From positions 1 through 45,785 of the forward strand of contig JARXAF010000193.1 of assembly GCA_029865985.1 (NCBI GenBank): 45,785 nt of DNA, written 5' to 3'. The position numbers and the translations under genes are program-made. This DNA comes from Verrucomicrobiota bacterium (lineage in GTDB: Bacteria; Verrucomicrobiota; Verrucomicrobiia; Limisphaerales; UBA9464). The stretch's first letter is position 1; each line of letters starts with the position of its first letter. The notes under the pieces are model-generated. The model was given only the letters and a program-made list of their open reading frames with translations. It ran no database searches and was not told the origin of the DNA. Below are positions 1 to 45,785 of the stretch, in pieces.

Positions 1-1
1 T

Positions 2-154
2 TGCGGCACGGTGAACATCAATGAAGTGCCGGGATTCCGGGTCGAAAGCTCGCCCTTCGGAGGCATCAAGGACAGCGGCCTCGGCATCAAGGAGGGCGTC
101 ATCGAAGCCATCAAGGGCTACAGCTACGTCAAGACGTTCAGTTTGCCCTGGTAA
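2..154 (+). CDS. Aldehyde dehydrogenase family protein, C-terminal fragment (cut by window start)
   Basis: Frame 2 is open from the first base to a TAA at 152-154 and encodes the last 50 residues of a longer protein. The stretch [20 protein letters not shown] followed by DSGLG-KEGV and ending KTFSLPW is the typical C-terminal segment of NAD(P)-dependent aldehyde dehydrogenases: the 'PFGG-K-SG-G-EG' block forms part of the oligomerisation and cofactor region. The ending resembles the group often annotated as phosphonoacetaldehyde or glyceraldehyde-3-phosphate type dehydrogenases, but substrate cannot be decided because the catalytic Cys and Glu lie outside the window. It converges on the M13 peptidase gene with a 78-bp gap in which I see no clear terminator. 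Confidence 0.85.
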
Positions 155-232
155 GCCGGTGATCCGCGTCAGGGCGGCCTGGCAAGGACTGGCTCCTGGA
201 GTCCAAAACCATCCGCCCCGACGCTCTGGCGA

Positions 233-2299
233 TCACCAGATCTTCGCGCGGTCTTCGGGTTTGCGCCACTGAGGCGAACCCTCGGTGATGCCCCAGGCTT
301 GATAGAATTCCGGAAGGTTCACGTGCGGTCCAATGCCCCGGAATTGGCCCGGTGAGTGAGGATCGACCACCAGGCGGCGTTGAAGTTCTGCCTCGCGCCA
401 GTTGACCCGCCAAAGTTGGGAGAGGCTGAGGAAGAACCGCTGTTCCGGAGTCAAACCGTCGATGAGTCGACGACGACTCGGGTCCTTGGCCAAGGCCCGC
501 TGAAGGGCTTCGAACGCAATACTGGTTCCACCCAAGTCGGCGATGTTCTCGCCCAATGTCAGGCGGCCGTTGACCCGCTTTCCAGGCAACGCCTCATAGG
601 AGGAATACTGGTCGATGACCTTGGCCGCCCTCCGATCGAACTCCTTGCCGTCGGCCTCGGTCCACCAGTCGCGCAAATTGCCCTCGGCATCGTACTTGCG
701 GCCCTGATCATCGTAGCCATGGGTGATTTCGTGGCCGATCACCACACCGATGGCTCCATAATTCACCGCGTCATCCGTCTCCAAATCAAAGAACGGCGGC
801 TGCAAAATGCCGGCCGGAAAAACGATCTCGTTCAAGGGCGGGCTGAAGTAGGCGTTGACCGTTTGCGGGGTCATGTGCCACTCGGTCCGATCCACGGCCT
901 TGCCGACCCGAGCCAGATCCCGTCGGGATTCAAAGGCATTGGCCCGGAGCACATTGCCCAGGTGATCATCCCGTCGAACCTCCAACCCCGAATAATCGCG
1001 GAAGCTCTTGGGGTGCCCCACTTTCTCAGTGAAACGGTCAAACTTCTGGAGAGCCTGCCGACGGGTGGCTTCGCCCATCCACTCCAGCTTGGCGAGCCTC
1101 TCCCGGAATACGACGCGCAGGTTGGCGATCATTTCCGACATGCGTGCTGAAGCAGCTGGCGGGAAATGTTTTTCGACATAGAGCCGTCCCAATGCCTCCC
1201 CGAGCGCGCCGTCAATGGACTTGGCAGATCGCTGCCAGCGAGGCTCTTGCTGGGGCTGACCTCGCAGGACGGTTCCGTAAAACGCGAAGGCCTCATTGGC
1301 CGGAGCCGCATGCAAGTGTTCAGCGAGGCTGCTCACCAAATGCCACCGGAGATACGCCAACCAATGGGTCTCTTCGACCTCGGACACCATCAGGTCCAGT
1401 TCCTTGAAAAACTCCGGCTGACCCACGATGACCGTGGCCGGACTCGCAATGCCCGCCGCCTGAAAATAGGCACCCCAAGGCAACCGGGGCGTCAACTGAT
1501 CGAGTTCGGCTCGGGTGAGCTTGTGGTAGTTCTTTTCACGATCCCGCAATTCCGTGCGTGTGCGACAGGCTTTGGCCAGTCGAGTTTCCAGAGCCAGAAT
1601 AGCTTCCGCGGAGTCTTTGGCCTCAGACTCACCATCCCCCAGAAGCCTCAATTGGGCGGCGATGTGCTGACGGTACTGCTCCCGCTGCCGTGCAAAACCC
1701 TCGGCCAAATAGTAGTCCCGGTCGGGAAGCCCAAGTCCCCCTTGCATCAAGTGCAGGGCATACACAGAACTGTTCTTAGCGTCTGCTTGGACACCCATTC
1801 CAAAACCAGCGCCAATTCCCCGAAGGTGCCAGTCCGCCAAAAGGGCCATCGCCGACTCAGGATCCTGCACGGCTTTCAAGCGCTCCCATTCGGGATCCAA
1901 GGGCGCAAACCCCAACCGCTCGATGCGGTTCGTCTCCATGGCAGCGGCATAGAAATCACCCACCTGCCTCCGCGGAGAACCCGCTGGCGCATTCGTTTCA
2001 GCGGCGGCCGAAATGAGGATGCCCCGGATCAGCCACCAATTCCGCTCTTGAAGCTCATCAAAGCCGGCCCAACGCGATTTGTCGGAGGGCACCGGGTTGT
2101 TCCTTCGCCAGGCGCCGGTGGCATATTGATAGAAATTGGTCTTCGGATCGACGGAGCGGTCCACATAGCTCATCGAAAACCGAGGGACCGGCGGCGGGTT
2201 TTCGGCTGCTGAAACCCACTCAGTGGACAAACTGAAACCCAGCAAACCCCACAAGGCTTGTAGGGTGACATTCCATGGACGGCACTGCAGACGAAACAT
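233..2299 (-). CDS. M13 family (neprilysin/PepO-like) zinc metallopeptidase
   Basis: About 688 residues from the chosen start, the usual size for family M13. The C-terminal part carries the zinc motif in GHEITHGYDDQGRKYD (HExxH), then GENIADLGG, which supplies the third zinc-ligand Glu, and just before them NAYFSPPLNEIVFPAGILQP, all hallmarks of M13. The chain ends in Trp, as many family members do. The N-terminus chosen (MFRLQCRPW...) gives a hydrophobic stretch ending near VSAAENPP, which looks like a signal peptide; an upstream in-frame start at 2374 would put 25 non-signal-like residues in front. Likely an exported peptidase cleaving short peptides. It lies downstream of fliN on the same strand (gap about 165 bp), so it may be read through from the flagellar operon, but no motility role is implied by the family. 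Confidence 0.9.
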   Translation of the reverse strand: MFRLQCRPWNVTLQALWGLLGFSLSTEWVSAAENPPPVPRFSMSYVDRSVDPKTNFYQYATGAWRRNNPVPSDKSRWAGFDELQERNWWLIRGILISAAAETNAPAGSPRRQVGDFYAAAMETNRIERLGFAPLDPEWERLKAVQDPESAMALLADWHLRGIGAGFGMGVQADAKNSSVYALHLMQGGLGLPDRDYYLAEGFARQREQYRQHIAAQLRLLGDGESEAKDSAEAILALETRLAKACRTRTELRDREKNYHKLTRAELDQLTPRLPWGAYFQAAGIASPATVIVGQPEFFKELDLMVSEVEETHWLAYLRWHLVSSLAEHLHAAPANEAFAFYGTVLRGQPQQEPRWQRSAKSIDGALGEALGRLYVEKHFPPAASARMSEMIANLRVVFRERLAKLEWMGEATRRQALQKFDRFTEKVGHPKSFRDYSGLEVRRDDHLGNVLRANAFESRRDLARVGKAVDRTEWHMTPQTVNAYFSPPLNEIVFPAGILQPPFFDLETDDAVNYGAIGVVIGHEITHGYDDQGRKYDAEGNLRDWWTEADGKEFDRRAAKVIDQYSSYEALPGKRVNGRLTLGENIADLGGTSIAFEALQRALAKDPSRRRLIDGLTPEQRFFLSLSQLWRVNWREAELQRRLVVDPHSPGQFRGIGPHVNLPEFYQAWGITEGSPQWRKPEDRAKIW

Positions 2300-2464
2300 G
2301 CCGAAGAGGTTGCCTCGGGTGTCCAGGAAATCAATCAACCCGATCCACCGTGTCTGCGAATACTGTCTCGGCAAATACCGTCTCCGCGACTGCCGTTGAG
2401 ACTGAATCGCGGGAGCCTGCGGCGCAGAGCAACGGAAGAAGCCTCGGTTGAAACGCCCGATCTG

Positions 2465-2713
2465 CTAAACCGAGGTCAACAACTCGGTGATCTTGATGCC
2501 GAAGCGATTCTCAACCACCACCACCTCACCGCGTGCGACCAACTTGGTGTTCACGTGCAAGTCCACGGGCGCATCCGCCACCTTGTCCAATTGAACGATC
2601 GATCCGGTGGTCAGGTTCAGCACCTCACGCATCGGCAGGTGGCAGGATCCGAGTTGCACGCTCACCTCGACGGGAACGTCCAACAAAATGGAAAGATCGG
2701 CAGTTTGGCTCAT
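2465..2713 (-). CDS. fliN: Flagellar motor switch protein FliN (short form)
   Basis: An 82-residue protein that is essentially only the SpoA/FliN C-terminal domain: LLDVPVEVSVQLG near the start, LNLTTGSIVQLDK in the middle and RGEVVVVENRFGIKITEL at the end match the family core. FliN forms the lower C-ring with FliM and contacts FliH of the export apparatus. E. coli FliN is about 137 residues; here the variable N-terminal region is almost absent. The start codon overlaps the fliM stop (ATGA at 2710-2713), so the two are translationally coupled. It is the last recognisable flagellar gene of the operon. Confidence 0.93.
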   Translation of the reverse strand: MSQTADLSILLDVPVEVSVQLGSCHLPMREVLNLTTGSIVQLDKVADAPVDLHVNTKLVARGEVVVVENRFGIKITELLTSV

Positions 2714-3750
2714 GGAAGGGGGGCTTGAGGGTTGTTACCCAGAGTGATTTCGTCGATTTCAACGGCCCACCGGCCGTCCACGGTACCGAGACGACCGTAA
2801 TACCGTTTTTCAGAGGCCAGCTTCACCTGCACGCGTTCGGCAAATTCCGGCGGCAAAGGAACAACATCTCCCACACGCAAACCAACGACGTCCTTGGCCC
2901 GGAGCTTCAATCCGTTGGATTCGGCTGAAACCATCATCGGTGTGTCGTCATAATGGGAATTCCAGCTCCCGCTGCGTTCCGAAGGCGCATCCGGCAAATC
3001 TTCCGGGCCGGGCTTCAAACGAGAACTCAACATGTGAACGATGGGTTCGATCGTCCAGTAGGGGAAAGCGATTTGCATGGTCTCGGTGCAATCGTTCACC
3101 CGCGCTTCAATCGCCAAGACGAGCATGATGGCGTCGGGATCGACAGTCTGGAGGAAAAGACCGTTGCTCTCATGGCCAAAGAGCATGGGCCGCAAGTCTT
3201 GATAACGGGCCCAGTGCGTGCACCACTCCGTGAGCAGCAACAAGACAACCTGATCCAACAGGGTCACCTCGAGTTCGGAAAGTTCCCGGTTTCCGGTTAC
3301 CGAATGTCCAGGGCCGCCCAACAGTCGATCAACAATGGTCAGACCCAGTCGGGGAGGAACATCCAACAGGCAAATGCCGCGCAACGGCTCCACCCGAAAA
3401 AGAGAAATGTGGGTGGGACTGTTGAGACTTTCGCACCATTGCCGGAAGGAAATCGTGTGCAACTGCGACATCTGCAAGACGAACTCAACCCGCAGATAGA
3501 TTGAAAGCCGCGCAGAGAGAGCCTGGATGAATTCCTCGTGGTGGATGCGCAGTTTCCGCAGCTCGATCGGAGAGAGGAAGACCGGTGTCCGGAAGTCATA
3601 AGCTGAAATGGAGTCCCGGTTCTGGTTACTCCTTCGGCCGTTCGACTGAAGAACGACAGTATTCGATTCCTCCTCCTGAACCTGCTGCAGGAGACGCTCT
3701 ACCTCTGACTGGGAGAGCACATCCCCCATGGATCCGGCGGAGTCAGACAT
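2710..3750 (-). CDS. fliM: Flagellar motor switch protein FliM
   Basis: 346 residues, normal FliM length. The N-terminal LSQSEVERLLQQV is the usual FliM lead-in (LSQxExDxLL). The middle domain has VDRLLGGPGHSV, the GGxG-containing motif involved in binding FliG, and the C-terminal ~75 residues form a SpoA domain (LRAKDVVGLRVGDVVPLPPE). FliM is the middle ring of the rotor switch, linking FliG to FliN and receiving CheY-P. The extreme N-terminal CheY-binding EN segment of enterobacteria is replaced by a short Ser/Gly-rich lead. Sits 20 bp after fliL and overlaps fliN by 4 bp. Confidence 0.95.
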   Translation of the reverse strand: MSDSAGSMGDVLSQSEVERLLQQVQEEESNTVVLQSNGRRSNQNRDSISAYDFRTPVFLSPIELRKLRIHHEEFIQALSARLSIYLRVEFVLQMSQLHTISFRQWCESLNSPTHISLFRVEPLRGICLLDVPPRLGLTIVDRLLGGPGHSVTGNRELSELEVTLLDQVVLLLLTEWCTHWARYQDLRPMLFGHESNGLFLQTVDPDAIMLVLAIEARVNDCTETMQIAFPYWTIEPIVHMLSSRLKPGPEDLPDAPSERSGSWNSHYDDTPMMVSAESNGLKLRAKDVVGLRVGDVVPLPPEFAERVQVKLASEKRYYGRLGTVDGRWAVEIDEITLGNNPQAPLP

Positions 3751-3770
3751 AGAATTCGAGGCGAGAAGAT

Positions 3771-4382
3771 TTACTGGACGGCCAGATCGGGAATCACGAC
3801 GTCCGAAAAGGAATTCGGAGGCAACACCCTTTGGAAGGCGCTCTTCAATTCCGCTTTGATCGTCGTTCTGGCCCCTTGGCGCTCGATATCCACCAAGGTT
3901 TTGGTGTGAAGCAAGGCAGACGCTGCATCCCGCAGATCATGTCCCCGGTTTTTCACCAAATCCTCAAGCTTGGGGTTCGTGCCGCGAATCCCGATCTTGG
4001 CCATCAACAGGCGGGAACCCATGGTGCCGGCGACGTTGACCGTAACGGCGTCCAGCATATGGGTGGCATCGGACGAAGCTCCATGCCCCTTGGAATCAGA
4101 CCCGTGGGAATCGCTTTTGGCCGGTGCCGAATGCCCAGTGTCGTGAGAAGCTGAGGCTCCGTGGGAAGCGTCATCTTGAGACGCTTCATCACCGTGGTCT
4201 CCTTGAGCTGCTCCAGGGGCCACGGCTGATTGATTCAAACGCGGCAACAACACGTACTGGGTCATCGCGAAAGCAATCACGGGCAACAGCACGATGTTGA
4301 GGATCAAGGGCAACATCGACTTGATGCCACCGGATGATTCGGGTTTCGAACCCTCATTCTTGTCTGAAGCAGGAGCAGCCAT
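3771..4382 (-). CDS. fliL: Flagellar basal body-associated protein FliL with His/Ser/Asp-rich linker
   Basis: 203 residues. A single membrane helix (about residues 21-45, SMLPLILNIVLLPVIAFAMT) follows a short cytoplasmic tail. The C-terminal ~95 residues (LDAVTVNVAGTMGSRLLMAK ... PPNSFSDVVIPDLAVQ) fit the periplasmic FliL domain, which surrounds stator units and supports torque. Between helix and domain is an unusually polar low-complexity stretch (about residues 60-108) with roughly ten His interspersed with Ser, Asp, Gly and Ala (e.g. ASHGASASHDTGHSAP). Such a linker could bind divalent metal or simply act as a flexible spacer; this is inference. Placement between flgE and fliM supports the call; the sequence match itself is moderate, as is usual for FliL. 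Confidence 0.85.
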   Translation of the reverse strand: MAAPASDKNEGSKPESSGGIKSMLPLILNIVLLPVIAFAMTQYVLLPRLNQSAVAPGAAQGDHGDEASQDDASHGASASHDTGHSAPAKSDSHGSDSKGHGASSDATHMLDAVTVNVAGTMGSRLLMAKIGIRGTNPKLEDLVKNRGHDLRDAASALLHTKTLVDIERQGARTTIKAELKSAFQRVLPPNSFSDVVIPDLAVQ

Positions 4383-4410
4383 AATTTCCGGGGTTTATCC
4401 AGTCAGCCTA

Positions 4411-5265
4411 TCAACGCTTGAGGTTGATCAGCTCCTGGAGGATTTCGTCAGAAGTAGTGATAATCTTGGCGTTGGCCTGATAGCCACGCTGCGTGACCAT
4501 AAGATCAGTGAACTGCGTAGCCAAATCAACATTCGCTTGTTCCAGCGACTGCCATCGAATTTGACCACGTCCCCCTTCACCAGCAACCCCCAGACCCGAT
4601 GGGCCGGCCGCGGCCAGATTGCTGAAACGGTTGTTGCCAACTTTGCTCAAAGCATTGATGTCCTTGAAGGTCTGAACTTGGATTTGGGCGATCTTGAAGG
4701 GGGCTGGGGGCGTGGCCGGCGGCGGAACCAACGTGCTCCGGAGCGTCAGGTTCACATCTCCGTTGGAATCGATCCGCCATGAAACCGCTTCGGTGTCGGC
4801 CGGAAGATTGGAAGGAGTCAACGTGATCCGGATATCGCTGGTCGTCGTCACATCGGGATCCGACGAGACACCCTGAACCCGCATCCCGTCAGACGTCGTG
4901 AGGAAACCTTGAGCATCCGCCCGAAAATCTCCAGCGCGAGTCGCGTACGTTGCGGTGGTGGCCGTGTCACGGACCACAAAGAATCCGCTTCCATCGATGG
5001 CCATGTCGTAGGGCTGGCCAGTAGAGTCGATATTGCCTTGGGCAAAGCTGTTGGAGACCTGCGCCAGCGAGACACCATTTCCGATTCCGGAAGCGGTCGT
5101 GTTGTTCGAAAACTGGGAGAGCTTCTGACTGAAGACATCGGCTCCCTGAGCACGTCCGGCGCGGAAGCCGACGGTGTTCACATTGGCAATGTTGTTTCCG
5201 ATGACGTCCAGTTTTTCCTGCTGGAAACGCAGACCAGTAACGGCGGTATTGAGGGATCTAAGCAT
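4411..5265 (-). CDS. flgE: Flagellar hook protein FlgE (short form; FlgE/F/G family)
   Basis: 284 residues. The N-terminus LRSLNTAVTGLRFQQEKLDV then GNNIANVNTVGFRA is the flagellar rod/hook N-terminal helix signature, and DMAIDGSGFFVV is the typical FlgE/F/G domain D0-D1 motif. The C-terminus (NVDLATQFTDLMVTQRGYQA) is the matching rod/hook C-terminal helix. Rod, hook and FlgF/FlgG proteins share these ends; its position directly after the hook-cap gene flgD favours hook protein FlgE. At 284 residues it is much shorter than the ~400-residue enterobacterial hook protein and is missing most of the outer D2 region, so a FlgF-like role cannot be excluded. Confidence 0.85.
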   Translation of the reverse strand: MLRSLNTAVTGLRFQQEKLDVIGNNIANVNTVGFRAGRAQGADVFSQKLSQFSNNTTASGIGNGVSLAQVSNSFAQGNIDSTGQPYDMAIDGSGFFVVRDTATTATYATRAGDFRADAQGFLTTSDGMRVQGVSSDPDVTTTSDIRITLTPSNLPADTEAVSWRIDSNGDVNLTLRSTLVPPPATPPAPFKIAQIQVQTFKDINALSKVGNNRFSNLAAAGPSGLGVAGEGGRGQIRWQSLEQANVDLATQFTDLMVTQRGYQANAKIITTSDEILQELINLKR

Positions 5266-5286
5266 AGGATTCTTTGACTTGGATGT

Positions 5287-5919
5287 TTATTTGGCGAACG
5301 AGCCCAGGATCTGACCCAGTTTCTTTGGAAGAGCTTTTAATTCGGCTGCGCTGACCGGAAGAGACGGGAACCCCGAGGACGGGGTGGCGTCGGCTTTGGG
5401 AAGCGCCTTGTCTGCGGGAATCGCGTCGGTCCCTTCGGGAGATGGAGACGTGATCGACGGCGCGCGAACAATGTTCACGCGAGCAATATCGTACGGCACA
5501 TCGTCCACGACCAACTGCGGGTTACCTCCGTTGAATCGAACCTCGGTCACGAGGCCCTCAACGGTATTCTTTGTCGCCGGATCCTGAAGAGAGACCCATT
5601 GACCCAGAAATTGATTGGCTTGGGAGCCCTTGAACTGCGAGCGGAGACCAGCAATGTCGGCCTGCATCAATCGCGTCTGGTCCAGCGTGTTGAACTGAGC
5701 CATCTGGGCGATGAAATCCGTATCCTTCTGAGGATTCATGGGATCCTGATAGGAAAACTGGGCGGCGATCAGCTTGAAGAAATCATCCTGCCCCAAGGTA
5801 CGGTTGGGTTTCCGCCCGACGAACTGGGCTCCCGATGGATCCGTGGTCGCGGTGGAGCCAATAGGGCTCTGGGTCTCGTAGGAGTTGCCCAAGGTTCGGT
5901 TGGAAATATCGAGATTCAT
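5287..5919 (-). CDS. flgD: Flagellar hook assembly (cap) protein FlgD
   Basis: 210 residues. The conserved N-terminal FlgD block is clear: LGQDDFFKLIAAQFSYQDPM followed by NPQKDTDFIAQMAQFNTLDQ. FlgD sits on the growing hook tip and lets FlgE subunits fold in place. The middle (VSLQDPATKNTVEGLVTEVR) resembles the small beta domain used for 'linking' segments; the C-terminus is Pro/Ala/Ser-rich and not conserved. Follows fliK with 3 bp between the genes and precedes flgE by 21 bp. Confidence 0.93.
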   Translation of the reverse strand: MNLDISNRTLGNSYETQSPIGSTATTDPSGAQFVGRKPNRTLGQDDFFKLIAAQFSYQDPMNPQKDTDFIAQMAQFNTLDQTRLMQADIAGLRSQFKGSQANQFLGQWVSLQDPATKNTVEGLVTEVRFNGGNPQLVVDDVPYDIARVNIVRAPSITSPSPEGTDAIPADKALPKADATPSSGFPSLPVSAAELKALPKKLGQILGSFAK

Positions 5920-5922
5920 GGA

Positions 5923-8373
5923 TCAGGCCCAGGATTCGAGAAGGTGGCGGTGGTCAGGCTTCTTGGCTGAAGCGTTGGCAGACCGGGTAGAGGCAGGCCG
6001 CATCGGCTGACCTGTTTCGCCTCGACCCCAGGAAGTCCCATTATGCGTTTCCTGAGGCGTCTGCTGGTTCTTTCCGCGGCCTCCCGAATTGGCAGAACGT
6101 TCCCCAGCAGAATCAGCGGAATCGCGGGAGGTCGAGGGTGGAGATGACGGACGTTCAAGAGGCAACAAGTGCACTCCTTGAGCCCGCAATTGTTGCTGCA
6201 ATTCGGACCAACCTTCCGAGATGGCCTGCGAATCACCACGCTCCATGGTGGCTCGGATTTCGAGACGCCCCTCTCTGCGCCGCAGGTCTACCCGCAGCTC
6301 GGAATGGGCATCCGGTTTGAGAACCGCAGTCATCACGCCAGAACGAAGCCTCTGCATGAGGACCACCTCGCCGGAAAGTTGATCCGCAAGGCGACTGATG
6401 GATCGGGCCTGCGGCAGCTGAGGCGTCTCAGGAACTTCCGCCAGTTGGGCCGACTCGGTTTTACCGAGCGCCAACGAAGATATCACCGCCTGAGAGTCTA
6501 CCGTCCGGGAATCAGACGCGTTGAAAGGCAATGCGCTGTGCTGCGATCCTTTTTCCGAAAGACCCGAATCGCGCTTCTGAAGCGCTCCCTCGGGGGCAGA
6601 CGGTTGAAATCGATCGCTGGTCATCGCAGAACCCGGAGACGCAGAAGTCATGCCAGACCGTTTCATCGAAGGTGTCACATCCGAATCCACGCCTTTTTCA
6701 CCCTTTGAAAATGAGCCGTTAAATAAGGGGTTTTCTAGGGTTTTTTGAGATTTGACCGGGCCTGAAGCAGGAGGAACAAACCCCGACGGTGCAGCCTTTG
6801 TTGCCCTTTCTTCGACGCTCGCATAGGCAAGGTCTGCCGTCTCGGATAGCGGCAATTCCGGTCGTTGCCGGGGATTTTCCGCCCCGTGGATCATGGACCG
6901 ATCCACCAAAATGGCAGCCCCGGAATCCTGCTTTTCCACGGATTGGGAGGTGCTAGAGGTGAACGGATCCCCCTCCTTGCGCACCGCGTCGGCCTCGGGT
7001 GAACCATTGGATTCCTGTGGAAGTCTCGCATCCTCCCGAACCACGAGTGAATGATCGGAAATCCTGTCATGACCCATGGGGTACGGATTCAAATCCTGCT
7101 CTGCAAAGGGCGAGTTGAGAGCGAGTAGCGACTCCGAAGTCTGAGTCTTGTCCTCGCCCCTTGAAATCTCATCCTCGAAAAGACCCGCTCCAAAAGTCAC
7201 AACCTCTGTTTCCTGAGACGGAGCAGAGGCTGGCGGTACCGCTTCCAAACCAGCCATGAGCGAATTCGAGAATGCTTGCCCAACTTCACGGCCAGGAATA
7301 ACGCGACGGATCTCCGCCGCCCATCGGGTTTGAGCAAGCAATGGTTTTTGAACATCAGGTACCGGGATCGAGCCATCGGGTGGAGATGCCTCGGCATCAA
7401 CCACCTTGAAACCCTCCAAGACCTCCCGTGCCGGCGATTTTTCAGCGGAATCACCAACCGGACTGGCAAACATCGGCCGGGTGGCCAGAGCCGCGGCCCC
7501 CACTTCTGGAGTCCAAGTCCTCTGCAAGATCGGGCGGGCTGCGCTCTGACGAGCCTTCAACTCCGAGCCCATCATGGCGGGTAAGCCCGCTTCTGACTCC
7601 GCCCGTTTTGCAGACTGCGCACTCGGCACGTCGGGTCCGGAAGTTTCTGGTTTGGTCCAAAAAAGGGGAGCGGATCCGACCAGCGGAAGCCGCTTCCCGT
7701 CCGCTGAGGGGAGAGAGTGGGTGGAACCGATTTGGGAGGCGTCAACGGCACTCGCGCCCACCTGTGGATTCGGCTCTGCAGGCAACTCTTGAGCAGGCAA
7801 TTGAATGGGCTGGACCAAGATTGGAATCCACCAGTCGGGCAGCCTATCCATTGCGGACTCGGATAATTCTGCCGGAGGCAGGTCCTGATTCGCGGCTTGA
7901 TCCCGGCGGTCGCCTCCCTCGAATGGTGTGGCTTCAGAACCCGTTGAATCTTTGCTTTGTAGCGGATCAGGGCTTTTTCTGACCGAAGGAGAAGGCATCC
8001 ACGGACGAACTGACGGCGATTCCGCCCGGTCCACCAACGATTCCACCGGCACCCATCCCAGCTCCGATTCCTCTGAATTCTGCAGGGATACGCTTGGACT
8101 GGATTCCGTGACCGTAACCGTAGCCCTTCCCGAAGGGGCCTGAATCCTCAGAGGAACCTCTACCACCACAATGGGAACAACTCCTGAAACCGGAGTCGTC
8201 AGCTGAGCTTCTCCGTCTGCGAATTTCATGGCTCCCGACACCATCGTTTCAAAGGATGCCGTGGCCGTAGCCGCCGCGGGAAACTCTGCCAAGGTATTGG
8301 CAATGGTTCCACCCAAGGCAGGACCGCCCATGGATGGGGAAACCTCTGCCCCCAGGGTTTTCAGGGACATCAT
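5923..8373 (-). CDS. fliK: Flagellar hook-length control protein FliK (very long)
   Basis: 816 residues, about twice the usual FliK length. The first ~690 residues are low-complexity, rich in Ser, Pro, Glu, Ala and Gln, without a recognisable fold, as expected for the extended ruler part. The conserved FliK C-terminal domain is at about 690-765: LSGEVVLMQRLRSGVMTAVL then KPDAHSELRVDLRRREGRLE, matching the 'L.P..LG.v.v.l....g.l.v.f' family core. It is followed by a disordered Ser/Gly/Asn-rich tail. FliK measures hook length and switches export specificity. Start codon overlaps the stop of the motE-like gene (ATGA at 8370-8373). Confidence 0.85.
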   Translation of the reverse strand: MMSLKTLGAEVSPSMGGPALGGTIANTLAEFPAAATATASFETMVSGAMKFADGEAQLTTPVSGVVPIVVVEVPLRIQAPSGRATVTVTESSPSVSLQNSEESELGWVPVESLVDRAESPSVRPWMPSPSVRKSPDPLQSKDSTGSEATPFEGGDRRDQAANQDLPPAELSESAMDRLPDWWIPILVQPIQLPAQELPAEPNPQVGASAVDASQIGSTHSLPSADGKRLPLVGSAPLFWTKPETSGPDVPSAQSAKRAESEAGLPAMMGSELKARQSAARPILQRTWTPEVGAAALATRPMFASPVGDSAEKSPAREVLEGFKVVDAEASPPDGSIPVPDVQKPLLAQTRWAAEIRRVIPGREVGQAFSNSLMAGLEAVPPASAPSQETEVVTFGAGLFEDEISRGEDKTQTSESLLALNSPFAEQDLNPYPMGHDRISDHSLVVREDARLPQESNGSPEADAVRKEGDPFTSSTSQSVEKQDSGAAILVDRSMIHGAENPRQRPELPLSETADLAYASVEERATKAAPSGFVPPASGPVKSQKTLENPLFNGSFSKGEKGVDSDVTPSMKRSGMTSASPGSAMTSDRFQPSAPEGALQKRDSGLSEKGSQHSALPFNASDSRTVDSQAVISSLALGKTESAQLAEVPETPQLPQARSISRLADQLSGEVVLMQRLRSGVMTAVLKPDAHSELRVDLRRREGRLEIRATMERGDSQAISEGWSELQQQLRAQGVHLLPLERPSSPPSTSRDSADSAGERSANSGGRGKNQQTPQETHNGTSWGRGETGQPMRPASTRSANASAKKPDHRHLLESWA

Positions 8374-9014
8374 GGCTTTTTGGCGGTCGGAACCAGTCGA
8401 AGCTTGTCCGAAAGACTGGCCGCCAATTTGGCCCTTTGGGCATCAGTCTTGGCCAAAGCATCCAAAACGAGCCCATTCTGGTCGTCCTTCATTTGGCTCA
8501 TGACCTTCACGACAAACTTCTCATCCAGTTCCGCAAAAACCTTCGCCACACTGGCCGGCTCCATTCCGGCGTAGGTTTTGGCCAAACGCTTCACATTGGC
8601 GGCTTCGTCACCCTGGATCTGTATGAGATGACGATCGATTTCCTCCCGAAGCCTGACCACGGACTGAGTCACCGAAGCCAGTTCGGCGCGCTCTGCCGCT
8701 ATGCGCTGCCCCAACTCGTCGAGTTCCTTCTTCCTTAACTGGAACGTATTGCTCGCCTGATGAAGGTAAGTGACCAATTCATCGATATCCGCATTATAGA
8801 AGTCCCAAGACGGCCCCTGCTCCTTGGGGAGATCTTCAGCTGTTTTTCCAGCATAGGGAGACCCTCCAACTGTGTCGGTTTCGTTCACCTTCACCGTCTT
8901 CGAAGCGGGCGGCTTCGGCGGCTTGTATCCCTTGATGAGCACCGCCGCGGTGACCGCCAGATACATCAATGCCCCAATCAGGGATCCAACAATGGGAAGA
9001 ATGTTCGCTTTCAC
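8370..9014 (-). CDS. MotE-like flagellar protein (membrane helix, coiled coil, MgtE-N type domain)
   Basis: 214 residues with a single N-terminal membrane helix (IVGSLIGALMYLAVTAAVLI), a Pro/Lys linker, a long coiled coil (about residues 75-140: FQLRKKELDELGQRIAAERA onward) and a C-terminal helical region (KTYAGMEPASVAKVFAELDE ... KVMSQMKDDQNGLVLDALAK) that matches the MgtE-N/FliG-like repeats of MotE-type proteins. MotE homologues in alphaproteobacteria and similar proteins next to fliJ elsewhere chaperone or anchor stator and basal-body parts. The position between fliJ and fliK is typical for this group. The exact partner is not known. Confidence 0.75.
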   Translation of the reverse strand: MKANILPIVGSLIGALMYLAVTAAVLIKGYKPPKPPASKTVKVNETDTVGGSPYAGKTAEDLPKEQGPSWDFYNADIDELVTYLHQASNTFQLRKKELDELGQRIAAERAELASVTQSVVRLREEIDRHLIQIQGDEAANVKRLAKTYAGMEPASVAKVFAELDEKFVVKVMSQMKDDQNGLVLDALAKTDAQRAKLAASLSDKLRLVPTAKKP

Positions 9015-9031
9015 AGGATCTGGAGAGTTTA

Positions 9032-9481
9032 TTAATAGGAGAGGTCTGCCACACGACGTCGGAGCGCCATTTCATCCAGGTTCTTCTGATCCTCACGGAG
9101 TTGTTCGCGTTGGTGGTCCGCCAATTCCTTGGCGCAGAATTTTTCGACCACTTCTCGGTCGCGTCGTGTCTGCAAAAGAGCCTGAAGCGAGGCTTCTGTC
9201 GCTGCGGCCGCTTCAGCGACTTGTTGGCGGCTTTCCTGCCACCGTTGTTCGAGCAACAATCGATATCCATCCTGCTGAGCCAACCGGGACGCCGGACAAC
9301 CATTCATCAAATCGGCCTGAACATCCTGGTGATGCTGGAAGAGCGCACCGAGGCAGGCCTGTAGGCGATCTTCGGCCGCCTTGCGGGTTCGCAATGCACG
9401 GGCATGCACTTGCAACGCCTCGTCTTCGCGACGTTGACGCAGCTCTCTGAGGGCCGTGACGCGGGATCGGAATCGTTTCAT
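9032..9481 (-). CDS. fliJ: Flagellar export chaperone-escort protein FliJ
   Basis: 149 residues, nearly all helical with heptad character and rich in Arg, Glu, Ala and Gln (MKRFRSRVTALRELRQRRED, LHxARAL-type repeats, ending EMALRRRVADLSY). Length and coiled-coil character fit FliJ, the central stalk of the FliI6 export ATPase. FliJ is weakly conserved in sequence, so the call rests mainly on the start (FRF/RF-x-L-x-x-L-R type) and the position directly downstream of fliI (34 bp). Confidence 0.83.
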   Translation of the reverse strand: MKRFRSRVTALRELRQRREDEALQVHARALRTRKAAEDRLQACLGALFQHHQDVQADLMNGCPASRLAQQDGYRLLLEQRWQESRQQVAEAAAATEASLQALLQTRRDREVVEKFCAKELADHQREQLREDQKNLDEMALRRRVADLSY

Positions 9482-9515
9482 CGGAACCTGAATGGAAAGG
9501 GTAAGAGATTGGACT

Positions 9516-10862
9516 TCACGTCGACTTGCCTCCGCTGATGGCCGACAGCAGACCCGACCACGCCTGGTCGGGAGTCACACCGAGATCCACGCGCTGGCGG
9601 AGAAATGTCTCAATCGGTTCCTTCAGGCGTATGGCGGTATCCACGGCGGGGCTGGAACCGGCTGCATAGGCACCTAGGCTGATCAAGTCGGCATTGCGTT
9701 TGTAATTGGACAGGTGCTCTCGGGCCTGGCCTGCCAGACGGAGCTGATCTTCAGAACAAAGATCTCGAGTCAGACGGCTGATGCTCTGAAGGACATCGAT
9801 GGCAGGATAGTGGTTTTGCTGAGCAAGCGTGCGGTCCAGCACGATGTGCCCATCCAAAATACCGCGAACAGTGTCCGCAACTGGTTCGTTCATGTCATCA
9901 CCCTCCACCAGCACGGTGAAAAAGGCTGTGATGGCTCCGTTTTGACCGGAACCGGCCCGCTCGAGCAATTGCGGCAGGAGGGCAAAGACACTGGGGGTAT
10001 ATCCGCGGGTGGCGGGTGGTTCGCCGACAGCCAATCCGATTTCGCGTTGGGCCATGGCGAAACGCGTCACCGAATCCATCATCAGAAGAACGGATTTTCC
10101 CTGATCGCGAAAGTACTCCGCGATGGCCATGGCCGAGTAGGCTCCCTTGAGTCTCGTCAGTGCAGGTTCATTTGAGGTGGCCACTACGATCACCGACTTG
10201 GCCCGTCCTTCTTCCGAAAGGTCCTTCTCCAAGAACTCGCGCACCTCACGACCACGCTCACCGATGAGTGCGATGACGTTGACGTCTGCTTCAGCCTGAG
10301 CCGCCATCATGCCCAACAATGTGGATTTACCGACACCGGAGCCTGCGAAAATCCCCAACCGCTGTCCTCGACCCACGGGAATCAACGTGTCGAGTGCCTT
10401 GATCCCAGTTCCGAAAACCTCACGAATCCGCCGGCGCTGCAGCGGATGGGGCGGAGCAGCCATGCACGGAGCCCGGAAGACCGGCTTCACCGGAGGAAGG
10501 CCATCAATCGGTTCCCCAAGGCCGTTGAGCACTCGACCGAGCAGATCCGGGCCAACAGGAACTTCCAGTGGGTGCCCCATCGCGACGACCTCGGCACCTG
10601 GACGGATGCCATGAGTTTCGCCCAATGGCATCAAGAGAACCCTTCCCTGGCGGAAACCCACCACCTCGGCGAGGGATTCACCATTCTTTTGGCTTCCGAC
10701 GATCCGACACAACTCGCCCACGGCACAGAGCGGCCCCTCACTCTCGATGACCAGTCCAATGAGTTGCACCACCCTGCCCCTATTCTCGACCACGCGGGTT
10801 CCCCGCACCCGCTCCAGGATGCTTCCCAAACGCTGCCCAGACGATGTCTCCGGGTTGCTCAT
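9516..10862 (-). CDS. fliI: Flagellum-specific ATP synthase FliI
   Basis: 448 residues from the chosen start MSNPETSS, whose ATG overlaps the fliH stop (ATGA at 10859-10862); an in-frame start at 10943 would extend it into fliH and is unlikely. Walker A GIFAGSGVGKSTLLG and the DCCD/Walker B region SVLLMMDSVTRFAMAQREIG are clear, as is the F1-ATPase-like block GEPPATRGYTPSVFALLPQL and the C-terminal TLAQQNHYPAIDVLQSISRL. FliI is the hexameric ATPase of the flagellar type III export gate, working with FliH and FliJ, which flank it. Confidence 0.97.
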   Translation of the reverse strand: MSNPETSSGQRLGSILERVRGTRVVENRGRVVQLIGLVIESEGPLCAVGELCRIVGSQKNGESLAEVVGFRQGRVLLMPLGETHGIRPGAEVVAMGHPLEVPVGPDLLGRVLNGLGEPIDGLPPVKPVFRAPCMAAPPHPLQRRRIREVFGTGIKALDTLIPVGRGQRLGIFAGSGVGKSTLLGMMAAQAEADVNVIALIGERGREVREFLEKDLSEEGRAKSVIVVATSNEPALTRLKGAYSAMAIAEYFRDQGKSVLLMMDSVTRFAMAQREIGLAVGEPPATRGYTPSVFALLPQLLERAGSGQNGAITAFFTVLVEGDDMNEPVADTVRGILDGHIVLDRTLAQQNHYPAIDVLQSISRLTRDLCSEDQLRLAGQAREHLSNYKRNADLISLGAYAAGSSPAVDTAIRLKEPIETFLRQRVDLGVTPDQAWSGLLSAISGGKST

Positions 10863-11443
10863 GATTCTATCGACTGACGGAGCAGTTCGAGCTTCACCTC
10901 GCGACGGGCATCCACGGTCCCAAAGTCTGTATAGACGAGGCACCCACCGCGCCCGACCTCCGGTGAAGATTCGAAACGGATGCGTTCCCCGCCGAGTTCC
11001 TTCAGAAGGACCGGGCTGTTGACTCCCTCGATGAGAGACAAATCGGCAGCGTGCAACTGGACCCGCACCCGGCCGGTCTGCCGGAGTGAGGTCAACGCCT
11101 CATCCAAAGCCGCTTCGATCATCGACGGGGTGATCTCGACGCTGTTGACGACCTTGCGGGCTGTCTCCCAAGCGATGGCAATCAACGCCTGCTCACAATC
11201 GCGAACGACCTGCGGAATGGTGTTCTCCAGTTGGACGAACAATCGATTCTGGAGGTGCCGAAGATCTGCTCGCTGCTGCACCAACTGCTCGCTCAATGCG
11301 CGTTCACCATCCTCGATGCCACGAGCGTAGGCCTCTTGTTCACGCAACCGCCATTTACGCTCCAACTCCGAGAGCGAGATCTTGACGATCTGAACCTCGC
11401 GGAGCGCTTCGACAAAGGGAATTGGGTTGCTGTTGGTTTCCAT
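10859..11443 (-). CDS. fliH: Flagellar assembly protein FliH
   Basis: 194 residues between fliG and fliI. The N-terminal half is a charged helix (LSELERKWRLREQEAYARGI; EDGERALSEQLVQQRADLRH), and the C-terminal half has the FliH/V-ATPase-E-like domain (ALIAIAWETARKVVNSVEIT; SLIEGVNSPVLLKELGGERI; ESSPEVGRGGCLVYTDFGTV) with the characteristic 'GGC-v-t-fG-vDA' ending. FliH dimerises, holds FliI and docks it to the C-ring through FliN. It is 2 bp from fliG and coupled to fliI by a 4-bp overlap. Confidence 0.92.
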   Translation of the reverse strand: METNSNPIPFVEALREVQIVKISLSELERKWRLREQEAYARGIEDGERALSEQLVQQRADLRHLQNRLFVQLENTIPQVVRDCEQALIAIAWETARKVVNSVEITPSMIEAALDEALTSLRQTGRVRVQLHAADLSLIEGVNSPVLLKELGGERIRFESSPEVGRGGCLVYTDFGTVDARREVKLELLRQSIES

Positions 11444-11445
11444 GA

Positions 11446-12471
11446 TCAGGATGAACTCATGCCTTCGTTGTCGGCCTCCGATTTGCGAACCAACTCGATG
11501 ATCCGCATCTGAGCGGCTTCGATATCGCGCAGTTTCAGCGGACCCATGAAGCTCATTTCTTCCTGCACCGTCTCGGCGGCGCGTTTGGAAACGGCACTGA
11601 GCAAGGCTCCCTTGAGCGAGTCGCTGGCGGTCTTGAGGGCGATGGCCAAATCGCGCAAATCGACCTCGCGGAGCACCTTCTGCAGGACCGTGGTTTCGAG
11701 GGTTGCGACATCCTCGAAAGTGAACATCTTCTGGCGGATTTGCTGCCCCAACTCGGGATTGCGCTCCTCGATGTTCTGCAAAAGGGTTTTCGTCAGATTC
11801 TTGTCCAACGAGTTGAGCAAATTGGCGGCACTCTTGAGTCCTCCGGTCAGGTTGAGCGCTCGGGTGTGCTGGGTTCCCAGCTTGCGGTTGAGCTGTTCGA
11901 CCACCTTCTCGACGATCTCAATGGGCGTCGGAGCCAAGGTCGCCAGACGCTCGATTACCTGGTCCCGCAGATCACCTCGAAGCATGATCAACAACTGCGA
12001 GGCCTTCTCCGGCGGGAGATAGGACAGGATCAACGAAATGGTCTGAGGCTGTTCCTGCTTGAGCAGGTTGAAAATCTGTCGCGGTTCCAGCTCCACGATT
12101 TGGGTCATCGACGAAACGGGAGTTCGGGTGGGCAAAACCCGACTGATTACCGTGGCGGCTTTGTAGAGTCCCAAGGCCTTCTCCAGCATCGACTGCGTGA
12201 AGTCAAACCCACCGCGCAGCGAAGTGCTCGCATGGATGGCCACATCCGTGAATTCCTTGAGAACGATGTTCTGCATCTCAATGGACATCATTCCCACCTT
12301 GGCCATCTCCGCACAAATGGCTTCCAGTTCGTCCGGTTGAAGCCCCCGCATGAACGAGATGGCTGTTTCTTCTCCCAAGACCACCAGAAGCATGGCGATC
12401 TTTTGGGTGCGGGTCAGTCGGGCAAAATCCGATGGGGTCGCAGCAAGAATCTCGGGAGCTGGGGCAGGCAT
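11446..12471 (-). CDS. fliG: Flagellar motor switch protein FliG
   Basis: 341 residues, standard FliG size. The N-domain LTRTQKIAMLLVVLGEETAI binds FliF; the middle domain has EQPQTISLILSYLPPEKASQ, where the usual EHPQ motif reads EQPQ; the C-domain contains KMFTFEDVATLE and VLQKVLREVDLRDLAIALK, the charged torque helix that meets the stator. FliG is the rotor ring that transmits stator force. The gene ends with a short Ser tail (EGMSSS) and is followed after 2 bp by fliH. Confidence 0.97.
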   Translation of the reverse strand: MPAPAPEILAATPSDFARLTRTQKIAMLLVVLGEETAISFMRGLQPDELEAICAEMAKVGMMSIEMQNIVLKEFTDVAIHASTSLRGGFDFTQSMLEKALGLYKAATVISRVLPTRTPVSSMTQIVELEPRQIFNLLKQEQPQTISLILSYLPPEKASQLLIMLRGDLRDQVIERLATLAPTPIEIVEKVVEQLNRKLGTQHTRALNLTGGLKSAANLLNSLDKNLTKTLLQNIEERNPELGQQIRQKMFTFEDVATLETTVLQKVLREVDLRDLAIALKTASDSLKGALLSAVSKRAAETVQEEMSFMGPLKLRDIEAAQMRIIELVRKSEADNEGMSSS

Positions 12472-12477
12472 GGTGGA

Positions 12478-14130
12478 TTACTTTGCTTTCTCGTTGCTGC
12501 GGGTCATCCAAGTACGGAGGGCGTGAGTCATGTTGTTGGGGTTCTCCCGCATGAGCTGATTCATCATGTCAGCAGTCATCACGAAGGGTTGCACCTCCTC
12601 GGTCTCGTTGGCCGGATTGGTGCGCAAGCTGGCGGCAAATCCGTCCCCACCCCCTGCCCCGGCCGCTGAAGCGGTACCGATCGGGATTCCGATGGGGATC
12701 TCATCGATGCTGGTCTTCTGGAAAATGCGCCAGAACAAGGCAAGCACACCGATTCCCAACACCGGGAACACCGAATCCCGTGCCATATCAGTCCACATGC
12801 GCTGGCGTTCGCTCTTCTCCAGTTGCTGAGTCAGCTCCATGGCCGGTTGATCGTTGAAAGTGATCTCGTCGACCGTCAGCTCGTCCAAACGACCCGCGTC
12901 TCCCCTTTCCACAATGCCCAGGGCCGCTTGCACACCGCGGCGGATCTTCAGCATTTCGGCAGGAGAGCGGGGAACGGCCACCCGATTGGTTCCGTTGACG
13001 GTGTATTCGATGGGAATGAAGACCGCAGCGGAGATGCGCTTGGTCGAACCCGGAACCTGACTCTGGGTCGTGGTGATTTCGTTGATCTCGTAATTGTTCT
13101 GCGTCACCTTTTTATTGGTGTTGTTCTTGGTCAACGGTGCCGCACCAGCCGGACTATTGGTGTCGGCATTGGCATTGGTGGCCGCTCCGGGGGCTCCGGT
13201 TGAACCGGTCAGGGATGAAGTGCTGTTATCGGTCTTCTCGTCAGTGATGGTTTCGGTGCGTTTCACCTGACTCTCGGGATCAAACTTCGTCTCCTTGCGC
13301 TGCATGGTGGTGTAGTCCAGATCGACCGACACCCGCGCCAAGACCCGGGTGGGGCCACCAACGTAAGGCGCCAAGAACGACTCGACCTTTTTGGCCAAAT
13401 AGCTCTCGTACTCGCGGCGCTGCTTGAGTTGGGAAGAGGTGGCCCCGGTGATGGGGTCGTTGTCGAAAGCTTCGGTGAGGAGATTGCCGATGTTGTCCGT
13501 GATGGAAACGCCATCGGGATTCAAGCCCTCGACTGCATTGGCCACGAGGAAACGGATGGCATTCACGGTCGCAGCGGAAACCGGGACATTGCCCCGAAGT
13601 TTCAGGAAGACCGACGCACTGGGCTTTTTCTGGTATTCCACGAGCAACCGGTTCTCGGGCATGACCAGCATGACCTGGGCGGATTCGATGCCGTCGACAC
13701 GGGAGATGGTCTGGGACAATTCACCCTGAATGGCACGCAGGTAGTTGATCCGCTGGACGAAGTCGGAGATGCCGAAGTTAGGCTTGTCGAAGAGCGAGAA
13801 TCCGGTCGTACCGCCCCCGGGAATCCCCTTGCCAGCCAGTTGAATCCGCAGGGAATGAACCTTGTCAGCCGGCACGGAAATGGTGCCGCCGCTGCGGGCC
13901 TTGTAGGGAATCTTGGCTTCCTCCAGCGCGTTGACCACCTTGGATGCCTCGGCATCACCCAGATTGCCGAACAGAACGGCGTAATCTTCGCGACCCGACC
14001 ACATCGCAACGCCGGCCAAGCCGAGGAGAACGACCAATCCCGCCAGCACAATCGAGATGCGCTGGTTGATGCCGATCTCTTTCCAGACGGCCCCCAATTG
14101 CTGCCAAAGTTCTTGAAACGTGTTGTTCAT
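12478..14130 (-). CDS. fliF: Flagellar MS-ring protein FliF
   Basis: 550 residues. First membrane helix about residues 24-44 (RISIVLAGLVVLLGLAGVAM), then the YscJ/FliF ring-building domains (VLFGNLGDAEASKVVNALEE; VADKV-type LRIQLAGKGIPGGGTTGFSL; INYLRAIQGELSQTISRVDG), a Thr/Asn/Ala-rich disordered loop around 300-345, a second membrane helix near 440-460 (ARDSVFPVLGIGVLALFWRI) and a C-terminal cytoplasmic FliG-binding tail (MTADMMNQLMRENPNNMTHA). It forms the MS ring in the inner membrane on which the rotor and export gate are assembled. Six bp upstream of fliG. Confidence 0.97.
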   Translation of the reverse strand: MNNTFQELWQQLGAVWKEIGINQRISIVLAGLVVLLGLAGVAMWSGREDYAVLFGNLGDAEASKVVNALEEAKIPYKARSGGTISVPADKVHSLRIQLAGKGIPGGGTTGFSLFDKPNFGISDFVQRINYLRAIQGELSQTISRVDGIESAQVMLVMPENRLLVEYQKKPSASVFLKLRGNVPVSAATVNAIRFLVANAVEGLNPDGVSITDNIGNLLTEAFDNDPITGATSSQLKQRREYESYLAKKVESFLAPYVGGPTRVLARVSVDLDYTTMQRKETKFDPESQVKRTETITDEKTDNSTSSLTGSTGAPGAATNANADTNSPAGAAPLTKNNTNKKVTQNNYEINEITTTQSQVPGSTKRISAAVFIPIEYTVNGTNRVAVPRSPAEMLKIRRGVQAALGIVERGDAGRLDELTVDEITFNDQPAMELTQQLEKSERQRMWTDMARDSVFPVLGIGVLALFWRIFQKTSIDEIPIGIPIGTASAAGAGGGDGFAASLRTNPANETEEVQPFVMTADMMNQLMRENPNNMTHALRTWMTRSNEKAK

Positions 14131-14140
14131 GGCTTAGCGA

Positions 14141-14596
14141 TCAAACCTGCATCCGCATCAATTCCTGATACGATTCGAGGAGCTTGTTGCGTACCTCGAC
14201 CATCAGTTGAAAAGAAACACTGGCCTCCTCCATGGCGATCATCGCTTGGTGGAGCGGCACTCCCTGCTGGGTGACCAAACCCCGGACGGAATCTCCCGCG
14301 GCCACCTGCTTGTCGGCCACTTCGCCCACAAACCGGCCCAAAGTGTCGGCAAAGGCGTCGCGTCCACTGACACGACCCAAGGAGGGAATCCCGGAAGGAT
14401 TGACTCCCGTCGGCAGTCCAGCGGCGTCGGGAAAGGCTTTGTTGAAAGGCTGGAGATTCCCCATCTCCGAGTCGGGGATGAGTTTCCCCAGATCGCCCAT
14501 TCCGGCCTTCTGCATGGCCTCCGTCCCAGCCTTCCCGAGCGGAGACTCGCGAAGGGCGGCCGGATTGAAGATCTTGAGTGCAGAAAGCGCTTCCAT
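14141..14596 (-). CDS. fliE: Flagellar hook-basal body junction protein FliE
   Basis: 151 residues. The conserved C-terminal ~100 residues match FliE: FADTLGRFVGEVADKQVAAG, DSVRGLVTQQGVPLHQAMIA and MEEASVSFQLMVEVRNKLLE followed by SYQELMRMQV at the very end, the classic 'a-yqei-rm-v' finish. E. coli FliE is 104 residues; here about 45 extra N-terminal residues, rich in Gly, Ala, Pro and Lys, precede the domain. FliE joins the MS ring to the proximal rod. Lies 10 bp upstream of fliF. Confidence 0.92.
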   Translation of the reverse strand: MEALSALKIFNPAALRESPLGKAGTEAMQKAGMGDLGKLIPDSEMGNLQPFNKAFPDAAGLPTGVNPSGIPSLGRVSGRDAFADTLGRFVGEVADKQVAAGDSVRGLVTQQGVPLHQAMIAMEEASVSFQLMVEVRNKLLESYQELMRMQV

Positions 14597-14616
14597 GGCA
14601 GTCGGTCAGTAGGAGG

Positions 14617-15039
14617 TCAGCGCTTGCCGATCGACATGGCTTGTTGGGCCAATTGACGGGCATTTTTGACCACAGCCACGTTCGCCTCGAACGCACGGGA
14701 TGAGGCGATGAGGTCCACCATTTCCTCGTGGACATTCACGTTCGGAAACCGAACAAACCCACGGCCATCGGCATCCGGATGATCGGGCTTGAAAACCTCA
14801 CGGAAGGGACGCTTGTCTGATTCAATGCGAGAAACCCGCACGGTGGAACCGCCATCGGAGCTGGTCCCGGCATTGTTGACCAGCGACTCGAAAACGACCT
14901 GCTTACGCTTGTAGGGTTGACCATCGGATCCGCGAGTGACGTTGGCGTTGGCCAAGTTCTGGGAGACAATCTCGACCCGCGTCTGTTCGGCATTGAGTGC
15001 CGAACGTGTGCTTTGGATGCTGGGGATGAGTTGGATCAT
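14617..15039 (-). CDS. flgC: Flagellar basal-body rod protein FlgC
   Basis: 140 residues. N-terminal rod motif IVSQNLANANVTRGSDGQPY and the FlgC-specific 'PYKRK-vvFe' continuation, with C-terminal GFVRFPNVNVHEEMVDLIAS and RAFEANVAVVKNARQLAQQ, typical for FlgC. Forms part of the proximal rod with FlgB and FlgF. The gene order flgB-flgC-fliE is the canonical one. Confidence 0.96.
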   Translation of the reverse strand: MIQLIPSIQSTRSALNAEQTRVEIVSQNLANANVTRGSDGQPYKRKQVVFESLVNNAGTSSDGGSTVRVSRIESDKRPFREVFKPDHPDADGRGFVRFPNVNVHEEMVDLIASSRAFEANVAVVKNARQLAQQAMSIGKR

Positions 15040-15057
15040 GATCTAGGGGGCTCGGAA

Positions 15058-15441
15058 TCAACCGCGGCCGGTGATGGCCATCCTCAACTTCAGCATGGAA
15101 CCGCTGATCAGCTGGGTTTCCAGGGCGTGGGCCAGACTGTTTTCATTCATGGCCAACATCTCCTGCTCCAAGTTGACGGAGTTTCCGTCGCGGTTAGAGG
15201 CCACCGCCGTGGGGTCCTCTGTCAAGGAGGGGGCCGCAACACTGGCAATCCGTGACGAATCACCCGCTTTCACCGCGTTGACCAATTGCGCCTGGAACGA
15301 CGGTGACACATCGAGCCGCTTGTAGTTCGGTGTCTCGACGTTGGCCAAATTACCTGCAATGGCCTGATGGCGCATCACCGTGGCATCCAAGAGCTTCTTG
15401 GTGACAACGTAATTGGATTGGTTAAACAGCGATTGAATCAT
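15058..15441 (-). CDS. flgB: Flagellar basal-body rod protein FlgB (first gene of operon)
   Basis: 127 residues from the chosen ATG at 15441. It starts MIQSLFNQSNYVVTKKLLDA and has the rod motif RHQAIAGNLANVETPNYKRL, then a C-terminal end LAHALETQLISGSMLKLRMA as in FlgB. An upstream in-frame ATG at 15471 would add ten residues, but a strong ribosome binding site (GGACGGAGG, 7 nt from the ATG) and the predicted sigma-54 promoter position both support 15441. FlgB is the first rod subunit laid on FliE. Confidence 0.95.
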   Translation of the reverse strand: MIQSLFNQSNYVVTKKLLDATVMRHQAIAGNLANVETPNYKRLDVSPSFQAQLVNAVKAGDSSRIASVAAPSLTEDPTAVASNRDGNSVNLEQEMLAMNENSLAHALETQLISGSMLKLRMAITGRG

Positions 15442-15465
15442 GGATTCGCCTCCGTCCCCTACGGA

Positions 15466-15483
15466 AAGCAACGGCCATGCCGA
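15466..15483 (-). promoter_or_regulatory. Putative sigma-54 (RpoN) -24/-12 promoter of the flagellar operon
   Basis: On the minus strand the sequence reads TCGGCATGGCCGTTGCTTT. It has GG at 15481-15480 and GC at 15469-15468 with exactly 10 nt between, and fits the consensus TGGCAC-N5-TTGC at GGCA and TTGC. A start about 12 nt downstream (near 15456) would give a ~15-nt leader containing the GGAGG of flgB. Known biology: sigma-54 drives flagellar rod/hook genes in many phyla. Assigned from sequence only; no enhancer site was identified. Confidence 0.6.
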
Positions 15484-15489
15484 TTGATG

Positions 15490-15513
15490 AAAACCCCTAT
15501 TTCATTGGGTTTT
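15490..15513 (-). terminator. Weak AT-rich hairpin after the sugar-phosphate transferase gene
   Basis: AAAACCC (15490-15496) pairs with GGGTTTT (15507-15513) around a 10-nt loop. On the minus strand it follows the stop of the WecA-like gene and precedes flgB, so it may end that transcript; there is only a short T run and few G-C pairs, so the call is tentative. Confidence 0.3.
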
Positions 15514-15603
15514 TTGAGAATTGCCCCCTGAATTGAGTCGCCCCAAGGCGGAACCGAAGTCCACCTGCCGTCCTGAACGGGCAAAACTTTCCCCCCAACG
15601 GCT

Positions 15604-16584
15604 TCAGCGGCCGAAGAGGACGCCCAAAAGGCATGCCAAAGCCCACAACACCGCGACCGCCCCGGCCTTGCCGAGGCTTGTCCGGGCCAAACGGTGGCTG
15701 AGGTGGTTGGTATCACCCACCCAGAAGGGTATTCCTTTCCAAGTGCGCGAAACGACCACGAAGGCCATGTCGATGGCCGGAACAGCCACCACCGCGACCA
15801 TGACGATCCATGCTTGAACCACTCCTTCCCGAGGCTGGGATGGAATCCCCGGCAACAAGGACAAGACCGACAGCACATAACCGACCCACTGACTGCCAGC
15901 GTCTCCCAAAAACACCGTGGCGCGGGGATAGTTGTAGGGGAGATAACCGGCGAGGCTTCCAGCGATTAGAGCGGCCACACAGGCCACCTCGAAGGATCCG
16001 TGGCCAAGAATTGTCGAAACCGACACGAACGACGCTCCAATCAACCCTAAACCCGCACACAGGCCGTTCATATTGTCGCTGAGGTTGAAAGCGTTGGTGA
16101 TCGCCAGGATCCAGAACAGGGTCAAGGCGTACCCCAAAAACGGCATCCCGTCCGGAGCCGGCACCCGCACCCCCCATCCGGCAACCCCGGCAGCAATGCC
16201 TGCTTGCACGAGGAACTTCACCCCGGCCCTGAGGTCTCGACGGTCATCCCAAGCTCCCAACGCCATCATTCCCAACGCCCCCATCACCAGCACTCCGAAG
16301 CGGAGCGCTCCCTCGGTTCCTCTCCATAAGACTCCGAGCTCCCATTTTCCCAAAGCTCCGGAGGATTCCAAAGTCAGCATCCCGAGACCGCCCAGCAACC
16401 AACCGGTCATCACGGCAAATCCGCCCGCCAACGGAATGGGTTGGACGTGGATCTTCCGGTACCCGGGGTCATCGACATGCCCCCATCGGCGGCAAAGAGC
16501 CCGCCAGAGCGGCAATGACGCGGCGGAGGCGGCACAAGCCAACCCAAAGGCTGCCAAAACCCACATCCCTCCCGGACGCATCAC
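15604..16584 (-). CDS. Polyprenyl-phosphate N-acetylhexosamine-1-phosphate transferase (WecA/TagO/MraY superfamily)
   Basis: 326 residues, strongly hydrophobic with about ten membrane helices. Family motifs: GYRKIHVQPIPLAGGFAV (the 'HxxPIP-GG' start), GAWDDRRDLRAGVKFLVQ (DDxxD-like site for Mg and lipid phosphate), ITNAFNLSDNMNGLCAGLGL (NAxNLxDxxdGL) and FLGDAGSQWVGYVLSVLSLL. The enzyme transfers a sugar-1-phosphate from a UDP-sugar to undecaprenyl phosphate, starting lipid-linked glycan synthesis at the inner face of the membrane. It is more like WecA/TagO than MraY because it lacks the MraY-specific central sequence. Its start overlaps the stop of the upstream glycosyltransferase (16581-16584). 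Confidence 0.9.
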   Translation of the reverse strand: MMRPGGMWVLAAFGLACAASAASLPLWRALCRRWGHVDDPGYRKIHVQPIPLAGGFAVMTGWLLGGLGMLTLESSGALGKWELGVLWRGTEGALRFGVLVMGALGMMALGAWDDRRDLRAGVKFLVQAGIAAGVAGWGVRVPAPDGMPFLGYALTLFWILAITNAFNLSDNMNGLCAGLGLIGASFVSVSTILGHGSFEVACVAALIAGSLAGYLPYNYPRATVFLGDAGSQWVGYVLSVLSLLPGIPSQPREGVVQAWIVMVAVVAVPAIDMAFVVVSRTWKGIPFWVGDTNHLSHRLARTSLGKAGAVAVLWALACLLGVLFGR

Positions 16585-17753
16585 GATGCCCCCCCTGGCC
16601 GACCCAGCAGTTGGCGGTACAAGGTGTCCAGCGATTGAACCAAGGCTTCTTCCGAAAAGCGCTCACGCACCCAGGATCGACCGACAACGCCCATCCTGTG
16701 GGCCAAATCCGGATCGACCGCCAATCGTACAACTCGATCCACCAACCCGGGCAAATCTCCCGGTTTGAGCAAAAACCCCGTCTCTTCATCCCGGCAAACC
16801 TCGGCAGCCCCATCGCAATCAAAGGCGATGACCGGCTTGCCCGAGGCCAATGCCTGAGGCAGCACCCGAGCCAATCCCTCGCGACGAGACAGATGCACCA
16901 GCACATCCATCAACCCCAGATACCGACTGACCTCGGAAGGTGGGACGAGACCAGCGAATAGGAATCGACCGGCCAATCCCGGCTCGGTTGCGGCCATGGC
17001 CTCAAACCGACCCCGCCAGGGACCATCCCCCAGCAGCAGGAAACGCACGTTCGGAATCTGACGCACCATCTCAACCGCCGCCGCAAACAGGTCGTCATGC
17101 CCCTTGAGTTGGAAAAGTCGGGCCACCTTGCCCACAACGAAGTCTCCGGGGCGGATTCCCAACCGTTCCGCCAGTTCCGGGTCCCGACGCACCGCCAGGA
17201 ACGGCGCCAAATCGAACCCGCTGAAAATCCGGGTGTATTGGGATGGGTTACCGATCCCAGCCTCCAGGTACTGTCGGGCCATCGCCTCGGCCACCACCAC
17301 AAAGTGATCCGTCTGCCGCCCGGCCGCCCGTTCCGCGCTACGGAAGGTCGCGTTGGCCATCGCACCCTGAAACGGCCCAAAACTGGGACCATGGATGGTG
17401 TGGATCACTCGCGGCACCCCGGCATGACGGGCCGCAAAACGCCCCACGACGCCCGCCTTACCACTGTGAGTATGGACAATCTGCGGACGCGTGCGGCGGA
17501 AGTGCCTCCGCAACCGCAGGTAAGCGAGGGCGTCCATGAGCGGGTGGACCGGACGGACAAGGCTGGGCTCCAGCTTCAGGAGTCCGGGCACCGCCAGGGC
17601 CATGGATTCCAGCGACCCTTCAGGCCCGCGAGTGGGACCGGAGATCAGTTCCACCTCCCAGTCGGGAATCCGACCCAGACCAAGGACCGAACTCAGGGTG
17701 TTTTCCTGTGCTCCGCCGACAATCAACCGGGTGATGACATGACTCACACGCAT
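16581..17753 (-). CDS. GT4-family glycosyltransferase
   Basis: 390 residues with a GT-B fold pattern. The N-terminus MRVSHVITRLIVGGAQENTL has the Gly-rich donor/acceptor loop of GT4 enzymes; HTHSGKAGVVGRFAARHAGV and HTIHGPSFG follow. The C-domain has VGKVARLFQLKGHDDLFAAA (the K-GH-dL motif) and the retaining-GT ESxGLxxxEA motif in the form REGLARVLPQALASGKPVIA. It is likely to extend a lipid-linked sugar made by the coupled WecA-like enzyme. Sugar and linkage cannot be read from sequence. Confidence 0.92.
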   Translation of the reverse strand: MRVSHVITRLIVGGAQENTLSSVLGLGRIPDWEVELISGPTRGPEGSLESMALAVPGLLKLEPSLVRPVHPLMDALAYLRLRRHFRRTRPQIVHTHSGKAGVVGRFAARHAGVPRVIHTIHGPSFGPFQGAMANATFRSAERAAGRQTDHFVVVAEAMARQYLEAGIGNPSQYTRIFSGFDLAPFLAVRRDPELAERLGIRPGDFVVGKVARLFQLKGHDDLFAAAVEMVRQIPNVRFLLLGDGPWRGRFEAMAATEPGLAGRFLFAGLVPPSEVSRYLGLMDVLVHLSRREGLARVLPQALASGKPVIAFDCDGAAEVCRDEETGFLLKPGDLPGLVDRVVRLAVDPDLAHRMGVVGRSWVRERFSEEALVQSLDTLYRQLLGRPGGAS

Positions 17754-17807
17754 GGGCTCAACGGGTCGGATGCCGGAATGCCCAGCGTGCGGACTGGCAC
17801 TGCGAGG

Positions 17808-20615
17808 TCAGCGCGCAGCCTTCAGTGCGGCCAGTCGGTTCACGACATTGGTATGCTCGGCCGTATTGGTGGGGGCCAGCGCGATGTACCGTTCCAAGTT
17901 TTTCAGTTCATCGGCCGGTTTCTTTTGCTGGCGGGCGATTTCAGCCAAACCGAAGCGAACTTGGAATGTTTCGCGGCCGTCCTTGATCAAGCGCTCGTAG
18001 TCACCCTTCGACTCCGGCAACTGATTGAGCAGCAGTCGGGAAATGGCCCGGTTGACCCGCGCCACGGAATTGTCGGGATCCCGGTCAAGCACCTTGGTCA
18101 ACGCTTCGACGGCGGGAGCATTCCGGCCCAGTTGCATGAGGATCAGTGCCCGACGTGACATGGGCGCGGGATCCGACTTGGCCACCTTCTCCCAAGGTTC
18201 TGTCAGGGCCAGTGACTGATCGGTCTTGCCCAGAAGCAGGTAGAGGTACGACAAATAATCGTACAACTCCGGATTGTTCGGATTCAGGCGAAGCGCCTCC
18301 TTCAACGGAGCCTCCGCGGCAGCCAATTGATTCAGGGCGATGAGCACGCGCCCATCACTCTCGGCAAAGCCCGCCTTCTCCAAGGGAGTCCAACGCGGCC
18401 GAGACGGATCAGCCCGCAACTCGTTGAGGACGTTGGTCGCAGAACCCATGTCTCCGACCGCCAAAGCGGCCGCAATGAATCCAAAATGATTGAATCGGTT
18501 GGTGGGAGACAGTCGCGATGCGCGCGCGAAATTCACCGCAGCACGTCGAACCATGTCGTCCTTTTGGGCCAGAAGCGCCGAGCCGAAGAGGCGCAAGAAC
18601 TCCGGTTCGTCCACCGGGCCGTAGAAATCCAGCAACCCGGGTTTGCCGTCCCAAATCTTGACCAGATCGGTCGAAAGCGATTTGCCCGTCATCAGCGCCT
18701 GGTTGACTTGGAGATTCACGTTTGCGGCCGCGTTATCAGCGTTCAGGCGCAAAGCCTCCTTGAAGAGAGCCGCCGCTGCCTTCAACCGGCCAGCCTCTTG
18801 CAAGAAGACCCCGGAGGCGTTGGCCGATCGGGACCACATGGCGGCCACGATCACCGAGTTGGAGGAACCGACCGATGCATTCTGCACCACCGCATCCAGC
18901 GAAGGCTGAACCTCGCTCCAGAACCGACTCACCTGCTCCAATTCCGCATCATTCGGCGCACTGGGCAGGAGGGCTTTACGCGGCAGGGCTCCGTGAAGAG
19001 ATCCGACCGGACGAAAATCAAACGGTTCAGCGAAGAAACTGAAAACCGGCGTCGCGAAGAAGGTTTGGTTACTCTGGGCAACGCGTGTGGCCAGCGTCAG
19101 CCACTGACCGGCGATATTGTCGTTCGCGGTGGCAATCGCCTTCAAAGCCGGCCAACGCTCCGACTGCCGACTCGACAGAAACTGCCGATAGGCGCGGACC
19201 GGTGCCAATCGCGTCTCGACCACCAAATGCCCGCCCTTGCTGATCAGAGACTCATTACCCGCAATCAACGCCATGGAAAGCATCGGGTCATCGGAAAAGA
19301 CGACTCCCGGAGTCCGATGGAGTGGAGCCAGCATGGTGAGCGTGTAATCACGGAGGCTGGAACCGTTGTCAGCCCGGATCGTTTTCCAGTTCTTCGCCAC
19401 CAAAGCCGCCGGGACCACGAGTGCCAATGCAACGACCGAAACGCCTGCCAGACGCGACAAGCCGGAAGACAATGGTGTGATCCCATAAGCATGCCGAGGA
19501 TCCGGCCGTCCGGTCCAAAGCAGCAGATAATACCCCGCGAAATAACCCACCGAAAGAGAGGCGCAGAAGGAGAAGGTCAACAGCGGCACCCCATAGCCCA
19601 ACTGGCTTGGACTAAACTTCAAATCAAAGCCCACCGCGATGCAGAGGCCGAACCAAGCCAGCGCAAGCCCCTGCCACGCCAGCGTCGCAGCCAAAGTGTC
19701 CAAACCAGCACCCATACGGGACGGCCAGCGGATTCCGGCGCCCACCAACGGAGCGATCATCACCAAAAACAGGAACAGAAACCGACCCCGCGGAAACATC
19801 AGGAGATGGCCGACCTTCAAGCTCAAGCCCGCTTGGAACATGGTCCAGAAACCGTCATCGAAACGTCCGGTCATGCGCGCTGACAGCGGAATCCAAAGCA
19901 GTAGCGAAAGGCCAACGAGGCCCGCCAGCAGCATTCGGGAGAGGAAGCCCAAATTGAAGAAGCTCCAGCCACGGATCCAAACCATGGCCACCAGGAACAT
20001 TGGCGCAAATCCGATGAAGGCGTGGGTGTTGGCAATGCCCACCCCGATGAGGGCCGAAACGATCCACAGGCGGGACTCCTTTTGATCCAGTCGATATTCG
20101 ACCAGATTACGCACCGCCACCGCGAAGATGAGCAAGTCGATCATTTCGCCCGTGAAAGCCGTCGCGTGCTGCCAAAAGGTCAACTGGAAGGCCAGCAGTC
20201 CCACAGCCAAGACGGGAGGAACCCATGCCAACCGGATGCTCAGGAGCGCAATGTCGGAGAATTCGCGGATGCGTTCCTCATGGCGTCGGTCGTGAGGCAA
20301 CAAAGCCACGCTTCGGGCGAGAAGATAGACGACAGCCGCCGCCATGACCGCCGTCAGGATATTGGCCTGCGCCGGGAACCGCGCACCCGCCAAAGACGAG
20401 ACGATGAGACCGAAGATCTGGTTGAGGGGTTGTGAAAACGCATTTTCAAAGCCCCAACCAGCCGCCTCGTAGACGGGGCGTAGGCTGTTGACTCCGATCC
20501 AGACATTGCGCGTCAGCAGGAAGACGGCAAATACCGTTGCGGCCAAAATCCACGGCAATTTCCGGGTGACGAAGAGTCTCGATGAAACGGAGGCGTCATC
20601 CATAGGGTTGCTCAT
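17808..20615 (-). CDS. Large membrane protein with DUF2723-like N-terminus and C-terminal TPR repeats
   Basis: About 935 residues from the chosen start MSNPMDDAS (an ATG at 20663 is possible). The first ~420 residues contain roughly ten membrane helices; NVWIGVNSLRPVYEAAGWGF and FPAQANILTAVMAAAVVYLL plus LARSVALLPHDRR resemble the DUF2723 family, thought to be GT-C-like membrane glycosyltransferases. After a ~240-residue soluble stretch come TPR-type repeats (AAALFKEALRLNADNAAANV; LAAAEAPLKEALRLNPNNPE; RNAPAVEALTKVLDRDPDNS) to the C-terminus. Lies upstream of, and in line with, the two glycan genes (gap about 55 bp), suggesting a shared role in surface glycan or protein glycosylation; function unproven. 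Confidence 0.75.
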   Translation of the reverse strand: MSNPMDDASVSSRLFVTRKLPWILAATVFAVFLLTRNVWIGVNSLRPVYEAAGWGFENAFSQPLNQIFGLIVSSLAGARFPAQANILTAVMAAAVVYLLARSVALLPHDRRHEERIREFSDIALLSIRLAWVPPVLAVGLLAFQLTFWQHATAFTGEMIDLLIFAVAVRNLVEYRLDQKESRLWIVSALIGVGIANTHAFIGFAPMFLVAMVWIRGWSFFNLGFLSRMLLAGLVGLSLLLWIPLSARMTGRFDDGFWTMFQAGLSLKVGHLLMFPRGRFLFLFLVMIAPLVGAGIRWPSRMGAGLDTLAATLAWQGLALAWFGLCIAVGFDLKFSPSQLGYGVPLLTFSFCASLSVGYFAGYYLLLWTGRPDPRHAYGITPLSSGLSRLAGVSVVALALVVPAALVAKNWKTIRADNGSSLRDYTLTMLAPLHRTPGVVFSDDPMLSMALIAGNESLISKGGHLVVETRLAPVRAYRQFLSSRQSERWPALKAIATANDNIAGQWLTLATRVAQSNQTFFATPVFSFFAEPFDFRPVGSLHGALPRKALLPSAPNDAELEQVSRFWSEVQPSLDAVVQNASVGSSNSVIVAAMWSRSANASGVFLQEAGRLKAAAALFKEALRLNADNAAANVNLQVNQALMTGKSLSTDLVKIWDGKPGLLDFYGPVDEPEFLRLFGSALLAQKDDMVRRAAVNFARASRLSPTNRFNHFGFIAAALAVGDMGSATNVLNELRADPSRPRWTPLEKAGFAESDGRVLIALNQLAAAEAPLKEALRLNPNNPELYDYLSYLYLLLGKTDQSLALTEPWEKVAKSDPAPMSRRALILMQLGRNAPAVEALTKVLDRDPDNSVARVNRAISRLLLNQLPESKGDYERLIKDGRETFQVRFGLAEIARQQKKPADELKNLERYIALAPTNTAEHTNVVNRLAALKAAR

Positions 20616-20784
20616 AGTTTGGAAAACCCGCAGGAAAGGCAAAGTCGTTTCATCATGAAACACGCAACCTTAACATTTCCTCCACTTCCTGGTTTCCTCT
20701 CAACCCAAATTCAAAAGGAGCAACTCCAGTCCAAAACGTCTCCCTAACCTCGAAAGGGATCCAAAGCCCCACTGCCCCGGGAAT

Positions 20785-20811
20785 AAAAAAGGCGCCCGGT
20801 TAGCGGGCGCC
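20785..20811 (-). terminator. Rho-independent terminator of the HU gene
   Basis: Minus strand: GGCGCCCG (20811-20804), 5-nt loop, CGGGCGCC (20798-20791), then six T (20790-20785). Perfect 8-bp GC stem with a U tract, 26 bp after the HU stop codon. It makes HU a monocistronic unit. Confidence 0.93.
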
Positions 20812-20836
20812 CTGAAAAACCGATGAAATGGTCAGA

Positions 20837-21133
20837 TTACTTGGAACCGAGGATCGCGTCCTTCGCGGCCTTGGCCACGCGGAACTTCACAACCTTCTTG
20901 GCCGGAATCTTGATCTCAGCACCAGTGGCCGGATTGCGACCCACACGGGCCTTGCGGTTGACCAAGACCAACTTACCGACGCCGGGGAACGTGAAGGTGT
21001 TCTTGGCGTTCTTGTAGGCCAACTCAGACAGCGCCTCGAGAACGGTCAGCGCTTGCTTCTTGGTGATCTCCGCCTTCTCGGCGAGTACGGCAGTAATCTG
21101 GGACTTGGTGAGGGCTTTAGCAGCTTTGGCCAT
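20837..21133 (-). CDS. HU family DNA-binding protein
   Basis: 98 residues from the ATG at 21133: MAKAAKALTKSQITAVLAEK, then LTVLEALSELAYKNAKNTFT, FPGVGKLVLVNRKARVGRNP (the HU/IHF signature 'GfG-f-v--r-aR-gRNP-tg') and ATGAEIKIPAKKVVKFRVAK. A nucleoid-associated dimer that bends DNA. The reading frame is open for ~410 bp further upstream, but that extension has no family similarity. The N-terminus has an Ala/Lys-rich lead typical of this phylum's HU proteins. It has a dedicated terminator and an A/C-rich leader lacking a Shine-Dalgarno sequence (see 21154-21164). Confidence 0.95.
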   Translation of the reverse strand: MAKAAKALTKSQITAVLAEKAEITKKQALTVLEALSELAYKNAKNTFTFPGVGKLVLVNRKARVGRNPATGAEIKIPAKKVVKFRVAKAAKDAILGSK

Positions 21134-21153
21134 AATTTTGGATTTTGTTGGGA

Positions 21154-21164
21154 TGTGTGTGGAA
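21154..21164 (-). promoter_or_regulatory. Leader motif TTCCACACACA upstream of HU (shared with the gene at 25597)
   Basis: The minus-strand leader of HU has TTCCACACACA followed after 20 nt by the ATG. The intervening sequence is A/C-rich (AACAAAATCCAAAATT) with no purine-rich Shine-Dalgarno element. The same 11-mer is 19 nt before the ATG of the exported protein at 24992-25597. Meaning unknown: translation enhancer, transcription start element or protein site. Confidence 0.5.
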
Positions 21165-21402
21165 TTCCGAAACGACTTCGGAGCGGATTTAGCAACGCGC
21201 CCACGCGTGTCGCAAGAGAAAAACCCAATGAAAGCGCGGTTTTTATCCGTTTTGACGTCGTCTTGAATCTGGCAAATCGTTTCAAGTATCCGGTGACCTT
21301 GACTTGCAGCCTTCCCCCAACACCATCGGTTTCCTGATCCGAGCGCCTGCAGAAGAGCTGTCCACTCCACTGCAGCCCGGGAGATGAATCCTGAACGCCA
21401 CC

Positions 21403-22299
21403 ATGAACCCACGTCCCAAGACCCGAACGGTGACCCTCGGTCTTCTGCAACATGCCTGCGGGCCCAATCCTCAGGAAAACCTGAAGGCATGCCTCGAAGC
21501 GGGGGCTCGAGCCGCCAAGAATGGCGCCCAAATCCTCTGCACACAGGAGTTGGTCTGTTCCCAATATTTTTGTCAGTCGGAAGAGCACCGCTACTTCGAG
21601 TTGGCGGAGCCCATTCCCGGGCCCAGCACCCAAGCCTTCCAGAATCTGGCCAAGGAACACGGTGTCGTCGTCATCGCCTCACTCTTCGAAAAACGGGCTG
21701 AAGGCCTTTACCACAACACCGCCGTGATCATCGATGCCGATGGATCCCTGTTGGGAATCTACCGCAAGATGCACATCCCGGATGATCCGTTGTTCTACGA
21801 GAAGTTCTACTTCACCCCGGGAGACACTGGATTCCGAACTTGGGACACCCGCTTCGGCCGCATTGGCGTTCTGATTTGCTGGGACCAATGGTACCCGGAG
21901 GCGGCTCGACTCACCGCCATGAGCGGGGCTGAAATCCTGTTCTACCCCACGGCCATTGGTTGGCACCCCTCGGAGAAGGCCGAGTACGGCACCCATCAAC
22001 ATGGTGCTTGGGAAACCATCCAGCGCTCCCACGCGGTCGCCAACGGATGCTACGTGGCCGCCGTCAATCGAATCGGCCTCGAACAACCGATCGGCGGCGA
22101 TGGCCTCGAATTCTGGGGCCAAAGCTTTGTCGCTGGCACCAGCGGCCAGTTGCTGGGCAAGGCTTCGGTGGATCAGCCCGAGAATTTGTTGGTCACGGTG
22201 GATTTGGCGAAGGTGGACGTCACCCGGACGCACTGGCCGTTCCTGCGAGACCGACGCATTGATGCCTATGGCGACCTCACCCGACGCTACCGCGACTAA
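21403..22299 (+). CDS. aguB: Carbon-nitrogen hydrolase, N-carbamoylputrescine amidase-like
   Basis: 298 residues. The nitrilase-superfamily triad is visible: Glu49 in ILCTQELVCSQYF, Lys122 in YRKMHIPDDPLFYEKFYFTP, and Cys159 in IGVLICWDQWYPEAARL. These blocks and GAEILFYPTAIGWHPSEK are those of N-carbamoylputrescine amidase (AguB), which turns N-carbamoylputrescine into putrescine, CO2 and NH3 in the agmatine route to polyamines. No agmatine deiminase is in the window, so the pathway is not shown by context. Preceded by GGGAGA 15 nt upstream of the ATG. The downstream SDR gene starts inside its last 38 bp. Confidence 0.88.
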   Translation: MNPRPKTRTVTLGLLQHACGPNPQENLKACLEAGARAAKNGAQILCTQELVCSQYFCQSEEHRYFELAEPIPGPSTQAFQNLAKEHGVVVIASLFEKRAEGLYHNTAVIIDADGSLLGIYRKMHIPDDPLFYEKFYFTPGDTGFRTWDTRFGRIGVLICWDQWYPEAARLTAMSGAEILFYPTAIGWHPSEKAEYGTHQHGAWETIQRSHAVANGCYVAAVNRIGLEQPIGGDGLEFWGQSFVAGTSGQLLGKASVDQPENLLVTVDLAKVDVTRTHWPFLRDRRIDAYGDLTRRYRD

Positions 22300-23143
22300 T
22301 CCCACGTTGTCTGGCGCATTGGACCGTCGGTGTCTGGTGATCATCGGAGGCACCCAAGGCCTCGGTAGGTCGGCAGCGGAAGCATGCCTGCGAGAGGGGG
22401 CTCGCGTCGTGGTGGTGGGACGGGATCCCCTACCCGATGTGGCCGCCGTTCACCGTGTCCGAGATCGGCTCGAGGTGATCATCGCCGATGCCCGGGAGCC
22501 CGAAACGGCTGAGCGGGCTATCGATCGCTGCGTCGAGCGCTTCGGAGGATTCCATGGTCTCTACCACGTCGCCGGAGGCAGCGGGCGCGCTTGGGGTGAT
22601 GGTCCGTTGCATACCATTCCGCTGAGCGGATGGCAGCAAACCCTGGACCTGAACCTGACGACGGCGTTCCTCTCCAACCGCGCGGCCATCCATTGGTTTC
22701 TCCGGGGAAAACAACCCGGCTGCATCCTGAACTGCGGGTCGGTCCTGGCCAACTCCCCTTCCCCGGAACTCTTCGGTACCATGGCCTATGCCACCGCCAA
22801 ATCGGCGTTGGTGGGAATGACTCAGGCATCCGCCGCCGCCTACGCGCCACACAACATCCGCGTCAACCTCGTGGCACCCGGGCTCACCGCGACTCCCATG
22901 TCCCTCCGGGCTCAAACCAACACCACGATCCAAGATTTCATCACCCGCAAACAACCGTTGGACGGTGGGCGCATGGGACGCCCTGAAGACTTGGATGCGG
23001 CGGTCGTCTGGCTGCTCTCAGAAGGCAGCCGATTCGTCACCGGACAAGTCATCGCCATCGACGGCGGTTGGTCGGTCTCAGAGGCGGCCGCTTCGACGGC
23101 ACCCGACCGATCATCGCCTCCTTGCCTTCTACCATCACCATGA
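22262..23143 (+). CDS. Short-chain dehydrogenase/reductase (classical SDR)
   Basis: About 293 residues. The N-terminal cofactor loop is IIGGTQGLGRSAAEACLREG (Gly-rich TGxxxGxG variant GGTQGLG), with the catalytic Ser in ILNCGSVLANS and YxxxK in YATAKSALVGMTQASAAAYA, then the typical NIRVNLVAPGLTATPM and the end FVTGQVIAIDGGWSVSEA. NAD(P)-dependent oxidation or reduction of an unknown alcohol/ketone. The start is ATG 22262 or 22268, both within the end of the amidase gene; the frame is open far upstream but only as a shadow of that gene. The stop overlaps the ROK start (ATGA 23140-23143). Confidence 0.88.
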   Translation: MPMATSPDATATNPTLSGALDRRCLVIIGGTQGLGRSAAEACLREGARVVVVGRDPLPDVAAVHRVRDRLEVIIADAREPETAERAIDRCVERFGGFHGLYHVAGGSGRAWGDGPLHTIPLSGWQQTLDLNLTTAFLSNRAAIHWFLRGKQPGCILNCGSVLANSPSPELFGTMAYATAKSALVGMTQASAAAYAPHNIRVNLVAPGLTATPMSLRAQTNTTIQDFITRKQPLDGGRMGRPEDLDAAVVWLLSEGSRFVTGQVIAIDGGWSVSEAAASTAPDRSSPPCLLPSP

Positions 23144-24072
23144 ACACCGCATCCGAAATAGAACCGTATTTTCTGGGAATCGATCTGGGCGGATCCCGCA
23201 TCAAGACCGTGGCCGTCAATGCGGTGGGGCAAACCCTCGAGCAGGAATCCATCCCATTCGAGGACCGGGAAATGGAATGGGCAGGCCGGATCCAGGAAAT
23301 GGTCTTGGACCTGCGAATACGCCGGGGTTGGCCAGTCGCCATGGGCTTGTCGGCCCCGGGTTTGGCCGCACGGGACGCTCGATCCATCGTGCACATGCCG
23401 GGGCGCTTGCGCGGACTTGAGGGTTTGGACTGGCAACAGTATCTCGGGTTTCCCAAGCCCATCTTTGTCTTGAACGATGCCCATTCGGCATTGCTGGGAG
23501 AGGCTTGGATCGGTGCAGCTCAAGGCCTTGAAAACGTCTTCATGCTCACGCTGGGCACCGGCGTTGGCGGAGCAGCGATCGTGGATGGCCACCTGCTCCG
23601 CGGACATCTGGGGCGCGCCGGCCACCTGGGGCACATCACCCTCGATTCGTCGGCCAAAAACGACGATGTCGGCGCACCGGGATCGTTGGAAATGGCCATC
23701 GGCAACAAGACCCTGAGGGAGCGGAGCCAGGGACGATACACATCCACCGAGGCCTTAGTCCGGGATGCCCGGCAAGGTGAACCTCAAGCGAAGGCTCTCT
23801 GGCAAGATTCTGTCCGAAGTCTGGCGATCGGCATCAACTCGTTGATCAACGTGCTGGATCCCGAGGCTGTCATCTTGGGTGGCGGAATCGCTCAGGCAGG
23901 TCCTGATCTTTTCGAATGGCTCACCGAAGCCCTACAACGCCATGAGTGGTGTCCAGCGGGCTTGGGAGTCCGAATCTTGCCTGCCAGTTTGGGCGATTTG
24001 GCCGGGGCTTATGGGGCAGCGCGCCAAGCCATCCTTTCCCAATCAGGAAATGTCGGCACCGTGAGTTGCTGA
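23140..24072 (+). CDS. ROK-family sugar kinase with altered zinc/substrate motif
   Basis: 310 residues from MNTASEI, coupled to the SDR by an ATGA overlap. ATP-binding start YFLGIDLGGSRIKTVAVN, catalytic Asp in VLNDAHSALLGEAWIGAAQG, phosphate 2 loop MLTLGTGVGGAAIVDG and adenosine region NVLDPEAVILGGGIAQAGPD are all good ROK/glucokinase features. Odd points: the usual GExGH substrate motif reads AGHLGHIT, and the zinc-binding CxCGxxGCxE motif is replaced by DDVGAPGSLEMAIG, with no cysteines. Zinc-free ROK kinases exist, so it may still be active on a hexose or amino sugar. Substrate unknown; 'glucokinase' would be a guess. Confidence 0.85.
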   Translation: MNTASEIEPYFLGIDLGGSRIKTVAVNAVGQTLEQESIPFEDREMEWAGRIQEMVLDLRIRRGWPVAMGLSAPGLAARDARSIVHMPGRLRGLEGLDWQQYLGFPKPIFVLNDAHSALLGEAWIGAAQGLENVFMLTLGTGVGGAAIVDGHLLRGHLGRAGHLGHITLDSSAKNDDVGAPGSLEMAIGNKTLRERSQGRYTSTEALVRDARQGEPQAKALWQDSVRSLAIGINSLINVLDPEAVILGGGIAQAGPDLFEWLTEALQRHEWCPAGLGVRILPASLGDLAGAYGAARQAILSQSGNVGTVSC

Positions 24073-24350
24073 CCCCTGTTTGAACCGAACATGGGGAGTG
24101 CTTCACTACCCTGGCAGCGACTTCTGGCGGCGCACCGGCCAGCATATCTATCGCGGCAACCACCTGTTGCCAGGTTGAGTCATTGGGAAACTAACGGTTC
24201 CTAAAGGCAAAAGAACTCCTGACACGAGTCCCGATGTCGGGGCAGTCGCTTGGGGGAGAACGACTCGGATTTCGGAAGATTCCACCGGCCTTCCAAGGTT
24301 CTTCCCAAGCGCTATTACCATCCCGTCACGCCCGGTGAGGCGCATAAAGC
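24073..24350. other. Intergenic region with nested inverted repeats, no gene seen
   Basis: Lies between the convergent ROK and PEP-CTERM genes. CCTGGCA near 24110 can pair with TGCCAGG near 24170, enclosing a smaller CTGGC/GCCAG hairpin. Further on, CGAGTC (24225-24230) pairs with GACTCG (24262-24267), enclosing CCCGA-TG-TCGGG. I recognise no riboswitch or known small RNA. The only ORFs have no coding character. Confidence 0.4.
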
Positions 24351-24382
24351 AAAAAAACCACCTTGGTTACCCAAGGTGGTTT
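24351..24382 (-). terminator. Rho-independent terminator of the PEP-CTERM gene
   Basis: AAACCACCTTGG (24355-24366), TTAC loop, CCAAGGTGGTTT (24371-24382). Perfect 12-bp stem. On the minus strand it is followed by a T run (24357-24351), 18 bp after the PEP-CTERM stop. It could also work weakly from the plus side for the ROK operon. Confidence 0.92.
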
Positions 24383-24400
24383 TGAAGGATCAAACCAAAA

Positions 24401-24970
24401 TTACTTGCGACGGCGCAAGAGGAGCGCAGCGGCACCGAGAGCGCCGAGAGCGACGGTGGTCGGCTCGGGGATAACCGGGGCGCCGCCAGCAGCCAAGGCG
24501 AAGGTCTTCATGTTGCCCATGCCGCCCGGGATCGCGAGAGGATCGGTCGGGATGGTGTAGGTGAAGGTCTCGGAAAGACCGGTGCCAGCAGCCTTGGCGA
24601 GGGCCGAAGCGGCACCAGCACCAGCGACAGCGGAATCCCAAACGGCGACCTGCAAGGTCACGGTGCTGCCGGCAGCGAAGCCGTCGAGGGTCTGGATAGC
24701 GTTACCTGGGCCACCGACACCAGCGGGGTTCCAAGTACCGGGGGAGCTCGTCGTCGCAACGCGGAACGGAGACGGAGCGAAGTTCTTCGTCAGAGCGCCA
24801 GCGGAAGCACCGTACCAGACCTGAGCGACAAAGCTGGTGCCAGTGATACCGGCGGGCTGAGCAGCAGAGGTGACCAGAGCCAGGCCCCGGTTGCCGATGT
24901 CGATCGATCCCTGACCGAAAGCCGAAACGACCAAAGCCGAAGCGGCAACGAGATAAGCGAACTTGTTCAT
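24401..24970 (-). CDS. PEP-CTERM sorted exported protein
   Basis: 189 residues. Signal peptide at the start (MNKFAYLVAASALVVSAFGQ). The C-terminus has VIPEPTTVALGALGAAA and ends LLLRRRK: the PEP motif, hydrophobic helix and basic tail recognised by an exosortase (EpsH/XrtA type), which in known systems accompanies exopolysaccharide production. The middle is Ala/Gly/Thr/Ser-rich with no catalytic motif (FVAQVWYGASAGALTKNFAP). Structural or surface role is inferred. The gene follows the exported-protein gene by 21 bp and shares a transcript with it or has its own start; its leader (CTAACAGAAAAAAC) has no Shine-Dalgarno element. Confidence 0.9.
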   Translation of the reverse strand: MNKFAYLVAASALVVSAFGQGSIDIGNRGLALVTSAAQPAGITGTSFVAQVWYGASAGALTKNFAPSPFRVATTSSPGTWNPAGVGGPGNAIQTLDGFAAGSTVTLQVAVWDSAVAGAGAASALAKAAGTGLSETFTYTIPTDPLAIPGGMGNMKTFALAAGGAPVIPEPTTVALGALGAAALLLRRRK

Positions 24971-24991
24971 GGTTTTTTCTGTTAGGACTAA

Positions 24992-25597
24992 TTAGTTGAC
25001 AGAGAAATTACGGGAGTAGGTACGAGCGGCACCCTTCAAGAAGAAACCCTCGCCCACCTTGACGGTCGGAGCGGACGGGGCCCAAGCGCCGTCAACGAAT
25101 TCCTTGGAAACGAACGAGGCACCGGTCCATTGATAGACGACGTCACCTTCAGCAGCGGTCAAGCCACCGGCAGCGGCATCGGTGAGAGCGCCAGCCAAGG
25201 GCACAGGAACCGACAAGAGATTGATACCAGCAGCGAGAGCCTTGCTGTTGTTCAGGCTGACCTCACCGATCAAGGTGATGGTGGTCGCGGCCGGAACCTT
25301 GATGAAAAAGCCTTCGCCCGGAGTCAAGGTCATGCCAGGAGCGTCCCAAGCGCCGTCAACAAAGGAGTTGAAGGTGTACTTGCCGTCGAACTTGTAGACG
25401 GCGGTGCCATCCGGAACGTTCAGGACGGTGCCAACCTTGTTGTCACCGTTGTTGAGCTGGTTACCGATCAGGTTGAAGCCTTGGTTCAGGCTCAAGCGGA
25501 CGTATCCAACGATGTTCTGGCTGGTCACCTGGGCGGAGCCAGAGACAGCGCCGACAGCCGCGACAACAGCGGCCAAGAGGAGCGATTTGGTGTTCAT
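24992..25597 (-). CDS. Exported protein with internal duplication, unknown function
   Basis: 201 residues from MNTKSLLL; an in-frame start at 25771 lies inside folD and is rejected. A signal peptide (LLLAAVVAAVGAVSGSAQ) is followed by TSQNIVGYVRLSLNQGFNLI. I recall many Verrucomicrobia exported proteins starting with this kind of 'SQN-VGYV' segment. There is an internal repeat: FVDGAWDAPGMTLTPGEGFF and FVDGAWAPSAPTVKVGEGFF, about 95 residues apart, each preceded by a Tyr/Phe-rich strand, so the mature protein is probably two similar beta domains. No catalytic motif. The leader carries the TTCCACACACA motif. Confidence 0.85.
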   Translation of the reverse strand: MNTKSLLLAAVVAAVGAVSGSAQVTSQNIVGYVRLSLNQGFNLIGNQLNNGDNKVGTVLNVPDGTAVYKFDGKYTFNSFVDGAWDAPGMTLTPGEGFFIKVPAATTITLIGEVSLNNSKALAAGINLLSVPVPLAGALTDAAAGGLTAAEGDVVYQWTGASFVSKEFVDGAWAPSAPTVKVGEGFFLKGAARTYSRNFSVN

Positions 25598-25616
25598 TGT
25601 GGTTTGATTTGTTCCG

Positions 25617-25627
25617 TGTGTGTGGAA
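25617..25627 (-). promoter_or_regulatory. Leader motif TTCCACACACA upstream of the exported-protein gene
   Basis: Same 11-mer as in front of HU, 19 nt before the ATG at 25597, followed by the A/C-rich AACAAATCAAACCACA without a Shine-Dalgarno sequence. A possible -35 (TTGACG) lies about 30 nt further upstream, with no good -10. Confidence 0.5.
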
Positions 25628-25674
25628 GTTCTGGCAGGGACGCAATCGTGCGTCAACGGATTTTTTAAACTTTT

Positions 25675-26553
25675 CTAAGTCTGTCTTTCGGCCGCGGTGA
25701 CGGTGTTGGCCAAGAGCATGGCGATGGTCATCGGACCCACCCCTCCCGGGTTCGGCGTGATCCATAGACATTTGGGCTGAACCTCAGCAAAAGCAACGTC
25801 GCCTACCAATCGCGTTCCGGTGGGACGAGACGAATCACTGATGCGATTGACACCAACATCAATGACCACGGCACCGTCGCGAACCATGTCGGCCCGCAAG
25901 AACTCCGGCATCCCCATGGCCGCAATCAAAATGTCGGCCCGCTGGCAATGAACAGCGATATCGCGCGTGGCGCTGTGGCAAAGGGTGACCGTGCAATTGG
26001 CCCTCGGAGATTTCTGAATCAAGATCGACGCCATGGGCTTCCCCACGATGTTGCCGCGGCCCAGCACCACCACTTCAGCCCCTTGCAGCGGAACCCGGCT
26101 ACGCACGAGCAGCTCGTGCACTCCAGCGGGAGTGCATGGCAAGAACCCTCCGGCATCACCCAGCATCAGGCGCCCCACATTGACCGGATGAAACCCGTCC
26201 ACGTCTTTGCCCGGCAGAACGGCGGAGTAGATCACGGCCGAATCCATATGCCGCGGCAGCGGAGCCTGAACCAAAATGCCATGACACAGCGGGTCTGCGT
26301 TCAAGCGGGCGATCAGGGCGAGCAGCTCGGCCTGGGTGGTCTTCTCGGGCAGCACCGTGGTGTGGGATTGAATCCCCAGTTCCCGGGCCTTCTTCTCCTT
26401 CATGCCGACATAGACCTGAGAGGCCGGATCTTCCCCGACCCGAATGAAAGCCAAACCCGGTTGGACGCCGCGATGCTTCAAGGTGGAAACCCGAACCAAG
26501 GTTTCCTGATGGATGTCGGCCGCGATGGCACGACCGTCGATGAGATTGTTCAT
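25675..26553 (-). CDS. folD: Bifunctional methylenetetrahydrofolate dehydrogenase/cyclohydrolase FolD
   Basis: 292 residues. Motifs of FolD: FIRVGEDPASQVYVGMKEKK (active-site Tyr and Lys: YVxxKxK variant), GILVQAPLPRHMD, GKDVDGFHPVNVGRLMLG, PCTPAGVHELL, VVLGRGNIVGKPMA (NADP site, usually GRSxIVGxP; here GRGNIVGKP) and the end ITPNPGGVGPMTIAMLLANT. It interconverts methylene-, methenyl- and formyl-tetrahydrofolate in the cytoplasm. AGGA lies about 10 nt before the ATG. Third gene of a likely rluB-SH3-folD unit (30 bp after the SH3 gene). Confidence 0.96.
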   Translation of the reverse strand: MNNLIDGRAIAADIHQETLVRVSTLKHRGVQPGLAFIRVGEDPASQVYVGMKEKKARELGIQSHTTVLPEKTTQAELLALIARLNADPLCHGILVQAPLPRHMDSAVIYSAVLPGKDVDGFHPVNVGRLMLGDAGGFLPCTPAGVHELLVRSRVPLQGAEVVVLGRGNIVGKPMASILIQKSPRANCTVTLCHSATRDIAVHCQRADILIAAMGMPEFLRADMVRDGAVVIDVGVNRISDSSRPTGTRLVGDVAFAEVQPKCLWITPNPGGVGPMTIAMLLANTVTAAERQT

Positions 26554-26583
26554 GGGATGAATCCTGCCGCTCGAAGCTTTCCC

Positions 26584-27582
26584 TCAGCGGGCAGAAGCTT
26601 CTTCGATAGACTGCACGCGCAGGATGACTTGGGTCCGGTAGCGCGGATCCACATATTCCTCGGCGATCACCCGAACGGTCTTGCCCCGAAATCCGCTGAC
26701 CGGCGTCTGGGTGTCCTTCTGATCCAGCAAGAAGCCCAACATTCCCTCGCCGCGCTGAGGGCTGCGCAGTTGATAATGAGATGGAGACTGCGGCTCGAGG
26801 CTTCGGACGACTTTCCCCACCCGGCTGACAATGCGAACCTTCTCGGAATACTGGATGGACGACTGGGCTGAACCACCGCCCGATTCACGACCTTCCGGCT
26901 CCATCGTCACCGGAGCGACCGCGACCGGGGCCGGCGGAGTCACCGGGACAGGAACAGAAACCGGAGGGGGCACTACCGGGGCTGACACCGGGGGCACAAC
27001 GGCCACGGCGGGTTTGGAATTGTTGGCAATGGGAGCAGCGAAAGAAACCGGATCACCATCGGCGGGAAGGATTCCACCGGTCTTGAGCGCAGCCACCTGG
27101 GGCGGGCGCGTGCCTGAGCTTTCGATGAACTGGGACCCTACGTAAGCTGACAAACCGGCGGGCGGCTCTACTTGCAACCAGCCGTCGGATTCACGGATCT
27201 CGGTCAGCGTAGCCCCTTTCTTGAGCACTCCCAGCTCGCCGTAATTACGGCCCGGCCCCACCCGCAGACGGGCTTCGGGAGCCTTGATTTGGTGAGCAGC
27301 CCGGTCGACCAAGGGCGCATAAACCCACACCGCAACCTTCGACGGCAGGGCGATCCGAGTGAAACCATCCTTGGCGCTCCCTTGAGTTTCCAGCGTCTCA
27401 CCACGCTTCATCCAGACCAGGACTTCGCCATCCAGGGAGGGTTGCGAGCGGATGTTGACCCGGTCGCCGCGGATCACAACGGTGTCCGCCAAGGCAGGGA
27501 TCACGCACGTCAGTGCGGCGAGAAACAGGGATCGAGGACGAGGACTGAAGGACAAAAGGGCCAAAACGGACGAGCAATTCAT
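26584..27582 (-). CDS. Exported SH3b-domain protein with Pro-rich linker
   Basis: 332 residues from MNCSSVLAL; its ATG overlaps the rluB stop (ATGA 27579-27582), which fixes the start over the upstream alternative at 27630. A signal sequence (RSLFLAALTCVIPALA) is followed by two bacterial SH3 domains (VVIRGDRVNIRSQPSLDGEV; EARLRVGPGRNYGELGVLKK), a Pro/Val linker (about residues 185-225) and a C-terminal domain with VRIVSRVGKVVRSLEPQSPS and KTVRVIAEEYVDPRYRTQVI. SH3b pairs usually bind peptidoglycan or other wall ligands; a periplasmic wall-associated role is inferred. Confidence 0.85.
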   Translation of the reverse strand: MNCSSVLALLSFSPRPRSLFLAALTCVIPALADTVVIRGDRVNIRSQPSLDGEVLVWMKRGETLETQGSAKDGFTRIALPSKVAVWVYAPLVDRAAHQIKAPEARLRVGPGRNYGELGVLKKGATLTEIRESDGWLQVEPPAGLSAYVGSQFIESSGTRPPQVAALKTGGILPADGDPVSFAAPIANNSKPAVAVVPPVSAPVVPPPVSVPVPVTPPAPVAVAPVTMEPEGRESGGGSAQSSIQYSEKVRIVSRVGKVVRSLEPQSPSHYQLRSPQRGEGMLGFLLDQKDTQTPVSGFRGKTVRVIAEEYVDPRYRTQVILRVQSIEEASAR

Positions 27583-28295
27583 GCGTTCGAAAGCAATGAC
27601 CGGATTTCGGTCGGCGTCAATGCGCGCCACTTGCCCAGAGGCAATTCTCCCAACTTGATGGGTCCAATCTGGGTTCGACGCAACTCGGCGACGGTGTGGC
27701 CCAGAACTTCGAAAAGTCGGCGGATTTCCCGATTCTTACCCTGAGACAACTCCAACTCCACCACGCTGTGGGAGTTGTTGGCATCCACCAATCGAGCCCG
27801 TTCGGCCTTCAAAAGATCTCCCTCGTGCTCAACGCCTTGGGTGAAGCGGGTCAGTTGCGAGGACTCCAGGCGCCCTTCGACCACAGCCACGTATTTCTTG
27901 CGCACTCCGTAACGCGGGTGGGTGAGCTTCAGCGAGAATTCGCCATCATTGGTGAGGAAAATCAGCCCCTGGCTGTCCCGGTCCAAGCGACCCACCGTGA
28001 ACAAGTTGGACCACTCGGCAGGCAGCAATTGGCCGACCACGCGACGTGTTTCGGGATCGGTCCGGGTGCAAATGAAGCCCGGCGGCTTGTTGAGCGCGAT
28101 GTAGAGCTTCTTGCGCGCCCGAACCGGACGGCCTTCCGCCGCCACCGTGTCATGAACCGGATCCACCTTGGATCCCAATTCGGTGACCACGCGTCCATTG
28201 ACCGTCACCACGCCACGGGCAATCAACTTCTCGGAGGCGCGCCGGGAGGCGACACCGGCATCGGCTAGGAACTTCTGAAGGCGAACAGTGGGCAT
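27579..28295 (-). CDS. RluB/RsuA-type ribosomal pseudouridine synthase
   Basis: 238 residues. N-terminal S4 RNA-binding domain (RLQKFLADAGVASRRASEKL, then RGVVTVNGRVVTELGSKVDP) and the RsuA-family catalytic motif GRLDRDSQGLIFLTNDGEF with the catalytic Asp, followed by LTHPRYGVRKKYVAVVEGRL and the C-terminal SQGKNREIRRLFEVLGHTV. This is the RluB/RluE/RluF/RsuA group that makes pseudouridine in rRNA. Length and the S4 domain favour an RluB-like 23S enzyme; exact site not determinable. Confidence 0.93.
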   Translation of the reverse strand: MPTVRLQKFLADAGVASRRASEKLIARGVVTVNGRVVTELGSKVDPVHDTVAAEGRPVRARKKLYIALNKPPGFICTRTDPETRRVVGQLLPAEWSNLFTVGRLDRDSQGLIFLTNDGEFSLKLTHPRYGVRKKYVAVVEGRLESSQLTRFTQGVEHEGDLLKAERARLVDANNSHSVVELELSQGKNREIRRLFEVLGHTVAELRRTQIGPIKLGELPLGKWRALTPTEIRSLLSNA

Positions 28296-28313
28296 GGGAT
28301 GGGGGAAAATCGC

Positions 28314-28355
28314 GACGCCGATTGCGGGTTTTCTACATCACCCACAATCGGCGTC
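28314..28355. repeat. Inverted repeat between rluB and the small basic protein gene
   Basis: GACGCCGATTG (28314-28324) pairs with CAATCGGCGTC (28345-28355), 11 bp perfect, extended by GGGT/ACCC inside after one mismatch, with a 10-nt loop. It stands about 145 bp after the small basic protein stop and 18 bp before the rluB start (minus strand). A T-poor tail follows on either strand, so it may be a terminator with weak U tract, a processing site or an operator. Confidence 0.5.
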
Positions 28356-28499
28356 TTTGAGAATGGCGTCCTGAACTCGACGTCAAGGGGATGGACGTCT
28401 TGGGAATGAACGTCCTAGGAATTGGGGCCAAAGCCCGTCACTGGAAGCCTGCCATTGATGATCGCATGGCGGATTCCTCCAGTCGGACCGGCCACCGCA

Positions 28500-28655
28500 T
28501 TACTCCGGCGGACGGGTCTTGCGCAGACCGGTCACACGGTCGCCTTCCTTCCACTGGGAACGGCCCTTGAGAACGGCGACGCGCTCAAAGCGCTTGAGAA
28601 CATTACGTTTGGCCCCGGTGGTCCCGGAGGCGCGGAGGCTGTTGTGCTGCGACAT
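28500..28655 (-). CDS. Small basic protein (Verrucomicrobia/Chlamydiae type, 51 aa)
   Basis: 51 residues from the ATG at 28655: MSQHNSLRASGTTGAKRNVL, KRFERVAVLKGRSQWKEGDR, then VTGLRKTRPPE. Strongly basic (about 14 Lys/Arg). The pattern 'S-L--------RNVLkR-ERi-kLk---kW-eg-----GLpK' is the short basic protein I recall as TIGR04137, widespread in Verrucomicrobia and Chlamydiae, function not established (a ribosome or RNA link has been suggested from size and charge). The longer reading of the frame to 28826 adds residues without similarity. The leader lacks a Shine-Dalgarno sequence. It is easily missed by gene finders. Confidence 0.8.
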   Translation of the reverse strand: MSQHNSLRASGTTGAKRNVLKRFERVAVLKGRSQWKEGDRVTGLRKTRPPE

Positions 28656-28877
28656 AAAATCGGATGTTCCGCTGACGACGATACAGGCCCCTCGAATGGG
28701 CCGACCGCAACCAGCGAGCCCGTGGTTGTAGCGGGAGGCGCAGGAGTTGCAAACCGGATTTTTCAGAGAAATCGCAATCGCAGTCCCAACACGGATCTGA
28801 AAACCGATCCAAAACAAGCCTGCCAAGACTCACTTTCCGGATGGTTTCCACACCATTCCGGAGGGATGGTCAGCGCC

Positions 28878-29852
28878 ATGCCGCTGGTGGCCCGATCAAC
28901 CTTCCGCCCACTACTGGGGCTGGGAAATGCCCACCTGCAAACCCTTCTTCCGGCCATCGCCCGGCGGCTGCCCCCATTGCCCTGGTCTCGCGAACGCCTC
29001 GAATTGGAAGACGGGGATTTCCTCGATCTGGATTGGCTGAACCCGGGCCAGCGGAGGTTGCTCATTGTTTCTCACGGTCTGGAAGGCCACTCCCGCCGAC
29101 CTTACGTCGCAGGATTGGCCCGGGCCGCGAGCCGACGCGGCTGGTCGGTGCTGGCGTGGAACTTCCGCGGCTGCTCCGGCGAACTCAACCGCCTGCCCCG
29201 CTTCTACCACAGCGGCGCCTCCGAAGACCTGGCGGCCGTCGTGAAGCACACCGTGCAAACCCACCATTTTAAATCCATCGCAGTCGCCGGATTCAGCCTG
29301 GGCGGCAATTTGACGCTCAAATACCTCGGCGAACACCACCCCTCCAGCGCAGCCATCGCTGCGGGAGTTGCCCTCTCCACTCCTTGCGATCTGGCCGCGT
29401 CATCCGCTGCCATGGAAGCGGCGCACGTCCGGCCTTACATGGCTCGATTCCAAAGGGACATCCTTCGCAAGTGGGGCCTCAAGAGGACGCTGTTTCCGGG
29501 ACTGATCCCAGAGATCGATCCTCGCCGGCAGCGCACCTTCCGACAAATCGACAACGCCTTCACCGCCCCGATGCATGGATTCGCCAATGCGGAGGAATAT
29601 TGGCGAAGGTGTTCGGCCAACGCCTTCCTCCCCTTCATTCAGGTGCCGACCTTGATCCTGAATGCCGCGGACGACCCGTTTCTCGCGCCGAATTGCTTCC
29701 CCCGAGAGTTCGCTGCCCAGAGCAGCCGGATTCATTTGGAGGTTCCAGACCATGGGGGACATGTGGGCTTCATGGACCGCTGGGGTTCTCAAGCCGATCT
29801 TTGGTCGGAGGTTCGGACGCTGGATTTTCTGGAGCCCTTCTGCGGGTGCTGA
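28878..29852 (+). CDS. YheT-type alpha/beta hydrolase
   Basis: About 324 residues. FRPLLGLGNAHLQTLLPAI is the typical YheT/ABHD1-3 start (F-P---l-n-HlqTl-p). Oxyanion strand LLIVSHGLEGHSRRPYVAGL, nucleophile elbow IAVAGFSLGGNLTLKYLGE, acid in LILNAADDPFLAP and catalytic His in EVPDHGGHVGFMD are all present. Probably a carboxylesterase or lipid hydrolase. ATGs at 28866 and 28878 are both possible; GGAGGG at 28860-28865 is well placed only for 28878. The open frame upstream of this to 28422 overlaps the small basic protein and is not coding. Confidence 0.9.
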   Translation: MPLVARSTFRPLLGLGNAHLQTLLPAIARRLPPLPWSRERLELEDGDFLDLDWLNPGQRRLLIVSHGLEGHSRRPYVAGLARAASRRGWSVLAWNFRGCSGELNRLPRFYHSGASEDLAAVVKHTVQTHHFKSIAVAGFSLGGNLTLKYLGEHHPSSAAIAAGVALSTPCDLAASSAAMEAAHVRPYMARFQRDILRKWGLKRTLFPGLIPEIDPRRQRTFRQIDNAFTAPMHGFANAEEYWRRCSANAFLPFIQVPTLILNAADDPFLAPNCFPREFAAQSSRIHLEVPDHGGHVGFMDRWGSQADLWSEVRTLDFLEPFCGC

Positions 29853-29926
29853 TCTCTGGCTGGTGGTCTCAAGATTCCTGCCCCGTCTCGCAAGGCAACC
29901 CAAACGCAGACTGCAAAGAGGGTGCG

Positions 29927-31321
29927 ATGAGGACTTGCCAATCCGTCACAATCGTCCATGTACGCCGGGTGCCTCACCGACTCTTGCTCGCGTTGTGCCT
30001 GTGGGTCAGCCCATTGGTGGCTGAAGACTGGCCCCGACTCCTCGGGCCACGGCTCAATGCCACCAGTTCTGAGACCGGACTCCTGACCCGCATCCCCAGC
30101 AATGGCCCTCCGGTGCGATGGGACAAAGCCATCGGTACCGGATATGCCGCGCCGTCGGTGGCCCATGGCCGGGTATTCCTCTTCCACCGGCAAGGAAACC
30201 AGGAACTCACCGAAGCCTGGGATGCTCGAACCGGCGACCCGATTTGGAAACACACCCAGCCCAGCGCCTACCGCGACCCTTATGGCTACAACAACGGACC
30301 ACGCTGCGCCCCCATCATCGACGATCACCGTGTCTACACCTTCGGGGCGGAGGGTCTCCTGACCTGTCTTGATGCCGAGACGGGAAAACAGCTCTGGCAA
30401 CGCAACACGGCCGAGGAATTCGAAATTCCCAACGCCTTCTTCGGAGTCGGCAGCACCCCGTTGATGGAAGGCGGAAAACTCTGGATCATGGTGGGTGGCC
30501 AACCCAATGCCACGGTGATTGCTGTGGATCCGAAGACAGGGAAAACCCTTTTGGAATCCGTCGGTGAGAAGAACTGGACCGGCCAACCCATGCTGGGATG
30601 GCCCGGTGACCGGACCGTCCAGTGGCGTCGTTGGGAGAAGACGGCCAGCTACGCTTCCTTGATCGCCTCGGAGATCCACGGGCGACGTGTGATTCATGCC
30701 CTGACCCGTCAAGGACTGGCAGTGCTCGACCCCAAGGATGGGCAGGTGCTTTTCAGCCGCTGGTTCCGGGCCCGCGTGGACGACTCGGTGAACGCCATGA
30801 CCCCAGTGGTCATCGGCAATGACGTCCTCATCTCCAGCGCCTATTACCGATCGGGATCGGTGCTGCTGCGCGGAAGCCCAGGAGCCACCAACTTCACGGA
30901 GGTCTGGTCGGGCCTTGGATTGGAAATGCACTGGAGCCAGCCCATTCGGGTGGGTTCCCACCTCTACGGATTCAGCGGACGCAATGAGCCCGATGCGATC
31001 CTGCGCTGCGTTGAATATGAGACCGGCAAGGTGGCCTGGGAACGCAGCGAACGCTGGCCGCCCCACAGCGCGGAACAGCCCCCGGTGTTTGGTCGCGGCT
31101 CGTTCATCCTCATTGAAGGGCGACTCCTAGCCCTGGGTGAAGGCGGCTTGCTCGGGCTCTTCCAACCTAGCCCGGAACGGTGCGAGGAACTGGGTCGCTG
31201 GCAAGTCCCCTCGCTGCATTATCCGTGCTGGGCAGGGCCGGTTCTTTCGGGCGGTCTGGTCTACTTACGCAGCGAAGACCACTTGGTTTGCCTCGACCTC
31301 CGTGCCAACCCAAAACGTTGA
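29927..31321 (+). CDS. Exported PQQ-type beta-propeller (BamB-like) protein
   Basis: 464 residues from the ATG at 29927, which has GAGGG 8 nt upstream. Signal peptide RVPHRLLLALCLWVSPLVA. Repeated PQQ-like blades: AWDARTGDPIWKHTQPSA, LTCLDAETGKQLWQRNTAEE, VIAVDPKTGKTLLESVG, VLDPKDGQVLFSRWF, VEYETGKVAWERSER. No PQQ-dehydrogenase catalytic residues recognised, so it is a binding or scaffold propeller, as is common in Verrucomicrobia and Planctomycetes. A reading from 29384 would run through the hydrolase gene and is rejected. Confidence 0.88.
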   Translation: MRTCQSVTIVHVRRVPHRLLLALCLWVSPLVAEDWPRLLGPRLNATSSETGLLTRIPSNGPPVRWDKAIGTGYAAPSVAHGRVFLFHRQGNQELTEAWDARTGDPIWKHTQPSAYRDPYGYNNGPRCAPIIDDHRVYTFGAEGLLTCLDAETGKQLWQRNTAEEFEIPNAFFGVGSTPLMEGGKLWIMVGGQPNATVIAVDPKTGKTLLESVGEKNWTGQPMLGWPGDRTVQWRRWEKTASYASLIASEIHGRRVIHALTRQGLAVLDPKDGQVLFSRWFRARVDDSVNAMTPVVIGNDVLISSAYYRSGSVLLRGSPGATNFTEVWSGLGLEMHWSQPIRVGSHLYGFSGRNEPDAILRCVEYETGKVAWERSERWPPHSAEQPPVFGRGSFILIEGRLLALGEGGLLGLFQPSPERCEELGRWQVPSLHYPCWAGPVLSGGLVYLRSEDHLVCLDLRANPKR

Positions 31322-31381
31322 ACTCCGGATTATTTCGACTCAGTGACCGATTCGACTCATCGATCCTTTCAACCCGCGCCC

Positions 31382-31852
31382 ATGGATCCGTGGCCATCTC
31401 CTGAAATCCGCCACCGACTCGACCTCGCCTTGAACAGCCACAGGCACTGGACTGGCCGCGATTTGGTTCCCGGTCTGGCTCCCTCAGGCGACGACGCGCG
31501 ATACCAGACGCTGTGGTCCATGCCGCGAGTGCTCGTGTCTCACGGAATCCAGGAGGATCCGGTGTTCTGGTTCGGAAACCAGGCGGCCCTTACCCTCTGG
31601 GAACTGGATTGGGCATCCTTCACCCGCACGCCCTCCCGCTACACCGCCGAAGCACCCTTGCGCGATGAACGGGCCCGACTCTTGGATCAAGTCACGCGCC
31701 ACGGGTTCATTGACGATTACGCCGGGATACGCATTTCTCGAACCGGAAAACGCTTCCGAATCCGACAGGCCGTGGTGTGGAATCTGCGCGACGAACGCGG
31801 TGATTTGGCCGGACAGGCCGCCTCGTTCACCGATTGGGAATTTCTCACATGA
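31382..31852 (+). CDS. MEKHLA-domain protein
   Basis: 156 residues from the ATG at 31382 (a GTG at 31343 would add 13). PRVLVSHGIQEDPVFWFGNQ, AALTLWELDWASFTRTPSRY, TAEAPLRDERARLLDQVTRH, GFIDDYAGIRISRTGKRFRI and AVVWNLRDERGDLAGQAASF fit the MEKHLA domain, a PAS-related fold found alone in bacteria and at the end of plant HD-ZIP III proteins, presumed to sense a small ligand. The stop overlaps the start of a CoA-binding protein (ATGA 31849-31852), so the two proteins are made together. Confidence 0.85.
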   Translation: MDPWPSPEIRHRLDLALNSHRHWTGRDLVPGLAPSGDDARYQTLWSMPRVLVSHGIQEDPVFWFGNQAALTLWELDWASFTRTPSRYTAEAPLRDERARLLDQVTRHGFIDDYAGIRISRTGKRFRIRQAVVWNLRDERGDLAGQAASFTDWEFLT

Positions 31853-32223
31853 AGACCGCCGCCATCCTTGGAGCCTCTGCCGACTCTGCCAAATTTGGAC
31901 ACAAAGCCGTGCTGGCCTACGCCCGACAGGGCTACGCGGTCTGGCCGGTGAACCCCAAGGAATCCCAGATCGCCGGCCACCCTGCCTATCGAGACCTCGC
32001 ATCACTGCCGGGCCGACCGGATGTGATCAGTGTGTATTTGCCCCCTCCGGTCCTCTTGAACCAGCTGCCTGCGATCGCCAACCGAGGATGCGACGAGCTC
32101 TGGCTCAATCCCGGCACCGACAGTCTGGAGGTCGTTGCCGAGGCCGAACGCCTGGGTCTGCCCATTATCCGCGCGTGCAGCATCGTTGGACTGGGTCTGT
32201 CCCCAGCCCAGCTGGGCGCTTGA
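31849..32223 (+). CDS. CoA-binding domain protein (YccU type)
   Basis: 124 residues from MKTAAILG. Rossmann start AAILGASADSAKFGHKAVLA, YARQGYAVWPVNPKESQIAG, then DVISVYLPPPVLLNQLPAIA and ELWLNPGTDSLEVVAEAERL match the stand-alone CoA_binding_2 (YccU) family that resembles the N-terminal domain of succinyl-CoA synthetase alpha. The usual family end with 'C' and 'H' near 'GPCRMVEYRRL' is changed to RACSIVGLGLSPAQLGA. Function not established. Confidence 0.88.
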   Translation: MKTAAILGASADSAKFGHKAVLAYARQGYAVWPVNPKESQIAGHPAYRDLASLPGRPDVISVYLPPPVLLNQLPAIANRGCDELWLNPGTDSLEVVAEAERLGLPIIRACSIVGLGLSPAQLGA

Positions 32224-32292
32224 GACCTTGTGCATCCTGGCCGCCTTCACACTAGGGCTGGACTGCCGGCGCCGTTGGGCTTCACTCGAGCA

Positions 32293-33435
32293 ATGGCTTC
32301 CCTGACTCACACGCTCATGACTGCCGCTGCCTTGGCCGCCCTGCCCCTCTCTGCTGCAAAACACCTGCTCTACGTCGGCACCTATACCGGTCCGAAGAGC
32401 GAGGGTATTTATGCGTTCCGCTATGATGACCGCAACGGGACCGCCGAACCACTCGGGCTGGCGGCCAAGTCGGCCAATCCCAGCTTTTTGGCCATTCACC
32501 CCAATGGTCGATTCCTGTACGCGGTGAATGAGACCGACCAATGGCAGGGCAAGCCCGGCGGGTCGGTCAGTGCCTTCGCCATCGACACCGCCACCGGAAA
32601 ACTCCGGGAACTCAGCCAGCAGTCGACCCTGGGCGGAAGCCCCTGCCATTTGTCGGTGGACGCCAGTGGGCACCATGTCCTGGTGGCCAATTACGGGGGC
32701 GGCAGCGTGTTGTCCCTGCCCATCCAACCCGATGGAGGTCTGGCCCAACACACCTTCTTTGCGCAGCACACCGGCAGCAGCGTGAACTCCGCACGCCAGA
32801 AGGAACCGCACGCTCATTCGGTGAACTTATCGCCGAACAACCGGTTCGCCTATGTCGCCGACCTGGGAACCGACCGCATCCATCACTACACCTTCGACCC
32901 GGCCAAAGGGCTGACCGCGGTCACCCCCAACCTCGACACACGACTGTCCCCGGGCAGCGGCCCCCGCCATTTCACCTTCAGCCCCGACGGCCATCACGCG
33001 TATGTCATCAATGAGATGACCTGCACGGTGACCGGCTTCCGATACGAACCCGCCACTGGAAAACTGTCCGAGGTGGGATCGGTTTCCACGGTCCCGGCCG
33101 GTACGGACATGAACGGTGTTTCAACGGCCGAAGTGAGAGTCCACCCCTCTGGAAAATTCGTCTTCGGTTCAAATCGCGGCCACGATTCCATCGCCGTGTT
33201 TGCGCGCGACACGAAGTCCGGGAAACTCACTCCGGTCGAGGTGCGCAAGATGGGCGGTCAGACCCCAAGAAACTTCACCATCGATCCTTCCGGAAAATTC
33301 CTGCTCGCCGCAGGACAGAGCTCGAACGACATCCACTCATTTCGGATCGATGCGAAGACCGGTCAACTCACACCCACCGAACAACGCTGGGAAGTGGGCT
33401 CCCCAGTGTGCCTGCGGTTTGTGCCGCTGAAGTGA
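32293..33435 (+). CDS. Exported lactonase-family beta-propeller (6-phosphogluconolactonase-like)
   Basis: 380 residues from MASLTHTLM with signal sequence (LMTAAALAALPLSAA). Seven-bladed propeller signature: HLLYVGTYTGPKSEGIYAFR, LAIHPNGRFLYAVNE, CHLSVDASGHHVLVANYGGG, KEPHAHSVNLSPNNRFAYVA, SGPRHFTFSPDGHHAYVINE, EVRVHPSGKFVFGSNRGHDS, RNFTIDPSGKFLLAAGQSSN. These match the YbhE/Pgl lactonase family, including the HxH and Arg-His residues of its active pocket. The signal peptide makes a role in the cytoplasmic pentose phosphate route doubtful; an extracytoplasmic sugar-lactone function is inferred. Its stop lies 1 bp from the convergent manC stop. Confidence 0.9.
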   Translation: MASLTHTLMTAAALAALPLSAAKHLLYVGTYTGPKSEGIYAFRYDDRNGTAEPLGLAAKSANPSFLAIHPNGRFLYAVNETDQWQGKPGGSVSAFAIDTATGKLRELSQQSTLGGSPCHLSVDASGHHVLVANYGGGSVLSLPIQPDGGLAQHTFFAQHTGSSVNSARQKEPHAHSVNLSPNNRFAYVADLGTDRIHHYTFDPAKGLTAVTPNLDTRLSPGSGPRHFTFSPDGHHAYVINEMTCTVTGFRYEPATGKLSEVGSVSTVPAGTDMNGVSTAEVRVHPSGKFVFGSNRGHDSIAVFARDTKSGKLTPVEVRKMGGQTPRNFTIDPSGKFLLAAGQSSNDIHSFRIDAKTGQLTPTEQRWEVGSPVCLRFVPLK

Positions 33436-33436
33436 A

Positions 33437-34720
33437 TCAAACCCGATCGGCCCAGCGCGGATCGGCAGCCAGCTTGCGAACCAGGTCCTTGATCTTTTGA
33501 GATTCGGACTTGGACGCCACCAGGGTCGCGTCGTCGGTGAGAACCAGAATACTGTCCTTCACGCCCACCAGTGTGATGGGCGTGCGGCCCCGAGTGCGGC
33601 CGTCGAAGACGATGTTGCGTGCGGCATCGACATGCACCAGATCCCCGATGGCGGCATTGCCCTCGGCATCTTGCTTGAGGTGGCGGGCCAGTGCTGGCCA
33701 GGCCCCCAGATCGTCCCAGTCGAAGCGACCATCGGCCACGACCACGTTCTGCGCCTTTTCCATGAGGGCGAAATCCACGCTGATCTTTCGGATCTCGGGG
33801 TACTCCTGAGCCAGGACCGTCTCGAGGCGCTTGGGTCCCTTGGCTGCGGCGGCAAACCAACGCTGACAGGCCTGGTGCATCTCCGGCTGGTGCGCGGACA
33901 AAGCATTGGTGACCGTCACAAACGACCAGACGAACATCCCTGCATTCCAGCGGTAATGCCCCGACGCGAGGTATTCCTGAGCCTTCTCCAGGGAGGGTTT
34001 TTCCACGAACCGTTCGACCTTGAAGAAGGGAGTCTTGAGCGCCTTGCCCGACGTGGGCGCAGGCAGAACAGGGCCGGAGTGGATGTACCCGTAACCCGTC
34101 TCTGGGCTCGTGGGCTGGATCCCGATGGTGACTATGACCTGACCTCGCGAAGCCACATCGAAGGCGTCCGAGAGGACTTGCCGAAACCCTTTCTCGTCAT
34201 GGATGACATGATCCGCAGGCAACACGGCCATCACAGCCGTCGCAGAGCGAGCTCCAACCACCGCCGCCCCCAGAGTGACCGCTGCGCAAGTATCCCGGCC
34301 TACCGGTTCGCCGATCACATTTTCCTTGGGCAACTCCGGCAGTTGCCGACGCACTTCGGCCGCCTGGACGGCGTTGGTGATGATGAGAATATTGGCCGCC
34401 GGCACCAACGGCCGCACCCGATCCACGGCCTGCTGCAAGAAGGATCGATCTCCCAGAAGACGAATGAGTTGCTTGGGCGTTTTCTCGCGACTCACGGGCC
34501 AAAACCGCTCGCCGCGTCCGCCAGCCATGATGATGACAAAGCGGTCCGACGAAGCACCGCGGGTCTTGGAAGCCGCTGCGGAAACCTTCCGGGAAGCCGC
34601 CGAAGAGGCAGCGACTGGCACGGCCTTGACCGCTTTGGATGGAGACTGGGGAGCCTTGGCTTGAGTGCGAGGAGCCGGCTTGGCCTGAACGGCCTTCTTC
34701 TTGGAGGGCAAACGCTTCAT
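33437..34720 (-). CDS. Mannose-1-phosphate guanylyltransferase with Lys/Ala/Pro-rich N-terminal tail
   Basis: 427 residues. From about residue 61 comes FVIIMAGGRGERFWPVSREK, then TPKQLIRLLGDRSFLQQAVD: the nucleotide-binding Gly-rich loop and 'KPKQ/TPKQFL' of mannose-1-P guanylyltransferases; GEPVGRDTCAAVTLGA, VKRFVEKP-type VERFVEKPSLEKAQEYLASG, WNAGMFVWSF and FDWDDLGAWPALARHLKQDA follow. It makes GDP-mannose. The first ~60 residues are a histone-H1-like tail (KKKAVQAKPAPRTQAKAPQS) absent from ordinary ManC proteins; there is no C-terminal isomerase domain. No Shine-Dalgarno is visible before the ATG; a start near residue 60 is possible but no good site was found there. Confidence 0.9.
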   Translation of the reverse strand: MKRLPSKKKAVQAKPAPRTQAKAPQSPSKAVKAVPVAASSAASRKVSAAASKTRGASSDRFVIIMAGGRGERFWPVSREKTPKQLIRLLGDRSFLQQAVDRVRPLVPAANILIITNAVQAAEVRRQLPELPKENVIGEPVGRDTCAAVTLGAAVVGARSATAVMAVLPADHVIHDEKGFRQVLSDAFDVASRGQVIVTIGIQPTSPETGYGYIHSGPVLPAPTSGKALKTPFFKVERFVEKPSLEKAQEYLASGHYRWNAGMFVWSFVTVTNALSAHQPEMHQACQRWFAAAAKGPKRLETVLAQEYPEIRKISVDFALMEKAQNVVVADGRFDWDDLGAWPALARHLKQDAEGNAAIGDLVHVDAARNIVFDGRTRGRTPITLVGVKDSILVLTDDATLVASKSESQKIKDLVRKLAADPRWADRV

Positions 34721-34818
34721 GAATTGAAAGTGAGTTCATCCAACACCAGATGCGCTGGAGACTTCAACGGATTCCAACCGCGGAGGGGGCTCACGGACCC
34801 GTGTCCTATCCACTCGAG

Positions 34819-36519
34819 TCAGAGCGGTCGGATGGGCACCTGCCATTCCAACTCAAAGCCGTCGTCCCGAAGCCGTTTCTGGAATTCTGCGGTGAGGTCC
34901 GATTTGGCGTAGACCTCGGCTGGAGTCCGTTTTCGGTCCAAGCAAAACGCGGCCAAAGCCCCGGCGGCTTCTCCAATGTTCCACTCCACCGGATGCAACC
35001 GATAACACCCGTTGGCGATGTGGGTGACTCCCAAACACTTGCCCGCAGCGATGAGATTTTCCACCCGCCGCGGCAACAGGGCACCCAGTGGAATTTGAAA
35101 CGGCAAGCTGGAGACATCGACATAGTTTCGCGCCCGGGTCGATGGGTGCAGGTCGATACGATAAGCCCCGACCCCCACTGAATCCGGGAATGGCGTGGCC
35201 CGCACGGTTTCGGCGGTGGCCCCCGTCTCCATCTTGCGCACCTCGGTGGACACATGGCGTTCGGTGACCGTGAATTTCGCGCGGATACGGCGGCTTTCGC
35301 GAATGTAGGGAGCGAGTGCGAATCCGTCGGAAGTGCCCAAAATACCGGCACTCGGCTTGAGCCCTGGCCAACCCGTGCCGCCATCGGGACGTGGCGCTTC
35401 GGTCTGAAGCCAATAAATGAGGCTCCGACTCAAGGCCTTGGCCTCGGCCTCGCGCTGACGGCGCTGCTCCAAACTCACGCCAGGCCCGACCAACGGAGCC
35501 AGCCAATGATCATTCTGAGGCCAATTGACCAGGCAGACCGAAGGGTGACTTCGGGGATCCTGGAATCGGGACGCATCCCGGATGCGCCGGTAGGTCCACA
35601 AATTAGGAAAGGCTCCCTCACCCACAGGATCAAAGGGGAGGCTGCGGGACTTGAGCGTGACCGGATGAGCATGTTCCCAAGCGAACAATCGCCCCGGCCA
35701 AGGCGGAGTCATCGTCGGCACATAATCTCGCCACCGAGCGTAATCATCGGGTCGCTGGAGAACGTGGTTTTGCCCGGCATGGTGTTCCAAAGCGAAGCAC
35801 CAAGTGATGGCTTGTTGGTCGAGCGGGTCGGCCAATTCTGGTGCCGAGGGTTCCCCGGTTTCTGATCGCGATTCGGCTCCGGTCACATGTTCGACACCGG
35901 CCAGGGGCAGCAGGTCGCCCAGTTCCGTGGCCTCCAGGACCCAGGGAGCCGACACCGTCCGCCGCCGCCCGCCGGTCACCTCTTCAAAAACCACCGACTC
36001 GATGCGGTCTCCCCGGACGGATGCAGCGACGGGTCGATGACCAAGCAAGATCGTCAGTCGCCCGTTGGCGATATGCGGAGCCAACAATGATTCGAGAACA
36101 GCCAGGGCCAACCTCGGTTCATGACACAAACGGGAAACCCATCCCCCGCCCGGATTGACCCGCGCCGCGGACCGGGAGGCGGCATTCAGTGGAAAGTCCC
36201 TGAGAAACCGTTGTCGGACTTCATCACGAAACTGACGGTAACTCCGGGTGCAACCGGCCTCCTCGATCCAAGGATGCTCATCGGGAGGTACGGCTTGCGA
36301 AGTGAACTGCCCCCCGATCCACAAGGTCTCCTCCGTCAACACGACCCGCTGTCCGGCGCGGCAAGCCGCCAATGCGGCCGCAACACCGCCAGTCCCGCCA
36401 CCCACAATCAGGACCGAAGCCGACAGGGAGGTCGTGCGGCGCTCGGTGGCACCGATTCCCGGAACCGAGAAACACCCACCGACCAGTCCCACGGCAGCCA
36501 AGAACGATCGACGATCCAT
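34819..36519 (-). CDS. Exported FAD-dependent oxidoreductase (FAD_oxidored family)
   Basis: 566 residues from MDRRSFLAAVGLVGGCFSVP, a Tat-like signal (RRSFL) ending near the PGIGATERR segment; an upstream ATG at 36558 is less likely. FAD site SVLIVGGGTGGVAAALAACR, then EETLWIGGQFTSQAVPPDEH. The middle has VLEATELGDLLPLAGVEHVT and the C-terminal PLGALLPRRVENLIAAGKCL then GVTHIANGCYRLHPVEWNIG, which is the usual second FAD-contact block (aGrc...h...gt.r..p...giGeA). Large exported flavoproteins of this family are common in Verrucomicrobia and Planctomycetes, often near carbohydrate genes; substrate unknown. Confidence 0.9.
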   Translation of the reverse strand: MDRRSFLAAVGLVGGCFSVPGIGATERRTTSLSASVLIVGGGTGGVAAALAACRAGQRVVLTEETLWIGGQFTSQAVPPDEHPWIEEAGCTRSYRQFRDEVRQRFLRDFPLNAASRSAARVNPGGGWVSRLCHEPRLALAVLESLLAPHIANGRLTILLGHRPVAASVRGDRIESVVFEEVTGGRRRTVSAPWVLEATELGDLLPLAGVEHVTGAESRSETGEPSAPELADPLDQQAITWCFALEHHAGQNHVLQRPDDYARWRDYVPTMTPPWPGRLFAWEHAHPVTLKSRSLPFDPVGEGAFPNLWTYRRIRDASRFQDPRSHPSVCLVNWPQNDHWLAPLVGPGVSLEQRRQREAEAKALSRSLIYWLQTEAPRPDGGTGWPGLKPSAGILGTSDGFALAPYIRESRRIRAKFTVTERHVSTEVRKMETGATAETVRATPFPDSVGVGAYRIDLHPSTRARNYVDVSSLPFQIPLGALLPRRVENLIAAGKCLGVTHIANGCYRLHPVEWNIGEAAGALAAFCLDRKRTPAEVYAKSDLTAEFQKRLRDDGFELEWQVPIRPL

Positions 36520-36617
36520 GCTGGAAAACTGACACCTGTCTTCGGCATTCGCGAGCACTCTTCCTGCTGTCTTACGAACTCAAAAACTCAGATTTTCGGA
36601 AAATATCGGTTCGGTAA

Positions 36618-36651
36618 GGGTGTTACAAATTTCGGGGGGGGGTGTTACAAA
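36618..36651 (+). promoter_or_regulatory. Direct repeat GGGTGTTACAAA, 22-bp period, upstream of the sigma-kinase operon
   Basis: GGGTGTTACAAA occurs at 36618-36629 and 36640-36651, so the copies are on the same DNA face two turns apart. A run of nine G (36634-36642) fills much of the spacer and runs into copy 2. The block is in an AT-rich stretch about 80-115 bp before the sigma start. Likely a regulator or alternative sigma binding site; not a repeat I can name. Confidence 0.5.
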
Positions 36652-36732
36652 ATATATTTCAAAAACATCAACTTTTTCCCATCCGCTTCCAGCGGGTTGC
36701 AGTGTATCCCAACTGAAGGACCCACCAATCTT

Positions 36733-37341
36733 GTGATCGAAGCACCCACCACGAATGCCCAATGGCTCACCGCAGCCAAGGATTTAACGGATGACACGAC
36801 TTGGAAACAGCTCTCCGAGACGTATCGGTTACCGATCCTAAAACACTGTGCCAACAGCGGTCTGACGCCCGCCGAGGCCGAAGAAGTGGTTCAGGAAACC
36901 TTCGCACAACTGGCCATACAAATCGGGAAAACCACAGAACCCTGGGAAGCCCCATCATTGCGAGCCTGGCTGACGGATGTGGTCAATCGCCACATCATCG
37001 ACCACCACAAGAACAACACGGCCCACCGCCTCCCGGAACAGCTCCAAGCGATGGTGCAAGAGTGGGTGGAGTCTCAGGATGGAGGCGAATCATCGCACGC
37101 GGAGCGAGCCGAAGCCGAATCACACCTCTGGGCACTGTCACTCCATCGAGCCCGCAATCAGTTTTCCGCGCAGCATTGGCAAATCTTTGACGCCTATGCG
37201 ATTCAAGGACTGACCTCCAAAAAAGTGTCTGAGCTTTTCAACACCAGCCACTTCAACGTCCGCCTCATCGCCCATCGAATGAAAAAGATGGTCCGACAGA
37301 CCTACAATCAGCTACTGAAGGAAGAGATTCATCTTCCCTAG
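36733..37341 (+). CDS. ECF-type sigma-70 family factor (partner of the downstream kinase)
   Basis: 202 residues from a GTG at 36733, preceded by GAAGGA 12 nt upstream. Region 2 is at about 34-90 (LPILKHCANSGLTPAEAEEV, VQETFAQLAIQ, LRAWLTDVVNRHIIDHHKNN) and region 4 at about 145-195 (AQHWQIFDAYAIQGLTSKKV, SELFNTSHFNVRLIAHRMKK). No N-terminal region 1 and no fused C-terminal domain. The frame is open much further upstream but that part is a shadow of the FAD gene. Followed after 2 bp by the kinase, an arrangement known from Planctomycetes/Verrucomicrobia in which the kinase is thought to control the sigma factor. Confidence 0.85.
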   Translation: MIEAPTTNAQWLTAAKDLTDDTTWKQLSETYRLPILKHCANSGLTPAEAEEVVQETFAQLAIQIGKTTEPWEAPSLRAWLTDVVNRHIIDHHKNNTAHRLPEQLQAMVQEWVESQDGGESSHAERAEAESHLWALSLHRARNQFSAQHWQIFDAYAIQGLTSKKVSELFNTSHFNVRLIAHRMKKMVRQTYNQLLKEEIHLP

Positions 37342-37343
37342 CT

Positions 37344-39197
37344 ATGACCCGGGACGTCCCGCCGCTGCCCCCTGATTACGAGCTGATCCGATCCCTATCC
37401 CAGCGGGAGAAATCCTGGGTGATGCAGGTGCGCGACCCTCAGTATCGCCCCTGCTGCCTGAAGCTGACTTATTCGACGAGCCCGGCTCACCTACAAGAAC
37501 AGATCGCCCTGCGGAACGATCTGATGCACCTGTCACAGAGCACCCCCGGCCTCCTGCCCATGCTCGACTGGGGTGCCAACACCGATGCGGGAATCCTTTG
37601 GGAAAAATTCCCACTGGCTGACGATGTGACCGGGTCCTCGCCCGAGGAGTCCGCAACCTACCTCCCTATGACCCTGGGGGAATGGTGCAAAGGACAAAAC
37701 AACCCCAACACACTGACTGTGATCCGTTGGGGAATCCGTCTGGCCTCTGCCTTGGAGGCGCTGCATGGAGAAGGCCTGCTCCACCTCGACATCAAGCCGG
37801 CCAACATCTTGTTCATCGATGGGCTTCCAGTCCTGGGTGATTACGGATCGGTGAGTCGGTCCGTGCAGCCTCACCGGCATCTCGGTTCTGATGGCTACTA
37901 CCCGCCCGACAAGAGTGGATCAGTGGGGCTCGATGTCTTCGCCTTGGGGCGGACTCTCTACGAAGTCTGGAGCGGTCTGGATCGATACCATTTCCCCAAC
38001 TTGCCGGTACGTGTTCTCAATGATCCGCAGTGGCAATCCCATGGCTGGTTGCTCAACGAGGCTTTGATTCGGGCGACCGATATCCGCATCACCCGACGCC
38101 TTTCTGACGCTGGCCAGTTTGGCAAAGTTCTCTCTCAGGCTGAAGAAGGCCAAACCCGACTCTCCCGAAGGAAGGCCGCTGCCGCCCTCGTCACTCTGGG
38201 CGCCGTTGCCACCGGATTCTTCATCGCTCGAAATCTCCCGTCGCACCGTGCAGTTTGGCGTCATCACTCGAAGGCTCGGTTCGGCTACGAACAATGGAAT
38301 GCCAGCGAACTGACCTGCGATTGGAAGACTCGGATGCTTTACTGCGTCACAGCCGATGCTCGAGGGTCCTTCTTCCAGCGGTATGACCTGGAACGCCTTC
38401 AGTGGAAGTACACCGCGTTCCCCAAGGGCCCTCATCGCATCCCCTTCTGCACCTTCGCTCCATGGTCCGAGGATTTGGTTTTCTGCGAGTCGGTGTCGGG
38501 TCAGGTCTTCCGCATGCCCATGGATGGATCCCCGCCAGAACCCATCCCCACCCAGGTTCTGAACCAGTTGGATTTCGCCGGTTCCGGCTACGTCAATCCG
38601 ATCACGCGGCGACTCGGGATGTTTGCCGGATACGGCAATTTCAAGGTCAACAACCGCCGCTACGAATACGATCCCAAGACCGGCATCTGGGAGCGAGTCA
38701 CCGAGAATTCAACCCAACGGCCGTGGCCGCGTGGGGGATCCATGATGATTCCAGGAAAGGATCGCAAAACCTGGTTCGTCTTCGGTGGTCCCGGAAATCA
38801 AGAAGGTCCGGAGGGACGGCGTGAACCGGGGCTGAAATCCTTCGGTGGCACCTACTACCCGCTCGATGATTTCTGGCAACTCGATGTGGCGACCCAACAG
38901 TGGCGACCCTTGCTGGGTGTTCAGGAGTGGACTCCGAAAGGCCTGCGGAAGGCCGTCTACCACCCGGGTCTCGATGGGGTCCTCTTCCTGACGGGCAACG
39001 AACCCACCCATCCAGCTGAAGCCCGATTCCATTTGTGGACCTCCTCTGGAGATCGCCTGCCCCAGGCCCTGCCCAATCGCGGTGATACCCCGCCCCCGCT
39101 CTTTCGCTGCTGGACACTGCTGGTCGAGCCCGATTCGAAGGCCCTCTGGGTTTTTGCCGACGAAGGAATCTTCACCGTCACCATCGAAGCGGCCTGA
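37344..39197 (+). CDS. Membrane Ser/Thr protein kinase-like protein with propeller-type sensor region
   Basis: 617 residues. Kinase domain about 10-265: the ATP lysine is probably Lys40 (PCCLKLTYS), catalytic loop HLDIKPANILF (147-157; Asp149, Asn154), metal loop DYG (166-168) in place of DFG, and GSDGYYPPDK in the activation-segment end. The N-lobe Gly-rich loop is not recognisable. One membrane helix about 279-297 (AAALVTLGAVATGFFIA). The outer ~310 residues have Kelch/propeller-like strands (NNRRYEYDPKTGIWERVTEN, WFVFGGPGNQEGPEGRREP, FWQLDVATQQWRPLLGVQEW). A cytoplasmic kinase with an extracytoplasmic sensor is inferred. Translation probably couples to the sigma gene. Confidence 0.85.
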   Translation: MTRDVPPLPPDYELIRSLSQREKSWVMQVRDPQYRPCCLKLTYSTSPAHLQEQIALRNDLMHLSQSTPGLLPMLDWGANTDAGILWEKFPLADDVTGSSPEESATYLPMTLGEWCKGQNNPNTLTVIRWGIRLASALEALHGEGLLHLDIKPANILFIDGLPVLGDYGSVSRSVQPHRHLGSDGYYPPDKSGSVGLDVFALGRTLYEVWSGLDRYHFPNLPVRVLNDPQWQSHGWLLNEALIRATDIRITRRLSDAGQFGKVLSQAEEGQTRLSRRKAAAALVTLGAVATGFFIARNLPSHRAVWRHHSKARFGYEQWNASELTCDWKTRMLYCVTADARGSFFQRYDLERLQWKYTAFPKGPHRIPFCTFAPWSEDLVFCESVSGQVFRMPMDGSPPEPIPTQVLNQLDFAGSGYVNPITRRLGMFAGYGNFKVNNRRYEYDPKTGIWERVTENSTQRPWPRGGSMMIPGKDRKTWFVFGGPGNQEGPEGRREPGLKSFGGTYYPLDDFWQLDVATQQWRPLLGVQEWTPKGLRKAVYHPGLDGVLFLTGNEPTHPAEARFHLWTSSGDRLPQALPNRGDTPPPLFRCWTLLVEPDSKALWVFADEGIFTVTIEAA

Positions 39198-39281
39198 TCG
39201 GCGCCGCGCCGCGCCCGAAAAACAATATCCGAAAACACTTGCTCCCGCCCCGCCTCATCCTTAGCTTCGCGGCTCCTTTGT

Positions 39282-39358
39282 GCACCCGTAGCTCAATTGG
39301 ATAGAGCGGCTGACTACGGATCAGCAGGTTCCAGGTTCAACTCCTGGCGGGTGCACCA
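39282..39358 (+). tRNA. tRNA-Arg (anticodon ACG)
   Basis: 77 nt forming a full cloverleaf. The acceptor GCACCCG/CGGGTGC, D arm GCTC/GAGC, anticodon stem GCTGA/TCAGC with loop CTACGGA (anticodon ACG), variable AGGTT, T arm CCAGG/CCTGG with loop TTCAACT, and an encoded CCA end. Reads CGN arginine codons (A34 normally edited to inosine). No second tRNA nearby. Confidence 0.97.
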
Positions 39359-39679
39359 GGTTTTTCCCTCCACCGATTTTCGATCAATATTTCGATCGAT
39401 CTTCCGATCACTCCCCGCAGTTTTTCGGACGATTTGTCTCTCTGATGACCCCGTTTCCACTGAACCGGACGATCCGAGTTGTGAGGTGATTTTTTTGAGT
39501 TCCATCCTGACGTCAGAGGATCACCCAAATATCACCCCACCCAAAATCTGCTCGATGCTCAGCCCATTCCTGAGCTCCAACGATTCAAGCCACCCGCCGT
39601 CCATCCAGAAGCCCGCCCTTCGTTGATCGATGGGCGAGTCCTGAGACAATGCGGTCGCCCTACTGGGCTTTCAACGCCG
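39359..39679. other. Intergenic stretch after tRNA-Arg, no gene seen
   Basis: About 320 bp between the tRNA and the xylulokinase stop. It is less GC-rich than its surroundings and starts with a T run. It contains three near-repeats of TTTCGATCA (39378-39412, the third as TTCCGATCA). No hairpin terminator and no convincing ORF; I found no duplicate of the tRNA 3' end here, so no integration site is claimed. Confidence 0.5.
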
Positions 39680-41209
39680 TCAACCCACCTGGCGGCGGTG
39701 CTGGGCAAAGGCGGGGCGCAACGAACGAGCCAATTCTTCCTGCAACTGCTGAAGCCCTTCATAGACCGCCACATGGGCCGCCTTGGGGGTCGTGGTCTCA
39801 TTGGCGTTGACCGAAACAAAGCGGTCGGTGATTTCGGAAATACCGACATTCTCCCCTTTCTCCCGCCGCCAGCACCAGAGCGCCTGCAGAGCCGCACCGT
39901 AGGCTGCCCCTTCGGCGACCTTCAGGGTCACCACCTCGGCGTTGAAAACGTCGGCCATGATTTGCCGCCACAGCTTGGACTTCGCACCACCGCCCGTGGC
40001 CCGAACCTGCTGGGCAGCGACGCCCAGCGTGGCGAGGCGGCGCAAGCCGTAATTCATACCCAGAGTGACACCCTCCATGGCCGCCCGGGCGTAGTGCGAT
40101 GAAGTGAAGGTCTTGGGACGAACACCGAAGAACACACCCGTCCCGTCCGGAATGTTCGGGGTGCGCTCGCCTTCCAGGTAAGGCAGGAGCATCAGGCCAT
40201 CCGAACCCGCCGGAGCCTTGGCAGCGATCTTCTCGAATTGGGCATGATCGAGACCTGCCTCGGATCGAACCATCTCCGTGGCCACAGTGACATTCATGGT
40301 GCACAAGAGCGGCAGCCACCGGTTGGTCGAATCGCAGAAGGCGGCGATTTCACCCGCAGGATCCACCACCGGCTTCTCAGCGCAGGCATAGATGGTTCCA
40401 CTGGTACCGAAGCTCGCCGTGACGACGCCCTCGCGGGTATTTCCCGTGCCGATGGCGCCCATCATGTTGTCGCCGCCGCCGGCGCTGACAATGACACCAG
40501 GGTTCAACCCCAAAGCCTTGGCAGTCTTGGCCGACAGTCGACCGGCCGGCCGATCGCTGGAGGACAGCGCCGGCAACTTGCCTTCCAATTCAGGATCGAT
40601 GGCGCGGATCACCGCGGAAGACCATCGACGACGGCGGACATCCATGAGTGCCGTGCCCGAGGCATCGCCGTACTCCATGAACTTGTCGCCCGTGAGCCAA
40701 AAGTTGAGGTAATCATGCGGCAAAAGAACCGTCGCCAAACGGGCGAAGTTCTCAGGCTCGTGCCGCTTGAGCCACAGGATCTTGGGCGCCGTGAAACCCG
40801 GCAGGACAGCGTTGCCCAAGGCTTGGTGGGTTTTCTTGGCACCTCCCACCGCGGCCGTGATCTCGGCACACTCCGGAGCCGTGACCGTGTCGCACCAGAG
40901 TTTGGCAGGTCGGATCACCCGGTCTTGGGCGTCGAGCGGAACGAACCCATGCTGTTGACCGCTCACACCGATGGCGACGACTTCCGCCGCCTTGGCCTTG
41001 GCGGATTTCAAGGCCGCCTGAATGGCCCGGGTGGTGGCTCGAACCCATTGGGCGGGATCTTGTTCCTTGGCTCCGGCCGGGAGCCCGGACAAGAGACTGT
41101 GCGGGGCCGAACCCTCTCCCAGAACGCGACCAGAGACGGCATCAACGACCAACGCCTTGGTGGATTGCGTGCCGGAATCAATGCCAATGAGAAGTGAACG
41201 TTGAGCCAT
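39680..41209 (-). CDS. xylB: Xylulokinase (FGGY family)
   Basis: 509 residues from MAQRSLLIG; the open frame above 41209 has no similarity. FGGY blocks: LLIGIDSGTQSTKALVVDAV, AIGVSGQQHGFVPLDAQDRV, GGGDNMMGAIGTGNTREGVV, and the C-terminal GGGAKSKLWRQIMADVFNAE. The 'GQQHG' motif is that of xylulose kinases, which phosphorylate D-xylulose to feed the pentose phosphate route. There is no xylose isomerase or transporter in the window. Confidence 0.94.
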   Translation of the reverse strand: MAQRSLLIGIDSGTQSTKALVVDAVSGRVLGEGSAPHSLLSGLPAGAKEQDPAQWVRATTRAIQAALKSAKAKAAEVVAIGVSGQQHGFVPLDAQDRVIRPAKLWCDTVTAPECAEITAAVGGAKKTHQALGNAVLPGFTAPKILWLKRHEPENFARLATVLLPHDYLNFWLTGDKFMEYGDASGTALMDVRRRRWSSAVIRAIDPELEGKLPALSSSDRPAGRLSAKTAKALGLNPGVIVSAGGGDNMMGAIGTGNTREGVVTASFGTSGTIYACAEKPVVDPAGEIAAFCDSTNRWLPLLCTMNVTVATEMVRSEAGLDHAQFEKIAAKAPAGSDGLMLLPYLEGERTPNIPDGTGVFFGVRPKTFTSSHYARAAMEGVTLGMNYGLRRLATLGVAAQQVRATGGGAKSKLWRQIMADVFNAEVVTLKVAEGAAYGAALQALWCWRREKGENVGISEITDRFVSVNANETTTPKAAHVAVYEGLQQLQEELARSLRPAFAQHRRQVG

Positions 41210-41276
41210 AGGACGTGGGAGGCATCGTGAAATCACCCCCACCCCGCTGTCGAGCCCACGGTGACACCCCAACGGG

Positions 41277-42521
41277 TCAATGCATGTGCAGCGGGGACAT
41301 GAAATAGAGGCGTCCCTCCGGAAGCCTGGATTGGAGCGGCAGTCCCAAGTCCACCTTGACCGAACCGGAACGCGCCTGGCCCAGCAGCGAGAGGAAACCC
41401 GGGAACCGAAATTGCGGCTGATAGGCGACCAGCTTGGCATCCTCCAAGTGCACCAACTTCAAAGCCCGATCGAAGGCGACCTCGAAATTCCCCAACTCAT
41501 CGACCAGGCCGAGATTCAACGCCTGCTGACCCGAAAGAATTCGGCCATCAGCGAACGCGGTCCAGTTGGGGGCCAGTTTTCGGCCGTCGGTGACCCCTTC
41601 TTTCTGGTTGAGTTCATCCGCACGATTGCGGCCCGTTCGGATGATGTCCTTAAACTTGGCAAAACTCTCGTCGATCATGGACTGAAGGATGGCGCGCTCT
41701 TCGGGCAGCTCCTCCCCGGGCAGCTTTTCGCCGCTCATCATATCCTTCAGCTTGCCGCTCTTGGTGATTTCGGGCCGAACGCCCACCTTGTCCATCAGGC
41801 CGCGGTAATTGTAGCTGTGGAAGATGACACCGATGCTGCCAGTCATGGTCAACTCATTGGCGACAATCCAACGACACGGAGCGCTCACATAATAGCCACC
41901 CGACGCCGCCAAAGATCCCATGGATGCCACGACAGGAATGTCATGTCCCTCCTGGAAATCCTGAATCAGGCGGTAAATCTCATCGCTGGCCAGCACCTCA
42001 CCACCCGGAGAATCCACCTTGAGGATGACGGCGGAAACCCCTTCCACAGCCGCCCGCTCCAATTGGTCACCCACCAATTCCACCAGCGAAGATCCGACGT
42101 CGGAGAGCACCTGGCCACTGATGACGCCTTCAAGGCTGATCACCGCGACCTTGTCGTGGGAAGAGGACTCACGCACCACGACCTCGTGCAACTCGGCGGC
42201 ACCGGGTGATTGAGTTGAATGATGGTGGGTCCAATTCAAATCCGACTTGGCGAACAAAACCTTGGCGAACAAAACGAATCCCAAGACCACCAAGCAAATC
42301 ACCAGAAATGCGGGCACGCCGAGAGCCATCCACTTCCAGGCGCCACGGTTGGTTCGCTCCGGCCGTTCCGTCGAATGGGTCATGATGGGTTGCGGGCGCG
42401 GCGGAGGAGCACCGGGTATGGATCCAGACGTGGGAATCACCGGGGGAATGGCCGGCGGAACCGAACTAGAAACAGGCGGCACGACAGCACCTTCCGACGA
42501 CGACGACTCAGACGAATCCAT
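41277..42521 (-). CDS. sppA: Signal peptide peptidase SppA-like (S49) protease
   Basis: 414 residues. A Pro/Ser-rich cytoplasmic N-terminal tail (~70 residues, PGAPPPRPQPIM) is followed by a membrane helix (WMALGVPAFLVICLVVLGFV). The protease domain has VAVISLEGVISGQVLSD, AVILKVDSPGGEVLASDEIY, the nucleophile Ser in MGSLAASGGYYVSAPC, TMTGSIGVIFHSYN, and the general-base Lys in ITKSGKLKDMMS, matching short (Bacillus-type) SppA. It degrades signal-peptide remnants in the membrane. The N-terminal tail is longer than usual. Confidence 0.92.
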   Translation of the reverse strand: MDSSESSSSEGAVVPPVSSSVPPAIPPVIPTSGSIPGAPPPRPQPIMTHSTERPERTNRGAWKWMALGVPAFLVICLVVLGFVLFAKVLFAKSDLNWTHHHSTQSPGAAELHEVVVRESSSHDKVAVISLEGVISGQVLSDVGSSLVELVGDQLERAAVEGVSAVILKVDSPGGEVLASDEIYRLIQDFQEGHDIPVVASMGSLAASGGYYVSAPCRWIVANELTMTGSIGVIFHSYNYRGLMDKVGVRPEITKSGKLKDMMSGEKLPGEELPEERAILQSMIDESFAKFKDIIRTGRNRADELNQKEGVTDGRKLAPNWTAFADGRILSGQQALNLGLVDELGNFEVAFDRALKLVHLEDAKLVAYQPQFRFPGFLSLLGQARSGSVKVDLGLPLQSRLPEGRLYFMSPLHMH

Positions 42522-42692
42522 GTATGGACCACGCTAATTTCTGACAACGCTTCCTGCAAGGCCATCGGGACTCTTGGCCATCGGAGTTCATAATACCAAC
42601 GGGTAACAGATAGTTCTGACGCACGGGCTCTGTCTCGGGCCCTGTGTGACGAATTACCCCGTGGCGATCACCATCGGAAGAATGTCGGCGCA

Positions 42693-43163
42693 CTACGGGT
42701 TCCGATCGGGCGGCTCGACGCCTACTGGCTTGACCGCACCCCGACGGCGACGCGCTTCGTCCCATCGGCGACGCTGTTCGGTGCTCAGGAGTCCTTCAAT
42801 TTCATATCTCGCGGTCTCGATATGACTTCGGGCCTGGGGAGCCACCGGAACCCACAAGTCACGCAATTGGCTTTGGGCTCGTTTGAGAATGGCTTCGATC
42901 TGCTCTCTCTGAGCGCTCTCCAACTCCAACTCTCGAGACCAACGGGCCATGGCCTCGAGTTGCGCATTTCCTGGGGGCTTGGCCAACACGCCGGCGGATC
43001 GGTTGGAAGCTCCAGCAGCGGGCACGGTGACAGGGCTGGATAGATCCCCTGATTGGGGACGCTGGCGCAAGATACGCCCTGCCAGACCTGCCCCCACCGT
43101 TCCCGTGAGCACCCCAGCCGCGAAGATCACCAAGGCTGCGAGAACGATCCGCGTGGTATTCAC
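42693..43163 (-). CDS. Spy/CpxP-like periplasmic helical protein, part of a sigma-factor locus
   Basis: 156 residues from a GTG at 43163 that overlaps the stop of the upstream gene (GTGA) and has AGGAG 8 nt upstream. A signal or anchor helix (IVLAALVIFAAGVLTGTVGA) is followed by a helical part with LELESAQREQIEAILKRAQS and IEGLLSTEQRRRWDEARRRR, the 'L(t)-eQr-qi--i' and 'l-teQr--w' patterns of Spy/CnrX-type periplasmic sensors. In such loci the protein senses metal or misfolded protein and controls the anti-sigma. No Cys or clustered His is seen, so a metal role has no direct support. Confidence 0.7.
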   Translation of the reverse strand: MNTTRIVLAALVIFAAGVLTGTVGAGLAGRILRQRPQSGDLSSPVTVPAAGASNRSAGVLAKPPGNAQLEAMARWSRELELESAQREQIEAILKRAQSQLRDLWVPVAPQARSHIETARYEIEGLLSTEQRRRWDEARRRRGAVKPVGVEPPDRNP

Positions 43164-43525
43164 CAGAGATCTCCTGCTTCCAAATCTTCGATCAACACCG
43201 AGGCAATTTCATCTCCTGCCCCGTTGAACACTTCGGTCACCGGTCCCAAATCACGCGCCCCGCCAGGCCGATACTCTTGGGACCCATCTTCTTGAATCAC
43301 GAAAACCACCGCTGTGAGGCAAACCACCGCCGCCACACCGGCGCAGGAAAAGGCCGCTTTCCAGAGGACAGAAGCGGAATGTCTCAACTGGCTCAGCGTT
43401 TCATCCGGCTCAATTTTCTGGATAGCCTCGAGAACCCGCGCATCAAACCCGGACGGAATCCCGTTCTCCACCTTCTCGGTGCGAGCCGCACGGATCAGGG
43501 TCTGGTAGAGCATGTTGCGATTCAT
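43160..43525 (-). CDS. Putative anti-sigma factor (single membrane helix)
   Basis: 121 residues from MNRNMLYQ (an upstream in-frame start at 43600 is unlikely). About 50 cytoplasmic residues (SGFDARVLEAIQKIEPDETL) precede one membrane helix (WKAAFSCAGVAAVVCLTAVV), with a short acidic outer part (VLIEDLEAGDLW). No zinc-finger HxxxCxxC motif is seen. It lies between the sigma factor and the Spy-like gene, which fits an anti-sigma or sensor partner; the call rests on topology and context, not on a recognised family. Confidence 0.55.
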   Translation of the reverse strand: MNRNMLYQTLIRAARTEKVENGIPSGFDARVLEAIQKIEPDETLSQLRHSASVLWKAAFSCAGVAAVVCLTAVVFVIQEDGSQEYRPGGARDLGPVTEVFNGAGDEIASVLIEDLEAGDLW

Positions 43526-43719
43526 CGCCGTTAATGCAGGGGTGGACGCTGGAGAGGAGTTACCGGTTACCCTAAAAGGGCTCTCGGCATTCGCCAACAC
43601 GAGAAACCAGACACGTCACCGATGCATCACAGAACCCTCTGTCGACGAAAACACACGTGTGGGGATGCGGAAACGGAGCCACGACACCGCCGCATGGAAG
43701 CCGGGGAATCAGTGGGGAT

Positions 43720-44322
43720 TCACAGGAAAGCATCCGTCTGCAACCGGCCCAAGACCCGCTTCATTTCGGCACGAGCCCTGAAGGCCCGAACCTTGACCAG
43801 CGTTTGCGACCAACCGGTGATCGCGGAGATTTCCTTCACCGAGCGGTCTTCCAACTCCAGCAGGGTCAGAACCATCCGGTGGGCGGGACTGAGTTGCTCA
43901 AAGATACGCCGCACCAGAGATCTGGCCGCCTCAGAACGATGATCGTTCCGTTCGGGACTAACGGCATGTCGATCGAGCCACTCGGTTTCCTCAGCCGACA
44001 GGTCCGTCAGGGTCTCTTCGCGGTGTCGACGCTGACTGCGGAGCGCATCCAAACAAGCACGCGTTGCCAAACGCATCAACCAATGCTCGAAGGGTGCCTC
44101 TCCCCTCCAGGAATCCAATCGGGAGAAGGCCTTCACCAACACATCCTGAACCAAATCGGCGACATCGTCTTCCCGACGCAAATAACGACGAACCAAGGCG
44201 AAGAGTCGGGTCTGATGGCGCCCAACCAGCACACCGAACTGCTCGGTGTCGCCCGCACGCACCGCGCGCACAATTTCCGCATCCGAGACCGATTCTAGGG
44301 CCACCGGGGCCTCGGACTCCAC
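43720..44322 (-). CDS. ECF sigma factor (RpoE-like)
   Basis: 200 residues from a GTG at 44322 (GGAGG 13 nt upstream); GTG 44367 or TTG 44448 would extend it. Region 2: DAEIVRAVRAGDTEQFGVLV, RREDDVADLVQDVLVKAFSR (the DAEDLVQD block), WLMRLATRACLDALRSQRRH. Region 4: LSPAHRMVLTLLELEDRSVK, EISAITGWSQTLVKVRAFRA. A typical RpoE-group ECF factor for envelope stress. Followed by the anti-sigma-like and Spy-like genes after 194 bp, which makes a regulatory unit. Confidence 0.93.
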   Translation of the reverse strand: MESEAPVALESVSDAEIVRAVRAGDTEQFGVLVGRHQTRLFALVRRYLRREDDVADLVQDVLVKAFSRLDSWRGEAPFEHWLMRLATRACLDALRSQRRHREETLTDLSAEETEWLDRHAVSPERNDHRSEAARSLVRRIFEQLSPAHRMVLTLLELEDRSVKEISAITGWSQTLVKVRAFRARAEMKRVLGRLQTDAFL

Positions 44323-44670
44323 AGACCAAGTCTGGCCTCCGAAGGTTGGATGGATGGCAATATTCACGCGAAGCGCTTCGTCCTGAGGGTTTCTGAGCTT
44401 GTTTCTGCTCGAACCACGCTGGCTGAAATCAACACGACCCGTCTGCAAGGATTATGCCAATCGAGGAGTACGAAAAAACCTCAGAAATCGGTCCGTATCC
44501 GCTTTGAGGGACAGGCTCATCATCCCCCCGATATCCGCACCCTTGGGCGCTATTCCCCAACACCGATCTACCTGGGCCCATTCGCCCAAGGACTGGAAGC
44601 CTCATGGATCGATGATCCACTTGGGATCGGAGGATTGTCGGCCAGCGGTCCCACCGCCTACGGTGACGCC
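44323..44670. other. Divergent intergenic region (ECF sigma / SDR) with palindrome
   Basis: About 350 bp upstream of both genes, so it should hold both promoters. It contains the perfect 12-bp palindrome CGAAGCGCTTCG (44369-44380) and a CCTCA...TGAGG inverted repeat (44479-44509). The frame open here on the plus strand is only an extension of the SDR frame. No clear -35/-10 pair identified. Confidence 0.4.
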
Positions 44671-45444
44671 ATGCAGTTGACCAACCGATGGGTATTGATC
44701 ACCGGCGCTTCGAGCGGATTCGGAGCCGCTGCCGCCGAGGCCTTTGCCCGCGCCGGCTGTCGTCTGGCATTGGGGGCCCGCCGCCTGGACCGCTTGGCGC
44801 AGGTGACCGAAATTTGCCGCAAAACCGGGGCCAGGGCGGAGTTCCATGAACTCGATGTTTCCTCCACCGCTTCGGTGAACGCCTTCTGCCAGTGGTTGCA
44901 AACGCTCACGCCCCGGGTGGATGTGCTCATCAACAATGCCGGCGGGGCTCACGGCCTGGATACAGTCGCAGCTGGCAAGGACGAGGATTGGGAGGCCATG
45001 GTGCAGTCCAATTTTTTGGGCTTGGCCCGGGTCACCCGAGCGGTGCTGCCCCTGATCCCGCACCATCAGGGGGCCATTATCCTCAACATCGGTTCCATCG
45101 CCGCTCACCAAGCCTACGAGGGCGGATCCATCTACTGTGGGGTCAAGGCCGCTGAGCGCAGCATCACGCAGGCGCTGCGTCTGGAGCTGAACGGGACGGG
45201 CATTCGCGTGGGCTCTCTCGATCCGGGCATGGCCCTGACAGAATTCTCCGACGTTCGCTTCCGCGGAGATGCGGCACGAGCCGCGCAAGTGTACCGGGGA
45301 GTGGAACCGCTCGTAGCCCAGGACATCGCCGAAACGCTCGTTTGGATGGCCTCACGACCTCCCCACGTGAACATCGACGAAATCATCATCAAGCCCACCG
45401 ATCAGGCCGCCATCCACAAGGTCCACCGACGCGCCACGGTCTGA
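44671..45444 (+). CDS. Short-chain dehydrogenase/reductase (YdfG-like)
   Basis: 257 residues from the ATG at 44671. Cofactor motif VLITGASSGFGAAAAEAFAR, LALGARRLDRLAQVTEICRK (Arg after the second strand suggests NADP), VDVLINNAGGAHGLDTVAAG, Ser in ILNIGSIAAHQAYEGGS, YxxxK as YCGVK, and RVGSLDPGMALTEFSDVRFR. The pattern is that of YdfG/serine-3-dehydrogenase-like SDRs acting on hydroxy acids. Real substrate unknown. Confidence 0.92.
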   Translation: MQLTNRWVLITGASSGFGAAAAEAFARAGCRLALGARRLDRLAQVTEICRKTGARAEFHELDVSSTASVNAFCQWLQTLTPRVDVLINNAGGAHGLDTVAAGKDEDWEAMVQSNFLGLARVTRAVLPLIPHHQGAIILNIGSIAAHQAYEGGSIYCGVKAAERSITQALRLELNGTGIRVGSLDPGMALTEFSDVRFRGDAARAAQVYRGVEPLVAQDIAETLVWMASRPPHVNIDEIIIKPTDQAAIHKVHRRATV

Positions 45445-45491
45445 GCCTAGCGCAGAACCAGGAACTCACCCTGAACGATCCAGCAGGGTCT

Positions 45492-45785
45492 CAGCCGGAA
45501 CGATTCAGTTGGGGGGAAAGCGATGGCGTCGCGGATTCTTTCGCAAGACAAGGCGAGAGCGAGGCGCGGGCCGATGGAAGGCCCATGGTTGAGACCCGGA
45601 TCGAGCGAGCAACGAAGCTCTTGCGGAAGAAGACGCAGCCAGCCCGACCGATCCCATCGCATCGTTCCGGCTGGCCGGAACGATTCAGTTGGGAGGAAAG
45701 GGATGGCGTCGCGGATTCTTTCGCAAGACAAGGCGAGAGCGAGGCGCGGGCCGATTGAAGGCCAATGGTTGAGACCCGGATCGAG
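45492..45785. repeat. Tandem ~180-bp repeat with 13-bp terminal inverted repeats (cut by window end)
   Basis: CAGCCGGAACGAT (45492-45504) is the exact reverse complement of ATCGTTCCGGCTG (45661-45673). The unit restarts at 45674 with period 180: 45494-45605 and 45674-45785 match at 108 of 112 positions. At the junction ATCGTTCCGG, CTGG, CCGGAACGAT form a hairpin (45661-45684). One hairpin inside the unit (ATGG/CCAT, 45574-45586) becomes ATTG/CAAT in copy 2. Because 180 is a multiple of 3, frames stay open on both strands, but no start or protein-like character supports a gene. Confidence 0.85.

Follow-up and report, generated by a model that had tools for sequence, protein, structure and literature searches.

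The window analysed here, a stretch of 45,785 bp, is one entire contig (C98, G000:C98) of a 3.6-Mb draft genome, and its end at 45785 lies inside a repeat. The question raised by this locus is what kind of DNA the repeat is, and whether its folded interior has a role of its own. Bacterial MITEs are customarily described as gene-less leftovers that are recognised through their ends. The element studied here is MITE-like by the features tested, and a conserved interior fold sets it apart. The reading that we prefer, with a probability of roughly 0.7, is that of a MITE-like non-autonomous element which is moved in trans and whose folded interior is under selection.

The repeat at the contig end

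The repeat occupies the final 294 bases of the window, with one copy complete and a second one partial. The earlier note had described them as two near-identical copies with a spacing of 180, and this is borne out by 96% identity over 112 nt and a start-to-start distance of 180. The features of the region are as follows.

44350..45444, + strand: upstream neighbour ORF, short-chain dehydrogenase (start codon unsettled)
45491..45493, no strand: left target duplication TCA, 3 bp, within C-TCA-G; its partner TCA follows copy 2 on contig C76
45494..45671, + strand: element copy 1, full length, 178-bp type; starts GCCGGAACGATT..., ends ...CATCGTTCCGGC
45494..45516, + strand: terminal stem, 5' arm; an inverted repeat that is imperfect past 13 bp (inner border approximate)
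45551..45567, + strand: conserved purine-rich inner-loop core, 5' side; consensus GAGGCGAGAGCGAGGCGC
45568..45601, + strand: apical hairpin region, about 13 nt longer in the 178-bp type; contains 45576/45584
45602..45618, + strand: conserved inner-loop core, 3' side; consensus AACGAGCGAACAACGAAGC
45649..45671, + strand: terminal stem, 3' arm, likewise with an approximate inner border
45672..45673, no strand: 2-bp inter-copy junction TG, differing from the outer TCA
45674..45785, + strand: first 112 bp of element copy 2, truncated at the contig end; contig C76 (L002) has the remainder

The unit occurs as a 165-bp or a 178-bp type, and its ends are GCCGG..CCGGC in the window copy. It had been proposed that a perfect 13-bp inverted repeat (45492-45504 / 45661-45673) frames the unit. 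The repeat is there, and the borders of the element proper were corrected to 45494-45671 (GCCGG...CCGGC); the CA ahead of 45494 is part of the target duplication TCA and the TG after 45671 is the inter-copy junction. Contig C76, in reversed orientation, shares an exact overlap of 141 bases with C98, supplies the rest of copy 2 and exits through CCGGC-TCA-GGGCC. This exact overlap indicates that the two contigs most likely join in a two-copy array and not in a long one. The idea that the array runs on past the window end found no support, as 45785 is the contig end and C76 completes copy 2 and then leaves it; relatives read at this locus carry one copy or zero.

A coding function was also considered, as one frame stays open through the window dimer and GGGAGGAAAGGGATGG has the look of a ribosome site with a start. 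It was rejected because other copies have TAG at codon 3 after GGAGG-ATG (several copies) or lengths that change the frame.

Copy number, insertion target and empty sites

Further copies, which the earlier note had suggested looking for, were found genome-wide. The own genome gave 35 BLAST matches to the unit, pieces counted (40 of 65 candidates scored), and 11 of the 18 other same-genus genomes contained matches, with none in the remaining 7. When a profile made from nine copies was run over the extracted loci, 118 of 148 rows spanned both ends, of which 17 were weak reverse-strand matches to the same palindromes.

Target-site duplications, another suggested check, were likewise found. Identical 3-bp flanks were present at 73 of 160 extracted copies, some of them non-independent (TAA 23, TCA 16, TTA 16, TGA 12, others 6). 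The fixed A of the target is partly a selection effect, because the flank filter permitted only T-N-A, T-N-G or N-N-A (end shift of at most 4). Among 70 unique empty sites the triplet was preceded by C in 53 and followed by G in 56, neither of which was imposed by the filter. These unselected outer bases indicate that the insertion target is C-TNA-G, with TNA duplicated.

Filled and empty states can be compared between relatives. At the leuC locus G004 is empty (GGCTCTAAGGCAAGG), G017 has one copy (CTCTAA-element-TAAGGC) and G010 has two. For the window locus, the two flanks were joined and searched against the same-genus genomes. In 9 of 18 relatives the match to the joined flanks ran through almost completely in one piece and lacked the element; G001, G009 and G016 were called element-free from match coordinates and G002, G003, G004, G006, G013 and G015 from aligned letters. 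In G018 both flanks lie on one contig, with 97% identity over the flanks and a single 165-bp copy between them, G017 has one 178-bp copy, and the own genome has two of 178 bp. These relatives support the joining of C98 and C76 at this locus. The match in G008 crosses the flank junction and reaches query base 459 only, different DNA separates the flanks in G010, and a gap of about 280 bases was seen in G014. The left flank was matched alone in G007 and G012, and G005 and G011 gave no match to the window flanks. Copy number, terminal inverted repeats, 3-bp duplications and empty sites together support the earlier suggestion of a mobile MITE-like element.

It was also observed that the type of the element switches at one fixed orthologous site (L105, L012 and the window), which is occupied, depending on the relative, by a single copy of 165 bp or of 178 bp, or by two copies of 178 bp. 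Two short derivatives, L035 (G000:C129:24046) and L036 (G000:C106:10999), resemble internal deletions; one is the terminal stem alone (30 bp, TCA on both sides) and the other is without the middle.

Since the ends of the element are GCC...GGC, insertion recreates C-TNA-G on both sides, which is a new target. Several tandem junctions are TNA-like (TTA, TAA, TAG, TCG), and those of the window and of G010 are TG. As a side observation, three dimers from three species (L030:2968-3297, window 45494-45785 and L042:1-329) have a common tail of the upstream copy, CCCATCGCATCG (CCCATCGCATCGTTCCGGC), which differs from that of most copies; their junction is TG or TCG, unlike the outer duplications.

Insertion at stop codons

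All four TNA triplets are either a stop codon (TAA or TGA) on one strand or the complement of one. At the window locus the target TCA is the TGA stop of a convergent ORF on C76 which ends at L002:1500 and codes for a protein with an HrpB_C helicase domain. The simple script used as gene caller makes the site classes approximate: about 22 of the 70 unique clean sites were stop codons, 30 were intergenic and 18 were inside a called ORF, against 10, 50 and 210, respectively, for the other CTNAG sites of the same loci. A previous count on the same sites had given 23, 31 and 16 for these classes. The enrichment of stop codons is modest (stop to intergenic 22:30 vs 10:50, Fisher P = 0.003). A CTNAG target is a simple route to insertion without gene breakage, as TNA covers TAA and TGA on either strand.

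Fold and covariation

The copies are imperfect palindromes across almost their full length, and the terminal inverted repeat, perfect over 13 bp in the window copy, is about 55 bp long and imperfect in several others. Over its whole length the element is predicted to form a rod, the purine-rich inner loops of which are conserved. In G035, which belongs to another family of the order, the ends are GCCGTATCCATG...CATGGCTACGGC and are paired except at one position; the inner stem TTCTTTCGCAAGA/TCTTGCGGAAGAA is replaced there by TTTTCGGGCAAGA/TCTTGCCCGAAAA and the loops are unchanged. Distant copies have an entirely different terminal stem, for example GGCGGCGGTAAGAAATTAAGGTGGCAAG and its complement in L157.

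The pairing was measured in two alignments. In A1, a sequence-only alignment of 29 hand-picked copies (21 of the genus, 8 of G035), 96.9% of the cells were paired, compared with 27.9-43.3% when the partners were slid. Double changes were seen at 15 of 48 pairs, mainly along the genus/G035 split, and represent few independent events because most of them track that one two-group split. A3 comprises 68 covariance-model-fitted matches from 67 loci, one of which is irregular (L237:1169-1333), and leans towards the model to which it was fitted; in it compensatory double changes occur at 43 of 48 pairs, the covariation is 0.498 vs at most 0.090 when slid, and double changes fill 545 cells vs 153 when shuffled and at most 100 when slid. 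Folded singly, 17 of 19 copies from other genera took the same rod shape on visual inspection, and the folds of L152 and L162 were less regular. On both strands the fold of the window copy is more stable than that of shuffles (z of -3.7 and -3.5), and the distant copy L157 exceeds its shuffles by far (z of -13.5 and -10.7).

The pairing of the terminal arms could by itself be attributed to the need for matching ends. Towards its centre, some 45-80 nt in from the ends, the element has conserved loops and stems that covary in many genera. Retention of the fold despite replacement of most paired letters suggests a function for the fold itself. The earlier note had proposed that the unit is maintained as a structured nucleic acid, citing a paired change in an ATGG/CCAT stem. 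Maintenance is supported, more strongly than the earlier note could show, by the compensatory changes of the full-length rod, and it does not extend to that small stem. The geometry of the pair, 45576 with 45584, is correct and the change is real, but unpaired states are frequent among genus copies. By a crude motif scan, the 178 type, with 45 distinct copies in the genus, has GC 10, TC 9, CC 7, TA 5, AC 3, GU 3, CT 2, GA 1 and AA 1, with 4 unscored, and the 45 copies of the 165 type have TC, which is unpaired, in 26, GC 14, TT 2, CC 1 and AC 1, with 1 unscored. A further GAGC/GCTC hairpin, placed near 45608-45621, is absent from the consensus, where that GCTC pairs with the other arm.

The strand was addressed through lone stem mismatches, counted in a strand-blind self-alignment. 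In A3 there were 39 G·U vs 11 A·C mismatches (31 vs 7 by element); in a second set of genus copies and nine G035 copies, which share ancestry, there were 120 vs 8 (79 vs 3 by element). This excess of G·U over A·C makes the + strand of the window the likelier folded strand, as RNA or single-stranded DNA alike.

Distribution

Of 293 genomes sampled from one Verrucomicrobiota order, 49 contained the element according to the covariance model made from A1, own genome included, and so did 25 of the 118 genera of this sample. The same search gave 0 matches in 386 further genomes drawn from the phylum, among them at least one member of the same order (G064). The filters of both searches were strict and are able to lose weak matches. 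Records with the core pattern are titled mostly Verrucomicrobia, some Planctomycetota or Akkermansia, and one core pattern had 0 exact matches in viral contigs. With Rfam 15 the element exceeded no gathering threshold in window 44000-45785 and six loci, and the sole pass in those regions was a tRNA adjoining the element in L149. No description of the element was found in the literature, as judged on titles and abstract openings among the matches listed, with subscription journals mostly outside the scope.

Source of the transposase

A transposase sharing the termini, which the earlier note had proposed to look for, did not turn up: none with the element's ends was found in 44 loci of element-bearing genomes checked for termini (30 of the 87 rows of one family search, 57 rows being without locus, and 14 of an earlier one). 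The search covered three families, PF01609 (12 and 18 genomes), PF13340 (12) and PF13359 (25), the last without a match in 25 element-bearing genomes, and draft assemblies tend to lose multi-copy insertion sequences. An end-pattern scan for an autonomous partner was made in eight genus genomes and in G189, G141, G035 and G260. By eye, no inward-facing ends at insertion-sequence distance were seen among the rows listed, which are hairpin copies and short derivatives; rows of G006, G018 and G189 fall outside those listed.

A truncated 5' end followed by a gene, at G010:C133, G017:C105, G001:C192 and G004:C55, was considered as a candidate autonomous partner. It was rejected because the gene is radical-SAM-like on reading its sequence and the four species share the truncated copy at orthologous positions.

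IS5-family elements of G233, G153 and G211, which we take to be of the IS1031 type, sit between CTNA and TNAG and so share the CTNAG target and the TNA duplication with the element. Those of G233 and G153 exceed the NF033580 cut-off, and the gene of G211 is split into two ORFs. They carry a transposase gene and ends of GAGCC..., GAGAC... or GAGCG..., whereas the element has neither and begins with GCCGGAAC.... In addition, G260 has a second hairpin family of 193-205 bp, with nearly the element's ends (e.g. GCCGGAACAATGCAGTTG), the same TNA target and an unrelated interior of GCAGAT (GCAGATAAACGCAGAT) repeats, which is unrecognised by the covariance model. In seven copies with both ends the TNA flanks match in five and not in L276 and L285. 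Copies of this second hairpin family of G260 are located as follows.

L292:1013-1205
L283:2413-2605
L281:2863-3067
L276:71-263

The shared-ends family of G260 and the CTNAG/TNA target of the IS5-family elements support a trans-acting IS5-type enzyme.

Competing explanations

The element could be an ordinary MITE, that is a decayed insertion sequence in which the palindrome is an extended terminal inverted repeat and the interior is functionless. The terminal repeats, the 3-bp duplications, the lack of a coding frame (TAG at codon 3 in several copies) and the shared-ends second family of G260 agree with such an origin. Against it stand the conserved loops and covarying stems of the interior in many genera and a wobble that is tolerated mainly on one strand, and we regard it as improbable. 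Both the strand asymmetry and a conserved core with changing stems would also be expected of a single-stranded DNA hairpin that is recognised by a recombinase through its shape, as attC and IS200/IS605 ends, which are single-stranded hairpins, are recognised. However, the element has a fixed 3-bp duplication at a palindromic target, and this is the usual sign of a double-strand DDE reaction, which leaves the shape-recognised hairpin with very little probability.

The stop codons raise yet another explanation, in which the RNA lying on the stop codon ends, stabilises or cuts the transcript of the neighbouring gene. The 22 stop codons among 70 clean sites and the stable hairpin are in its favour, as are the precedents of ERIC and Correia in the available part of one report (PMC10969869). 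The orientation of the copies does not agree with it. Of the copies on stop codons, 8 lie in sense and 15 in antisense orientation. For the 113 copies without an overlapping called ORF, the 5' neighbour gene is on the same strand in 54 and on the opposite strand in 52, and the 3' neighbour gene is opposite in 71 and on the same strand in 36, so that orientation is non-neutral on the 3' side. There is no sense bias and instead an antisense lean, which speaks against a function in the neighbour's mRNA, and we consider such a function quite unlikely.

Under the preferred reading of a MITE-like element with a selected fold, the ends would be cut and joined by an enzyme acting in trans, most likely an IS5-family DDE transposase. 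Insertion occurs into CTNAG with duplication of TNA, as read from filled and empty sites. A copy can thus occupy the stop of a gene exactly, the stop being retained on both sides, because every TNA triplet is a stop on one strand or the other. The regenerated C-TNA-G at both ends may favour tandem pile-up. The interior keeps one rod-like fold while the stem letters swap in pairs across the order, unlike in an ordinary MITE. The folded strand, as RNA or single-stranded DNA, could be serving the element's own spread, for example as a protein-binding site; such a role is favoured over one for the adjacent host gene because copies face either way, with an antisense lean.

A more far-reaching proposal, which we put forward tentatively and think rather unlikely, is that the element represents a separate kind of mobile, structured nucleic acid. 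It would be a small selfish RNA or single-stranded-DNA gene with a conserved purine-loop core that binds an order-specific protein. By swapping its terminal stems and retaining this core, it would borrow a passing transposase of the IS5 type; the element proper would then be the core, and the ends would be interchangeable tickets. What gives the preferred reading its wider interest is that the middle is conserved as a fold, with stems replaced pairwise across many genera, while the ends change. This opens to testing the question of whether a small mobile element of bacteria can contain an RNA or DNA structure that is under selection.

Comparison with known systems

Several characters of a MITE were found, namely a length of 165-178 bp, no coding capacity, terminal inverted repeats, fixed 3-bp duplications and empty sites. 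Insertion at integron attC leaves no target duplication, whereas the element has one of 3 bp. ERIC (IRU, RU-1) is palindromic, and we know of no transposase for it. It resembles the element in being short, with terminal inverted repeats and many copies. In the available parts of the respective reports, ERIC is 127 bp long (PMC2759123) and its terminal inverted repeats and many copies over Enterobacteriaceae and Vibrionaceae are described (PMC2229807, PMC10969869). ERIC has a TA motif at its ends and enterobacterial hosts, whereas the element has a TNA duplication in CTNAG and order-wide stem replacement; TNA was found in place of an ERIC-type TA duplication, and the element is set apart from ERIC by description.

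YPAL (RU-2) of Yersinia, as far as the available part of its report goes, is about 168 bp long, not A+T-rich and without TA ends (PMC2229807), and it is similar to the element in these respects. According to the same part of that report, YPAL duplications are 3 to 26 bp and its inverted repeats internal (PMC2229807), whereas those of the element are 3 bp and terminal. REP and REPIN, with the RAYT transposase, are palindromic and dispersed like the element, and GTAG repeats are present in the verrucomicrobium O. terrae according to the available part of one report (PMC3733652). Unlike REP and REPIN, the element is without a GTAG end tag and has a target duplication and long terminal repeats; by eye, its ends are GCCGG..CCGGC or GGCGG..CCGCC, with neither the GTAG nor the CGTC tag of REP/RAYT.

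Elsewhere in the window, the ORF at 37344-39197 has a weak protein-kinase match and Kelch-like repeats, and a sigma-factor-like ORF (36121-37341) adjoins it.
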